From an uncultured Pelagibacteraceae bacterium (GTDB lineage: Bacteria > Pseudomonadota > Alphaproteobacteria > Pelagibacterales > Pelagibacteraceae), in contig CACFKF010000004.1 in assembly GCA_902566775.1 (NCBI GenBank), positions 1 through 64,000 of the forward strand: 64,000 nucleotides of DNA. Reading direction: 5' to 3'. Position 1 is the first letter of the stretch. Each line of letters starts with the position of its first letter. This document shows, one piece after another, positions 1 through 64,000 of this stretch. The notes beneath the pieces were generated by a model. That model saw only the letters and a list, made by a program, of their open reading frames with translations, ran no database searches and was not told the origin of the DNA. Position numbers and translations under genes: made by a program.

Positions 1-3000
1 CAGCAATAATAGCGCTATCTTTTGCTTTTCTAGCTTCAAATAATTCAGCAACTCTAGGTAGCCCTCCTGTAATATCTTTTGTTTTTGAAGTTTCTTTTGG
101 AAGTCTTGCTAATACATCTCCAGCAAAAATTTTTTGTCCATCTTTAACTGATAGAATTGAATCTGGAACTAAATAATATCTCGCTTCATTATCATCGGCT
201 TTTTTTATTACGTTCCCTTTATCATCTCGTAGAGTTATTCTTGGTTTAAGATCAGTATTTTTTGATTGAGATCTCCAATCTATTACTGATTTGGATGAAA
301 TTCCAGTAGCATCATCTACAGTTTCTGTTAAAGAAACTCCATCTATTAAATCTACGAAACTTACTATACCACTTTTTTCAGCTATCACTGGTGTAGTGTA
401 AGGATCCCATTCACAAATTTTTGTATTCTTCTTTATTTTGTCACCATTTTGAAAAAATAATTTTGACCCGTATGGAATTTTATAAAGAGCTACTTGCGCA
501 CCTTTTTCATCTTCAATTGATAATTGTGTATTTCTTCCCATTACAACAAGATTTTTTTTAGAATCTTCTAATAAATTAGTATTTATAATTTTTAATATAC
601 CTTCATTTTTGGTAACTATTTGCGATTCTTGTTTTATCTGTGCTGTTCCTCCAACGTGAAAAGTTCTCATGGTTAATTGAGTGCCAGGCTCACCAATTGA
701 TTGTGCTGAGATCATTCCGACTGCTTCGCCTACATGAACAATTTTTCCTCTAGATAAATCTCTGCCGTAACATGTTGCACAAACACCTTCTTTTAAACTA
801 CAAGTTATAACCGAATAAACATTTACAACTTTCACTCCAGCAGCATCTATTTTTTCACATATAGATTCATCTAGCATTTTATCTTTTTGAATAATCAGAT
901 CTCCAGTGATTGGGTTTTTTATGTCTTCAGCACATACTCTACCTAAAGCTCTTTCTGATAAACTAACAATAACATTTCCACCTTCAATAATTTCAGAAAG
1001 TTTTAATTTTCCTGGTTTATCACATTTTTTTTGTGTAATAGTTAAGTCTTGTGCTACATCACAAAGTCTTCTAGTTAAATATCCAGAATTAGCAGTTTTT
1101 AGAGCTGTGTCAGCTAAACCTTTTCGTGCTCCATGTGTAGAATTAAAATATTCAAGAGCTGTTAAACCTTCTTTAAAATTTGATGTAATTGGAGACTCTA
1201 TAATTTCTCCAGAAGGTTTTGCTATTAAACCTCTCATTCCAGCTAGTTGTTTCATTTGGGCAGCAGATCCTCTCGCTCCACTATCAGCCATCATAAATAC
1301 TGAGTTTATTTTAATGCCCTCTTTAGTTTTTTCGGTAGCCGAAATTCCTTTCATCATTTCCATAGCAACACGATCAGTACATTTTGACCATGCATCAACA
1401 ACTTTATTGTATTTTTCTCCTCTAGTAATCAAGCCTTCAGCATATTGATTCTCATAATCAGATATTAATTTTTTTGTTTCATTTATTAACTGTTCTTTAT
1501 TATCTGGAATTATTAAATCATCTTTTCCAAAAGATATTCCTGCTTTAAAAGCATGTTTAAATCCTAAATCTTTAAGTTTATCACAAAAAATTACCGTACT
1601 TTTTTGTCCTGTAAATCTAAAAACAATATCTATTATTTCTGAAACTATCTTTTTTGGCAATAATCTATCGATCAGTGAGAACTTAATATCTTTATTTTTG
1701 GGCAATACATTGGCTAAAAGAAATCTTCCTGCAGTGCTTGTGTATTTTTCAAATTTTAAGTTTCCATTTTCATCCACAGTCTCGAATTTTGAAATAATTC
1801 TAGAATGTATTTTAATTTCATTTGTTTCTAAAGCATGTTCTATTTCTGAAGTATTTACGAAATAACCTTCTATTTTATCAGTTTGGTATGGAGCCTGAGA
1901 CAAATAATAAATTCCAAGTATCATATCTTGGCTAGGAACAATGATTGGTTTTCCATTTGAAGGGCTTAATATATTATTTGTCGACATCATTAATACTCGT
2001 GCTTCCAATTGCGCTTCTAAACTAAGTGGTATATGAACAGCCATCTGATCTCCATCAAAGTCTGCGTTAAATGCTGCACAAACTAAAGGATGCAATTCTA
2101 TCGCATCACCTTCAATTAATTTTGGTTCAAATGCTTGCACTCCTAATCTATGAAGTGTTGGAGCTCTATTTAAGAGAACAGGATGTTCTCTCACAATTAT
2201 CTCTAAAGCATCCCATACTTCATTTCTTTCTTTCTCAACAATTTTTTTTGCTTGCTTAATAGTAGATGCTAAGCCTAATTTATTTAATCTTGCATATAAA
2301 AAAGGTTTGAACAATTCTAATGCCATTTTCTTTGGTAATCCACATTCATGAAGTTTTAAATCAGGTCCAACAACAATTACTGATCTTCCAGAATAATCAA
2401 CTCTTTTACCTAAAAGATTTTGTCTAAATCTTCCTTGTTTTCCTTTAAGCATTTCTGCTAAAGATTTCAAAGGTCTTTTACCAGTTCCTGTAATTACTCT
2501 TCCTCTTCTACCATTGTCGAATAGTGCATCAACTGATTCTTGGAGCATCCGCTTCTCGTTCCTAATAATTATATCTGGAGCTTTTAGATCAATTAATCTT
2601 TTAAGTCTGTTATTTCTGTTGATAACTCTTCTATATAAATCATTTAAATCAGAAGTGGCAAATCTACCTCCATCTAATGGAACGAGCGGTCTAAGTTCAG
2701 GAGGAATTACTGGAACAACAGTTAGTATCATCCACTCAGGTTTGTTTCCTGTTTCAATAAAAGAATCTATTAGTTTTAGTCTTTTAATTGCTCTTTCTTC
2801 TGCAACTTTAGACTTGGTTTCTTTAATTGCTTTAATAAGTAAATTCTTTTCCTCTTCTAAATTTATTGATTTTAATATCTCTAATATAGCTTCAGCCCCT
2901 ATACCTGTAGTAAATGATTCCTCTCCATATTCGTCTTGATATTTAACCAACTCTTCTTCATTTAATAACTGTTTTTTTTTTAGATTTGTAAGACCTGGTT

Positions 3001-3451
3001 CTATAACTATAAAATTTTCGAAATATAGAACTCTTTCGACTTCTTTTAATTTCATATCAATTGCTAATGAAATTCTACTTGGTAAAGATTTTAGAAACCA
3101 TATATGGGCAACTGGTGTTGCTAAATTAATATGCCCCATTCTTTCTCTTCTTACATTTGATTTTGTAACTTCAACACCACACTTCTCACAAATAATTCCC
3201 CTAAATTTCATTCTTTTGTACTTACCACACAAGCATTCGTAATCCTTTATAGGTCCAAAAATTCTTGCACAAAACAGTCCATCTTTTTCAGGTCTAAAAG
3301 TTCGATAATTAATAGTTTCAGGTTTTTTTATTTCTCCATATGTCCAAGATTTAATTTTTTCGGGACTGGCTAAAGTTATTTTAATGCTATTGAAATTTTG
3401 AGATTCTGATATTTCTGTGCTTTTAAATAAATTTGTAATTTCTTTTTTCAT
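1..3451 (-). CDS. rpoC: DNA-directed RNA polymerase subunit beta' (3' end runs off window)
   Basis: Minus-strand coding sequence starting at CAT 3449-3451, 1 nt after the rpoB stop; position downstream of rpoB and RpoC-like content. Not in the ORF track because it is open at the window edge. Confidence 0.93.
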
Positions 3452-3452
3452 A

Positions 3453-6400
3453 TTAATTTAGCTCAACATTTAATGCTAACGCTTTAATTTCTTTAACTAA
3501 AACATTAAACGACTCTGGTATCCCTGATTCAAAATTTTCTTCCCCTTTAACAATGGTTTCGTAGACTTTAACTCTTCCAGCTACATCATCTGATTTTACA
3601 GTTAATATTTCTTGCAAAGTGTAAGATGCACCATAAGCTTCTAAAGCCCAAACTTCCATCTCGCCAAATCTTTGTCCTCCTAATTGAGCTTTTCCTCCAA
3701 GCGGTTGTTGTGTGACTAAACTATATGGACCTGTAGATCTTGCGTGAATTTTATCTTCAACTAAGTGATGTAATTTTAACATATATATAGTTCCTACGGT
3801 AACAGTCCTGTCAAATTTATTTCCGGTTCTACCGTCCCATAAATAGGTTTGTCCTGAATTAGGTAAACTCGCAAGTTCCAGCATTTTTGTAACATCTTGT
3901 TCCTTAGCACCATCAAACACAGGAGTGGCTATTGGCACACCATTTTGCAAGTTTTTACATAAATCACTAAATTCAGACTTATTAAGATTATCTATAGTGT
4001 CTTTATAAATTTCTTTACCGTAGACTGATTGTAAAAAACTTGATATTTTTTCATTTTTTTCAATTAATTTTTGATTTTTATTTATTAAATTTTTAATTTT
4101 GTCTCCAAGTTCTGTACATGACCAACCCAGATGAGTTTCTAAAATTTGACCAACATTCATTCGGCTTGGAACGCCTAATGGGTTCAGAACAATATCGACA
4201 GGTTGACCATTTTCTCTATAAGGCATATCTTCTACAGGAACAATTTTACTAACAACACCTTTATTTCCATGACGTCCTGACATTTTATCACCAGGTCTTA
4301 ACCTACGTTTAATAGCAACAAAAACTTTGACCATTTTCATTACACTAGGTAGTAAATCGTCACCTTCTCTAATTTTCAAAACTTTATCTTCAAATCTTTC
4401 TTGTATATCTTGTTTAGCATTATTGTATTGATCTTTTAGCTCTAATATAGATGAATTCTTCTTATCGTTATCAACTGATAATTTAAATACGTCAGAAATA
4501 TTTAAACTTTCAATTTTTTCTAAATTTAATTTTTCTCCAACATTTAAATTTTTCACTTTTTTATTTAAACTAAGTCCGTTTAAAATTTGTTGAACCCTTT
4601 GTTTTATACTTCTTTCTAAAATTTCTTCTTCAACATTTTTATCTTGTTGGATTGATTCTATTTGAGCTCTTTCTATAGTTATAGATCTTTCGTCTTTCTC
4701 AACACCATGTCTATTAAAAACTCTAACATCTACTACGATCCCACCACTTCCGCTTGGCATTTTTAGTGATGTGTCTGTAACATCAATTGCTTTTTCTCCA
4801 AAAATAGATCTTAATAATTTTTCTTCTGGCCCAGATGCAGAATCACCTTTTGGTGTTACCTTGCCAACAAGTATATCTCCGGGTTTAACTTCGGCCCCTA
4901 TATAAACAATTCCTGATTCGTCTAAATTTCTTAACTGCTCTTCATTTACATTTGGTATATCTCGGGTTATGTCTTCTTCGCCGAGTTTTGTGTCTCTTGC
5001 CATTACCTCATGCTCTTCTATATGAATTGAAGTAAAAACATCATCAGTTACACACCTTTCAGAAATTAAAATTGAATCTTCAAAATTATACCCTTGCCAT
5101 GGCATAAAGGCCACAGTTACATTTTTTCCAAGAGCTAATTCTCCAAGTTTAGTTGAGGGACCATCGGCAATTATATCTCCTGCTTTAACAATGTCTCCAA
5201 CTTTCACAAGTGGTTTTTGGTTTATACAAGTATTCTGATTTGATCTTTTAAATTTTTGCAAGTTATAAATATCAACTGAGGATTTTTTTAAATCAGTTTC
5301 ACTTGAAGCTTTGATTACAATTCTTTTACCGTCAATTTTATCAACTACACCATCTCGCTTAGCAACTATCGTAACTCCTGAGTCTAAGGCTACATCTCCT
5401 TCAATTCCAGTTCCTACCAAAGGAGATTCTGGTTTTAAAAGTGGAACAGCTTGTCTCATCATATTAGAACCCATTAGAGCTCTGTTAGCATCATCATTTT
5501 CTAAAAAAGGTATTAAAGACGCGGCTACAGAAACCAATTGCTTTGGAGATACATCTATATAGTCAATATTTTCAGGTTTAGATAAAATAAAATTTAAATT
5601 TTGCCTACAAGAAACTAATTCCTCAGTAAATTTACCATTTTTATCAATTATTGAATTTGCTTGAGCTATGGTAAATTTAGTTTCTTCCATAGCTGATAAA
5701 TATTCAATTGTATTTTCAACAACTCCATTTTTAACTCTTTTATATGGGCTTTCTATAAAACCGTATTTATTAATTTTAGAATATGTTGATAAACTATTAA
5801 TTAAACCGATGTTTGGACCTTCGGGTGTTTCAATTGGGCAAATCCTCCCATAATGAGTTGGATGAACATCTCTCACTTCAAAACCCGCTCTTTCACGTGT
5901 CAATCCTCCTGGTCCTAATGCAGAAACTCTTCTTTTGTGAGTAATTTCGGACAGAGGGTTTGTTTGATCCATAAATTGTGAAAGTTGCGAAGTAGCAAAA
6001 AAATCTTTTAAAGCAATTGTAAGCGGTTTTGCGTTAATTAAGTCTTGCGGCATTGAAGACTCAATATCTAGAGTTGTCATTTTTTCCTTTATTGCTCTCT
6101 CCATTCTATAAACGCCAATTCTTGCTTGGTTTTCAACCAATTCACCTACTGATCGTACTCTTCTGTTTCCCAAATGATCTATATCGTCAACTTCATCTTT
6201 GCCGTCCCTAAGATCTAACATTTTTTTAATTATAGCCAAAATATCATCATTTCTTAAAATGGTTATTTTATCTGAACATTTTAAATTCAATCTAGAATTC
6301 ATTTTAACTCTGCCAACATCGGAAAGATCATATCTTTCAGAACTAAAAAATAAATTTTGAAATATTTGATTAGCTATATCTAAAGTTGGAGGTTCGCCTG

Positions 6401-7535
6401 GTCTTAAAATTTTATAAATTTCTGTGATAGCATCATTCTTTGTTTTATTTTTATCATTAAATAATGTTTGCAATAAATATGGGCCCTTATTTATTGAGTT
6501 TGTTATTGCAACTGAAATAGTGGAAATATTTGATTCTATTATTTTTGATATAATAGTTTCATCAAGTTCAGTGCCTATCAAAAAAATATCATCTCCACAA
6601 ATAATCTCTTTTTGAATAAATCTTCCATACAATGATGGGTTGGCTACATATATTTCTTTTAAACCTTCGTTAGAAAGTTTTTTTGCTGTAACAAAATTTA
6701 TTTTTTCTCCAAGTTTTACAACTATTTTTCCAGTTTTTGCATCAACAATTTCTTCAGAAAAATTTTTTGCTTTGTAGTTTTCAGGGTTAAATTTAGTTTT
6801 CCATTTATTTAATTTAGAATCGTATGTTAAAGTTTCCTTTTCATAAAATTCATCAATGATGTCATTTTTTGCATAACCTAAAGCCATCAACAATGTTGTA
6901 ACTAATAGTTTTTTTTTTCTGTCTATTCTAAAATACAATAAGTCTTTAACGTCATATTCAAAGTCAAGCCAAGATCCTCTATTAGGTATAACTCTGCAAT
7001 TAAATAATAGTTTGCCACTTGCATGTGATTTTCCTTTATCATGATCAAAAAATACACCTGGGCTTCTGTGCATTTGGTTAACAACAACCCTTTGAACACC
7101 ATTTGTAATAAACGTTCCGCTGTAAGTCATCATAGGAACTTCTCCCATATAAACTTCTTGTTCTTTTGCGGACAAAATATCTTTTGTATTGTTTTCTTGA
7201 TCAATTTCGTAAACAACCAGTCTTAAAGTACATTTTAAAGCTGAAGAATAAGTTAAGCCTCTTTGTATACATTCTTCAGTATCAAATTTTGGTTTTTCAA
7301 GTCTATAGGAAACGTATTCCAATGTAGCTTTTTCATTTATATCTTCTATTGGAAAAATACTTTTGAATACTCTATTGAACCCCTTAATTAAATTAATGTT
7401 TGGATCTGTATTATATTCAGTTAACTCTTTATATGAGTTTTTTTGTACCTCTATAAGGTTAGGAATAGATAAACTTTCTTTAAGTTTACCAAAATTTTTT
7501 CTTATGTTTTTCTTCTCAGTAAAAGACAGTCGCAT
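3453..7535 (-). CDS. rpoB: DNA-directed RNA polymerase subunit beta
   Basis: 1360 aa; RpoB motifs such as [21 protein letters not shown] and [15 protein letters not shown]. Confidence 0.99.
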
Positions 7536-7588
7536 CTATATATTAATGCCAACTAAAATTTATTGGCACTCAAAATTTGTTAATTAAT

Positions 7589-7957
7589 TTACTTAAGTTC
7601 TACTTTTGCACCAGCTGCTTCTAATTTTTGCTTAATTTCGTCAGCTTCTTTTTTGTTTACACCAGATTTAACTTCTTTAGGGGCTCCTTCTACTAAATCT
7701 TTTGCTTCCTTTAGTCCTAACGAAGTAACTGCTCTAATTTCTTTAATAACATTAATTTTTTTTTCACCTGAAGATGCGAGCACAACTGTAAATTCATCTT
7801 TTTCTTCAGCTGGAGCTGCACCTGCAGCGGCTGGAGCTGCTGCAACAGCTGCCGCTGCTGTAACTCCCCATTTTTCTTCAAGTTGTTTTGAAAGTTCAGC
7901 TGCTTCAACTACAGTTAAACTTGATAAGTCATCGATAATTTTATTTAGATCTGCCAT
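7589..7957 (-). CDS. rplL: 50S ribosomal protein L7/L12
   Basis: 122 aa; Ala-rich hinge and [30 protein letters not shown]-terminal domain. Confidence 0.98.
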
Positions 7958-7977
7958 AATATTTTATTTTTTAAAGG

Positions 7978-8487
7978 TTATTTTTTTGATTTTTCCAGCG
8001 CCAAAATAGCGATTTTTGAAGCCGGCGCAAGTAAAATACTTGTTATTTTTTGTGCCGGAGACCTCAAAATTCCTACTATTTTAGCCCTTGCTTCTTCTAG
8101 AGTTGGTAAAGTTGCCATTTTTGCAACTCCTGCGACATCTAAAATATCTTTTCCCATGATTCCACCAAGAATCTTTAAATTATTATTTTCTTTAGAAAAT
8201 TTAGTTAATATTTTTGCAGAAGATATGGCATCTTTAGACAGAGCAACAGCTGTGGGACCAGTAAATAAATTTGCCAAATCTTTGCATCTCGAATTTTGTA
8301 GCGCTAGTTTTGTAATTCTATTTTTTGTAATCTTAAATTGTATACCGTGTTCTCTCATTTTCTTTCTAAGGTTATCAAGTTGTTTCATATTTAAACCTTG
8401 GTAATGAGTAACTAAAACAGCTTCACTATTTTCAAATTTAGCCGTCATATCTTTTATATAATTCAGTTTTTGTTCTTTGTTCATCAT
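7978..8487 (-). CDS. rplJ: 50S ribosomal protein L10
   Basis: 169 aa L10-like sequence (VTHYQGLNMKQLDNLRKKMREHG), next to rplL. Confidence 0.97.
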   Translation of the reverse strand: MMNKEQKLNYIKDMTAKFENSEAVLVTHYQGLNMKQLDNLRKKMREHGIQFKITKNRITKLALQNSRCKDLANLFTGPTAVALSKDAISSAKILTKFSKENNNLKILGGIMGKDILDVAGVAKMATLPTLEEARAKIVGILRSPAQKITSILLAPASKIAILALEKSKK

Positions 8488-8489
8488 AA

Positions 8490-9179
8490 TTAAATAGTTT
8501 TAGGTAGCTTAATTTTGTAAGATACTCCCATTGTTGAAGTTAAGTATGATTTTTTAATTAAATCTCCTTTAACAGTATAATTTGCTTTTTCTTTTTCTAA
8601 AATTTCAAATGCTGCATTAAAATTCTTTATTAATTTATCATCTGAAAAACTTTTTTTACCTATGCTAAACCCTATATTGCCATCTTTGTCATTTTTAATT
8701 TCGACTTGACCGGTTTTTACGTCAGTAACGGCTTTTTTTAAATCATTTGTTACTGACCCAAGTTTAGGATTTGGCATTAATCCCTTTGGTCCTAAAATTT
8801 TTCCAACTTTAGATAGTTTAACCATCATTGCTGGTGTACATATAAGTTTATCAAAATTTAATTTTCCTTCTTTAATTTGTTCAATAAAATCATCTCCACC
8901 TACTATATCTGCTCCCGAATCCATAGCTTCTTTTTTTTTAGATTCTTCACACACTACTGCAGCTTTAATTTTTTTTCCTGTACCTGATGGCATATTAACA
9001 ACTGTTCTAAAATTTACTTCACTTTTTTTTTGTTTGTTATTAATTTGCAAATTCAAATCTATTGACTCATCAAATTTCGTTGTGCAGTTTTTTTTGATAG
9101 CAGGTATTAATTTATCAATTGTATCAGAAGTAATTGATTTGGTATCTTTTGGTAACTTTTTGTATCTTTTTGAAGACAT
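8490..9179 (-). CDS. rplA: 50S ribosomal protein L1
   Basis: 229 aa; KVGKILGPKGLMPNPKLGSVT motif. Confidence 0.98.
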   Translation of the reverse strand: MSSKRYKKLPKDTKSITSDTIDKLIPAIKKNCTTKFDESIDLNLQINNKQKKSEVNFRTVVNMPSGTGKKIKAAVVCEESKKKEAMDSGADIVGGDDFIEQIKEGKLNFDKLICTPAMMVKLSKVGKILGPKGLMPNPKLGSVTNDLKKAVTDVKTGQVEIKNDKDGNIGFSIGKKSFSDDKLIKNFNAAFEILEKEKANYTVKGDLIKKSYLTSTMGVSYKIKLPKTI

Positions 9180-9607
9180 TATTCTTTAACCTCTATTCCC
9201 ATTGATCTGGCAGAGCCCGATATAATTTTTACTGCTTGTTCCAAATCATTTGCGTTTAAATCTGCCATTTTTTTTTTTGCAATCTCTTCAGCTTGTTTTT
9301 TTGTAATTGAAGCAACTATTTGTCTTCCAGGTTCACTTGAACCACCTTTTAATTTAGCAGCTTCTTTTATAAAGTGTGATGCAGGTGGCGATTTAATAAT
9401 AAAGTCAAATTTTTTATCTTTATATACTGTGATTATTACTGGGACAGGTTTTCCCATAAAATTTTTTGTTTTTTCATTAAAGGCTTTACAGAATTCCATG
9501 ATATTAATTCCTCTTTGTCCTAAAGCAGGTCCAACAGGAGGTGCGGGATTAGCTTGGCCTCCTTTAATTTGTAATTTTACATATCCACTAATTTCTTTTT
9601 TAGCCAT
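9179..9607 (-). CDS. rplK: 50S ribosomal protein L11
   Basis: 142 aa; [29 protein letters not shown] motif. Confidence 0.98.
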
Positions 9608-10137
9608 TAGCTCACTTTCTCCACTTGACTATATTCTAAATCAACTGGTGTTGGTCTTCCAAATATTGATACGGAAACTTTTAATCTTGATTTATCTTCA
9701 TCAATATCTTCAATAAGTCCATTAAATGATGCAAATGGTCCATCAATAACCTGAACTTTTTCTCCAACGGAATAATCTATAGCAGATTTTGGTTGTGCTA
9801 CACCATCTTTTATTTGCCCTAATATTTTTTCAATTTCTTTATCAGAAACTGGTACTGGCACACCTTTACTTCCTAAAAAACCACTAACTTTTTTAATATT
9901 TTTTATCATATGATATAAATCATTATTCATTTCCGATTTAATCAAAACATAACCAGGAAAATATTTTTTTTTCCTTTGCACTCTTTTGCCTCTTTTAACT
10001 TCAGTTATATCATGAGTAGGAACGATAATTTCTTCAATTTTTTCAGAAAATTTTAATTTTTCTGCTTCTTCTTTAATTAAATTAGCTACCTTATTTTCAA
10101 AATTAGAATGTGATTGAACTATGTACCAATTTTTCAT
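9607..10137 (-). CDS. nusG: Transcription termination/antitermination protein NusG
   Basis: [18 protein letters not shown] start; the ORF track's upstream extension to 10272 lies inside secE, so the start is reassigned to CAT 10135-10137. Confidence 0.95.
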
Positions 10138-10328
10138 TATATGCTCACTTTTAATAGAATTTCTAATAAAAACTTCAGAACTTGATCCAATAATAAAAAG
10201 AATATTGAAGCTACTATTGCCATAGCAACAACCATTAAAGTGCCTTGCAAAGTTTCTTTGCTTGTTGGCCAAGTGACCTTAAATGCTTCTTGTTTAACTT
10301 CTTGAATAAACTGTAAAGGGTTTTTCAT
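10137..10328 (-). CDS. secE: Preprotein translocase subunit SecE
   Basis: 63 aa single-TM protein (EVKQEAFKVTWPTSKETLQGTLMVV) directly upstream of nusG. Confidence 0.95.
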   Translation of the reverse strand: MKNPLQFIQEVKQEAFKVTWPTSKETLQGTLMVVAMAIVASIFFLLLDQVLKFLLEILLKVSI

Positions 10329-10347
10329 AATATTACATTTTTTTTGG

Positions 10348-10420
10348 CAGGAGCGGAGGGAATCGAACCCCCAACCTCCGGTTTTGGAGACCGGCGCTCT
10401 ACCAATTGAGCTACACTCCT
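10348..10420 (-). tRNA. tRNA-Trp (CCA)
   Basis: Reverse complement AGGAGTGTAGCTCAATTGGTAGAGCGCCGGTCTCCAAAACCGGAGGTTGGGGGTTCGATTCCCTCCGCTCCTG folds as a cloverleaf; anticodon CCA. Confidence 0.96.
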
Positions 10421-10428
10421 AAAGGAGT

Positions 10429-11622
10429 CTACTCCAAAATTTTCGTTACTACACCTGCTCCTACAGTTTTACCACCTTCACGAATTGCAAAATTTAATTT
10501 TTCACTCATCGCAATTGGTGTAATTAATTTGACAGTGAATTTTGCATCATCACCAGGCATAACCATTTCAGTACCTGATGGTAATTCAACTTCACCAGTT
10601 ACATCAGTAGTTCTAAAATAAAACTGTGGTCTATATTTTGTAAAGAAAGGTGTGTGTCTTCCACCTTCTTCTTTTTTCAAAACATAAGCTTGTGCTTCAA
10701 ATTTAGTATGTGGAGTTACAGAGCCGGGTTTAGCTAATACTTGTCCTCTTTCAACATCAGTTCTTTCTACTCCTCTTAATAGTGCACCAATATTATCCCC
10801 TGCTTCTCCTGAATCTAAAATTTTTCTGAACATTTCAACACCTGTGCATACTGTTTTTTTAGTATCTTTAATTCCTACAATTTCAATTTCTTCTCCAGTT
10901 TTAACAACGCCTTGTTCAACACGTCCAGTTGCAACTGTTCCTCTGCCGGAGATAGTAAATACATCTTCTACAGGCATTAAAAAAGGTTTGTCTTTTGGCC
11001 TAGCAGGTTGAGGAATGTGTTCATCAATGGCTTTCATTAGTTCTAAAATCGAATTTTTTCCAATAACCTCATCTTTTCCTTCGACTGCAGCCAAAGCAGA
11101 ACCTTTGATAATTGGTATTTTATCTCCTGGAAATTTATAAGAAGTTAATAATTCTTTAATTTCTTCTTCAACAAGTTCCAGTAATTCTTTGTCTTTAACT
11201 TGATCGACTTTGTTTAAGTAAACAACAAGAGCAGGAACTCCAACTTGTCTTGCTAAAAGAATATGTTCCCTTGTTTGTGGCATTGGACCATCAGCTGCAT
11301 TAACTACTAGTATAGCTCCATCCATCTGCGCTGCTCCTGTAATCATATTTTTTACATAATCAGCATGTCCTGGACAGTCTACATGGGCATAATGTCTTTT
11401 TTCTGTTTCGTATTCAACATGAGCAGTTGCGATAGTTATACCTCTCTCTTTTTCTTCTGGAGCTTTGTCAATTTGATCATAAGCAATAAATTCTGCTCCT
11501 CCTGCTTCAGCTAAAACCTTTGTTATAGCTGCTGTTAAAGTTGTTTTTCCATGGTCCACGTGACCAATTGTTCCTACGTTCGCGTGTGGTTTCGTTCTTT
11601 CAAATTTCTTTTTATCTGCCAT
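10429..11622 (-). CDS. tuf: Elongation factor Tu
   Basis: 397 aa; [38 protein letters not shown]. Confidence 0.99.
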
Positions 11623-11665
11623 TTCTTTATACCTCTATATAATTTTCGTTCATTTTAATCTTTGG

Positions 11666-11736
11666 AGCGGGTGATGGGAATCGAACCCACGCAACCAGCT
11701 TGGAAGGCTAGTGTTCTACCACTGAACTACACCCGC
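11666..11736 (-). tRNA. tRNA-Gly (TCC)
   Basis: Reverse complement GCGGGTGTAGTTCAGTGGTAGAACACTAGCCTTCCAAGCTGGTTGCGTGGGTTCGATTCCCATCACCCGC; anticodon TCC. Confidence 0.96.
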
Positions 11737-11778
11737 ATACCCAAGTGCGCACTCCATTGTTGAATAAAATTTTATCAA

Positions 11779-11864
<86 letters not shown>

Positions 11865-11932
11865 TAAATAGTCAGGGGAAAGCGTCCCCTTGTTCAATAA
11901 AGCTTTAAACAACAAGGGTTTTATATATTTTT

Positions 11933-11948
11933 ATTGCATAAATGCAAT
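11933..11948. promoter_or_regulatory. Candidate regulatory palindrome ATTGCAT-AA-ATGCAAT
   Basis: Perfect 7-bp inverted repeat with 2-bp spacer in the divergent tRNA-Tyr/rlmB intergenic region. Confidence 0.35.
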
Positions 11949-11999
11949 ATGAGAATTAGAGGTAAAATACTAGAAAATATGTAAAAACAAGGAAAAATA

Positions 12000-12737
12000 A
12001 TGAATAATTCAACTTTTTTTATCATTGGTAAACATGCTGTAATAGAGGCTTTAAAAAACCCAAGTAGAAAAGTTTTAAGAGTTTTTTTAACTGAAGAATC
12101 TAAAAAAACGATACATAGAGAAAGTCAAAATAAAAATTTATTAAAAAATTTAAAAATCTTTTACAAAACAAAAAAAGAACTTGATAATTATTGCAAAAAT
12201 GATGGCATACAACATCAAGGATTTGTTGCGGAAATTGAGCAACTAGAAAAAATAGAATTAAAAAGTTTTATTAAAAAAAAAGATAATCTTACATTAGTTT
12301 GTCTAGATGAAGTTACAGATCCAAGAAACATAGGATCAATAATTAGAAGCGCAGCTTCATTTAATATTGATGGTATAATATTTAAAGATAGGCACTTTCC
12401 ATCTACAAGTAAGTTGATGTATAAATCTTCAAGTGGTTGCATTGAGCATCTTAACATATTTACAGTTTCAAATATAAATTCGACATTAAAATATTTAAGA
12501 GATAAAAATTTTTGGATATATGGATTTGATATTAATGGTCATAAAGATTTTACAAAAATAGAATGGAAAGGTAACGTGGTTCTTTTGTTTGGTTCAGAAG
12601 GATATGGAATAAAGCAACATACAAGAAAGTACGCTGATTTCTTAGTTAAAATAAAAATTAATGACAAAATTGAAAGTTTAAATGTGTCAAATAGTGCATC
12701 AATTGTTTTTCATTATATAAATCAACACAAAAAATAA
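12000..12737 (+). CDS. rlmB: 23S rRNA (guanosine-2'-O-)-methyltransferase RlmB-like (SpoU family)
   Basis: 245 aa; DEVTDPRNIGSIIRSAASFNIDGII and LLFGSEGYGI SPOUT motifs. Confidence 0.93.
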   Translation: MNNSTFFIIGKHAVIEALKNPSRKVLRVFLTEESKKTIHRESQNKNLLKNLKIFYKTKKELDNYCKNDGIQHQGFVAEIEQLEKIELKSFIKKKDNLTLVCLDEVTDPRNIGSIIRSAASFNIDGIIFKDRHFPSTSKLMYKSSSGCIEHLNIFTVSNINSTLKYLRDKNFWIYGFDINGHKDFTKIEWKGNVVLLFGSEGYGIKQHTRKYADFLVKIKINDKIESLNVSNSASIVFHYINQHKK

Positions 12738-12775
12738 CTTGATAATATTTAAATTCTCTTTAAAAAAACTTATAA

Positions 12776-12851
12776 GCCCCTATAGCTCAGCTGGTAGAGC
12801 AACTGATTTGTAATCAGTAGGTCCGCGGTTCGAGTCCGTGTGGGGGCACCA
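12776..12851 (+). tRNA. tRNA-Thr (TGT), CCA encoded
   Basis: GCCCCTATAGCTCAGCTGGTAGAGCAACTGATTTGTAATCAGTAGGTCCGCGGTTCGAGTCCGTGTGGGGGCACCA; anticodon TGT. Confidence 0.97.
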
Positions 12852-13628
12852 TTATTTCGGGTTTATTTCCTTTCTTAATTGCTCTATTTTGATTTTTTTT
12901 TGTAAACTGTTATTTCTATCGTAAAGCAATTTAAAATAAATTTTTTTATTAATTTTTATTTGAATATTTTTCGCATTTCTAACTTCCACATTATCAGCAA
13001 CAGCACTAATTGGTCTTTTTTTTACGTTTAAATTATTAATAATAATTTTTGACTTATCAGTTACTATTCTGCCTTTCCATCGCCTTGGTCTAAATGGGCT
13101 TATTGGAGAAATAGAAAGTTTTTTTGAATCTAAATTCAATATTGGCCCATGTACTGATAAATTATAAGCTGTACTTCCAGCTGGTGTGGAAACTAACACA
13201 CCATCAGAAATTAATTTTTTTATTATTTGTTTTGAACCAGATTTAATTGATATTGAAGCAGCTTGTTTACTTTGTCTTAATATTGAAATTTCGTTTATAG
13301 CTATTGATTTCTTTATTTTTTTGAATCTATTTTTTACTATCATTTCTAGCGGGTGTATAAAAATAGTTTTTGCTTTACTTAAATTTTTAACAGTTTTTTT
13401 TTCAAAAAACTTATTCATTAAAAAACCGTAATCACCAGAATTTATTCCATAAAAAGGTTTTTTATATTTATAATATTTTTTAAGTGTTTGAAGCATAAAT
13501 CCATCTCCACCAATAACAACTATAAAGTTTGATTTAGAAACAGGAAAAAAATTAATTTTTTTTTTTAAAATTAATTTTATTCTTAAAGATTTTTTATTCT
13601 TATCAGAAATAAGAGATGGTATAATCAT
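12852..13628 (-). CDS. nadK: NAD kinase
   Basis: 258 aa; VVIGGDGFMLQTLKKY (GGDG) and SDGVLVSTPAGSTAYNLSVHGPIL motifs. Confidence 0.93.
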   Translation of the reverse strand: MIIPSLISDKNKKSLRIKLILKKKINFFPVSKSNFIVVIGGDGFMLQTLKKYYKYKKPFYGINSGDYGFLMNKFFEKKTVKNLSKAKTIFIHPLEMIVKNRFKKIKKSIAINEISILRQSKQAASISIKSGSKQIIKKLISDGVLVSTPAGSTAYNLSVHGPILNLDSKKLSISPISPFRPRRWKGRIVTDKSKIIINNLNVKKRPISAVADNVEVRNAKNIQIKINKKIYFKLLYDRNNSLQKKIKIEQLRKEINPK

Positions 13629-13639
13629 ACTTTTTATGG

Positions 13640-13722
13640 TGCCCTCGGCCAGACTCGAACTGGCACTCCCTAATGGGCAAGGATTTTAAGTCCTTTGTGT
13701 CTACCAATTTCACCACGAGGGC
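13640..13722 (-). tRNA. tRNA-Leu (TAA)
   Basis: Reverse complement GCCCTCGTGGTGAAATTGGTAGACACAAAGGACTTAAAATCCTTGCCCATTAGGGAGTGCCAGTTCGAGTCTGGCCGAGGGCA; class II variable arm; anticodon TAA. Confidence 0.96.
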
Positions 13723-13793
13723 ATTCCTTTGTTTACTTGTATTTATGCTAATATTTATAATTGAACAAGGCTAATAAGTAAAATTTATTAAAT

Positions 13794-15464
13794 TTAATGT
13801 GAATGTGTTTGTAGTAAAATATCTGAATTTACTTTTGGTTGTGATTTAGTTCTTTTGTTTTTTTCTCGAATTTTTTTATTTTTTAAATAAATTTGATAAC
13901 TATCTAAACTTTTTGAATGTGAAGTAGTTTCTTTATTTTGATCAGTAAACCTTTTTCCATCTGAATCTTTACTCATAGAGTTTTCCCAATTAACTAATTT
14001 TTTAGCATCTGTTCGTTTTCTAAAAGAATCTTTAACCGCAAGTGCTCCACTAGATTTACCACCAGCGTGACGGAAACCTCTAAAAGAATCATCTCTATTA
14101 TCATAAAGATGATCGATCATACCTAGCGTCATCTTTTTTTGGTTATCATAATAGTTTTTCATTAAAATCTTGTTTGCGTCTTTTAAAGAATTATAAAATT
14201 CATCTTCAGATAATTCGGTAAAATTACAGCAAAGTAAATCAGAATTAAGATGTTTGTTTTCATAAAAATCTTCAGCAGGATTATTTTTATCTAATAAACC
14301 TAATTCTATTGCATCGTAATAAAGTGGAGAACCTGGATATGGTGTAACTGGTCTAATTGTTCTTCTTTCTGAAAAGTCATCATACTTTAATATAAAATCA
14401 ACACATTCTTTAAGAGTTTCTTTATTGTCACCTTTATTTCCAAAAATAAAGTTAAGAGCAGGACTAATACCTACTTCTAGAGTTTGTTCTACTCCAGATA
14501 CAATCATTTCCGGACGAAGACCTTTTTTCATATTATTTAAAACTTTTTGATTCATCGATTCTATTCCATAAGTGATAAAAACACATCCTGCATCCTTCAT
14601 GAGTTGAAGCAATTCTTTACTACAATAATTTAGTCTTCCACAACACTCCCAAGTAACTGGTAAATTTCTTCTTAAAAATTCTTCGCATACGGCTTCTGTA
14701 TGTTCTATTGATGCCATAAGTAAATCATCCATAAATGCTATTCTCGTTATTCCATAATCTTTATGAAGTTTTTCTACTTCGTCCAATAATTCTTTTGGGT
14801 CTCTTTTTCTGTAACCAGTATCCATACGATAACAAAAAGTACATTTAAACGTACAGCCTCTTGCAGACATCATAGGAAAACAAAAATCTGTTAAGGAACA
14901 TTTAGGAAGTCTCATTAGCTTGTAAATATCCATTGGAAACAATTCGTAAGGTGCCCAAGGAAGTGAATCTAAATTTTCTATTAAAGGAGCTCTTGGTGTT
15001 TGTTGTAGTTTTCCATTTTCTAACCATGCAATGCCTGGAACATCTCGCAAAGCAGTTTTATTTCCAATTGCATCCATTAATTTTTTAACTGTAATTTCTC
15101 CTTCACCCATACAAACTATATCGCATCCAGATTTTTTTAAAAAAAATTCTGGTTCTGGCGACGGTCCATATCCACCCATAATATAAATTGGCCTTTGTTT
15201 AGATCTATTTATAGCTTTTGATAGACCTTTCATTTTTTGATATTGATAATACCCAGCTATTAAGCTCATGACAACAACATCAAATTTATTTTTGTCTAAA
15301 TAGTCTGTTAAATATTCATCGGGCCAATGATGTATATCTTGATGCCAAATGGAAATATCGTGACCCTCTTTTTTTAGTATAGCTGACAGTGCCCCTACTC
15401 CCATAGGAAAAATATTGTCATATGAACCATTGTCATAAACGACGAAAAGTACTCTTAAAGCCAT
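13794..15464 (-). CDS. Radical SAM protein with N-terminal B12-binding-like domain, function unknown
   Basis: CTFKCTFCYR radical SAM cluster motif; N-terminal IFPMGVGALSAILKKEGHDISIWHQD and VCMGEGE typical of cobalamin-binding radical SAM proteins. Likely start MALRVLF at 15464 (ORF track starts at 15476). Confidence 0.85.
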   Translation of the reverse strand: MALRVLFVVYDNGSYDNIFPMGVGALSAILKKEGHDISIWHQDIHHWPDEYLTDYLDKNKFDVVVMSLIAGYYQYQKMKGLSKAINRSKQRPIYIMGGYGPSPEPEFFLKKSGCDIVCMGEGEITVKKLMDAIGNKTALRDVPGIAWLENGKLQQTPRAPLIENLDSLPWAPYELFPMDIYKLMRLPKCSLTDFCFPMMSARGCTFKCTFCYRMDTGYRKRDPKELLDEVEKLHKDYGITRIAFMDDLLMASIEHTEAVCEEFLRRNLPVTWECCGRLNYCSKELLQLMKDAGCVFITYGIESMNQKVLNNMKKGLRPEMIVSGVEQTLEVGISPALNFIFGNKGDNKETLKECVDFILKYDDFSERRTIRPVTPYPGSPLYYDAIELGLLDKNNPAEDFYENKHLNSDLLCCNFTELSEDEFYNSLKDANKILMKNYYDNQKKMTLGMIDHLYDNRDDSFRGFRHAGGKSSGALAVKDSFRKRTDAKKLVNWENSMSKDSDGKRFTDQNKETTSHSKSLDSYQIYLKNKKIREKNKRTKSQPKVNSDILLQTHSH

Positions 15465-15561
15465 AATTTCGTACAATATCTATTCATTTAAATATGACAA
15501 GAATAAACTTGATTATCAAATATCAAAAAATATAGTAAAATCTTTCAAAATTGAAAAGAAA

Positions 15562-17583
15562 ATGAAAAAAATAAAGATATCATTGTGTGATCTGGCAAAT
15601 GATTTGAATGGAATTGATAACAAATCAATACCTATAGGTGTCGGATATATAAGTGCCTATTGCAAAAAAATTCATGGAGATTCTGTTAAAATTAAAGTTT
15701 TTCGCACATTTAAACAATTTTGGGATGACACTATAAAAGAGGTTCCTGATATTGTAGGTTTTGGAAGTTATGATTGGAATTACAATTTAACTTTGGCCAC
15801 AATAAAAAAAGTAAAAGAAATTAATGAAAATTGTTTAATAGTTTACGGTGGTGCAAATGCTGGCATAGAGTTTGATGATAATAAAGTTTTTTTATCGCAA
15901 CAAAAAAATATTGATTATGTAGTTTATGGTGATGGTGAAAAACCTTTTAGTAACATAGTTCAAAATTATAAAATACTAAATTTAAGTAAAAACTGGAGAC
16001 AAAAATTAAAATCAATGCCTATTGATGGAGGTAGAACTTTGCTAAATAATCAACTTGTTCATGGTAAACCTATAGATCCAGTTATGGATTTAATGGAAGT
16101 TCCTTCTCCATATTTAACGGGTGTTTTTGATGAATTGCTCCAAAATGCAATGCTAACTCCAATCATTCAAAATATAAGAGGTTGTCCGTACAAATGTAGA
16201 TTTTGTGTATCTGGAACACAATTAGGAAAGATTAGACATTTTAGTTTAGAAAGGGTCAAGGAAGAAATAACTTTTTTAAGACTAAATGCAAAAAATGGTT
16301 TTCTAAGATTTTCTGACGATAACTTTGGAATTGTTAAACATGATTTAGAAGTTGCAAAGTACTTAAGAGAATGTTTCGATAAATATAAATACCCATCTTC
16401 TCTAGCTGTATATTCGGCTAAGAAACAAAATGATAGAACAAGAGAAGTTGGAAAAATTTTAAAACCTTTAATGACTTACTGTATTTCTTTTCAAACAACC
16501 ACTAAAGAAGTGTTAAAAGAAACTGAGCGAATTTCAGCCACTCATAAAGAAGCTTTGGATTCTTTAAAATTTGCTAGAGATAATGGTTTGTCTACAGCTA
16601 CTGAATTAATATTTGGTTTGCCTGGCGAGACATTAGATTCTTGGAGAGAAGTGATTAATAATACAATAAAATATGGTTTTGATTCTGTAAGCATGAATCC
16701 ATTATGGCTGCTAAAAGGTTCATATTTGAATCAAGATTCTTGTAGAAAAGACAATCAATACATTGGAAAATTTATGCTAGCAGAAAATGCTGTCACTCAA
16801 TACGGTGATTTTATATCAGTTGAAAGAGATGAAATAGCTGTTCAGTCAAAGAATTATACTTTTGAAGAATGGAAAACTTTTTTAAAATACCAGATCAACA
16901 TTTTAATGACAATTTGCTATGGGTATGGAAAAGATCTTTTGTATTATGCAAATACTATTAATGTTAAACCAGTTCAACTGTTTGATCATTTAATAAATAA
17001 CCCAAAGAAATATCCTGTATTTAATGAAGTAGTTGAAGGTTATGTAAAAACTTATACAGATAATATGTATGACACAGAACAGGAATTATACGATTTTATT
17101 AAAAAGAACCTTGAAAAATTTAAAAAAGATAAAGAGTCTTTGATTAGGTTAGGACATAAAAGAAGTCATGCCACATATTTAGTAAAGTATATTTATAAGG
17201 ACCCAAAAAAGAAATATTTAAGAGAAATAGGTGATGCAATTTGTGAAATAAGTTCTAACAAAGAAACGCAAGAAAAAACAAATTTCATACTTGATTTATC
17301 AATTAAATCAATAATTGATCCATTCCAAGATTTATTCACTCCTGATGTCGAATTTGAAACCAAATACGATTTAAACAGTTGGATGCATCAAGGTTATTCA
17401 AAAGGATTAGATTATTATAAATTGGATAAACCTAAAAAAATACTTTTAAAATGTAGAAATTCACACACAGTAAGTGCAACGATCAAAAAAGATAAGGATC
17501 AAAAAAGGACGGACTGTTTTAATTTCTTAAGATATATGAACTCAGGTTTGATGACTAGATCTATTGAAACAGGTGCTAGTTAA
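15562..17583 (+). CDS. Radical SAM protein with N-terminal B12-binding-like domain, function unknown
   Basis: 673 aa; IPIGVGYISAYCKK, YVVYGDGEKPF and RGCPYKCRFCVSG motifs. Confidence 0.85.
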   Translation: MKKIKISLCDLANDLNGIDNKSIPIGVGYISAYCKKIHGDSVKIKVFRTFKQFWDDTIKEVPDIVGFGSYDWNYNLTLATIKKVKEINENCLIVYGGANAGIEFDDNKVFLSQQKNIDYVVYGDGEKPFSNIVQNYKILNLSKNWRQKLKSMPIDGGRTLLNNQLVHGKPIDPVMDLMEVPSPYLTGVFDELLQNAMLTPIIQNIRGCPYKCRFCVSGTQLGKIRHFSLERVKEEITFLRLNAKNGFLRFSDDNFGIVKHDLEVAKYLRECFDKYKYPSSLAVYSAKKQNDRTREVGKILKPLMTYCISFQTTTKEVLKETERISATHKEALDSLKFARDNGLSTATELIFGLPGETLDSWREVINNTIKYGFDSVSMNPLWLLKGSYLNQDSCRKDNQYIGKFMLAENAVTQYGDFISVERDEIAVQSKNYTFEEWKTFLKYQINILMTICYGYGKDLLYYANTINVKPVQLFDHLINNPKKYPVFNEVVEGYVKTYTDNMYDTEQELYDFIKKNLEKFKKDKESLIRLGHKRSHATYLVKYIYKDPKKKYLREIGDAICEISSNKETQEKTNFILDLSIKSIIDPFQDLFTPDVEFETKYDLNSWMHQGYSKGLDYYKLDKPKKILLKCRNSHTVSATIKKDKDQKRTDCFNFLRYMNSGLMTRSIETGAS

Positions 17584-17587
17584 AAAT

Positions 17588-18523
17588 TTATACTGTATTT
17601 TTTTTAACACCATTTAATAAAAAATCCGATATTTGATTGGCTACCATTTCAGCTACTACAATTGAAGCCTCTGATGTTGAGGCTGCTATATGAGGAGTTA
17701 AAACTACTTTTGGATTATTAAATAAAATATTATCTTTAGCTGGTTCCTTTGAAAATACATCTACAGCCGCACCTGCAATTAAATTTTCATTAAGAGCTTC
17801 ACTTAAGTCTTTTTCATCAACAATGTTTCCTCTTGCTGCATTAATTATGTAAGTTGTGGGTTTTATTTTTTTATAATGTTCTTTAGTAATTAGAGGTTTG
17901 CCGTCTTTTGGTGCTTTACAATGGAAACTAATAATATCACTTTTGGAAATAAGTTCGTCAAAACTAACATTTTTGACATGTGGATAATCTTTTTTTCTAG
18001 ATTCTAATGATTTAGAGTTAACTAATATTTCCATATCAAAACCTTTAACCAAATAACTTAACCTAACACCAACATTCCCAAAACCTATTATACCAAGTGT
18101 CTTTTTAGATAACTCATTACCTTTAATATTTTTTTTTTCCCAATGACCTTGATGGGTAGTTTCGTTTGCAAAAGGTATTTTTCTTAGCACCGACATAATT
18201 AAAGCAAAAGCGTGTTCTGCAGTTGCATTTGCATTACCACCTGGGGTATTCATGACAATCATATTATTTTCTTTTGCAAAAGGTACATCTATATTATCAA
18301 CTCCAGCACCTGCTCTTCCTATAACTTTTAAATTTTTTGCTGCTGAGATGATATTTTTTGTTACCTTTGTTGCCGATCTAACGACCATTCCGTCATATTC
18401 TGGGATAATTTTTATGATTTCATCTTCTGAAAGACCAGTTTTTACATCAACAGAAATATTATTTTTTTCAAATATTTGTTGAGCAACTTTGCTCATTGAA
18501 TCTGAAATTAAAACTTTAGGCAT
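17588..18523 (-). CDS. serA: D-3-phosphoglycerate dehydrogenase (short form, 311 aa)
   Basis: 2-hydroxyacid dehydrogenase motifs VIGRAGAGVDNIDV, LGIIGFGNVG; overlaps serC. Confidence 0.88.
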   Translation of the reverse strand: MPKVLISDSMSKVAQQIFEKNNISVDVKTGLSEDEIIKIIPEYDGMVVRSATKVTKNIISAAKNLKVIGRAGAGVDNIDVPFAKENNMIVMNTPGGNANATAEHAFALIMSVLRKIPFANETTHQGHWEKKNIKGNELSKKTLGIIGFGNVGVRLSYLVKGFDMEILVNSKSLESRKKDYPHVKNVSFDELISKSDIISFHCKAPKDGKPLITKEHYKKIKPTTYIINAARGNIVDEKDLSEALNENLIAGAAVDVFSKEPAKDNILFNNPKVVLTPHIAASTSEASIVVAEMVANQISDFLLNGVKKNTV

Positions 18524-19670
18524 TATTCTTTACAGAATTATATGCCCAGTCTATCCAAGGTAACAGTGCTTTCATGTCATTGTTCTGCACAGTTGAGCCG
18601 CCCCATATTCTTATACTAGGAGGTGCTTTGGGGTAACCATTAATATCGTTAGCTACACCTTCTTTTTCTAAAAGTGAAAATAATTTTTTTAACACTTCTC
18701 TTTGCTCTTCTTCAATATGTTTTGTGAACCACTCATCTTTAATTAATACAGTAATACTTGTTGAAGATCTTATATTTTTATCTTCACACATAAACTTAAA
18801 ACAATCGCTTTTTTCAATCCAATCCTCTACAATTTTTAAGTTTTGATTTGAAATTTTTACTAATTCTTTAGTGCCACCTATAGACTTAACCCAATTTAAA
18901 GCATCTAATCCATCCTCAACACAAATCATTGAAGGAGTATTTATTGTGCCACCTTCAAATATACCTTTAATTAATTTTTTCTTACTAGCCAGTCTAAACA
19001 ATTTTGGAATTGGCCAAGAAGGAACATGGGTTTCCAGTCTTTGAACTGCACGAGGAGACAATGCTATCATTCCATGAGCAGCTTCAGCTCCTAAAACTTT
19101 TTGCCATGACCATGTAATTACATCAAGTTTACTATAATCAATATCCATTGCAAAAATACCTGATGTTGCGTCACAAATTGTTAAACCTTCTCTATCTTCT
19201 GGTATCCAATCACCATTTGGAATTCTAACTCCTGCAGTTGTACCATTCCAAGTAAAGACTACATCGTTTTTAAAGTTCACCTTAGATAAATCAGGAAGAA
19301 TTCCATAATCAGTTACATAGCTATTTACATCTTTTATTTTTAGTTGATCAAGTATGTCAATTACCCAATCTTTTCCGAAGTTCTCCCAAGCCAAAACATC
19401 TACACCTTTGCATCCTAAAAGAGACCACAATGCAGCTTCTAGAGCACCTGTGTTTGATCCTGTCATTATGCCCACGTGATATCCTTCAGACAATTGAAGA
19501 ATTTCTTTAGATTTAATTATTACCTCGTTAAGTTTTTCTTTACACACTTTATGTCTGTGAGATCTTCCTATTGGTGTACTTTTTAATACATCAATGTTCC
19601 AACCAGGTCGTTTTGAACATGGCCCGCTAGAAAAATTAGGATTCTTTGGTTTAATACTTGGTTTTTCCAT
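18516..19670 (-). CDS. serC: Phosphoserine aminotransferase
   Basis: 384 aa; KPKNPNFSSGPCSKRPGW, DVITWSWQKVLGAEAAHGMIALSPRA. Confidence 0.93.
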   Translation of the reverse strand: MEKPSIKPKNPNFSSGPCSKRPGWNIDVLKSTPIGRSHRHKVCKEKLNEVIIKSKEILQLSEGYHVGIMTGSNTGALEAALWSLLGCKGVDVLAWENFGKDWVIDILDQLKIKDVNSYVTDYGILPDLSKVNFKNDVVFTWNGTTAGVRIPNGDWIPEDREGLTICDATSGIFAMDIDYSKLDVITWSWQKVLGAEAAHGMIALSPRAVQRLETHVPSWPIPKLFRLASKKKLIKGIFEGGTINTPSMICVEDGLDALNWVKSIGGTKELVKISNQNLKIVEDWIEKSDCFKFMCEDKNIRSSTSITVLIKDEWFTKHIEEEQREVLKKLFSLLEKEGVANDINGYPKAPPSIRIWGGSTVQNNDMKALLPWIDWAYNSVKNNA

Positions 19671-19760
19671 AAATATAATTTTCAGATATATTTCTTTTTG
19701 AAAAAACTTATCACTATTTTTTTTATATATATATTTTAGATCTAAAAAAGAATAATTTTC

Positions 19761-20963
19761 TTATTCAAAATCGTAAGCAACTAAACCATCTAATGGTTTA
19801 GGATCAAACCAAGTTGACTTTGGTGGCATATTTAATTTTTTGTCTGCAAAGCTTATTACATTTTCCATTTGTGTAGCAAACAAAGCAAAACCAACTTTCG
19901 CTTCCCCTGAATCTACTTTTGCTTCAATTCCTTCTAAACCATGAAAGCCTGCTAAAAAATCTATTCTATTGTCTTGTCTAGGATCTCCAATACCTAAAAT
20001 AGGTTCTAACAAATAGTAGTGCAATAAATTTATGTCTAAATTAATAATGTGAAATAAATTTTGATGAGGCTTTTCTTTAAGTTCCAAAGAATACCATTGT
20101 TTTTCTAAATACATTCCAAATATTTGAGATTTTTTTGGTTTGTATGAGGAATTTTGTTTTTCTACTTTAAATTTTTTTTTAATTTCTTTAATAAAATCTT
20201 TAGGTGAATAACCATATAAATCTTTTACAAGTCTATTATAATCAAGTATTCTTGCTTGGCTTGTAGGAAAAATTGCTATCATAAAAAAATTGTATGCTTC
20301 ATCTCCAGTATGATTGGGGTTTTGATGCTGTTTAAATTTTGAGAGTTTCAACAAAGCATCCATTCTGTGATGACCGTCAGCAATATAAATTCTGTTTATT
20401 GAATTAAATAAATCACGTATTTTTGAAACTTTTTTTTCATTATCTAGCACCCACATCTCATGCTTACTTCTATCCATACCATCGAAAGAATATACAGGAG
20501 GATTAATCAATTCTTTTTCTACTAAATCATTAAGCAGTTTATTATCTGGATAAACCGCATATATAGGGCCTATTTGCGCATTTAAATTATTCATTTGTTT
20601 CATTCTTTTTTGGGATCTTTCAAAAAAAATTTCTTCGTGCCCTCGGATATGTAAATTGTCATAAGCAGACAATTTTGCAGTACCAACTATTCCAACTTGC
20701 GCATGATCTTCTGTTGAAATTTTGTAAATATAAAATGAATTATTATTATCTTTGGTCAGTATTGATTTTGTTTTCATTAATTCAAATTGTTCTTTTGACT
20801 TAGAATTATTTTCTGCTGAAAAAACATTTAAATAGCTCCAAGGATTATTTTTTTTATGATCAATTACTATTTCTTTTGATAAATGATCAGTGCTACTAAT
20901 AGCTACTGATGAGGCATTTTCTTTTGTTGGTCTCAACCCTTTAAACGGATTTATAAAATACAT
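19761..20963 (-). CDS. DUF1015 family protein
   Basis: 400 aa; INPFKGLRPTKE start and IYIADGHHRMDALLKL motif. Confidence 0.88.
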   Translation of the reverse strand: MYFINPFKGLRPTKENASSVAISSTDHLSKEIVIDHKKNNPWSYLNVFSAENNSKSKEQFELMKTKSILTKDNNNSFYIYKISTEDHAQVGIVGTAKLSAYDNLHIRGHEEIFFERSQKRMKQMNNLNAQIGPIYAVYPDNKLLNDLVEKELINPPVYSFDGMDRSKHEMWVLDNEKKVSKIRDLFNSINRIYIADGHHRMDALLKLSKFKQHQNPNHTGDEAYNFFMIAIFPTSQARILDYNRLVKDLYGYSPKDFIKEIKKKFKVEKQNSSYKPKKSQIFGMYLEKQWYSLELKEKPHQNLFHIINLDINLLHYYLLEPILGIGDPRQDNRIDFLAGFHGLEGIEAKVDSGEAKVGFALFATQMENVISFADKKLNMPPKSTWFDPKPLDGLVAYDFE

Positions 20964-21044
20964 GCAGATATTTAATTAATAGCACTAGATAGAACAACTC
21001 TATTTTTTAGATATAATTATTACTAATATTGATAAACTTTAATT

Positions 21045-22406
21045 CTATGCAATTTTAGGTAGTTTTTCTAAAGCTTTATTAACCTCGACCTCATTATATT
21101 TGTCATCAGAAAGTTTATTGCTAAAATAATCTCCATACGCTTGCATATCAAAATGTCCGTGACCACATAAATTAAAAAGTATTGTTTTCTTTTCACCATT
21201 TTTTTTACATTCAAGAGCTGCATCTATTGCTCCTTTAACAGCGTGAGTAGCCTCAGGCGCTGGCACTATACCTTCTGCATTTGCAAATTTTACTCCTGCA
21301 TCAAAACATTCTTTTTGACCGAAAGCTTTTGCTTCTATAGCTCCTATATCTGTCAAATGACTCACCATTGGTGCCATGCCATGATATCTTAAACCACCAG
21401 AATGAGTTGATGGTGGCATAAAAGAAGATCCTAAAGTATGCATTTTAACTAGTGGCGTACGATTTCCTGTATCTCCAAAATCATAAGCAAATTTACCTTT
21501 GGTTAGTGAAGGACAAGATTTAGGTTCGCATGCTATAACTTTAATATCTTTTTTTTCTCTAAATTTTTTTCCTAGGAAAGGAAAAGCTAATCCAGCAAAA
21601 TTACTTCCTCCACCTGTGCATCCAACTAATATATCCGGATAATCATTTGCCATTTCCATTTGTAAAATAGCCTCATTACCAACTATGGTTTGATGCATTA
21701 AAACATGATTTAAAACACTGCCTAAAGAATATTTTGTAGTATCACCTTGCGCTGCCATTTCAACAGCTTCTGATATTGCTATACCAAGACTGCCAGAATT
21801 ATTTGGATCTTTTTCTAATATAGCTTTTCCAGTTGGAGTTTCGTTTGAAGGACTTGCAACACATCTTGCTCCAAATGTTTCCATTAACATTTTTCTGTAA
21901 GGCTTTTGTTCAAAACTCACTTTTACCATGTAAACATCTAGTTCAATTTTAAAAATTGAACACGCAAAAGCAAGTGAACTTCCCCATTGGCCAGCTCCCG
22001 TTTCTGTAGTAATTTTTTTTGTTCCTTCTTCTTTGTTATAAAATGCTTGAGCAACAGCTGTATTAGGTTTGTGACTTCCTGTAGGACTTACACCTTCATA
22101 TTTGTAATAAATTTTTGCTGTTGTATCTAAAGCTTTTTCGAGTCTTCTTGCTCTATATAAAGGAGAAGGCCTCCATTGTTTATAAATTTCTCTCACTGGT
22201 TCTGGAATTTCTATTTCTCTCTCTTGTGAAACTTCTTGCCCGATTAAAGCCATAGGAAATAATGGTGCTAAGTCATCTGGTCCAACTGGCTTAAGTGTTC
22301 CCGGATGAAGTACTGGACTTAATGGTTTGGGTAAATCTGCAGAAATATTATACCAATTCTTTGGCATTTTATTTTCTTCTAAGAAAAATTTAGTTTTGTC
22401 TTGCAT
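21045..22406 (-). CDS. TrpB2-type tryptophan synthase beta-like PLP-dependent enzyme
   Basis: 453 aa; YEGVSPTGSHKPNTAVAQAFYNK and TETGAGQWGSSLAFA motifs. Confidence 0.92.
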   Translation of the reverse strand: MQDKTKFFLEENKMPKNWYNISADLPKPLSPVLHPGTLKPVGPDDLAPLFPMALIGQEVSQEREIEIPEPVREIYKQWRPSPLYRARRLEKALDTTAKIYYKYEGVSPTGSHKPNTAVAQAFYNKEEGTKKITTETGAGQWGSSLAFACSIFKIELDVYMVKVSFEQKPYRKMLMETFGARCVASPSNETPTGKAILEKDPNNSGSLGIAISEAVEMAAQGDTTKYSLGSVLNHVLMHQTIVGNEAILQMEMANDYPDILVGCTGGGSNFAGLAFPFLGKKFREKKDIKVIACEPKSCPSLTKGKFAYDFGDTGNRTPLVKMHTLGSSFMPPSTHSGGLRYHGMAPMVSHLTDIGAIEAKAFGQKECFDAGVKFANAEGIVPAPEATHAVKGAIDAALECKKNGEKKTILFNLCGHGHFDMQAYGDYFSNKLSDDKYNEVEVNKALEKLPKIA

Positions 22407-22488
22407 ATAATTTAGATATTTTGCCCATATATAAACATAAAAATCAAGGATTAATTAACAAGCATAAATTATAGTTTATAGTCAAAAT

Positions 22489-23472
22489 ATGGGTAAAAAA
22501 ATATTAATTTACAATTCGGGCGGTGGCCTTGGTGATGCCATACAATTATTTCCACTTATTTTAACTTTGCAAAATCACTTTGCGACTTCTGAATTTTATT
22601 ATCAAGACTCACTTGGTGCTAAATATTTTTCAAATGAATTAAAAGACTATAATATTAAAATAAAAAATTTAAATTTAAATTTAAAACATTTTGGATTTAG
22701 ATGGTGGCATTTTTTTAAAGCCAAAAGTGAATTTTTGAAACTTAAATTAGATATCGATAAGTTTGATTTAATTATAGATATTCAATCAAAAATTAGAAAC
22801 ACTTTAATCTTAAAAAAATTACCAAATAATCATTTTTATTCATCCACATTTAATTATTTCTTTTGTTCAATTAAAAAGAAATATTCTGATTATGAAAATG
22901 TAAATCAAAGAACTATTTCAAATCTAGAAAAATTTTATGGAACGACGATAAATAGAATTAATTATAATTTAGAACTGCTTAATGATAAGTTTATAAAAGA
23001 ATCAATTAAACTATTACCTGGTAAAAACTATATTGGACTTTCGATCACACATGGAAATCCATATAGAAAAAAACACTGGCCAATAAATAAATTTGTTGAA
23101 TTAGCGGTAAAATTAGAAAAAAAAGGAAAAAAACCAATTTTTTTTGTAGAAAAATCAAATAATGAGATCATTAATAAAATTAAATCAATAATACCAAATG
23201 CTTTTTTTCCTGAACATGCATCGGAATTAGCTTCACCTGCCCTAGTTACGGCATTGGCTTCTAGACTTGAAAAGGCAATATCGATAGATAATGGAGTAAT
23301 GCATATGATAAGTCTTGCTCAAATACCTATGCTAGTTCTCTTCGGACCAACAAAACCTGAAAAATTTGCCCCTAATCAAAAAAACATAAATATTATTGAT
23401 AGTAAAAAATTATACAATACCAAAGATATTTCAAAAATTACCGTCGAGGATATTCTAAAGCATGTTTTTTAA
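22489..23472 (+). CDS. Glycosyltransferase family 9 (heptosyltransferase-like)
   Basis: SGGGLGDAIQLFPLI N-terminus; SIDNGVMHMISLAQIPMLVLFGPTKPEKFAP C-terminal motif. Confidence 0.82.
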   Translation: MGKKILIYNSGGGLGDAIQLFPLILTLQNHFATSEFYYQDSLGAKYFSNELKDYNIKIKNLNLNLKHFGFRWWHFFKAKSEFLKLKLDIDKFDLIIDIQSKIRNTLILKKLPNNHFYSSTFNYFFCSIKKKYSDYENVNQRTISNLEKFYGTTINRINYNLELLNDKFIKESIKLLPGKNYIGLSITHGNPYRKKHWPINKFVELAVKLEKKGKKPIFFVEKSNNEIINKIKSIIPNAFFPEHASELASPALVTALASRLEKAISIDNGVMHMISLAQIPMLVLFGPTKPEKFAPNQKNINIIDSKKLYNTKDISKITVEDILKHVF

Positions 23473-23474
23473 AG

Positions 23475-23927
23475 TTACCAGTGAACACTATAACTTAAAT
23501 TATAATTTGATATTCTTTTTTTTAAATGATTAATATCTAAATTACAATCCTTATAACCTTCTATGATTGTATGTAAATATGATGAAGAAGGTTTTCTTTT
23601 TGTATAAATTTTTTGGATATAAACTAAAACTTTTTTTCCTTTTAAAGTAAAATACTCTTTATAATAATACGGAGGATTATAATTAGTAGCTTCATACTCA
23701 TCTAAGACTTTTTCATGTTCTTTTGTAAGGCTCCAAATTGCACCTGGTACATTAAAATTTTTATTTTTTTCTATATTAGCGTGACCATATTTATTATTCG
23801 GATTGCGATGACTAAATACTAATTTATAGCCTTTTAAAATATATGATTGAACATATTTGGAACCTGGGCATCTTTCATTTTTCATTTGATACCAGTTCAG
23901 ATTACTACCATAAGCAAAATATAACAT
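23475..23927 (-). CDS. Gamma-glutamylcyclotransferase-like (AIG2-fold) protein
   Basis: LYFAYGSNLNWYQMKNERCPGS motif and GAIWSL. Confidence 0.8.
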   Translation of the reverse strand: MLYFAYGSNLNWYQMKNERCPGSKYVQSYILKGYKLVFSHRNPNNKYGHANIEKNKNFNVPGAIWSLTKEHEKVLDEYEATNYNPPYYYKEYFTLKGKKVLVYIQKIYTKRKPSSSYLHTIIEGYKDCNLDINHLKKRISNYNLSYSVHW

Positions 23928-24679
23928 TAATCTATTTCAATTATTTCAATATTTTTTTCTTTTATAAATTCTAAAATTTGTGAATTACAATTGTCTATTT
24001 TAACTTTATCTACACATCGCAAAACTATAGACACACCTAATTTACCTTGTCTAAAAAAAGGATAACTTCCAATTTCAACATCTTTATTGTTATTTTGAAC
24101 ATTGGTTAAAGGTTTTGCTATTTCACTTTCATAAGTTTTTAAATTTATAGTTCTGCTTAAAATAGGATCACCACCGACTAATACATTATTTAATCCACCT
24201 AGCATTGATTTTAAAATTGATGGTACGCCAGGAAGACAAAATACATTTTCTACATAAAATCCTGGGGCACCACTTGAAGGATTTAAAATAAGTTTGGCTA
24301 TGGTAGGCATTTTTGCCATTTTCTGCCTTCCTTCATTAAATTCTCCAGGTTCATAGTATTTTTCTAATATTGAAAAAGCTTCATCGTGAAAATCATATTT
24401 TGAGTTAAATACTTTAGATATTGATTCAGCTGTTATATCATCGTGAGTTGGGCCTATACCTCCTGTAGTAAACACATAATCAAATTTGGTTCTCAGTGAA
24501 TTGACTGTATCTATAATTTTCCTTTCAATATCAGGTATTACTCTAACTTCTTGGACACTAATACCAATAGAATTCAACCATATTGAAAGTGTACTGGTAT
24601 TTAAATCCTTTGTTCTTCCTGAAAGAACTTCATTACCAATAATGATTATTGATGCAATTATTTCTTTTTTATTTGTCAT
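23927..24679 (-). CDS. CinA-N-terminal/molybdopterin-binding-domain protein
   Basis: IIGNEVLSGRTKDLNTSTLS, TTGGIGPTHDDITAES motifs; lacks the CinA amidase domain. Confidence 0.85.
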   Translation of the reverse strand: MTNKKEIIASIIIIGNEVLSGRTKDLNTSTLSIWLNSIGISVQEVRVIPDIERKIIDTVNSLRTKFDYVFTTGGIGPTHDDITAESISKVFNSKYDFHDEAFSILEKYYEPGEFNEGRQKMAKMPTIAKLILNPSSGAPGFYVENVFCLPGVPSILKSMLGGLNNVLVGGDPILSRTINLKTYESEIAKPLTNVQNNNKDVEIGSYPFFRQGKLGVSIVLRCVDKVKIDNCNSQILEFIKEKNIEIIEID

Positions 24680-24701
24680 TTACAAATATAAATAAATTAT
24701 T

Positions 24702-25388
24702 ATGAAATTTACCAGTACTTTAATTAAAGGCAAACTTATCAAACGATATAAGAGGTTTTTTGTTGATATCAAAGCAAATAATCAAATAATAACTGCACAT
24801 TGTCCAAATACCGGGTCAATGTTGGGATTATTGGATGAAGGTAATGAAGTTTGGGTTACAAAAAATGACGATCCAAATAGGAAATTGCAATACACTTTGG
24901 AAATTATTAAGGTTAAAAAAAAATTAATTGGAGTAAATACTCATAGAGCTAACAGAATTGTAGAACATGGCTTAAAAAATAAACTAATTAATGAATTTAA
25001 AAAGGAAAAATTAATTAAATCAGAATTTAAATTTTCAAAAGATACAAGATTTGACTTTTTGTGTGATAATAAAATTATAGAAGTAAAAAATGTTACATTA
25101 ACACGTAAAAATAAAATAGCTGAATTTCCTGATGCTATAACTTCAAGAGGCACAAAACACTTGATAAAATTAGTTGATTCAATGACGAAAAAATATGATC
25201 CTTATGTCTTATTTTTAACTCAAATTCAGGATATAGATTATTTCAAGATAGCTAAAGATATAGATTACAACTACTACAAAAATTATCTTCTTGCAAAAAA
25301 AGCTGGTGTTAATTTTTTAGCGTATAGATGTGAACTAAGTTCTAAAGAAATTAAAATTGAAAAAAAAATAAAAATTATTAATGAATAA
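24702..25388 (+). CDS. sfsA: Sugar fermentation stimulation protein SfsA family
   Basis: KRYKRFFVDI, AHCPNTGSMLGLL, FPDAITSRGTKHL motifs. Confidence 0.92.
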   Translation: MKFTSTLIKGKLIKRYKRFFVDIKANNQIITAHCPNTGSMLGLLDEGNEVWVTKNDDPNRKLQYTLEIIKVKKKLIGVNTHRANRIVEHGLKNKLINEFKKEKLIKSEFKFSKDTRFDFLCDNKIIEVKNVTLTRKNKIAEFPDAITSRGTKHLIKLVDSMTKKYDPYVLFLTQIQDIDYFKIAKDIDYNYYKNYLLAKKAGVNFLAYRCELSSKEIKIEKKIKIINE

Positions 25389-26154
25389 AAATTATTCAGA
25401 AAAATTTGAAAAAATGAGTGTTGCTGGTAAGTTGGCTGCACAAACCTTAGACATGATCACAGAATATGTTAAACCAGGTGTATCAACTAATAAAATTGAT
25501 CAACTTTGCTATGAATTTATAAGAGATAACAAAGCTTACTCTGCACCGCTATATTATAGAGGATTTAAAAAATCTCTATGCACCTCATTGAATCATGTTG
25601 TGTGTCATGGAATACCTTCTGATCGAGCTTTAGATGAAGGAGATATAATTAATATAGATGTAACTACAATTGTTGATAATTATTATGGTGATACTAGTAG
25701 AATGTTCTGCGTGGGAAAAACTTCAATTAAAGCAAATAATCTAATTAATGCTACTTATGAAGCTATGATGAAAGCAATAAATATTTTAAAACCAGGCATT
25801 AAGTTAGGAGATATTGGCAACGAAATACAATCATATGCAGAAGATAAAGGTTTTTCAGTCGTAAGAGATTTTTGTGGGCATGGAATTAGCAATGTGTTTC
25901 ATGAATATCCAAACGTTCTTCATTATGGAAAAAAAGATACAGGTATTGAATTAGAATCTGGTATGACTTTTACTATAGAACCAATGATAAATGCTGGAAA
26001 ATATGATGTAAAAATATTAGATGATGGATGGACAGCAGTTACAAAAGATAAATCTTTATCTGCACAATTTGAACATACAGTAGGAATTACAGAAAATGGT
26101 TATGAAATTTTTACAAAGTCTGATAAAAACTACTCAAGGCCCCCTTACAAATAA
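25381..26154 (+). CDS. map: Methionine aminopeptidase type I
   Basis: 257 aa; VVCHGIPSDRALDEGDIINIDVT, FCGHGISNVFHEYPNVLHY. Confidence 0.96.
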   Translation: MNKNYSEKFEKMSVAGKLAAQTLDMITEYVKPGVSTNKIDQLCYEFIRDNKAYSAPLYYRGFKKSLCTSLNHVVCHGIPSDRALDEGDIINIDVTTIVDNYYGDTSRMFCVGKTSIKANNLINATYEAMMKAINILKPGIKLGDIGNEIQSYAEDKGFSVVRDFCGHGISNVFHEYPNVLHYGKKDTGIELESGMTFTIEPMINAGKYDVKILDDGWTAVTKDKSLSAQFEHTVGITENGYEIFTKSDKNYSRPPYK

Positions 26155-27446
26155 TGATATCAAGATATTCTAGAAAAGAACTTACAGATATTTGGTCAGA
26201 AGAAAATAAATATAAAATTTGGCTTAAGGTTGAAATAGCAGCCGCTCAAGCAATGGAAAAATTAGGTCACATCCCCAAAGGTGTGGCTGCAACTGTAAAG
26301 AAAAAAGGTAGAATTGATGTTAAAAGAATTCACTCTATAGAATCCAAAGTAAAACATGATGTTATTGCTTTTTTAACTTCAATTACTGAAAAAACAGGAA
26401 TTAAATCAAGATATCTTCATCAAGGTATGACTTCTTCGGATGTCTTGGATACTAGTTTTAATATACAGTTAGTTCAATCAGGAAAAATACTTTTAAAAGA
26501 TATTAATCAAATACTAAATGTTTTAAGAAAAAAAGCAAAAAAATATAAATTGACCCCGTGCATTGGAAGAAGCCATGGCATTCATGCTGAACCTTTAACA
26601 TTTGGATTAAAGTTAGCCTCTTTTTATGAAGAGTTTAAAAGAAATAAAAAAAGATTAGAGATTGCTATTGATGAAGTTTCAACTTGTGCAATTTCTGGTG
26701 CTGTGGGAACATTTGCAAATATTAATCCAAATGTTGAAAAGTATGTGGCAAAAAAACTTGGTCTTAAAATTGAACCTATTTCTACGCAAGTAATTCCAAG
26801 AGATAGGCATGCTTTTTATTTTTCGGTATTAGGAATTATAGCAGGCTCTGTAGAAAGAGTTGCAACAGAAATAAGGCACCTGCAAAGAACAGAAGTTTAT
26901 GAATTACAAGAATATTTTTCTAAAAAACAAAAAGGATCTTCTGCAATGCCTCACAAAAAAAATCCAATATTGAGTGAAAATTTAACTGGACTATCTAGAA
27001 TGGTTAGAAGTTATGTAGTACCCGCATTAGAAAATATTGCTCTATGGCATGAAAGAGACATTTCTCATTCAAGTGTAGAAAGAAATATTGGTCCAGATGC
27101 AAATATAACATTAGATTTTGCCCTTATTAGATTAGCTAACATTTTAGAAAACATGATTATTTATCCAAAAAAAATGACTGCAAATATTAATATAACAAAA
27201 GGTATAATTTTTTCACAAGAATTGATGTTGGAACTTACTAAATCGGGAATAAGTAGGGAAAAAGCATATAAAATAGTTCAGACGCATGCAAAAAAATGCT
27301 TATCACAAAATTTAAATCTATTTGAAGTTGTAAAAAAAAATAAGATAATAACTGATAAAATTCCTTTGAATAAACTTAAAAAAATATTTAATTACTCTTC
27401 ACACTTTAAAAATGTTAATTTGATTTTTAACAGAGTGTTTAGATAA
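26154..27446 (+). CDS. purB: Adenylosuccinate lyase
   Basis: 430 aa; [25 protein letters not shown] signature. Confidence 0.96.
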
Positions 27447-28228
27447 TGAAAAAAGGGAAAAAATTATACGAAGGCAAAGCTAAAATCTTATATGCTGCTC
27501 CTGAAAAAGGAACGGCAATACAACATTTTAAAGATAATGCTACCGCTTTTAACAATCAAAAAAAAACAATAATTGAAGGAAAAGGTATTTTAAACAATAG
27601 AATATCTGAACATATTTTATCTAATCTCAATCAGATAGGAATTGAAACTCATTTAATCAAAAGAATTAATATGAGAGAACAACTAATCAAGATAGTTGAG
27701 ATCATTCCTGTTGAATTTATTGTGAGAAATATTGCAACTGGCTCTTTAACAAAAAGATTAGGAATAGAAGATGGAACTGTATTAGATAAACCTTTGATCG
27801 AATTTTGTTATAAAAATGATGAATTAAATGATCCGCTAATTGCAAAAGAACATATTACTGCCTTTAAATGGGCTGAAGAAAATGAAATAAATTGGATAAA
27901 GGATCAGTGTTTAAGAATTAATGATTTTATGCAAGGCATGTTTAAAGGTATCGGTATAAAATTAGTAGATTTTAAATTAGAGTTTGGAAGATTAAACCAA
28001 GGTGAGGTAAGAAGGATAATCTTAGCGGATGAAATAAGTCCTGATACTTGTAGATTGTGGGATGCATCAAGTGAAAAAAAATTAGATAAAGATAGATTTA
28101 GAAAAGATTTGGGAAATTTATTAGAAGCTTATCAAGAAGTTGCTAGAAGATTAAACATTCTTCATGAAGAAACAAACATAAAGCCTGTTGAATTTGGTAA
28201 GTTAAGATCTATAAAAAATAGAAAGTAA
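27446..28228 (+). CDS. purC: Phosphoribosylaminoimidazole-succinocarboxamide synthase
   Basis: [39 protein letters not shown]. Confidence 0.96.
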
Positions 28229-28232
28229 TAAA

Positions 28233-28475
28233 TTGAAAATCTCAATCACTGTCACTTTAAAAAAAGATGTTTTGGATCCTCAAGGAAATACCATTAAAAA
28301 AGCATTAGAAAATATGAATTTCAAAAATATTAACGACATAAGACAAGGAAAATATTTTGAAATTGATATTGATGAAAAAAATGAAAAAAAAGCTAGAGAA
28401 AAAGCTGAAGAAATGTGTAAAAAACTTTTAGCAAACCTCGTTATAGAAGATTATAAAATTATTGGACAACAATAA
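28233..28475 (+). CDS. purS: Phosphoribosylformylglycinamidine synthase subunit PurS
   Basis: 80 aa, TTG start, VTLKKDVLDPQGNTIKKALENM; between purC and purQ. Confidence 0.93.
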   Translation: MKISITVTLKKDVLDPQGNTIKKALENMNFKNINDIRQGKYFEIDIDEKNEKKAREKAEEMCKKLLANLVIEDYKIIGQQ

Positions 28476-28481
28476 TTAATA

Positions 28482-29165
28482 ATGAATTCGTCAGTTGTTA
28501 TATTTCCTGGGTCTAATTGTGATAGAGATATGGCTGTAGCTTTGAAAAAATTTGGTTTTAAAAATAACATGGTTTGGCACGATGATATTGATTTACCAAA
28601 AAGTGATTTGGTTGTTCTTCCTGGTGGTTTCTCTTATGGAGATCACCTGAGATCTGGCAGTATTGCTTCTAAATCAAAAATTATTCAATCGGTAATTAAA
28701 TTTGCTAAATCTGGTGGTTTATTGTTGGGTATATGTAATGGATTTCAAATTTTAACTGAAACAGAATTGTTGCCTGGTGTTCTGTTAAGAAACAAATTTT
28801 CTGAATTTATCTGTAAAAATGTATTTGTAAAAATTAATAATACTGAAAATAATTATTTCAAAAAAATAAAAAAAAATGTTTTAGAGTTACACATAGCGCA
28901 TAATGAAGGAAACTACTTTTGCTCTAACATTCAAATGAAAGAAATAGTAGATAATAATCAAATTGCCTTATCTTATTGTGATAAAAATGGAGAAATAAAC
29001 GAAAAATCTAATCCAAATGGATCAAGTAAAAATATAGCTGCCATTTTAAATAAAGAAAAAAATATATTAGGTATGATGCCTCATCCTGAAAGAATGATAG
29101 ACAAATATCTGTCTGGAGATGATGGTGTGATTTTTTTTGAAAATTTATTAAATAACTTAAAGTAA
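28482..29165 (+). CDS. purQ: Phosphoribosylformylglycinamidine synthase subunit PurQ
   Basis: [36 protein letters not shown]. Confidence 0.96.
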
Positions 29166-29167
29166 TT

Positions 29168-31357
29168 ATGGTTAATGAAAAAATTGCAGTAGATCATGGA
29201 TTAAAAAAAACAGAGTTTAAAGAAATATGTAAACTCTTAAAAAGAGTTCCTAATATTACAGAACTTGGTTTATTTTCTGCTATGTGGAATGAGCATTGTT
29301 CATACAAATCTTCTAAAATTCATCTAAAAAAACTTCCAACAAGTGGAAAAAAAGTAATCCAAGGTCCAGGAGAAAATGCTGGTGTGATTGACATAGAGGA
29401 TGATGATGCCATAGTTTTTAAAATTGAAAGTCATAACCACCCTTCTTTTATTGAACCATATCAGGGTGCGGCTACAGGAGTTGGTGGAATAATGAGAGAT
29501 GTTTTTACGATGGGTGCTCGCCCAATAGCAAATTTAAATTCAATACATTTTGGTTCTACTCAACACAAAAAAACAAAAAATTTATTGAGAGGAGTTGTTC
29601 GTGGAATTGGTGGTTATGGAAACTGTATGGGAATACCGACTATCGGAGGTCAAACTTGCTTCGATGAATCTTATAATGGGAACATACTAGTTAATGCAAT
29701 GACAGTTGGATTAGTCAAAAAAAATAAAATATTTTACTCCAAAGCTTCCGGAATAAATAAACCAGTCATTTATGTTGGTTCAAAAACAGGTAGAGATGGC
29801 ATACATGGTGCAAGTATGGCCTCTGCAGTTTTTGACGATCAAATAGAAGAAAAAAAACCAACTGTTCAGGTTGGTGATCCTTTTACTGAAAAACTTTTGT
29901 TAGAAGCTTGTTTGGAGTTAATGGCTGATGATTCAATTATTTCTATCCAAGATATGGGTGCAGCAGGACTTACTTCTTCTAGTGTAGAAATGGCATCTAA
30001 AGGAAAACTTGGTATAGAATTATACCTAGACAAAGTTCCCTGCAGAGAATCTAACATGACGCCTTATGAAATTATGCTTTCTGAAAGCCAAGAAAGAATG
30101 CTTATAATTTTAGAAAATGGAAAAGAAGACAAAGCTAAAAAAATTTTTGATAAGTGGCATTTAGACTTTGCTATAATTGGTAAAACTACAAAATCAAATA
30201 AAATAGAAATATTTTTTAATAAAAATAAAGTTGCTGATGTTCCAATAGAATTTTTATCTGATAAAGCTCCAGAATATGACAGAAAATGGAAAAAAACAAA
30301 ATTGCCAATTAAAAATAAGCTTAACAAAAATATTTACAAAAATCTAAAAATTGAAGATGTCCTAATAAAAATTTTGGCCAGCCCAAACATTTGTAGTAAA
30401 GAATGGATTTGGCAACAATACGATCACACTGTAATGGGTGATACTATACAAAAACCTGGCGGAGACGCTGGTGTTGTTAGGATACATGGAACAAACAAGG
30501 CAATAGCAACCACTGTGGATTCTTCAGCAGGTTATTGTTTTGCACATCCATTAACCGGTGGAAAACAAGTTGTTTGTGAAAGTTGGAGAAATTTGGTTTC
30601 AGTTGGTGCAAAACCTATAGCTATCACAAATTGTCTAAATTTTGGAAACCCAGAGAAAGAAAATAACATGGGTGAATTCGTTGAATGCCTGGGAGGCATC
30701 AGTGAAGCATGTAAATTTTTAGATTATCCTATTGTTTCAGGGAATGTTTCTTTTTACAACGAAACCAAAGATAAAGGAATAAAACCTACTCCTTCAATTG
30801 GTGGGGTCGGCCTTTTAAAAGATTATAAAAAAATGGTTTCAATAAGCTTAAAAAAAGCTGAAAATATAGTCTTATTAATTGGAAAAACAGAAGGCCATGT
30901 TGATCAAAGTGTTTTTGCAAAGGAAATACTTAATCAAAAAAAAGGTCCTCCACCTGAAATTAACTTATTTAATGAAAAAAATAATGGAGAAACTGTATTA
31001 AAATTAATTAATGAAGGCTATGTTAAATCTGCACATGATGTTTCTGTTGGGGGCGCATTGATTGCTATTACAAAAATGTGTATTACAGGTAATATGGGTA
31101 TAAACATTAACAAACCCAAAAGTTTAGTAAATTTTTTTGAATATTTTTTTGGTGAAGATCAGGGGAGATATTTGATTGAAATAGAAAAAAAAGATATTGA
31201 AAAAGCAAAGTCTATATTAGAAAAAAATTCTGTATATTTTAGTGAATTTGGTATAACTCAAGAAAAAAATATTGTTCTTAAAGATAGTTTAAATGTTACA
31301 ATAGAGAAATTAGATAAAGCAAATAAATTATGGTTAACGAAATATATGGATAGTTAA
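29168..31357 (+). CDS. purL: Phosphoribosylformylglycinamidine synthase subunit PurL
   Basis: 729 aa; [38 protein letters not shown]. Confidence 0.97.
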
Positions 31358-31359
31358 TT

Positions 31360-31605
31360 ATGGCAATGGATTTGAAAGAAATTGAAAGATTAATTAAAGC
31401 ATCTCTTCCCGATTCGGTAATTGAAATACAAGATTTAGCTGGGGATGGTAATCATTATTCTGCTACAGTTATTTCTTCTGCATTTAACGGGAAAACTAAA
31501 ATTGAACAACATAAGATTGTTTATGCATCATTAAAAGGTAAAATGGGAAATGAACTACATGCACTAGCAATTAAAACAAAGGAGAAAGATGGATCAAAAA
31601 ACTAA
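31360..31605 (+). CDS. BolA family protein
   Basis: 81 aa; IERLIKASLPDSVIEIQDLAGDGNHYSATV; followed by a monothiol glutaredoxin. Confidence 0.88.
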   Translation: MAMDLKEIERLIKASLPDSVIEIQDLAGDGNHYSATVISSAFNGKTKIEQHKIVYASLKGKMGNELHALAIKTKEKDGSKN

Positions 31606-31921
31606 AGATTTTATAGATAATGAAATAAATAATAACGATGTATGCTTATTTATGAAAGGAACGCCCGATGCACCACAGTGTGGTTTTTCAATGGCTGTAT
31701 CTAATATATTAAAAATTTTAGAAGTAAAATTTAAAGGAATTAATGTTCTAGAAAATAATGAACTTAGACAAGGAATTAAAGAATACAGTGAGTGGCCAAC
31801 CATACCGCAACTATACATAAAAAAAGAATTTGTTGGTGGGTGTGATATTATAAAAGAAATTTATGAAAATGGCGATTTAAAAAAAATACTAAAAGATAAA
31901 AATCTATCTTATAAAGAATAA
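31589..31921 (+). CDS. grxD: Monothiol glutaredoxin (Grx4 family)
   Basis: CLFMKGTPDAPQCGFSMAV and WPTIPQLYIKKEFVGGCDII. Confidence 0.93.
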   Translation: MDQKTKDFIDNEINNNDVCLFMKGTPDAPQCGFSMAVSNILKILEVKFKGINVLENNELRQGIKEYSEWPTIPQLYIKKEFVGGCDIIKEIYENGDLKKILKDKNLSYKE

Positions 31922-32187
31922 TGAAACAGTTTATATACAAAATGATTGTTGTCGTATTTGCAATAATATTAGTATATGAATTTACAATAGGAAAAAAAAT
32001 CTCTCAGTTCGGCGGAAAGGTAGATGCAATAACATCTAAGGAAGGAAGAAAAGAAACAGTAAATAAATTAAGAGAAGAAATTAAAAAGGCCGTAAAAAAA
32101 GAAAGATATCTTTCTAAAGAAGACGCAAAACTAATTAACGAATTTATTTTAAAAATTCAAAAAGAATTAAAAGAGTCGGAAAATTAA
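31921..32187 (+). CDS. Hypothetical small membrane-anchored protein
   Basis: 88 aa; N-terminal TM segment IYKMIVVVFAIILVYEF then charged helix. Confidence 0.7.
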   Translation: MKQFIYKMIVVVFAIILVYEFTIGKKISQFGGKVDAITSKEGRKETVNKLREEIKKAVKKERYLSKEDAKLINEFILKIQKELKESEN

Positions 32188-33773
32188 TCGCAAAACCACA
32201 AAGTTCCTACACTTATTTTTTTTTTATAGAAACTATAGTTATAAGTCTCATCCCATATTAATTGACAGTCCTTCGGATTAGATCTTTTTACATTTCTAAG
32301 ATTTTTATAAGCAAATAAGGTTTTTTCTTTAGCTGCATCGAGCTGACTATAGGTTCTAAAACAAGTAAAATTTTTTTTTGCCAAAAATTCTTTTGCAAAA
32401 ATATCGCCGTAGACGCACGTATCTTTACTAATAGAATTTTCTTCTGTGTATTGAACAATTTTTTTTGTAAGATTTTTGTTGCTAACTCCCCAATAATCAA
32501 TTTCAAAATTTTTTTGAATATTAGTAAATTTTGCAAAAGAATTAAGCCATGTATATTGATATGGGTACAAAAAAAAGTTTTCTATTAAAAAGAAAAAAAA
32601 TACGATTGATCCCAAACTAATAAATAATTTTTTATTAAAGTAAAAAAAATTAACTAAACCAATTAAAAAAATCATTGGAACTAAAAAAAGTACATGTCTT
32701 AATTCGTCATAAATGGCAACATTTTTAAGAATAAAAATAAATAAAATTAAAAAAAATGACAAAAGCAAAGTTAGATAATACATAGATGCAGGCGTGTTGT
32801 TGAATATTTTTTTTTCAACAAACGGAAAAAGCAATACACCTATGATTACCAAAATAGGCAATTTAAAAAAAAGCCAGATAAAATAATAACTTGCTGGCAA
32901 ACTAGTAGATTTCATACAAGTGCCTAAAGTTAAAGTGCAAAGCTCGTTCCAATATCTACTCATAACATTAATAGAATTGATTGGTTCAGCAAATGGATTG
33001 TGCCAAAAAATCGGATTAAATATATAAATAAAAATAAACAGTGGAATTGTAAAAATTAAAAATAACTTCAAATTTTTTTTAATAAAATCAAATATATGGA
33101 TTTTTTTAATGTTAAATAAAATTATAATACTTATTAAATATTGAAAGCAAATAAGTAGTCCAAGAGTTCTTATTCCAATTAAAAAGGCAGTCAATAATGA
33201 TAATAAAATAATTTTACCATTATTAATTTTTTCTTCGAAAAATAAACTTTCTACAATTGTTAATGAAATATATGTATTAATTATCCAAAATGACAAGAAT
33301 GGAATATCCTTTTCATTAAACTGTGCGTGTCCAAAAAAATATGGATATAACAAATAAAGAGATGAGGAAATGAAAGCAAAGATTAAACTATTAGTTATTT
33401 TGTATGAAATTAAATAAAAAAAAATTCCAGAAATAGTAAAAGTCAAAAAAATTGCTATATGTTTAGCTACCAACCAACCACCATAAATAGTAAGCTCATT
33501 TAACTCAGAAACAAATTTGCTAAATAAAATAGAAAAAGGTTGAGTAATTAAATTAAAAGCGACTCCCTGATACCTGTCTCCATGGTTTAACAATATGTCA
33601 TAAGTTCCAGTTTTAAAAAAACTTATAATTGCCGATTGATGAACTTCCCAATTTAACTGCTGATGATACTCATCACTAGTTATTCCATTTACAATACTAA
33701 GATACGCTCCAATAAAAAAGTAAAATAGTAAAAAAATATAAAATTGATAATTTTTTTTAAATATATTTAACAA
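32184..33773 (-). CDS. Polytopic membrane protein, glycosyltransferase-like (PMT/ArnT-type topology)
   Basis: 529 aa, many hydrophobic segments; early acidic TSDEYHQQ and QFNEKDIPFLSFW motifs resembling GT-C enzymes. Confidence 0.6.
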   Translation of the reverse strand: MLNIFKKNYQFYIFLLFYFFIGAYLSIVNGITSDEYHQQLNWEVHQSAIISFFKTGTYDILLNHGDRYQGVAFNLITQPFSILFSKFVSELNELTIYGGWLVAKHIAIFLTFTISGIFFYLISYKITNSLIFAFISSSLYLLYPYFFGHAQFNEKDIPFLSFWIINTYISLTIVESLFFEEKINNGKIILLSLLTAFLIGIRTLGLLICFQYLISIIILFNIKKIHIFDFIKKNLKLFLIFTIPLFIFIYIFNPIFWHNPFAEPINSINVMSRYWNELCTLTLGTCMKSTSLPASYYFIWLFFKLPILVIIGVLLFPFVEKKIFNNTPASMYYLTLLLSFFLILFIFILKNVAIYDELRHVLFLVPMIFLIGLVNFFYFNKKLFISLGSIVFFFFLIENFFLYPYQYTWLNSFAKFTNIQKNFEIDYWGVSNKNLTKKIVQYTEENSISKDTCVYGDIFAKEFLAKKNFTCFRTYSQLDAAKEKTLFAYKNLRNVKRSNPKDCQLIWDETYNYSFYKKKISVGTLWFCD

Positions 33774-34391
33774 TTATCTAGAATAATATTCTATAACAAG
33801 GTTAGGTTCCATTAGCACTGGATAAGGAACTTCTTCAAATTTTGGAGTTCTGACAAATTTAATTTTTTTATTTTTTTCGTCTACATGTAAGTATTCAGGA
33901 ACTTCTCTTTCTTTATTTGCCAAAGCAATATCAATTAATGCTAATTTTTTTGATTTATCTCGTACCTCTATGGTTTCTTCTTCTTTCAATTGATAACTTG
34001 AAATATTAACTTTCTTTCCATTAACTTTAAAATGGCCATGATTGATTAGTTGTCTGGCACCAAATATTGTTGTTGATAATTTAGCTCTATAAACAACTGC
34101 ATCTAATCTTCTTTCCAACAACCCAATAAGATTTTCAGCAGAATCGCCTTTTTTCATTATTGCTTTCTTATATAAATTTCTGAATTGTCTTTCGTTGATG
34201 TTTCCATAATAAGATTTTAATTTTTGTTTAGCCAAAAGCTGTATTCCATAGTCAGATGGTTTTGATGATTTAGTTTGGCCGTGTTGACCAGGTGGATATG
34301 CTCTAGAGTTGAAAGGGCTTTTTGGTCTTCCCCATAAATTTACTTTTAGTCTTCTATCAACTTTATGTTTAGAGTTTAATCTTTTTGTCAT
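33774..34391 (-). CDS. rpsD: 30S ribosomal protein S4
   Basis: 205 aa; [48 protein letters not shown]. Confidence 0.98.
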
Positions 34392-34432
34392 TTGGTAGAA
34401 GGTTTTATAAACATCTTAATAATTATGTCAAT

Positions 34433-35146
34433 CTACGTTTTTTTTTTGGATAGAGCCGCAAATACACTTGATAAAATGCGAGTTTCTTTTTCTGATAATT
34501 CCATTTTATAAAAAATACTCCTTAAATTTTCTAGCATTATTGTTTTTTTTTCTTTTGGTTTAAAAAAATTAATTTCTTCAAGATGTTTTATGCATAAATT
34601 TGACATTGCATGGATGTTTTTCTTAGATGCGGATTTAATCTTTTTAGATCTAAAATACTTTGATTTTTTCAAGTTTAATATTTGAAAAATAGCTTGAGCT
34701 ACAATTATTAAACTATGGGATAAATTTAAAGATTTAAAATTAGAATTGCTTGGTATTTGTAATACATAATTTGAAAAACTTATTTCTTTATTTGACAATC
34801 CTGATGCCTCAGGTCCAAATAAAAAGGCAATTTTTTTGTTAAAATCTATTTTATTTAATTCGTTTAACTTAATATGTTTAACATTTTTATTTCTAAACCT
34901 AGAAGTTGTTGAAATCAATAAATCGATGTTTTTCATTACAGGTTCTAAAGTCTCATAAACTTTACTTTTTTTTATAATTTCTTGAGCCCCTACTGAAGTA
35001 GCAACTATTTTGTCATTGGGAAAAGTTGGTTTGGGATTGATTACAATTAATTTGAAAAAATTAAAATTTTTCATTGCTCTAGCACATGCTCCAATATTTT
35101 CCGATAATTGGGGCTTGTGTAAAATAAATGAAATATTATTAAACAT
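34433..35146 (-). CDS. TrmJ-like tRNA/rRNA 2'-O-methyltransferase (SPOUT)
   Basis: PQLSENIGACARAMKNF, IAFLFGPEASGLSNKEI. Confidence 0.88.
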   Translation of the reverse strand: MFNNISFILHKPQLSENIGACARAMKNFNFFKLIVINPKPTFPNDKIVATSVGAQEIIKKSKVYETLEPVMKNIDLLISTTSRFRNKNVKHIKLNELNKIDFNKKIAFLFGPEASGLSNKEISFSNYVLQIPSNSNFKSLNLSHSLIIVAQAIFQILNLKKSKYFRSKKIKSASKKNIHAMSNLCIKHLEEINFFKPKEKKTIMLENLRSIFYKMELSEKETRILSSVFAALSKKKT

Positions 35147-36747
35147 TAAAGACTTGCAGGTGCTTTATCTTTAAATAATTTGTAATCTAAGCTATCAACA
35201 AGTGCTTTAAAAGATGCATCAATAATGTTTGCTGAAACTCCAATTGTAAACCAATTTTTGCCCTTTGAATCGGTGCTTTCAATTGAAACTCTTGTTACAG
35301 CTTCAGTGCCTGTGTTTAAAATTCTAACCTTATAATCTACTAATTTTAAGTCTTTTAAATAATGAGAATATTTTGCAAGTTTATCTACATTATTTCTTAT
35401 TGCATTATCAAGTGCATGGACAGGACCATTGCCTTCTCCTTCGCAAAGAATCAATTTTTTATCAACTTCTAATTTAGCTTTTGCTGAAGAAATAATTTCC
35501 CCTACGCTATTTTTTTTCACACTAACATCGTATTCTTTAATTGAAATGTATCTTGGTATTTCATCCATTATTCTTCTTGCCAGTAGTTCAAAAGATGCAT
35601 CTGCACCATCATAGCTGTATCCAATAAATTCTCTATCTTTAACTTCTTCTAAAAGTTTTTTTATTTTTGGATCATCTTGTCTAAATTCTATTCCTATAGA
35701 TTTTAATCTTGAAACTATATTTGACTTTCCAGATTGGTCAGAAACAACAATGTTTCTTGCATTTCCCACATCTTCAGGATTTATATGCTCATATGTTTTT
35801 GGATCTTTTTGTACTGCAGATACATGCAATCCTCCTTTATGTGAAAAAGCAGCAGCTCCAACATAAGGTAAATGTTGATTTGGTTTTCTGTTTAATATTT
35901 CATCAAGCAATCTTGAACATTGAGTTAATTTACCAATATTTTTTTTTTTAATATTTATTTCGTAATCTTTTGAGTAAGTTTCTTTTAAATGCAATGTAGG
36001 AATTACTGACATTAAATTTGCATTTCCACACCTTTCACCTAATCCATTAATTGTTCCTTGTATCTGTCTAACGCCAGATAAAACTGCCGCTAAAGAGTTT
36101 GCAACAGCATTTCCAGTGTCATTATGAGCATGAATACCAAGGTTTTTTCCTGGAACAGATTTGATTACTTCATGTACAATTTCAGAAACTTCGTTAGGTA
36201 ATGTTCCACCATTTGTATCACAAAGCACAATCCATCTAGCACCATTATCGAATGCTGATTTAATACATGAAAGTGCATATTCTTTATTGTTTTTAAAACC
36301 ATCAAAAAAATGTTCAGCATCAAACATGAATTCTTTTTTTTCTTTAACAAAAAGTTTTGTACTTTCTGAAATATTTTCTAAATTTTCTTTATTTGATATT
36401 CCTAGTGCTACATCAACATGAAAATCCCAAGATTTACCAACCAAACATACAGCCGGCGTATTACTATTTAGTATAGATGAAAGTCCGGGATCATTATCAG
36501 CACTTCTGCCTGCTCTTTTAGTCATACCAAAAGCTGTCAATACCGAATTATTTAATTTAATTTTTTTTTGAAAAAACTCTGTGTCTGTAGGATTAGCACC
36601 TGGCCAACCTCCTTCGATATAGTCCACCCCTAAATCATCTAAAGCTTTGGCTATTTTTAATTTATCATCTATTGAAAAATCAACACCTTGGGTTTGTGCA
36701 CCATCTCTCAACGTAGTATCAAATATATGTATTTTTTCTTTACTCAT
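35146..36747 (-). CDS. cimA: (R)-citramalate synthase
   Basis: DTTLRDGAQTQGVDFSIDDKLKIAKALDDLGVDYIEGGWPGANPTD; likely start MSKEKIHIF at 36747 (ATGA overlap with the cysS stop). Confidence 0.93.
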   Translation of the reverse strand: MSKEKIHIFDTTLRDGAQTQGVDFSIDDKLKIAKALDDLGVDYIEGGWPGANPTDTEFFQKKIKLNNSVLTAFGMTKRAGRSADNDPGLSSILNSNTPAVCLVGKSWDFHVDVALGISNKENLENISESTKLFVKEKKEFMFDAEHFFDGFKNNKEYALSCIKSAFDNGARWIVLCDTNGGTLPNEVSEIVHEVIKSVPGKNLGIHAHNDTGNAVANSLAAVLSGVRQIQGTINGLGERCGNANLMSVIPTLHLKETYSKDYEINIKKKNIGKLTQCSRLLDEILNRKPNQHLPYVGAAAFSHKGGLHVSAVQKDPKTYEHINPEDVGNARNIVVSDQSGKSNIVSRLKSIGIEFRQDDPKIKKLLEEVKDREFIGYSYDGADASFELLARRIMDEIPRYISIKEYDVSVKKNSVGEIISSAKAKLEVDKKLILCEGEGNGPVHALDNAIRNNVDKLAKYSHYLKDLKLVDYKVRILNTGTEAVTRVSIESTDSKGKNWFTIGVSANIIDASFKALVDSLDYKLFKDKAPASL

Positions 36748-38138
36748 TTTAATTTCCAAGTGGTTTTACCATCTTTATCCTCTATTTCTATACCATTCTC
36801 TAGTAGCTCATCTCTTATTCTGTCAGCTTCAACATAATCTTTTTTTTCTCTAGCTTTATTTCTTAGTTCAATTCTTTCCTGTATCACTTTTACCTCAACT
36901 CTCATTGCTTTAAATCTTGAATATCTCCAATCTTCTTTGGACTCAATTAACAATCCAATAAAATTACATGCTGAAATAAATATTATTTTATCGTTTTCGT
37001 TTCCTTGTTTAGCTTTTTCAAAAAGTTTATGAAGATTTGCAATATACCCGGGTGTATTTAAATCATCATATAGTGGTGCTAAATATTCATCAGGTATTTT
37101 TATAGATTTTTCTAAAAGTTTTTTTTTAATTGGATCACCAAAACCATCGTAATTATCTACTTCATACCATTTTTCAATTGTGTTTTTACAATTTTCATAA
37201 AGCTTTTCACTCCAATCTAGTGGTTGCCTATAATGAGTGCTCATTAAAGCTAGTCTTAATATTTGACCTGAGCCCCACTCTTTAACTTGATTAATAGATA
37301 AAATATTTCCTTGTGACTTTGCCATTTTTTCTTTTGACATAGTAATAAATCCATTATGAACCCAATAATTTGCAAAAGTTTCATTTTCATTTGCACATCT
37401 AGATTGTGCAATTTCATTTTCATGATGCGGAAAAATTAAATCCATTCCTCCTCCATGAATATCGAATTTATCACCTAAAAATTTCTTAGACATAACCGAA
37501 CATTCAAGGTGCCAACCGGGTCTACCCTTTCCCCATGGAGATTCCCATGATGGCTCACTTTCTGTTGATGGCTTCCACAATACAAAATCAGCTGGATTTT
37601 TTTTATTTTCTGAAACCTCAACTCTTGCACCGGCAATTAATTCATCTAATTTTTTGTTTGATAATTTTCCATAATCTTCAAATTTTTTTACTTCAAAATA
37701 AACATGATTATTAATTTCGTAAGCAAATTTATTGGTAATAAGTTTATTAATCATTTCAATCATTAAAGAAATATTTTCAGTCGCTTTTGGCTCCTGCGTA
37801 GGAGTCTCGCAATTCAAATATTCACAATCTTCATGAAAAATATTTGTAATTTTTTTTGTAAGATCACCTATTGAAATCTTTTTTTCAATTGAAGAAGCTA
37901 TTATTTTATCATCTATATCTGTAATATTTCTTACATAGCTAACTGAATTATTTCCATATTTGCATTTTAAAACTTTGAACAAAATATCAAACACAACTAA
38001 TGGTCTTGCATTTCCAATGTGTGGATTATCATAAACAGTTGGTCCGCAAACATACATTCCAATTTTTTTTGGGTTAATTGGTGTAAATTTGTGCTTCTTA
38101 TTACCAAGGCTATTTGTTAAAAAAATATCTTTATTCAT
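36744..38138 (-). CDS. cysS: Cysteinyl-tRNA synthetase
   Basis: 464 aa; YVCGPTVYDNPHIGNARP, MSKEKMAKSQGN (KMSKS-like). Confidence 0.97.
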   Translation of the reverse strand: MNKDIFLTNSLGNKKHKFTPINPKKIGMYVCGPTVYDNPHIGNARPLVVFDILFKVLKCKYGNNSVSYVRNITDIDDKIIASSIEKKISIGDLTKKITNIFHEDCEYLNCETPTQEPKATENISLMIEMINKLITNKFAYEINNHVYFEVKKFEDYGKLSNKKLDELIAGARVEVSENKKNPADFVLWKPSTESEPSWESPWGKGRPGWHLECSVMSKKFLGDKFDIHGGGMDLIFPHHENEIAQSRCANENETFANYWVHNGFITMSKEKMAKSQGNILSINQVKEWGSGQILRLALMSTHYRQPLDWSEKLYENCKNTIEKWYEVDNYDGFGDPIKKKLLEKSIKIPDEYLAPLYDDLNTPGYIANLHKLFEKAKQGNENDKIIFISACNFIGLLIESKEDWRYSRFKAMRVEVKVIQERIELRNKAREKKDYVEADRIRDELLENGIEIEDKDGKTTWKLK

Positions 38139-38183
38139 TATTCTAGAAATATACTTTAATTTCCTGTTTGTGAATCTTTTAGA

Positions 38184-38921
38184 TCACTTAGGAATCTTAC
38201 AAACCGGAATTGGCTCCATTTTGTGAAGATTTAATTTTCTTATTTTAATGTATTTTTCATAATTAGGTGAATTTGGATTGCTCATAGCTTCTTCTACTTC
38301 TTCATATTTTAAGCCTAATTGACTTTCGTCAGTTCTTCCATCATCCCATAAACCATCGGTAGGTTTCGCTTTTATAATTTGTTCTGAAATCTTTAACTCT
38401 TTTCCAAGTTCCCAAACATCTGTTTTGGTACAATCAGCAATTGGAGAAATATCAACACCTCCATCTCCATATTTAGTATAAAAACCAACTCCAAAATCTT
38501 CAACTTTATTTCCCGTTCCAACAACAATTCCATTATTTGCTGCAGCAACTTGATATAGCGTTGTCATTCTTAGTCTAGCTCTTGAGTTTGCCATGCCATG
38601 TTCATTTTTAAAACCTGACAAAGCATTTTCAAAGTTTTTAAAAACATTATCAAGTTCCAAAGAATGAGACTCAACATTATTAAATTTATCACTTAACCAC
38701 TTTTTATGTAAAAGACTTAAGTCATTTTGTTCTTTATTTTGTTTGATTGGCATAGTTAAAACTATTGTTTTTAAATCTGTCATGGCGCATAAAGTGCTTG
38801 TAACTGAAGAGTCTATGCCGCCAGAAATTCCAATAACTAATGATTGGGCTTTAACGGGCATTGAATTTACATAATTCAATATCCAATCTTTTATAAACAC
38901 AATTTTTTTACTTACTTCCAT
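38184..38921 (-). CDS. nadE: NH3-dependent NAD synthetase (no glutaminase domain)
   Basis: 245 aa; VIGISGGIDSSVTSTLC P-loop, GTGNKVEDFGVGFYTKYGDGGVDISPI. Confidence 0.93.
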   Translation of the reverse strand: MEVSKKIVFIKDWILNYVNSMPVKAQSLVIGISGGIDSSVTSTLCAMTDLKTIVLTMPIKQNKEQNDLSLLHKKWLSDKFNNVESHSLELDNVFKNFENALSGFKNEHGMANSRARLRMTTLYQVAAANNGIVVGTGNKVEDFGVGFYTKYGDGGVDISPIADCTKTDVWELGKELKISEQIIKAKPTDGLWDDGRTDESQLGLKYEEVEEAMSNPNSPNYEKYIKIRKLNLHKMEPIPVCKIPK

Positions 38922-38959
38922 AAATCAAATATACGTTAAAGGATTTCTTTAATAAACGC

Positions 38960-40339
38960 TTAAGAAGCCGCCCTAATTCCACTTCTAGCATAAATGGAAT
39001 TCTTTTTAATCTCGTCAGAAATTAAAAAGGCTAGCTCTAAAGCCTGATTAGCATTTAATCTTGGATCGCAATGAGTATGATATCTGCTAGATAAATCTTG
39101 GTCAGATATTTTTTGTGCACCACCAGTACATTCTGTTACATTTTGACCTGTCATCTCTATGTGCAAACCCCCAGCATAAGATCCTTCGCTCTGATGAACA
39201 GCAAAAACGTTTTTAACTTCTTTTAAAACATTGTTAAATGGTCTCGTTTTAAAACCTGAAGCAGATTTAATTGTATTTCCATGCATAGGGTCACATGACC
39301 AAATAACATTTATGCCTTCTTTTTTGATTGTTCTTATTAATCTTGGCAAAAATTTTTCTACATTTTCATGTCCAAATCTAGATATTAAAGTAATTTTTCC
39401 TTTTTCATTTTTTGGATTGATTACATTAGCAATTTTTACAATTTCGTCAGCTTTAGTTGTTGGTCCACATTTTATTCCTATAGGATTTTCTATTCCTCTA
39501 CAAAATTCAACGTGACCACCATCTAATTGTCTAGTCCTGTCACCTATCCAAACAAAATGTGCTGAAGTATCATGATGCTCTCCAGTTGTAGAGTCTATTC
39601 TTGTCATGCTTTCTTCAAAAGGTAGTAGCAATGCTTCGTGCGAAGTCCAAAAATTTACTGTTTTTAATCTTCTATTAAATTCAGAATTAATTCCACAAGC
39701 ATCCATAAAAGCAAGAGCATCGGCAATCTTATCTTCTAGTTCTTTAAATTTTTTAGCTTGGGGACTTTTTTTTATATATCCCAAGTTCCACAAATGAACA
39801 TTTTTTAAATCGGCAAATCCTCCATGGCAAAAGGCTCTTATTAAATTTAATGTGGAAGCAGCCTGAGAATATGCTTTAAATAATCTTTTGGGATCTGGCT
39901 TTCTTGCTTTTTCACTAAATTCTATTCCATTAATATTGTCCCCTAGGTAACTTGGTAATTCTTTATTTCCTTTTTTTTCAGTTGGAGAAGTTCTTGGTTT
40001 AGAAAACTGTCCCGCAATTCTTCCAACTTTAATAACAGGTAAAGAAGCAGAATAAGTTAAAACCAAAGACATTTGTAATATAACTTTAAAAGTGTCTCTT
40101 ATATTATCTGGATTAAATTCAGCAAAACTTTCTGCGCAATCCCCTCCTTGCAACAAAAACGCTTTGCCATCAACAACATTTGATAATTGTTCTTTCAAAT
40201 GCCTTGTTTCTCCAGCAAATACTAGTGGAGGAAACTTCCTTATTTTACCAAGAACCATATTAAGCTCTTTTTCATCCTTATACTTAGGAATATGTTTTAC
40301 TGGGTAGTTTCTCCAACTATTTAATTTCCATTTTTTCAT
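38960..40339 (-). CDS. Class II 3-deoxy-7-phosphoheptulonate (DAHP) synthase
   Basis: 459 aa; LLQGGDCAESF, GRIAGQFSKPRT, CDPMHGNT. Confidence 0.95.
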   Translation of the reverse strand: MKKWKLNSWRNYPVKHIPKYKDEKELNMVLGKIRKFPPLVFAGETRHLKEQLSNVVDGKAFLLQGGDCAESFAEFNPDNIRDTFKVILQMSLVLTYSASLPVIKVGRIAGQFSKPRTSPTEKKGNKELPSYLGDNINGIEFSEKARKPDPKRLFKAYSQAASTLNLIRAFCHGGFADLKNVHLWNLGYIKKSPQAKKFKELEDKIADALAFMDACGINSEFNRRLKTVNFWTSHEALLLPFEESMTRIDSTTGEHHDTSAHFVWIGDRTRQLDGGHVEFCRGIENPIGIKCGPTTKADEIVKIANVINPKNEKGKITLISRFGHENVEKFLPRLIRTIKKEGINVIWSCDPMHGNTIKSASGFKTRPFNNVLKEVKNVFAVHQSEGSYAGGLHIEMTGQNVTECTGGAQKISDQDLSSRYHTHCDPRLNANQALELAFLISDEIKKNSIYARSGIRAAS

Positions 40340-40408
40340 AATACAACTCTAAGATGTATATATAGATCAGATATTATAAAAGTAAATTTGTTTTTTATTA
40401 AGTGTTAT

Positions 40409-42226
40409 TTATTCAACTGTTACTGATTTTGCTAAGTTTCTAGGTTTATCAATATCACAATTTTTCAGTAAAGCGACGTGATACGCTAAAAACTGAATTG
40501 GAATGCTTAACAAAAAAGAATTTATAGTAGAATTTGTTTTTGGTATTTTAAATTTAAATCTAATATTTTCATTTGTAGTTTCAGAAGCATCATCAGTAAT
40601 CATTATTACTTTTCCTCCTCTAGCAATCACCTCTTGCATGTTTGATACGGTTTTTTCAAAAAATCTATCTTTTGGCGCCAAAACAATTACCGGCATTCCA
40701 TCCTCTATTAAGGCAAGAGGCCCATGTTTCATTTCGCCAGCAGCATAACCTTCGGCATGTATGTAAGATAATTCTTTTAACTTAAGGGCTCCTTCCATAG
40801 CAATAGGATAGGAATAGCCTCTTCCTAAATACATAGTACCTTTTGCTGTAATAAAATCTCTTGCTATTACCTGAATATCATTTTGTTTAGATAGTGTTTC
40901 TTTAATTAAATCTGGAAGTTTTATAAGATCTAAGATCAATTTTTTATATTTTTCTATGTCAATATCGTTTCTCTCCCTAGATATTTTCAAAATTAACAAA
41001 TAAAGAACAAGCATTTGACCTAGAAATGCTTTGGTAGATGCTACGCCTATTTCGGGTCCAGCATGAATAGGTAAAACAAAATCTGATAATCTTGCTATGG
41101 AACTTTCAGTAACATTAACAATGCCACAAGTTTTAATATTATTTTTTTTACATTTTTCAAGCGCAGCATAGGTGTCGGCTGTTTCGCCAGATTGGGATAC
41201 GAAGATATAAAGGTCATTTGAGTTTAATTTCACATTTCTGTATCTAAATTCTGAGGCTATATCTGCTTCAGTATCTATAGATGTGAATTCTTCGATCCAA
41301 TACTTTGCCATTAAACACGAATGATAAGCTGTACCACATGCGATTAATCTGATTTTATTTATTTTTCTTGGATCAATAGGTAAATTATAAATATTTATTT
41401 CTTTGCGTGTTTTATCCAAATACTCGTTGATACATTTTTTTGTTGTGGACGATTGTTCGTCTATTTCTTTTGACATAAAGTCTTTGAAGTCACCTTTGTC
41501 AGCAACATTATCTTCATTAGATAATTCAAAAATTTCTTTGTTAATTTTTTTTTTTTCAGAATTGTAAAATTCTACTTTTTCTTTATAAAGCAAACAGAAA
41601 TCACCATCGTCTAAATAAGAAATTTTATTAGTCATTGTTTTAAGTGCGTAGGAATCAGAACCAATAAAATTTTCATTATGTCCATAGCCTACTGCTAATG
41701 GACTTCCTCTTCTTGCTCCAACAACAACATTTTTAAAATCTTTAAATATAACTCCTAAAGCAAAACTTCCTTCAAGTTTTTCTAAAGTTTTATGAATACA
41801 ATTTATCAAATCATCTGATTTTAAAAAATCAGTTAAAATTACGGTTATAACTTCAGTATCTGTTTGTGATTTAAATTTATACCCTTTATTAATATATTCT
41901 TGCCTTAGCTTATCTGAATTTTCAATTATGCCATTATGTACAACTGATACAACTTCTGAAGAATGTGGATGTGCATTAATTTTGTTTGGAATTCCATGTG
42001 TCGCCCATCTAACATGGCCTATTCCAAGATCTCCGTCTGAAGGGTTTTGAAAAAGAATTTTTTCTAATTTATCAACTCTCCCAGAACATTTTTTTTCATT
42101 AATTTCGCCTCTGCTAATAGTTGAAATACCAGCTGAATCATAACCTCGATACTCCAATTTCTTTAATGCCCCAATGATGCTCGAAGATACAGATTTATTA
42201 CTAACTATTCCTACTATTCCACACAT
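40409..42226 (-). CDS. glmS: Glucosamine-fructose-6-phosphate aminotransferase (isomerizing)
   Basis: 605 aa; MCGIVGIV, GHVRWATHG, LRNLAKSVTVE C-terminus. Confidence 0.98.
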   Translation of the reverse strand: MCGIVGIVSNKSVSSSIIGALKKLEYRGYDSAGISTISRGEINEKKCSGRVDKLEKILFQNPSDGDLGIGHVRWATHGIPNKINAHPHSSEVVSVVHNGIIENSDKLRQEYINKGYKFKSQTDTEVITVILTDFLKSDDLINCIHKTLEKLEGSFALGVIFKDFKNVVVGARRGSPLAVGYGHNENFIGSDSYALKTMTNKISYLDDGDFCLLYKEKVEFYNSEKKKINKEIFELSNEDNVADKGDFKDFMSKEIDEQSSTTKKCINEYLDKTRKEINIYNLPIDPRKINKIRLIACGTAYHSCLMAKYWIEEFTSIDTEADIASEFRYRNVKLNSNDLYIFVSQSGETADTYAALEKCKKNNIKTCGIVNVTESSIARLSDFVLPIHAGPEIGVASTKAFLGQMLVLYLLILKISRERNDIDIEKYKKLILDLIKLPDLIKETLSKQNDIQVIARDFITAKGTMYLGRGYSYPIAMEGALKLKELSYIHAEGYAAGEMKHGPLALIEDGMPVIVLAPKDRFFEKTVSNMQEVIARGGKVIMITDDASETTNENIRFKFKIPKTNSTINSFLLSIPIQFLAYHVALLKNCDIDKPRNLAKSVTVE

Positions 42227-42837
42227 TATTTTTTTCTTTTATAATTTTTAATTTCAACCTGTGAAGATCTTGTTAAAGCTAAAGCATTTTTTTTCACATT
42301 TTTTGTTATAACCGATCCAGCTCCTACAACGCTATTTTTATTAATTGTTATGGGAGCGACTAAAGAAGCATTAGATCCTATAAAAACTTTATCCTTTATA
42401 TTTGTTTTGCTTTTTTTAATTCCATCATAATTGCATGTGATTGTTCCTGCTCCTATATTAACATTTTTACCTAATAAAGAATCGCCTATATAAGATAAAT
42501 GATTTACTTTTGATCCTTTGCCAATTTTGCTTTTCTTAACTTCAACAAAATTTCCAACTCTTGAACCTGATTTTAATATCGTGCCAGGCCGTATTCTTGC
42601 ATAAGGTCCAATGCTTACATTATTTTCTATTTTTACATTCTCTAAATGTGAAAATGAAAAAATTTTAACATTGTTTTGAATTTTTACTTTTTCTTTAATT
42701 ACAACATAGGGATCTATTCTTACATTTTTTCCTATTTTAGTATCTTTAGAGAAAAAGACTGTTTCGGGAGCTATCATTTTAACTCCTTGTTTTGTAAATT
42801 TTTTTCTTAAATTCTCTTGTAAATTTGTTTGTTTCAT
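42226..42837 (-). CDS. GlmU C-terminal-like acetyltransferase (left-handed beta-helix) lacking the uridyltransferase domain
   Basis: 203 aa; GVKMIAPETVFFSKDTKIG, RPGTILKSGSRVGNFVEVKKSKIGKGSKVNHLSYIGDSLLGKNVNIGAGTITCNYDGIKK; no GxGTRM nucleotidyltransferase motif. Confidence 0.9.
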   Translation of the reverse strand: MKQTNLQENLRKKFTKQGVKMIAPETVFFSKDTKIGKNVRIDPYVVIKEKVKIQNNVKIFSFSHLENVKIENNVSIGPYARIRPGTILKSGSRVGNFVEVKKSKIGKGSKVNHLSYIGDSLLGKNVNIGAGTITCNYDGIKKSKTNIKDKVFIGSNASLVAPITINKNSVVGAGSVITKNVKKNALALTRSSQVEIKNYKRKK

Positions 42838-42908
42838 CTATTAAGATTTCTTATATTAGACTAATAATGTTCTTTAATTCACAAATTATTTCTTATTAAT
42901 ACTTTTAA

Positions 42909-43598
42909 ATGAGTCAAAAACTAACAATAATATTTGATCTTGATGGAACTTTAGTAGATACAGCTCCAGATCTTCTAAACGCACATAACCATGTAATGAA
43001 AAAATTTGGTTACAGCTCAAGGAATCTTGATGAAATAAAAAATCTTGCAGGCAAAGGAGCTGCTGTAATGATTGGTAGGTCTATATGGGAATCTGCAAAA
43101 AAAGAATTTTCTTCTATTGATGATCAAAAAACCAAAAATGAAATGATAGATGAGTTTATTAACTATTATGGGAAAAATATTGTTGTAAAAAGTAAACTTA
43201 TAAATGGAGTTTATGAATTTCTTAAATGGGCAAAGTCAAAAAATATATCTATGGGGGTGTGCACAAATAAACAAGAACATTTAGCTGTAGATTTATTAAA
43301 GAAAATAAAAATTTATGATTTTTTTGAATACGTTGCTGGTAGAAATACTTTTGAATACTGTAAACCTGACCCTAGACATATTACCAACATGATAAAAATT
43401 ATGAATGGGAACGTCAAAAAAAGTTTGATGGTTGGTGATAGCGAAAATGACGCCGAAGCTGCAAAGTCAGCTGGTATTTCAATGATACTTTTGGAGAATG
43501 GTTATACCGATAAGAAAACTGAACAAATTTATCACAACCACTTGATTAAAGATTTTACTGGTATTGAAAAAATAGTTATCAATTATTTAAATGATTGA
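42909..43598 (+). CDS. gph: Phosphoglycolate phosphatase (HAD family)
   Basis: IIFDLDGTLVDTAPDLLNAHN, MVGDSENDAEAAKSAG. Confidence 0.9.
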   Translation: MSQKLTIIFDLDGTLVDTAPDLLNAHNHVMKKFGYSSRNLDEIKNLAGKGAAVMIGRSIWESAKKEFSSIDDQKTKNEMIDEFINYYGKNIVVKSKLINGVYEFLKWAKSKNISMGVCTNKQEHLAVDLLKKIKIYDFFEYVAGRNTFEYCKPDPRHITNMIKIMNGNVKKSLMVGDSENDAEAAKSAGISMILLENGYTDKKTEQIYHNHLIKDFTGIEKIVINYLND

Positions 43599-44193
43599 TT
43601 TAAATCTTTTTTTTGCTTTAGTAAGCTTCTATTTTGTCATGTATGTAACTCCTGGGCCTAATAATGCTATGGTTCTTACATCGGGAATAAAATTTGGTTT
43701 TTCAAAAACCGTTCCTCATATGGGTGGAATAACAATAGGACATGTTTTGCAGGTAGTTTTAGTTTGTCTTGGCCTCGGCAAGTTATTTCAAATATTTCCA
43801 CTAATTCAAAATATACTTAGAATAATATGTGCATTATACCTTTTATATCTTGGCTATAAAATTATTGGATCCTTTAGCAAAATCAAAGATGATGACTCAA
43901 GACCTTTAAAATTTTATGAAGCAGCACTGTTTCAACTTGTAAATCCAAAGGCATGGACTATTTCTACTATGGTAGCATCAGGTTTTTTGCCAACGGATGA
44001 AAAATTAATAATTTCAATTCTTTTTATTTCAATAACAGCTTTAATTATTTGTCCTATATCAATATCTATTTGGGCTGGTTTTGGTTCTGGAATTAGAAAT
44101 TTAGTTAAAAATAATAAGAAAAAAGCAATTGTAGAGTACTTTTTGGCTATATTACTTTTAATAACTGCCATTTTGATTGTAATAGATAAATAA
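43591..44193 (+). CDS. LysE family translocator
   Basis: YVTPGPNNAMVLTSGIKFGF, NPKAWTIS. Confidence 0.9.
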   Translation: MIDLNLFFALVSFYFVMYVTPGPNNAMVLTSGIKFGFSKTVPHMGGITIGHVLQVVLVCLGLGKLFQIFPLIQNILRIICALYLLYLGYKIIGSFSKIKDDDSRPLKFYEAALFQLVNPKAWTISTMVASGFLPTDEKLIISILFISITALIICPISISIWAGFGSGIRNLVKNNKKKAIVEYFLAILLLITAILIVIDK

Positions 44194-44229
44194 TTTATTA
44201 TTAGTATTAAAAAAATTTAAGGAGATATT

Positions 44230-45732
44230 TTGATATTACATAAAGTAAAAGTTTATCCATCAAAAAGTAAATTAAATAAAAAAAAACAACTTGCTTGGAA
44301 AATTGCAGAAATAGCTAGTGACAATGCTAAATTAAACAAAGAAGCAATTGAAATGGTCATCAATAGAATTATAGATAATGCCTCTGTTGCTATTGCTTCA
44401 TTAAATAGAAAGTCTGTTATTTCTTCAAGAGAAATGGCATTAAAACATCCAAAAAAAAATGGGGCTACTATATTTGGTATTAATTCTAAATTAAAATTTG
44501 ATTGCGAATGGGCAACATGGTCAAATGGGACTGCGGTTAGAGAATTAGATTTTCATGATACTTTTTTAGCTGAAGACTACAGTCATCCAGGTGATAACAT
44601 TCCTCCACTTATAGCCGTAGCTCAACAAAAGAAAAAAAGTGGTTTAGATTTGTTAAGAGGAATAATTACTTCTTATGAGGTTCAAGTAAATTTAGTAAAA
44701 GGAATTTGTTTACATAAGCATAAAATTGATCATGTAGCGCATTTGGGCCCTAGTGTTGCAGCAGGTATTGGTTCAATGTTAAAACTAAATACTGAAATAA
44801 TATATCAAGCTATCCAACAAGCTCTGCATACAACTATATCTACAAGACAATCTCGAAAAGGAGAGATCTCCAGCTGGAAAGCTTACGCACCTGCACATGC
44901 TAGTAAATTGGCTATTGAAGCCATTGATAGATCGATGAGGGGAGAAGGCGCACCAAGTCCAATTTATGAAGGAGAAGATAGTGTTATTGCAAGAATCCTT
45001 GATGGAAAAAAAGCTTTTTATAAAGTACCATTGCCAAGAAAGAATGAAGAAAAAAAAGCTATACTTGAAACATACACAAAAGAATATTCCGCAGAATATC
45101 AAGCTCAAGCATTGATAGATATTGCAAAAAAATTAAATAAAAAAATTAAAAATTTAAAAAAAATTAAAAAAATAGATATACATACAAGTCACCATACGCA
45201 CAATGTAATTGGTACTGGCGCAAATGATCCTCAAAAAATGAATCCAAACGCAAGTAGAGAAACTTTGGATCACTCCATAATGTACATTTTTGCAGTAGCA
45301 CTTGAAGATGCTGAATGGCATCATATAAAATCTTATACAAAAAAAAGATCAAATAAAAAAAGTACAATTAAATTGTGGAGATCAATAAAAACTCATGAAG
45401 ATAAAAAATGGACAAAAAAATATCATGACCCAAACTCAAAAAATAAATCTTTTGGTGCAAAAGTTATAGTTACTCTAAGAAATGGTAAAAAAATAATAGA
45501 AAGTATAAATAGAGCGGATGCCCATCCTTACGGCCAAAGACCTTTTGAAAGAGAAAATTATATTAACAAATTTTTTAACTTAACTGATAAAATATTAAGT
45601 AAAAAAGAAAGTTTAAGATTTTTAAAAATAGTAAAAAATTTAAAAAAATTAAAATCAGGTGAATTATTTAAGTTAAATATTGAAGTCAGTAAAAAATATT
45701 TAAAAAAAAATAATGCTAAGGGTATTTTTTAA
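44230..45732 (+). CDS. prpD: MmgE/PrpD family protein, probable 2-methylcitrate dehydratase
   Basis: 500 aa, TTG start; WSNGTAVRELDFHDTFLAEDYSHPGDNIPP, SRKGEISSWKAYAPAHASK; clustered with prpB and prpC. Confidence 0.93.
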   Translation: MILHKVKVYPSKSKLNKKKQLAWKIAEIASDNAKLNKEAIEMVINRIIDNASVAIASLNRKSVISSREMALKHPKKNGATIFGINSKLKFDCEWATWSNGTAVRELDFHDTFLAEDYSHPGDNIPPLIAVAQQKKKSGLDLLRGIITSYEVQVNLVKGICLHKHKIDHVAHLGPSVAAGIGSMLKLNTEIIYQAIQQALHTTISTRQSRKGEISSWKAYAPAHASKLAIEAIDRSMRGEGAPSPIYEGEDSVIARILDGKKAFYKVPLPRKNEEKKAILETYTKEYSAEYQAQALIDIAKKLNKKIKNLKKIKKIDIHTSHHTHNVIGTGANDPQKMNPNASRETLDHSIMYIFAVALEDAEWHHIKSYTKKRSNKKSTIKLWRSIKTHEDKKWTKKYHDPNSKNKSFGAKVIVTLRNGKKIIESINRADAHPYGQRPFERENYINKFFNLTDKILSKKESLRFLKIVKNLKKLKSGELFKLNIEVSKKYLKKNNAKGIF

Positions 45733-45774
45733 TAAATAAAAACTAAAAATGCGTATATAGTAATATTATAGTTT

Positions 45775-46416
45775 ATGACTGAAAATAAAAATAGACAATT
45801 GTTTAGACCTTTTGGCCCTAGTGTTGGCAAAACATCTATACCAAATGATGTTGTTGAAAAAATAAACAAATATGTCGATGACTTAATAAAAGATGATTTA
45901 AGAGCTAACAAACAAGATGCTGGTCCAAACCTAGCAGGAAATGTCAAACAAGAATTTGACCTGGATCAAAAATTTGCAAAGGAATGTGGATGGATTGAGT
46001 TTTTAAGCAAAGAATGTGCCTACTGGATAAGAGAATCTACTGGTAAAAAAATGACAAAGTTTCATTTGATAGGTACATGGATAGTAAGACAATTCCAAAA
46101 TGAATATAACCCTTTACATTATCATGGTGGACATGTTTCAGGTGTCGGTTATCTAAAGGTACCCAGCAGTTTTGGAGGAACTTTTCAAAAAAATAAAAAA
46201 AATAATAATAATGGACAAATTCATTTGGTACATGGATCTAGACAATTTTTATCTGATTGTTTGTTTAAAGTTAAACCAAAAGTTGGCAACTTCTTTTTCT
46301 TTCCTAATTACCTAATGCATACTGTTTACCCTTTCTATAATGAAAATGAGGAAAGACGGTCAATTTCGTTTAATGCTTTAATTGATGAAGAAATATATAA
46401 CGTTTATTCGAGTTAA
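45775..46416 (+). CDS. 2OG-Fe(II) oxygenase-like protein
   Basis: 213 aa; NPLHYHGGHVSGVGYLKVP, GNFFFFPNYLMHTVYPF, ERRSISFNA (His-rich site plus distal His and Arg). Confidence 0.75.
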   Translation: MTENKNRQLFRPFGPSVGKTSIPNDVVEKINKYVDDLIKDDLRANKQDAGPNLAGNVKQEFDLDQKFAKECGWIEFLSKECAYWIRESTGKKMTKFHLIGTWIVRQFQNEYNPLHYHGGHVSGVGYLKVPSSFGGTFQKNKKNNNNGQIHLVHGSRQFLSDCLFKVKPKVGNFFFFPNYLMHTVYPFYNENEERRSISFNALIDEEIYNVYSS

Positions 46417-46424
46417 AAAAATAA

Positions 46425-47321
46425 ATGCATTTTGTTGAAAAAAAACCAGAACAAAAAAGAATTGATTTTGTTCATAAATTATCTTCAAAAAAAATATTAA
46501 GATTTCCAGGTGCTTATAATCCACTAACAGCCAAATTGATTGAAGAAATTGGTTATGATGGCATATATGTTTCAGGTGGAGTTATGTCTAACGATTTAGG
46601 ATACCCTGACATTGGTTTAACAACGCTAAAAGATGTGAGTGTTAGATCTAATCAAATTGCAAGGGTTTCTAACCTCCCAACAATTGTTGATATTGATACT
46701 GGTTTTAAATCTTGTGAAGAAACAATTAAAACTTTTGAAAAATTTGGAATTGCTGCAGTACATATTGAAGACCAAATAGAAAGAAAAAGATGTGGTCATT
46801 TGGATAATAAAGAACTTATATCAAAAGAAGAAATGATAAAAAAAATTAAAAAATGTGTGAATTCTAGAAAAGATCCTAATTTTAAAATAATTGCAAGATC
46901 AGATGCTAAAAATGTTGAAGGTTTAGAAAAAATGATTGAAAGGTGTAAATCTTATATTGAGGCAGGAGCCGATATAATTTTTCCTGAGGCTTTAAAAGAT
47001 GAAAAAGAATTTGAAATAGTTAGAAAATCTTTAAATTGTTATCTTTTAGCTAATATGACTGAATTTGGTAAGTCTAAGCTGCTGAATTATAAAGAATTAG
47101 AAAACCTAGGACTTAACATTGTAATTTATCCAGTAACCACTCAAAGATTAGCCATGAAAAGTGTTGAGGATGGATTAAGAGCTATTTTTGCCGATGGACA
47201 CCAAAACAATATTATTGATAAAATGCAGACTAGAAAAAGATTATATGATTTAGTCGACTATGAAAAATATAACTCTCTAGATGAAAAAATATATAATTTT
47301 AATACTGACGGACATGAATAA
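46425..47321 (+). CDS. prpB: Methylisocitrate lyase
   Basis: 298 aa; PGAYNPLTAKLIEEIGYDGIYVSGGVMS, HIEDQIERKRCGHLDNKEL. Confidence 0.94.
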   Translation: MHFVEKKPEQKRIDFVHKLSSKKILRFPGAYNPLTAKLIEEIGYDGIYVSGGVMSNDLGYPDIGLTTLKDVSVRSNQIARVSNLPTIVDIDTGFKSCEETIKTFEKFGIAAVHIEDQIERKRCGHLDNKELISKEEMIKKIKKCVNSRKDPNFKIIARSDAKNVEGLEKMIERCKSYIEAGADIIFPEALKDEKEFEIVRKSLNCYLLANMTEFGKSKLLNYKELENLGLNIVIYPVTTQRLAMKSVEDGLRAIFADGHQNNIIDKMQTRKRLYDLVDYEKYNSLDEKIYNFNTDGHE

Positions 47322-48445
47322 TGAACGATGAAATTAAAAAAGGCCTGTTAGGTATTGTTGTTGATGAAACAACCGTTTCTCAAGTAATGCCTGATATCAA
47401 TTCTCTAACCTATAGGGGTTATGCTGTTCAAGACCTTTGTGAAAAATGTATTTTTGAAGAAGTAGCCTATCTAATTTTAAATGGAGAACTTCCTAATAAA
47501 AAACAATTAAAAAAATTTATTAAAAATGAAAGATCAGAGAGAAATCTTTCAAAACAGATATTAAACGATATAAAAAAAATGCCTAAAACAGCACATCCAA
47601 TGGATGTTATCAGAACTGCAGTCAGCTTAATGTCTTTGGAAGATAAAGATGTCAGAGATAATTCTCCAACAGCTAACATGAAAAAAGCAATCAGAATATT
47701 TGCCAAAACACCTGCTGCTTTATCAGCATATTTTAGAACCAGAAAAGGTAAAAAAATAATCAACCCTAAGAAAAAATTAACTTTTTCAGAAAATTTCTTT
47801 TATATGTGTTTTGGTAAAGTGCCTAGTAGAGATATAGTTAAAGCTTTCGATGTATCTTTAATTCTTTATGCTGAACACAGTTTTAATGTATCTACATTTA
47901 CTGCAAGAACAATAACAAGTAGTTTGTCTGACATTCACGGTGCTATAACAGGTGCAATAGCAAGTTTGAAGGGACCCTTACATGGAGGAGCTAACGAAGA
48001 GGTGATGTATATGATGAATAAAATTAAAAAACCTAACAATGCTTTTAAATGGATAAATAAAGCTCTTGATAAAAAAGAAGTTGTTATGGGTTTTGGACAT
48101 AGAGTTTACAAAAAAGGAGATTCTAGAGTTCCAACTATGGAGAAATATTTCAAAAAAGTTGCAAAAGTTAAGGCAGACAAAAAATTTATTAAAATTTACG
48201 ACATAGTCAAAAATGTCATGGTTAAAAGAAAAAACATTCATCCGAATGTTGATTATCCAACTGGGCCTACCTACCATTTAATGGGATTTGATACAGACTT
48301 TTTTACTCCTATTTTTGTTATGTCAAGAATTACTGGTTGGTCAGCCCACATTATGGAACAACATGCTGCTAATAAGTTAATCAGACCTCTTTCTAAATAT
48401 AGTGGCGAATCTCATCGTAAAGTAATGCTTCTAAATCAAAGATAG
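47321..48445 (+). CDS. prpC: 2-methylcitrate synthase
   Basis: 374 aa citrate synthase family; GPLHGGANEEVMYMM, MGFGHRVYKKGDSR. Confidence 0.93.
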   Translation: MNDEIKKGLLGIVVDETTVSQVMPDINSLTYRGYAVQDLCEKCIFEEVAYLILNGELPNKKQLKKFIKNERSERNLSKQILNDIKKMPKTAHPMDVIRTAVSLMSLEDKDVRDNSPTANMKKAIRIFAKTPAALSAYFRTRKGKKIINPKKKLTFSENFFYMCFGKVPSRDIVKAFDVSLILYAEHSFNVSTFTARTITSSLSDIHGAITGAIASLKGPLHGGANEEVMYMMNKIKKPNNAFKWINKALDKKEVVMGFGHRVYKKGDSRVPTMEKYFKKVAKVKADKKFIKIYDIVKNVMVKRKNIHPNVDYPTGPTYHLMGFDTDFFTPIFVMSRITGWSAHIMEQHAANKLIRPLSKYSGESHRKVMLLNQR

Positions 48446-48448
48446 ACT

Positions 48449-49099
48449 TTATTTTTTTTTGATTCTTGCAAAACGTTCAAAAAGTATTTTAATTTCGTAT
48501 TGTTTATTGGATGAAAACTCATCTATAGCTTTTTTAACACCTGGCGCATAAGATAAATTGTAATCATCACATAAAACTATTCCATTATTATTAATTACTA
48601 TTTTGCAGTTATTTAAATCGTTTTTTACAGTTTCATAACTATGGCCACCATCAAGAAAAACATAGTCAACATTGCTTAAATCAATATTGGGCAATATTTT
48701 ATTTGAGTCTCCCTTTATAATTTCTATATTTTGTTCAAATTTTTTAAGAAGTTTTCTAACAGAAGTTAGACTATATGGGTTTTCTCTTTTAATGTATCGA
48801 TAATAAAACTGTTTTAACGGATTTTTAAAATTTACATTAGGTATAACTTCATGTTTTGATTTTTCATCATAATTGAATATATCTATTCCAATATACCTAA
48901 AATTGTCTTTATGAATTTTATATAATAATTCGCAAATATTTCTAGCAGTAACTCCTTGAAAAATTCCTATTTCTAAAAAATTTTTGGGACTTGATTTTGA
49001 AATTTCATTCAAAAAAAGATTGCCTATATCTTTTTGCTTTAAACTAGTTTTTCTCCAGTACTTTTTGTAGTTCACTTTTAAGAAAAAGCTTCTGCCCAA
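48449..49099 (-). CDS. Class I SAM-dependent methyltransferase
   Basis: FLEIGIFQGVTARNI, VDYVFLDGGHSYETVKNDL. Confidence 0.75.
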   Translation of the reverse strand: MGRSFFLKVNYKKYWRKTSLKQKDIGNLFLNEISKSSPKNFLEIGIFQGVTARNICELLYKIHKDNFRYIGIDIFNYDEKSKHEVIPNVNFKNPLKQFYYRYIKRENPYSLTSVRKLLKKFEQNIEIIKGDSNKILPNIDLSNVDYVFLDGGHSYETVKNDLNNCKIVINNNGIVLCDDYNLSYAPGVKKAIDEFSSNKQYEIKILFERFARIKKK

Positions 49100-50091
49100 G
49101 AACCTTGTGTGGAAGCTTTAGAATATTCTGTTGCTCTGCCTTCAAAAAAATTCATATGTTCGACTGCATTAAGCATTGTATCTAGCCATGTTAATGGATT
49201 TTTATCAATTTTGTAAATTGGTTCCAACCCAAGCTGTATCAGCCTTCTGTTTCCTATCCATCTAATATAATCTTTAATTTCTTGTGCAGTCAAACCTTCA
49301 ATTGGACCTTGTTGAAAAGCTAAATCAATAAATGCATCTTCATGAGAAATTATTGTTCTACACGCTTCATAAATTTCTTTTTTTAATTGTGGAGTCCATA
49401 TTTCAGGCTGTTCTTTAATAAAAGTTTTAAACAACTTAATCATTGAATTGCAATGTAATGTTTCATCTCTAACTGACCAAGTTACTATTTGCCCCATACC
49501 TTTCATTTTATTTTGTCTTGGAAAATTTAACAAAATTGCAAAGCTTGCAAATAACTGCAAACCTTCAGTGAAAGCACTAAAAACAGCTATTGTTTTTGCA
49601 ATATCATGGTGCGATTTTACATCAAAGCCTTGCATATAGTCGTACTTATCTTTCATCTCTTTATATTTCAAAAAAGCTGAATACTCAGTTTCTGGCATTC
49701 CAATTGTATCTAACAAATGTGAATATGCTGCTATATGAACTGTTTCCATTGCTGCAAAAGCTGACATCATCATTAATACTTCTGTTGGTTTAAAAACATT
49801 CATGTAGTGTCTAATATAACAATTACTCACTTCAACATCCGCTTGAGTAAAAAATCTAAATATTTGAGTTAATAAATTTTTTTCTTCAGGCTTAAGATTT
49901 TTTTGCCAGTCTCTTACATCATCTCCTAAAGGAACTTCTTCAGGGAGCCAATGAATTCTTTGTTGAGTTAACCATGCATCATAGCACCATGGATATCTAA
50001 AAGGTTTATAAACAGGATTTCCAATTAACAATCCCATTTTTTTTGGATTATTTAAAATTATTTGAGATTTTTTCAATTTTTCTACTGACAT
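49078..50091 (-). CDS. nrdB: Ribonucleotide reductase beta subunit
   Basis: ADVEVSNCYIRHYM, ETVHIAAYSHL (ExxH plus Tyr), VRDETLHCNSM metal ligands; start MSVEKLKK at 50091. Confidence 0.94.
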   Translation of the reverse strand: MSVEKLKKSQIILNNPKKMGLLIGNPVYKPFRYPWCYDAWLTQQRIHWLPEEVPLGDDVRDWQKNLKPEEKNLLTQIFRFFTQADVEVSNCYIRHYMNVFKPTEVLMMMSAFAAMETVHIAAYSHLLDTIGMPETEYSAFLKYKEMKDKYDYMQGFDVKSHHDIAKTIAVFSAFTEGLQLFASFAILLNFPRQNKMKGMGQIVTWSVRDETLHCNSMIKLFKTFIKEQPEIWTPQLKKEIYEACRTIISHEDAFIDLAFQQGPIEGLTAQEIKDYIRWIGNRRLIQLGLEPIYKIDKNPLTWLDTMLNAVEHMNFFEGRATEYSKASTQGSWAEAFS

Positions 50092-52013
50092 GATAAACAT
50101 TCTTCATACTCAGGTTCTGAATTTTCCTTATTTTTGTACATATTTAACTCTACATCAGTAGAAGAGCCACTATTTATATTCTCGGCTCTTTGTATAGATT
50201 TTGATCTACAATAATAAAGACTTTTTAGACCCTTTTTCCATGCTTGAAAATGAATTTGATGTAATTCTTTCTTATGAACATCTGCAGGTAAAAATAAATT
50301 TATAGATTGTGCTTGAGATATATAAGGAGTTCTGTCTGCACCAAGTTCTACTATCCATTTTTGGTCTAATTCAAAAGCAGTCTTAAAAACATCTTTTTCT
50401 TCTTTTTTTAAAAAATCTAAATGCATAACCGAACCCTGGTTTGTTGTTATGCTTGACCAAATTTCGTCTGTATTTTTATTATATTTTTCCAATATTTTTT
50501 CTAAATATTTATTTTTTACATTGAATGAACCAGACAAAGTTTTATGCGTATAACTATTAGCCGCAATAGGCTCTACCCCAGGTGAAGTGCCACCACAAAT
50601 AATTGATATCGAAGCTGTAGGAGCAATTGCGGTTTTATTTGAAAATCTCTCTTTTATACCATATTCTTCAGCATCAGGACATGCTCCTCTTTCTTCAGCA
50701 AGTTCTTTTGATGCTACATCAACTTTATTTTGAATATTTTTAAATATTTTATTATTCCAAACTTTGCTCATGACTGACTCGAGAGGAATATTTTTTTTTT
50801 GAAAATAGGAATGCAAACCCATAACTCCTAAACCAACACTTCTTTCTCTCATAGCTGAATAAGTTGCATCGCTGAATTGATCTGGTGCATTATCTATAAA
50901 ATCAGTTAACACATTGTCTAAAAATCTCATTACGTCATTAATGAAATTCTCATCATTTTCCCATTCATCATATTTTTCAATATTTAATGAAGACAAGCAA
51001 CAAACAGCCGTACGGTCTCTTCCGTCTTTATCAACCCCTGTAGGAAGTGTAATTTCGCTGCAAAGGTTTGAGGTTTTGACATTTAATCCAGCAAGTTTAT
51101 GGTGTTGAGGTATTAATCTATTAACTGTATCGATAAAAATCATATAAGGCTCTCCAGTTTCTATCCTTGCTGTTAAAAGTCTAATCCATAAATTTCTTGC
51201 TGAAACTGTTGATTGAACAACTCCATCTTTTGGGCTCTTTAAAGCCCACTGTTCATCCATTTCAACTGCTCTCATGAATGCATCTGATATTAAAACGCCA
51301 TGATGTAAATTTAAAGCTTTTCTATTTGGATCTCCTCCCGTTGGTCTTCTCATTTCAATAAATTCTTCTATTTCGGGATGATCAATCGGAATATAGCATG
51401 CTGCAGAACCTCTTCTCAACGAACCTTGACTGATTGCCATTGTTAAAGAATCCATAACTTTAATAAAAGGAATAATTCCGGATGTCTTTCCTACTCTTCC
51501 AATTTTTTCTCCAATGGATCTTAAGTTTCCCCAATAACTACCTATTCCACCTCCTCTTGCAGCAAGCCAAACATTTTCACTCCAAAGATCTAGTATTCCA
51601 TCTAAACTGTCACTTGCTTCGTTTAAAAAACATGAAATTGGCAAACCTCTTTTAGTGCCACCATTCGACAGAACTGGCGTTGCAGGCATAAACCATAAAT
51701 TGCTTATGTAGTTATAAATTCTTTGTGCATGTAGGTTGTTGTCTGCATAGTAACTTGCCACTCTTGCAAACAAATCTTGGTATGATTCATTGGCGCCCAG
51801 GTATCTATCACTCAAAGTTGCTTTTCCAAAATCAGTAAGATTTGAATCTCTTGACCTATCTATTTTGATTGTTATTCCTTTTTCGTTCTGAAATAGTTCT
51901 GTTTCATTGTTTAATGAAAATAAATCTGGTCTTTTTTCAATAGTATTTTGTGGGCTTTTAGGGTTATATTCGGAGACAGCTTTTCTTATTGCTTGAGATA
52001 GAACTTTATTCAT
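50082..52013 (-). CDS. nrdA: Ribonucleoside-diphosphate reductase alpha subunit
   Basis: 643 aa; PATPVLSNGGTKRGLPISCFLNEASDSLDGI, NLCSEITLPT, EECLSCQ C-terminal Cys pair. Confidence 0.96.
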   Translation of the reverse strand: MNKVLSQAIRKAVSEYNPKSPQNTIEKRPDLFSLNNETELFQNEKGITIKIDRSRDSNLTDFGKATLSDRYLGANESYQDLFARVASYYADNNLHAQRIYNYISNLWFMPATPVLSNGGTKRGLPISCFLNEASDSLDGILDLWSENVWLAARGGGIGSYWGNLRSIGEKIGRVGKTSGIIPFIKVMDSLTMAISQGSLRRGSAACYIPIDHPEIEEFIEMRRPTGGDPNRKALNLHHGVLISDAFMRAVEMDEQWALKSPKDGVVQSTVSARNLWIRLLTARIETGEPYMIFIDTVNRLIPQHHKLAGLNVKTSNLCSEITLPTGVDKDGRDRTAVCCLSSLNIEKYDEWENDENFINDVMRFLDNVLTDFIDNAPDQFSDATYSAMRERSVGLGVMGLHSYFQKKNIPLESVMSKVWNNKIFKNIQNKVDVASKELAEERGACPDAEEYGIKERFSNKTAIAPTASISIICGGTSPGVEPIAANSYTHKTLSGSFNVKNKYLEKILEKYNKNTDEIWSSITTNQGSVMHLDFLKKEEKDVFKTAFELDQKWIVELGADRTPYISQAQSINLFLPADVHKKELHQIHFQAWKKGLKSLYYCRSKSIQRAENINSGSSTDVELNMYKNKENSEPEYEECLSCQ

Positions 52014-52040
52014 ACTCCCTTTATACGTTTTTATTAAAAA

Positions 52041-52055
52041 ACAACTATATGTTGT
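52041..52055. promoter_or_regulatory. Candidate NrdR-box-like palindrome ACAACTATATGTTGT upstream of nrdA
   Basis: ACAAC/GTTGT inverted repeat around TATAT, 28 bp upstream of the nrdA start codon. Confidence 0.4.
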
Positions 52056-52179
52056 GTGTAATAGTGTTAATTATACTAGATAATCAATTAAATCAACAGA
52101 ACATTTATAGAACATTAAAAAAATTAATCAATCAAAAAATTAACTAAATAAATAGATAAAAAACTATAAAAACAAACAA

Positions 52180-53634
52180 ATGTCGACCAATATAAAAATA
52201 AATTCTAATGGCTTTAGAGAATATGACGCTAGGTGGTTGTATAAAAAGGATATCAATTTACTAGGTTTGGAAAATCTAGGTAAAGGATTAGGAACTCAAA
52301 TAATAAAAAAAACAAAAAAGAAAAATCCAAGAGTTATTGTTGGGCACGATTATAGATCTTATAGTGAAGAAATAAAATCTGCTCTAAAAAAAGGATTAAT
52401 TTCTACAGGATGCAATATTGAAGATATAGGATTGTCTTTATCTCCTACTGTTTATTTTGCTCAATTTAATTTGAATGCTGATGCTGTTGCTATGGTTACA
52501 GCTAGTCACAATGAAAATGGTTGGACTGGAGTTAAAATGGGTATTGAAAAAGGTTTAACATATGCTCCTGAGGAAATGGAAGAATTAAAAGATATAACTC
52601 TAAATCAAAAATTTTCTGAAGGAAAAGGAAGCGAAAAACAGATTGATGGATTTCAACAAATATATAAAAATGATTTAATCAAAAAGAATAAAATTAAAAA
52701 AAAAATCAAAGCTGTAGTTGCTTGCGGAAATGGTACAGCTGGGATATTTGCCCCCGATATACTAAGAAGTATTGGTTGTGAAATAATAGAATTAGACTGT
52801 AATTTAGATTACACTTTTCCAAAATACAATCCAAATCCTGAAGATTTAAAAATGCTTCATGCTATTAGTAAAGCTGTGAAAGATAATAATGCTGATATAG
52901 GTTTTGGATTTGATGGAGATGGAGATCGTGTTGGAGTAATCGATAACAAAGGAAATGAAATATTCTCAGATAAAATTGGATTATTAATAGCAAGAAATTT
53001 ATCCTCTAAATACAATAATTGTAAATTTGTTGTCGATGTAAAATCAACTGGCCTTTATGCAAAAGATAAAATTCTTTTGAAAAACAATTGCGAAACAATA
53101 TACTGGAAAACAGGCCATTCACATATTAAAAGAAAAGTTAATAAAGAAAAAGCATTGGCAGGATTTGAGAAAAGTGGTCATTTCTTCTTTAATCAACCAT
53201 TAGGTTATGGTTATGACGATGGAATTAATTCAGCAATTCAAGTTTGCCATTTATTAAATAATGAAGATAAAAGTTTAAATGAAATTGTTAATGAATTGCC
53301 TATTACCTATCAAACTCCTACTATGGCCCCTTTTTGTAAAGATGAAGAAAAGTATCAATTGGTTGAAGATCTAGTTAAGAAAATTAATAAATTTAAAGAA
53401 GAAAAAATAAAAATAGATGATCAAACAATTGCTGAAGTACTTACTGTAAATGGAGTTAGATTTTCTTTTGAGGATGGATCATGGGGTTTAATTAGAGCTT
53501 CATCAAACAAACCTTCATTGGTTGTGGTTACAGAAAGCCCTACTTCAGACAGCAGAAAGAAAAAAATATTTTATTTTATTGATGATTTGCTTCAGAAAAC
53601 TGGAAAAATTGGTGAGTACGATCAAAAAATTTAA
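52180..53634 (+). CDS. Phosphomannomutase/phosphoglucomutase
   Basis: 484 aa; FREYDARW, TASHNENGWTGVKMG, GFGFDGDGDRVGVID. Confidence 0.93.
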   Translation: MSTNIKINSNGFREYDARWLYKKDINLLGLENLGKGLGTQIIKKTKKKNPRVIVGHDYRSYSEEIKSALKKGLISTGCNIEDIGLSLSPTVYFAQFNLNADAVAMVTASHNENGWTGVKMGIEKGLTYAPEEMEELKDITLNQKFSEGKGSEKQIDGFQQIYKNDLIKKNKIKKKIKAVVACGNGTAGIFAPDILRSIGCEIIELDCNLDYTFPKYNPNPEDLKMLHAISKAVKDNNADIGFGFDGDGDRVGVIDNKGNEIFSDKIGLLIARNLSSKYNNCKFVVDVKSTGLYAKDKILLKNNCETIYWKTGHSHIKRKVNKEKALAGFEKSGHFFFNQPLGYGYDDGINSAIQVCHLLNNEDKSLNEIVNELPITYQTPTMAPFCKDEEKYQLVEDLVKKINKFKEEKIKIDDQTIAEVLTVNGVRFSFEDGSWGLIRASSNKPSLVVVTESPTSDSRKKKIFYFIDDLLQKTGKIGEYDQKI

Positions 53635-54461
53635 AAATTAAAATAATTATATAAGAATTTTGTAGCTACTATTAATAAAAAAAATCCAAATAGTCTATTA
53701 ACTATATTTTTATCAATTTTATGCATCATGTTTGCTCCTATCTTAGCCATAAAGGTTGTTATTGGCACAATAATTAAAAACGCAGGTATGTTTATAAACC
53801 CAATGCTTAAAGGTAAATTTGCGTTTAAATAAGTGCCAGAAATAAAAAAACCTAAAGCTCCAGATAAAGCAATTAAAAAACCAATAGCAGCTGCGGTTCC
53901 TATCGCATTATTTATTGAAAAACCTAGGTGTTTTAGTACTGGAACATTCATTATTGCTCCACCAATACCCATAAGTGAAGAAACGAAACCAGAAAGAAGA
54001 CCTAAAATTATTTTTGAAAACAATGTAAATTTTTTTTTTATTTCTTTTTTTTCTTTTATAAAAAAAATATTTAATGCAAAAAAGTAAAGGGCAATACTGA
54101 AAAATAGTACTAGTAATTTAGTATGTAAATTTGCCGAAATTACAGTTCCTATGGCCACACCTATTACAACAAAAAAACCATAGCTTCTTACTATAGAAAA
54201 ATCTACTGCTCCATGTTTGTAATGTGTAAAAACTGACATAACCGCTGTTGGTACTATTATTGAAAATGAAGTACCAATTGCTAGATGCATAATAAAAGAA
54301 GACTCAATATTTAATGCTTGAAAAATATAATAAAACATTGGAACTGTAATTATTCCACCGCCTATTCCAAAAAAACCAGCTAGGAATCCAGCTACTAGTG
54401 CTGTTGATATCATTAACAATATAAAGAAAAAATATTCACTTGAAACTATTGAGCTAATCAA
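53631..54461 (-). CDS. TauE/SafE family sulfite exporter-like permease
   Basis: LVAGFLAGFFGIGGGIITVPMFYYIF, LLSGFVSSLMGIGGAIMNVPVL repeats. Confidence 0.88.
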   Translation of the reverse strand: MISSIVSSEYFFFILLMISTALVAGFLAGFFGIGGGIITVPMFYYIFQALNIESSFIMHLAIGTSFSIIVPTAVMSVFTHYKHGAVDFSIVRSYGFFVVIGVAIGTVISANLHTKLLVLFFSIALYFFALNIFFIKEKKEIKKKFTLFSKIILGLLSGFVSSLMGIGGAIMNVPVLKHLGFSINNAIGTAAAIGFLIALSGALGFFISGTYLNANLPLSIGFINIPAFLIIVPITTFMAKIGANMMHKIDKNIVNRLFGFFLLIVATKFLYNYFNF

Positions 54462-55446
54462 TTTGACCTTCTAAATGTGCTTGGGGAGCCAATTTAACTT
54501 TATCCATTATATGGTCTATTTTTTTTACATCCGCGTCTCTAACACACATATTTTTACTCAAATATCTTTTCCAAAAATTAGAACCAGTTTGTCCATGAAA
54601 AAGTCCAATCGTATGTCTCATAATTTGATTTAATCTAGTACCTTTTTTAATTTCATTTTTTACATATGGAATTAGATTTTCAATTATTTCTTGTCTAGAA
54701 GAAATTTTATCATTATCAAATATTTCTTTTTCAATATCTGCCAAAATATAAGGAGAGTGATATACCGTTCTACCGAGCATAACTCCATCTACCTTGTTTA
54801 AATGATTTTTAATTTGATCTGTTGAAGAAATTCCACCGTTAATGATAATTTCTAAATCTTTAAAGTCTTTTTTAAGTTTATATACCATTTCATATTTTAA
54901 CGGAGGAATGTTTAAATTTTGTTTTGGAGTAAATTTACCAAGCATTGCTTTTCTTGAATGAATAATAAAAGTTTTAACTCCAGTAGATTTTAAAGTTTTA
55001 ATAAAATTAAATAAACTTTCATAATCTTCTACATCATCATAACCAATTCTAGTTTTAACAGTAACAGGTAACTTAGTTTTAGCACACATTTCACTTAAAC
55101 ATTCAGCAACTAAAATTGGTTCTTTAATTAAACAAGCACCAAATTTATTTTTTTGAACTTTTTTGCTTGGGCAACCTAAGTTTAAATTAATTTCGTCATA
55201 ACCAAAATCTTCTCCAATTCTTGATGCATTAGCTAGCAATTTAGGAGATGAACCTCCTAATTGAAGAGCTACTGGTTTTTCTCTTATATTAAAAGATAGT
55301 AATTTTTTTTTATCTCCTCTGTCTATTGCTTCAGAAACAATCATTTCCGTATAAAGCAAAACATTCTTACTTATTAATCTTAAAAAAAAGCGCTCGTGCC
55401 GATCCGTACAGTCCATCATCGGTGCAACGCAAACTTTCCTATCCAT
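54454..55446 (-). CDS. dusA: tRNA-dihydrouridine synthase A
   Basis: CVAPMMDCTDRHERFFLRLIS, NLNLGCPSKKVQKNKFGACLI. Confidence 0.93.
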   Translation of the reverse strand: MDRKVCVAPMMDCTDRHERFFLRLISKNVLLYTEMIVSEAIDRGDKKKLLSFNIREKPVALQLGGSSPKLLANASRIGEDFGYDEINLNLGCPSKKVQKNKFGACLIKEPILVAECLSEMCAKTKLPVTVKTRIGYDDVEDYESLFNFIKTLKSTGVKTFIIHSRKAMLGKFTPKQNLNIPPLKYEMVYKLKKDFKDLEIIINGGISSTDQIKNHLNKVDGVMLGRTVYHSPYILADIEKEIFDNDKISSRQEIIENLIPYVKNEIKKGTRLNQIMRHTIGLFHGQTGSNFWKRYLSKNMCVRDADVKKIDHIMDKVKLAPQAHLEGQID

Positions 55447-55468
55447 GGTGAGATTTTATAATATATTT

Positions 55469-55996
55469 TTAGCTATTTGTAGCTTCAGTATCTTCTTTGT
55501 TATCAGTGTTTTCTTGAGCTTCTTCTTCTTTTAAATTTTCTAGCGAAAGATCATTATTTTCTGATTCTTCAGGATTGTCTTGTGTTTTCTGCTCAGCAGT
55601 TCCTTTTAATTCTTCTAGATCTTCTTTTGAAACTTGAATTTTTTCAGGAATTTTTCTAGCTCTTTTAGATGGTAGTATCGGAGTTCCGCTTTTTGATATT
55701 TCTCCTTTATATAAGTTTTCAAAATCATCTCCTACATCTTCATCTTCTTCTGAAGTATCATCAACTTGTTCAACATGCTTTCTTAACTTATAAACAGCGC
55801 TTTCCTCTAAATCAGGAACTTTTACATTTTCAATAGCAATTTCTCTAAGAGCAATTACTGTATTTTTATCATCATCTCTATCGATGGTTGGTTCAATTCC
55901 AGAATTTAGCTGTGTTGCTCTTTCTTTTGCTACTAAAACTAATTCGTAAGGACTTTCTACTTTATCTATACAATCTTCTACTGTTACTCTTGCCAT
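55469..55996 (-). CDS. rpoZ: DNA-directed RNA polymerase omega subunit with extended acidic C-terminus
   Basis: [33 protein letters not shown]; 175 aa with Glu/Asp-rich tail. Confidence 0.92.
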
Positions 55997-56027
55997 GCGG
56001 GTTGTTTATATTGAGCCTTATTAAAAA

Positions 56028-57260
56028 TCAAGTTTTATTTTGTAATACAGGTTTGTAGTGTCTTTGAAAAATGAGAACTATGACTATCGAAATTGCTATA
56101 TAAATTGAACAAAAAATAGCAATATTTTCTATTGAATATCCTAAATCAATTAATATTCCAAAAACTGCAGTAGCTAAAGCTGTAGAAAAAACCATAAAAG
56201 AACCCGTTAGAGCTTTAATGGATCCCAAATGATTTAAACCATAAATTTCAGCCCAGAATGAAATCATTAAAACGTTTGTTAAACCATTTGAAATACCCAT
56301 AAGTCCCATAAAAACAAAAACTGTATAAGGATGATCAAATATTGCTAATACAATTAAACTAAATAATAAAGGAACATTTAAATATGGAAAAACTTTTCTA
56401 CTGGTAAATTTATCAACCAAAAAACCAGAAAAAAATAAAGTTACTACAGTAAGTATTGAATAAACCATAAATGATTGTGCCATAGAAAATTTTCCCCAAT
56501 CTTTAGATTCAATAATGAATGTTTGATTAATAACTATACCAGTAATTATAAATGAAGATGCAAGCATAGCTGGCAAAATAGAATAAAATTTAAAATCTCT
56601 TAGTACCTCTTTTCTTGTCCAGCTTTTGATCGAGTCGATAACTTTGTTGTCATTTTTTCCATTTTTATTTTCTCTTGAAAATATGCTTATCTCTTTGACT
56701 GTAAGATATGTAAAGATTGGTAATAACAATATAATTAAAATTGAAAATCCTAGCCATAAATCTCTCCAGTATATAAATGTCAGAAGATAAACTACAATTA
56801 TTGGTAGTAAAAATTCTCCAAAAGACATCCCTACCCAAATGTAACTTAATGCTTTGCCTCTGTTTTGATTAAAAAATCTACTAGTCGCAACTGATGCAGT
56901 GTGAGCCATTAATCCTTGGCCTGATAATCTTAAAAAAAATATACCCATAGCCAAAAAAATTATTCCATTAACAAATGAAAAAAAAAGTGATGCAAGGCTT
57001 AAAAAAATAACAACTAGTAAAGAATAATTAACTAACTTTAAATCATCAATTTTCTTTCCCACCCATATTAACGCTAAACTGCTACATAAAGTAGCTATTC
57101 CATAAATAGATCCAAATTCTGCGTTAGTAATATTTAATTCTTCCCTAATATCAGAATTAAATAAACCAATAAAAAAGCTCTGCCCTATGCTGGAAAAAAA
57201 AGTAAAAACAAAACCAAAAATTATTATTTTGAAATTAGATCTAACTATATCTATAATCAT
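56028..57260 (-). CDS. MFS transporter
   Basis: 410 aa polytopic protein with MFS-type repeats. Confidence 0.85.
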   Translation of the reverse strand: MIIDIVRSNFKIIIFGFVFTFFSSIGQSFFIGLFNSDIREELNITNAEFGSIYGIATLCSSLALIWVGKKIDDLKLVNYSLLVVIFLSLASLFFSFVNGIIFLAMGIFFLRLSGQGLMAHTASVATSRFFNQNRGKALSYIWVGMSFGEFLLPIIVVYLLTFIYWRDLWLGFSILIILLLPIFTYLTVKEISIFSRENKNGKNDNKVIDSIKSWTRKEVLRDFKFYSILPAMLASSFIITGIVINQTFIIESKDWGKFSMAQSFMVYSILTVVTLFFSGFLVDKFTSRKVFPYLNVPLLFSLIVLAIFDHPYTVFVFMGLMGISNGLTNVLMISFWAEIYGLNHLGSIKALTGSFMVFSTALATAVFGILIDLGYSIENIAIFCSIYIAISIVIVLIFQRHYKPVLQNKT

Positions 57261-57263
57261 TAT

Positions 57264-58133
57264 ATGAGTTGCAAAGTTGCTTTTATTGGTCTTGGTGTCA
57301 TGGGATACCCGATGGCTGGATATATATCAAAAGCTGGACATAATGTAACTGTTTATAATCGAACAACTGCAAAAGCAGACAAATGGCTTACTGAATGTAA
57401 AGGAGCAAAAGCAGAAACTCCTGCAAAAGCTGCTGATGGAGCTGATTTTATTTTTACATGCGTAGGTAATGACAACGATCTAAGAGAAGTAACTTTTGGA
57501 GATAATGGAATTTTTAAAACAATTAAAAAAGGAGCAGTCTACATTGATAACACTACAGCTTCAGCAACGATAGCAAGAGAAATTTATGATTACGCAAAAA
57601 AAAATGGTTTTGGATTTCTAGATGCCCCTGTTTCAGGTGGTCAAGCTGGAGCAGAAAATGGAGCTTTAACAGTAATGATTGGTGGTGATCAAGAAGATTT
57701 TGATAAAGCTAAAGATAAAATCGATTGCTACAGTAAAAAAATGAAATTGCTTGGTAAAGCGGGTAATGGACAACTGGCCAAAATGGTAAATCAAATATGT
57801 ATTGGTGGACTTGTTCAAGCTTTATCTGAAGGAATAAATTTTGGAATTAAAGCAGGTTTAAATATGGAAGATGTTATTGAGGTTATATCTAAAGGTGCTG
57901 CCCAATCTTGGCAAATGGACAATAGATATAAAACAATGATTGATGATAAATTTGAATTTGGCTTTGCTGTAGATTGGATGAGAAAAGATTTAAAAATTGC
58001 ACTAGATGAAGCTAAAAAAAATAATTCTTTATTACCTATAACTGAAATAGTTGATCAATATTATGGCGACGTTCAAAAATTAGGTGGTAATAGATGGGAT
58101 ACATCAAGCTTAATTAGAAGGTTAAGAAAATAA
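57264..58133 (+). CDS. 3-hydroxyisobutyrate/2-hydroxy-3-oxopropionate dehydrogenase family protein
   Basis: VAFIGLGVMGYPMAGYISKAGHNVTVYNRT, FLDAPVSGGQAGAENGALTVMIGG, GNGQLAKMVNQI. Confidence 0.92.
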   Translation: MSCKVAFIGLGVMGYPMAGYISKAGHNVTVYNRTTAKADKWLTECKGAKAETPAKAADGADFIFTCVGNDNDLREVTFGDNGIFKTIKKGAVYIDNTTASATIAREIYDYAKKNGFGFLDAPVSGGQAGAENGALTVMIGGDQEDFDKAKDKIDCYSKKMKLLGKAGNGQLAKMVNQICIGGLVQALSEGINFGIKAGLNMEDVIEVISKGAAQSWQMDNRYKTMIDDKFEFGFAVDWMRKDLKIALDEAKKNNSLLPITEIVDQYYGDVQKLGGNRWDTSSLIRRLRK

Positions 58134-58139
58134 AACTGT

Positions 58140-58739
58140 ATGCAACCAGCATACTACGAAGATTTTAAAGAAATAAAAAAAAAAATTTGGTTAATGTTAG
58201 ATGATGCTGTGACCAATAGAAGTTCAACATTTAGAATTCCTGTTTTTGTTTGTGGAGATCAAAAAGATTTTGATGGAAGAATTGTAGTTCTTAGAAAATC
58301 TGATCAATCAAATAGTCTTCTTCAATTTCATAGCGATATTAGATCAGAAAAAATAACTAAATTAAAAAATAATAAAAATGCCTCTATGCTTTTTTATGAT
58401 AAGGAAGAAAAAATCCAAGTAAGACTAAAAGTTGAATGTATTATTAATCACAACAATAAAATAACAAAAGAGTCTTGGTCTAAAACAGGTCATATCAGTA
58501 GAAAATGTTATTTGGTAGATAATGGACCTGGAACAGAGTCTCAAGCTCCAACATCAGGATTAAAACCTGAATTTGATAATTACGAATTTACTATGGAACA
58601 AAGTGAACAAGGTTATAAAAACTTTACAGTTATTCAATGTAAAATCAAAAGTATTGAATGGCTTTATTTAGCTGCCAAAGGTCATCGTAGAGCCAGATTT
58701 GACTTAGATAATAATAAAGAATATTGGCTTGTACCTTAG
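58140..58739 (+). CDS. Pyridoxamine 5'-phosphate oxidase-like FMN-binding protein
   Basis: VVLRKSDQSNSLLQFHSDIRSEKITKLKNNKNASMLFYDKEEKIQVRLK; C-terminal RARFDL. Confidence 0.83.
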   Translation: MQPAYYEDFKEIKKKIWLMLDDAVTNRSSTFRIPVFVCGDQKDFDGRIVVLRKSDQSNSLLQFHSDIRSEKITKLKNNKNASMLFYDKEEKIQVRLKVECIINHNNKITKESWSKTGHISRKCYLVDNGPGTESQAPTSGLKPEFDNYEFTMEQSEQGYKNFTVIQCKIKSIEWLYLAAKGHRRARFDLDNNKEYWLVP

Positions 58740-58743
58740 ATAA

Positions 58744-58947
58744 ATGATTACAAAATTTATTTTTTATTTATCCCTAATAATTTTAGGAATGTTTGCTATG
58801 AGATTTGGGATAATTCAAATAAGACAATATAAACAAGGCAAAACTAAAATTAAAAAGAAATTTCTTGAACAAATTGCTTTTGGAATTTTTTTTATAATAA
58901 TTTTAGGATTAATAATTTATTCTATTAATGATCTTCTTTTTAATTAA
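58744..58947 (+). CDS. Small two-TM hypothetical protein
   Basis: 67 aa, two hydrophobic segments; follows the PNPOx-like gene after 4 bp. Confidence 0.6.
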   Translation: MITKFIFYLSLIILGMFAMRFGIIQIRQYKQGKTKIKKKFLEQIAFGIFFIIILGLIIYSINDLLFN

Positions 58948-58959
58948 TAATTTTAAAAT

Positions 58960-59883
58960 CTATTTAAAAAAATTTATCCAACCGCTTTTTTGATGATTAA
59001 AGTTAAATAAACTTGGATGAATAATTTCCGCAAAAATTTCTAATGATTCTACGAGTCTTGGGCCTGGTCTGTTAAAAAATTGGTTGCCATCAACAACAAA
59101 AAATTCCTTATCTTTAAATGCTTTTAAATTGTTCCATTTACTTTCTTTAATCAGTAAATTTTCCACCTCATCTTTAGTTTTTTCAATATTATACCCACAA
59201 GGTAAAAAAATAATAATTTCAGGGTCATAACTTTTAATTTCTTCAAAGTTTATCCAGTGTGAGTCTTTTCCTGACTTTCCAAAAATATCTTCGCCTCCAG
59301 ATATTTTAACCATTTCAGGAATCCAATTTCCTGCTGCCATTAAGGGTTCAATCCACTCAATACAAGCTACAGTTCTCTTTTTTTTTTTTGAACTTTTAAT
59401 CTGAATATTTTTTACTCTTTGTTCTAGCGGTTTAATTAAACTTTCAGTAGTTATCAGATCTAAATTAAGTCCTTTGGCAACTTTTTTTATATCATCAAAA
59501 ACCTCACCCAAAGTATTTGGCTGAAGAGAAATTATTCTAGTTTTTTCGTTAAGATGTTTGTTAACTATTTCTTCAACTTCTGTTAGGCTTACTGCACACA
59601 CTTCACAATGTGCCTGAGTTATAACTAGGTCAGGCTCTAATTTTTTTAATTCTTTAATGTCTACTTTATAAACAGATAATGAGTTTTCTAAAATTGTATT
59701 AATTTGTTTATGAATTTCTCTACTTGTGCCTTCAACTTTTATTTTAGGTGAAGTTAATTTTATAATCTTATTCAAATCTTTTGGGTAATCACATTCATGT
59801 GATCTTCCAACAATTAAATCTTTCTTGCCTAAGAAAGCAACAATTTCTGTAGCACTTGGTATTAAAGTAACAATTTTTCTCAT
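58960..59883 (-). CDS. BtuF-like (periplasmic binding protein family) protein without an obvious signal peptide
   Basis: VTLIPSATEIVAFLGKKDLIVGRSHECDYP, VITQAHCEVCAVS, RPGPRLVESLEIFAEIIHP. Confidence 0.82.
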   Translation of the reverse strand: MRKIVTLIPSATEIVAFLGKKDLIVGRSHECDYPKDLNKIIKLTSPKIKVEGTSREIHKQINTILENSLSVYKVDIKELKKLEPDLVITQAHCEVCAVSLTEVEEIVNKHLNEKTRIISLQPNTLGEVFDDIKKVAKGLNLDLITTESLIKPLEQRVKNIQIKSSKKKKRTVACIEWIEPLMAAGNWIPEMVKISGGEDIFGKSGKDSHWINFEEIKSYDPEIIIFLPCGYNIEKTKDEVENLLIKESKWNNLKAFKDKEFFVVDGNQFFNRPGPRLVESLEIFAEIIHPSLFNFNHQKSGWINFFK

Positions 59884-59886
59884 TAA

Positions 59887-59916
59887 TTAAATAAGAATTA
59901 TAAATATTTTTTTCAT
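59887..59916 (-). other. Mini-ORF MKKIFIILI* repeating the 5' end of the 60601..61695 hydrolase gene
   Basis: 25-bp exact repeat (59894-59918 = 61673-61697) including the ATG; stop codon 3 nt before the BtuF-like start. Confidence 0.45.
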
Positions 59917-59918
59917 TT
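59894..59918. repeat. 25-bp exact direct repeat, copy 1 (agaattataaatatttttttcattt)
   Basis: Identical to 61673-61697. Confidence 0.9.
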
Positions 59919-59920
59919 TT

Positions 59921-59986
59921 TCAAACTAGCATCAAGATAAGTATGAATATAATCAAACCAATTATAGGAACAAAGAAATGTTGCAT
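59921..59986 (-). other. Mini-ORF MQHFFVPIIGLIIFILILMLV* (21 aa, hydrophobic)
   Basis: ATG to TGA read on the minus strand; a single TM-like segment. Confidence 0.35.
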
Positions 59987-59990
59987 ATTC

Positions 59991-60023
59991 TTATTCTACC
60001 ACGATCCCTAAAAATTTTTTCAT
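59991..60023 (-). other. Mini-ORF MKKFLGIVVE* repeating the start of the upstream nuclease gene
   Basis: 17-bp exact repeat (60007-60023 = 60459-60475) including the ATG; ATG overlaps the nuclease TGA. Confidence 0.4.
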
Positions 60024-60475
60024 GATGTCTTTCTAAAATCCCATGGATATTGGAACTTCATAGCCCATATTCCAAGTTTATTAGCCTTTGCAAAATCTTC
60101 ATCTTCAATAAATTTTGTTGAATATTTTCTATATGCAAAAGCATAACCACTTCGTACTAAAAATTTTGATAGGCTTTCGCCATTCACGAAACATTCTGCC
60201 AAGGTTCTTTTATAAACATCTTTGCCTTCGCTGATACATTCAGGTGTGATGTTTCCAATCTTTTTCACTAATAGCTTTTTTGCTAACATGCCACATGCTA
60301 CTACTTGATCATTTTGCAGGCAAGTTTGTGTTAGTTCAGGCGTATCAATACCTGAAAAACGTATTTTCTCACCGTTTAAAACAATTGTATCACCATCAAC
60401 AACTTTAAGATTATTTGCTAAAGAAGCATTGCACCACAACAAAAAGGGAAATAAGATTCCTAAAAATTTTTTCAT
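60020..60475 (-). CDS. Secreted thermonuclease-family (SNase-like) protein
   Basis: 151 aa; signal peptide MKKFLGILFPFLLWCNASLA; VVDGDTIVLNGEKIRFSGIDTPE, KDVYKRTLAECFVNGESLSKFLVRSGYAFAYRKY. Confidence 0.88.
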   Translation of the reverse strand: MKKFLGILFPFLLWCNASLANNLKVVDGDTIVLNGEKIRFSGIDTPELTQTCLQNDQVVACGMLAKKLLVKKIGNITPECISEGKDVYKRTLAECFVNGESLSKFLVRSGYAFAYRKYSTKFIEDEDFAKANKLGIWAMKFQYPWDFRKTS

Positions 60476-60576
60476 TTATTTTTTCTTTTACGTATTCTTT
60501 TATCAATTTCTCTAGCTATAATTAATAATGCAAATACTTGAAGTATTGTCCAAACTAAATCCCAGTTAAAACTCAT
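60472..60576 (-). CDS. Unannotated 34-aa membrane mini-protein MSFNWDLVWTILQVFALLIIAREIDKRIRKRKNK
   Basis: Minus-strand ORF absent from the ORF track; TM-like N-terminal half, basic tail, ATGA overlap with the nuclease start. Confidence 0.6.
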   Translation of the reverse strand: MSFNWDLVWTILQVFALLIIAREIDKRIRKRKNK

Positions 60577-60600
60577 AAAATATTCTTTAGGTGATCTTTT

Positions 60601-61695
60601 TTAATTAAGCAGATTTTCTTCCCAAAACTTTAAATTTTTTTTGAAAAACAATTTTCCTTTATCACCACCACCTTTGGCGCCTGTGAACATACATCCGCTT
60701 AAATTATAAGGGTCAAAACTGAATTTCAGAGTTCGTAGTGGATCTTCTTTTGACATTTTATAAAAATCTTCTTCAGTTTCCCAACGGTCTACATACTCCA
60801 ATAAAAAATCCATATAAGACTTGCTCATCTTTCCATCATCTTCAGTGTACCACTTAGGACATTTCCAAAAAATTTGTGCGTACTCCATATCTTCAACTTC
60901 ATAATTTCCAATGAAATCATGGTGCCATCCTTCTTTAACATCAACTATTATATCTCCACCATTAGCTTTAATTTTATTACCAAGTTCAACACAAGGTTCT
61001 GCTCGGGTGTAGTTGTCGGAACCACCTAGAATCATCCATGTTTTTGTTTCTTTTATTGGTTGAGGATTTCTAAACATTCCAACGTCCTCACAATCAGGAT
61101 ATAATGGTTGTGCTGCAGCAAAATATAAATCTTTACTTATAAGTGCATCTCTCATTCTTTTTTCTGATGCTAAAATTGAAACCATTCCACCTCTCGAGCC
61201 TCCTTGAATACCAACTTTTTTTATATTGATCTTTGGATTTTTTGACAAATATTCAAGAGCAATAAATGGATCAAGAAATTGTGACCAAATATTTACTGTA
61301 AACTGATTTCCGGCTGAACTACCTATTTGATCTCTTGCAGTAAAGTGGTCAATAAACATTGTTGCAATTCCTTTTTTTTGCAATCTCTTGGCCTGGTTTT
61401 TATGAAAAACCATCCATTTAGATACAAACTCTTCAGGTCCCCAACTACTATGACTTACCATTACAAGTGGAAATGGACCCTCTCCTTTAGGATATATAAT
61501 TAATGCTTCAAACTCGCTTGGCGACTCTTTGTGCCAGCCTTCTTGTATAGCGTAAAAATCAAAAGCTCTATACGATTGAATTTTTACCAACTCACTATTT
61601 TTAAATTTTTTTTGTAATTTTACCATAAATTTATTAAATGCAAATGCAGGACTTGCAATTAATAAACAAATTAGAATTATAAATATTTTTTTCAT
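60601..61695 (-). CDS. Secreted alpha/beta hydrolase (dienelactone-hydrolase-like)
   Basis: Signal peptide MKKIFIILICLLIASPAFA; VGIQGGSRGGMVSILA nucleophile-elbow-like motif; GWHHDF. Confidence 0.82.
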   Translation of the reverse strand: MKKIFIILICLLIASPAFAFNKFMVKLQKKFKNSELVKIQSYRAFDFYAIQEGWHKESPSEFEALIIYPKGEGPFPLVMVSHSSWGPEEFVSKWMVFHKNQAKRLQKKGIATMFIDHFTARDQIGSSAGNQFTVNIWSQFLDPFIALEYLSKNPKINIKKVGIQGGSRGGMVSILASEKRMRDALISKDLYFAAAQPLYPDCEDVGMFRNPQPIKETKTWMILGGSDNYTRAEPCVELGNKIKANGGDIIVDVKEGWHHDFIGNYEVEDMEYAQIFWKCPKWYTEDDGKMSKSYMDFLLEYVDRWETEEDFYKMSKEDPLRTLKFSFDPYNLSGCMFTGAKGGGDKGKLFFKKNLKFWEENLLN

Positions 61696-61697
61696 TT
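61673..61697. repeat. 25-bp exact direct repeat, copy 2 (hydrolase start region)
   Basis: Identical to 59894-59918. Confidence 0.9.
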
Positions 61698-61701
61698 AGT
61701 A

Positions 61702-62214
61702 TCAGGATATAGATTTCGAATATTTTTTCCAGTTCTCTTGATACCGTATTGAGTTTTTTAAAATTGCTTTAACCTCATCATCTGTAACTTTTCTAATAAC
61801 TCTTCCTGGCGAGCCTACTACAAGGGAGTTATCTGGAATTTCTTTATTTTCGGTTATTAAAGATTTTGCACCTATAACACAATTGTTTCCAATTTTAGCA
61901 TTATTTAAAATTACAGCTCCTATTCCAATTAAACTATTGTCCCCAATTGTACATCCATGAAGCATAACCATATGGCCAACAGTTACGTTTTTTCCAATCT
62001 TTAAAGGATATCCTGGATCAGTATGCAAAACACTTCCATCTTGAATATTTGAACCCTCACCCACATGAATATTTTCAATATCTCCTCTTAAAGTTGCATT
62101 AAACCAAATGCTTGTATTTTTTTCTAATGTAACATCTCCTATAATAGTAGCGTTTGGCGCCACCCAATTTTCGCCTAAATTTTTTGGTTTTTTATTTTCT
62201 ATATTGTAGAACAT
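61702..62214 (-). CDS. Gamma-carbonic anhydrase family protein (hexapeptide repeat)
   Basis: SIWFNATLRGDIENIHVGEGSNIQDGSVLHTDPGYPLKIGKNVTVGHMVMLHGCTIGDNSLIGIG. Confidence 0.92.
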   Translation of the reverse strand: MFYNIENKKPKNLGENWVAPNATIIGDVTLEKNTSIWFNATLRGDIENIHVGEGSNIQDGSVLHTDPGYPLKIGKNVTVGHMVMLHGCTIGDNSLIGIGAVILNNAKIGNNCVIGAKSLITENKEIPDNSLVVGSPGRVIRKVTDDEVKAILKNSIRYQENWKKYSKSIS

Positions 62215-62234
62215 ATATTATATATTATTTTATC

Positions 62235-62804
62235 ATGACGCTTACAAAAACCTCAATATGTGAATTTGGCAAAAAAGCCGATTTTTTTGAGCTTAAATCT
62301 ACGGAAAACAAGTTAATAAATTTGAATAATATTAAAGGTGAAAATGGTCTTCTGGTTATGTTTATTTGTAACCATTGCCCTTATGTTGTTACAACAATAA
62401 AAGATATAGTTGAGACTTCAAAAGAACTAAAAAAATATAAAGTTAATTCAATTGCGATCATGTCTAATGATCCTACAGATTATCCAGAAGACTCTTTCGA
62501 TAATATGATTAAATTCGCTGAAAAATATAATTTTGATTTTCCTTACGTTTTAGATGAAGATCAAACTATTGGTAAAAAATACGATGCTGTTTGCACTCCT
62601 GATTTTTTTGGATTTAATTCAAATTTAGAACTTCAGTATAGAGGAAGAATTTATGAGTTAAATAACAATGTAAGACCTAGGGTTAGAGCAGAAAATAGCA
62701 AAAATGAACTTTTGGATTCTATGATTGAAATATCTAAAACTGGCAAAGGTCCCGAAACACAAAATCCAAGCATGGGTTGCAGTATAAAGTGGTTTAAAGA
62801 TTAA
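62235..62804 (+). CDS. Thioredoxin-like/redoxin family protein
   Basis: VMFICNHCPYVVTTIKDIVE, DFFGFNSNLELQYRGRIYE; likely start MTLTKTSICEFGKKA at 62235. Confidence 0.87.
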   Translation: MTLTKTSICEFGKKADFFELKSTENKLINLNNIKGENGLLVMFICNHCPYVVTTIKDIVETSKELKKYKVNSIAIMSNDPTDYPEDSFDNMIKFAEKYNFDFPYVLDEDQTIGKKYDAVCTPDFFGFNSNLELQYRGRIYELNNNVRPRVRAENSKNELLDSMIEISKTGKGPETQNPSMGCSIKWFKD

Positions 62805-63886
62805 TGTATTTGGTTGTTACAAGATCTTTTCCTCCAGAATTAGGAGGGATGCAAAATTTAATGTGGGGCTTAACAAATTCTATTTCAAAATACAATTTAA
62901 CAAAAGTATTTGCTGATTATCAAGAAAATCATAAAGAAGTTGATGATAGTGTTTCATTTTCTATAGAAAGAGTTGGAGGGGCAAAATTAATAAGAAAATA
63001 TAGAAAAGCTTATTTAGTAAATGAATTTATTAATAAAAATAAAAAGGTTGAATGTATCATTGCTGATCATTGGAAAAGTATAGAGTTAATAAAATCAAAT
63101 AAAAAAAAAATTTGTTTAATCCATTCAAAAGAAATCAATCATAATAAAGGCAGCAGTTCAAATAAAAGAGTTTTAAATGTATTAAATAATGTTGACCATA
63201 TAGTTGCAAACTCTGAGTTTACAAAAAATCTTGCAATAGAAAATGGAGTAAATTCTGATAAAATCATCGTAATCAATCCAGGTGTTTATCCAGTTAAATC
63301 AATTGATAATAAAATATTAGAAGAGGCAGAAAATTTGCTTAAAAATAAAAATCCAAGGCTTATTACTGTTTCTAGATTCGATAAACGTAAAAATCATGAA
63401 AAAGTAATTATGGCTTTAAGAAACTTGAAAGAAATTTATCCAAATATAATTTATACTTGTATTGGTTTAGGTGAAGAAAAAGAAAACATTAAAAAATTAG
63501 TTAAAGAATTAGGTTTAGATAAACAGGTACTATTTTTTAAGAATATTTCTCAAGTCTTAAAAAATGCATTAATTTCTAAGTCAAATCTATTTGTTATGCC
63601 TTCAATTATTTATAAAAGATCAGTTGAAGGATTTGGTATTGCTTATGTAGAAGCGGCCCAATACGGAGTTCCATCCATTGGAGGCAAGGATGGTGGAGCT
63701 TCAGATGCAATTAAAGATAAAGAAACTGGAATTATTTGCGATGGTAATAATCTAGATGAAATTTATTCTAGTATAGATTTAGTTTTAAAAAATAATTCTT
63801 ACAAAGAGTTAGGAAAAAAAGCAAAAGAATATGTAACTAAATTTGAATGGAATAATATAGTTAATGAATATTTAAAAATACTATAG
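62804..63886 (+). CDS. Glycosyltransferase family 4 (GT-B)
   Basis: SFPPELGGMQNLMWGL, VSRFDKRKNHEKVIMAL, EGFGIAYVEAAQYGVPSIGGKDGGASDAI. Confidence 0.92.
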   Translation: MYLVVTRSFPPELGGMQNLMWGLTNSISKYNLTKVFADYQENHKEVDDSVSFSIERVGGAKLIRKYRKAYLVNEFINKNKKVECIIADHWKSIELIKSNKKKICLIHSKEINHNKGSSSNKRVLNVLNNVDHIVANSEFTKNLAIENGVNSDKIIVINPGVYPVKSIDNKILEEAENLLKNKNPRLITVSRFDKRKNHEKVIMALRNLKEIYPNIIYTCIGLGEEKENIKKLVKELGLDKQVLFFKNISQVLKNALISKSNLFVMPSIIYKRSVEGFGIAYVEAAQYGVPSIGGKDGGASDAIKDKETGIICDGNNLDEIYSSIDLVLKNNSYKELGKKAKEYVTKFEWNNIVNEYLKIL

Positions 63887-63898
63887 TATAATTATCTT

Positions 63899-64000
63899 AT
63901 GATTGAAAAATTTAATGGAATTATTTATCTAGTTATTTTTATAATTCATTTTGCTGCATACGCTTTTTATGCATTTAGATGTGTGTTCACAACTAAAGCA
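63899..64000 (+). CDS. Partial ORF, membrane protein N-terminus (runs off window)
   Basis: MIEKFNGIIYLVIFIIHFAAYAFYAFRCVFTTKA open at window end. Confidence 0.5.
   Translation, partial: MIEKFNGIIYLVIFIIHFAAYAFYAFRCVFTTKA

Follow-up and report, generated by a model that had tools for sequence, protein, structure and literature searches.

A conserved 21-codon gene for a predicted SAR11 membrane peptide that probably changes place between genomes, found between two severed gene starts

Three short open reading frames lie in a chain on the minus strand of a 64,000-nucleotide stretch of Pelagibacteraceae DNA (hereafter the window), and the middle one, mini-ORF2, is probably a real, relocating gene for a microprotein with a single membrane span, enclosed by the severed starts of other genes. 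Sequence comparison identifies it as a predicted, previously unlisted SAR11 membrane peptide gene; its neighbors, mini-ORF1 and mini-ORF3, are best read not as genes but as severed fragments that contain only the opening 26-30 nt of secreted-protein genes. SAR11 bacteria rank among the most numerous cells in the ocean, and their genomes are considered to contain hardly any superfluous DNA. A single-copy, place-changing, conserved 21-codon gene outside the family libraries would provide a concrete case of a hidden SAR11 microprotein.

Re-reading of the sequence placed mini-ORF1 (MKKFLGIVVE*) at 60023-59991, mini-ORF2 (MQHFFVPIIGLIIFILILMLV) at 59986-59921, and mini-ORF3 (MKKIFIILI) at 59916-59887, with gaps of 4, 4, and 3 nt between them and before the start of the BtuF-like gene at 59883, in agreement with the sequence-only reading. 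The start of mini-ORF1 overlaps by 4 nt (ATGA) the stop of a minus-strand gene for a staphylococcal-nuclease-like secreted protein (60020..60475, ending at 60020; Pfam SNase, 6e-15), and the BtuF-like periplasmic binding protein on the other side is likewise encoded on the minus strand (58960..59883; Pfam Peripla_BP_2, 5e-17). Dinucleotide shuffles of the interval contained a three-ORF chain in 10 of 3000 cases, and a handful of further chains are present within the 64 kb. The chain alone is only moderately unusual, so conservation in relatives must decide the case. On the other side of the nuclease gene, a 34-codon ORF (MSFNWDLVWTILQVFALLIIAREIDKRIRKRKNK; 60475-60576, minus strand) lies 5' of the nuclease start and overlaps it, and is a candidate small membrane protein.

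When we searched 399 genomes of the genus with the 140-nt interval as DNA, a search that presupposed no reading frame, 12 matched its middle at 79-96% identity, and many short matches fell on both of its ends. After orientation and translation, 11 of these 12 loci encoded this 21-codon ORF; the exception, L044, starts with TTG and runs to 22 codons. A pattern built on the first codons matched 14 of these 399 genomes and, at the order level, 6 of 297 genomes (one of them from another genus), with a single match in each, and the reversed control pattern gave no match in either scan. The same pattern found 43 named Pelagibacteraceae contigs besides the window, every one from a different isolate. 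Of these copies, 41 are complete; each of them measures 66 nt and stops at codon 22 (TGA or TAA), and the frame has no indels. There is one copy per genome wherever this was counted; many of the genomes are incomplete single-cell assemblies, and counts of one copy or of absence are lower bounds. The encoded peptide has 21 residues, nearly all hydrophobic and none charged, and we infer from this make-up that it inserts into the inner membrane and most likely spans it once. Pfam, NCBIfam, and PHROGs gave no match to mini-ORF2 above cut-off (a pilin N-terminus scored below threshold, at E 0.5), and literature searches on SAR11 small proteins returned nothing about the family.

The pattern itself fixes codons 1-9 (the first 28 nt), and conservation there is partly due to the choice of matches; only codons 10-21 were therefore used for comparing codon positions. 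Among 20 loci at the rnhA site (190 pairs), pairwise differences at positions 1/2/3 of these codons were 0.179/0.028/0.136, compared with 0.047/0.027/0.167 for the adjacent rnhA. Second positions of mini-ORF2 are thus as constrained as those of rnhA, and first positions vary as fast as third positions. Second codon positions determine hydrophobicity; the substitutions fall almost entirely within I, V, L, M, F, and A, with first positions freely swapping I, V, L, and M. A substitution test on a tree, with the observed base changes retained, found 5 radical changes where 9.8 were expected (P about 0.03), a weak coding signal, and a comparison of T at second positions with T elsewhere was not significant (P 0.13). 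Frame, start, stop, and codon-position constraint hold across loci, as for a protein-coding gene. That mini-ORF2 is instead a non-coding RNA or DNA signal, open by chance, is very improbable. T-rich DNA does translate to hydrophobic residues, and another reading frame of mini-ORF2 is also open, but start and stop are fixed, conservation stops at the stop codon, and changes track codon positions. RNA folding was no better than that of shuffles (fold z +0.9 to +1.4) and no Rfam family matched the locus; a structured RNA was rejected on these grounds.

The genomic sites of mini-ORF2 fall into two groups. In 22 of the 43 loci it lies 3' of rnhA, and the other 21 are spread over more than a dozen contexts, behind nuclease, MFS, TRAP, ABC, MOSC, MazG-like, PhoX-like, and hydrolase genes, tRNAs, and others, where gene names come from reading the sequences except for those with Pfam matches. 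The upstream gene or tRNA is on the same strand and usually no more than 90 nt away (exceptions, L096 and L112). Read-through from this neighbor would transcribe mini-ORF2. Conservation covers the ORF with about 13 nt on its 5' side and no more than a few nt beyond the stop. The short block directly 5' of the start, GTAGAATAAGAAT (59987..59999 in the window, minus strand), is present in most loci and reappears after unrelated upstream genes in the 43-locus set. A leaderless promoter reading of this block was dropped: 6 nt of it are missing from about half of the rnhA-type copies, and their absence would alter the spacing. Downstream, the genes differ among loci and in many cases lie in the opposite orientation. 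The suggestion that the mini-ORFs are leader peptides fails for mini-ORF2 on this point, as it has no constant downstream gene on its own strand. In five of the loci (L090, L100, L106, L114, and L124), the stop of mini-ORF2 overlaps, as ATGA, another reading frame that begins MNKEN..KLWKIIQE; the 75-aa version of that frame in L114 had no Pfam match.

At the rnhA site, filled and empty states can be compared directly. A block of 81-87 nt, AATATTTAGAAT(AAGAAT)-ORF-AAT, separates rnhA from a hairpin in rnhA-type carriers. In five genomes that carry mini-ORF2 elsewhere (G000, G090, G108, G186, and G431) the site is empty, and that hairpin, TCGGGGCACCTGGCAACAGAACGCCCC, or a close variant comes immediately after the rnhA stop. 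The two types are interleaved in the rnhA tree (for example, G186 next to L117 and G431 next to L101), which implies that the block was gained, lost, or moved repeatedly. A discrete block with an empty site, found in more than a dozen contexts, is also what would be expected of a selfish DNA segment of about 85 nt that spreads by recombination and whose ORF is of no use to the host. Such a segment would be expected to lose the frame and the second-position constraint, and a multiplying element would hardly keep to a single copy per genome; we regard this explanation as decidedly unlikely. A hairpin-like repeat, GGGGCACCTGGCAACAGAACGCCCC, occurs just 3' of rnhA or mini-ORF2 (L086, L193-L197, and others), with 20 exact copies in both orientations among the loci compared; it matched no Rfam family and resembles a terminator or a repeat element of SAR11.

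Among characterized peptides, IbsC is, by analogy, the closest functional counterpart of mini-ORF2. IbsC, 19 residues long, requires about 10 hydrophobic residues and lacks a positive C-terminus (PMC8309996). Like the Ibs peptides of the Ibs/Sib type I toxin-antitoxin system, mini-ORF2 encodes about 20 residues with one predicted hydrophobic helix and no charged C-terminus, and its sequence is that of a short hydrophobic peptide with predicted membrane location; it differs in its host group, in having no demonstrated sequence relation, and in showing no conserved antisense RNA around the ORF. A type I toxin checked by antisense RNA and spreading as an addiction unit would account for the IbsC-like length and make-up (PMC8309996) and for a single-copy, patchy, relocating gene. 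Against this, conservation from about 13 nt 5' to a few nt 3' of the ORF leaves no conserved space for an antisense RNA gene, the flanks are unrelated between sites beyond about 13 nt, Rfam has no match at the locus, and placement behind active genes would mean constant expression. Because the defining antisense RNA is missing, mini-ORF2 is not filed with IbsC, and the toxin explanation is unlikely.

The more probable reading of mini-ORF2 is as an accessory membrane peptide, which may tune either the membrane or a protein complex within it. Small regulatory membrane proteins of the KdpF, CydX, and MgtR type span the membrane once and have a fixed partner gene. Mini-ORF2 resembles them in its very short, single predicted transmembrane segment and in its place at the end of a transcription unit, but has no constant partner gene.

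In contrast to mini-ORF2, the flanking mini-ORFs copy the starts of other genes. Mini-ORF1 matches the start of a lipoprotein-like gene of the same genome at 26 of 27 nt and corresponds to about the first 26 nt of a start (MKKxLGIVV) common to many SAR11 secreted proteins. Near-identical 23-26-nt starts encoding an MKKxLGIxV signal peptide recur in unrelated SAR11 secreted proteins, including window positions 60453-60475 and 60001-60023 and three sites in G000 (C1:40499, C4:81806, and C4:82621). An intact longer ORF was found in relatives at the position of mini-ORF1, which the sequence-only reading had named as a sign of a pseudogene. The nuclease of L164 is 84% identical, and across its stop, with GTGA, begins a gene of 478 codons for a hydrolase-like secreted protein that has AAAAATTTTTAGG in common with the window; in L165, a secreted-protein gene of 293 codons starts at the same overlap. 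A mini-ORF1 stub precedes mini-ORF2 at eight unrelated sites (the window and seven others), and is broken at two of them (ATG to ATA in L108, a frameshift in L089). Mini-ORF3 with the 2 nt upstream (59889..59918) copies 29 of 30 nt (97% identity, with exact seeds shared) of the start, at 61697-61668, of a dienelactone-hydrolase-like secreted protein gene (60601..61695, minus strand; Pfam DLH, E 6e-4, marginally short of the curated cut-off).

The proposal of real microproteins therefore survives for mini-ORF2, with its conserved frame, length, and stop; it fails for mini-ORF1 and mini-ORF3, as copies of gene starts, and mini-ORF1 is also broken in L089 and L108. Translation of all three was rejected on these grounds. 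The alternative proposal, debris of a decayed secreted-protein gene, fits mini-ORF1 and mini-ORF3 as severed starts of such genes and does not fit the conserved mini-ORF2. That all three derive from a single decayed gene is scarcely credible, since intact mini-ORF2 occurs without stubs, as in L110 and L127, where it follows the nuclease with no stub in between, and in the 22 loci after rnhA.

The stub in the window looks like a hybrid, judging from its two halves: it begins with TTTTTAGG, as in the gene at the nuclease tail of relatives, and continues with GGATCGTGGTAGAATAAG, as in mini-ORF2 blocks elsewhere. Recombination within the repeated signal-peptide gene start may have allowed the mini-ORF2 block to replace the post-nuclease gene of relatives, and hybrid stubs suggest that such starts serve as joints for swapping secreted-protein genes. 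A bolder proposal, which we hold only tentatively, is that mini-ORF2 is a self-contained mobile microgene of about 85 nt for a 21-residue membrane peptide that moves between sites behind genes and tRNAs, would be maintained by its own benefit or by addiction, would exclude a second copy, and would use signal-peptide gene starts as recombination joints. A phage-borne origin found no support: IMG/VR viral contigs gave 0 matches with three mini-ORF2 patterns, PHROGs gave none, and phage records gave only 23-nt matches at chance level. SAR11 hypervariable or flexible gene content (PMC2217521) is similar in placing variable genes between conserved ones; the mini-ORF2 unit differs in being only about 85 nt long and in occupying many sites outside one region.

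The variable stretch that contains the mini-ORFs has as its left border a hexapeptide (gamma-carbonic-anhydrase-like) gene (61702..62214, minus strand; Pfam Hexapep, 5e-21) and as its right border the BtuF-like gene. The latter directly follows the former in L062, L063, and L066, and other genes lie between them in L064, L065, and L067, which marks the junction as an insertion hotspot. L064 has two short copies of the last codons of the hexapeptide gene (YSKSIF) upstream of the BtuF-like gene, a putative footprint of insertion at this junction. Elsewhere, another severed gene start occurs in both L203 and L027 and continues alike in the two (MKKLLGIVVLGY[KR]IL*); it may represent a second element composed of a stub and a block.
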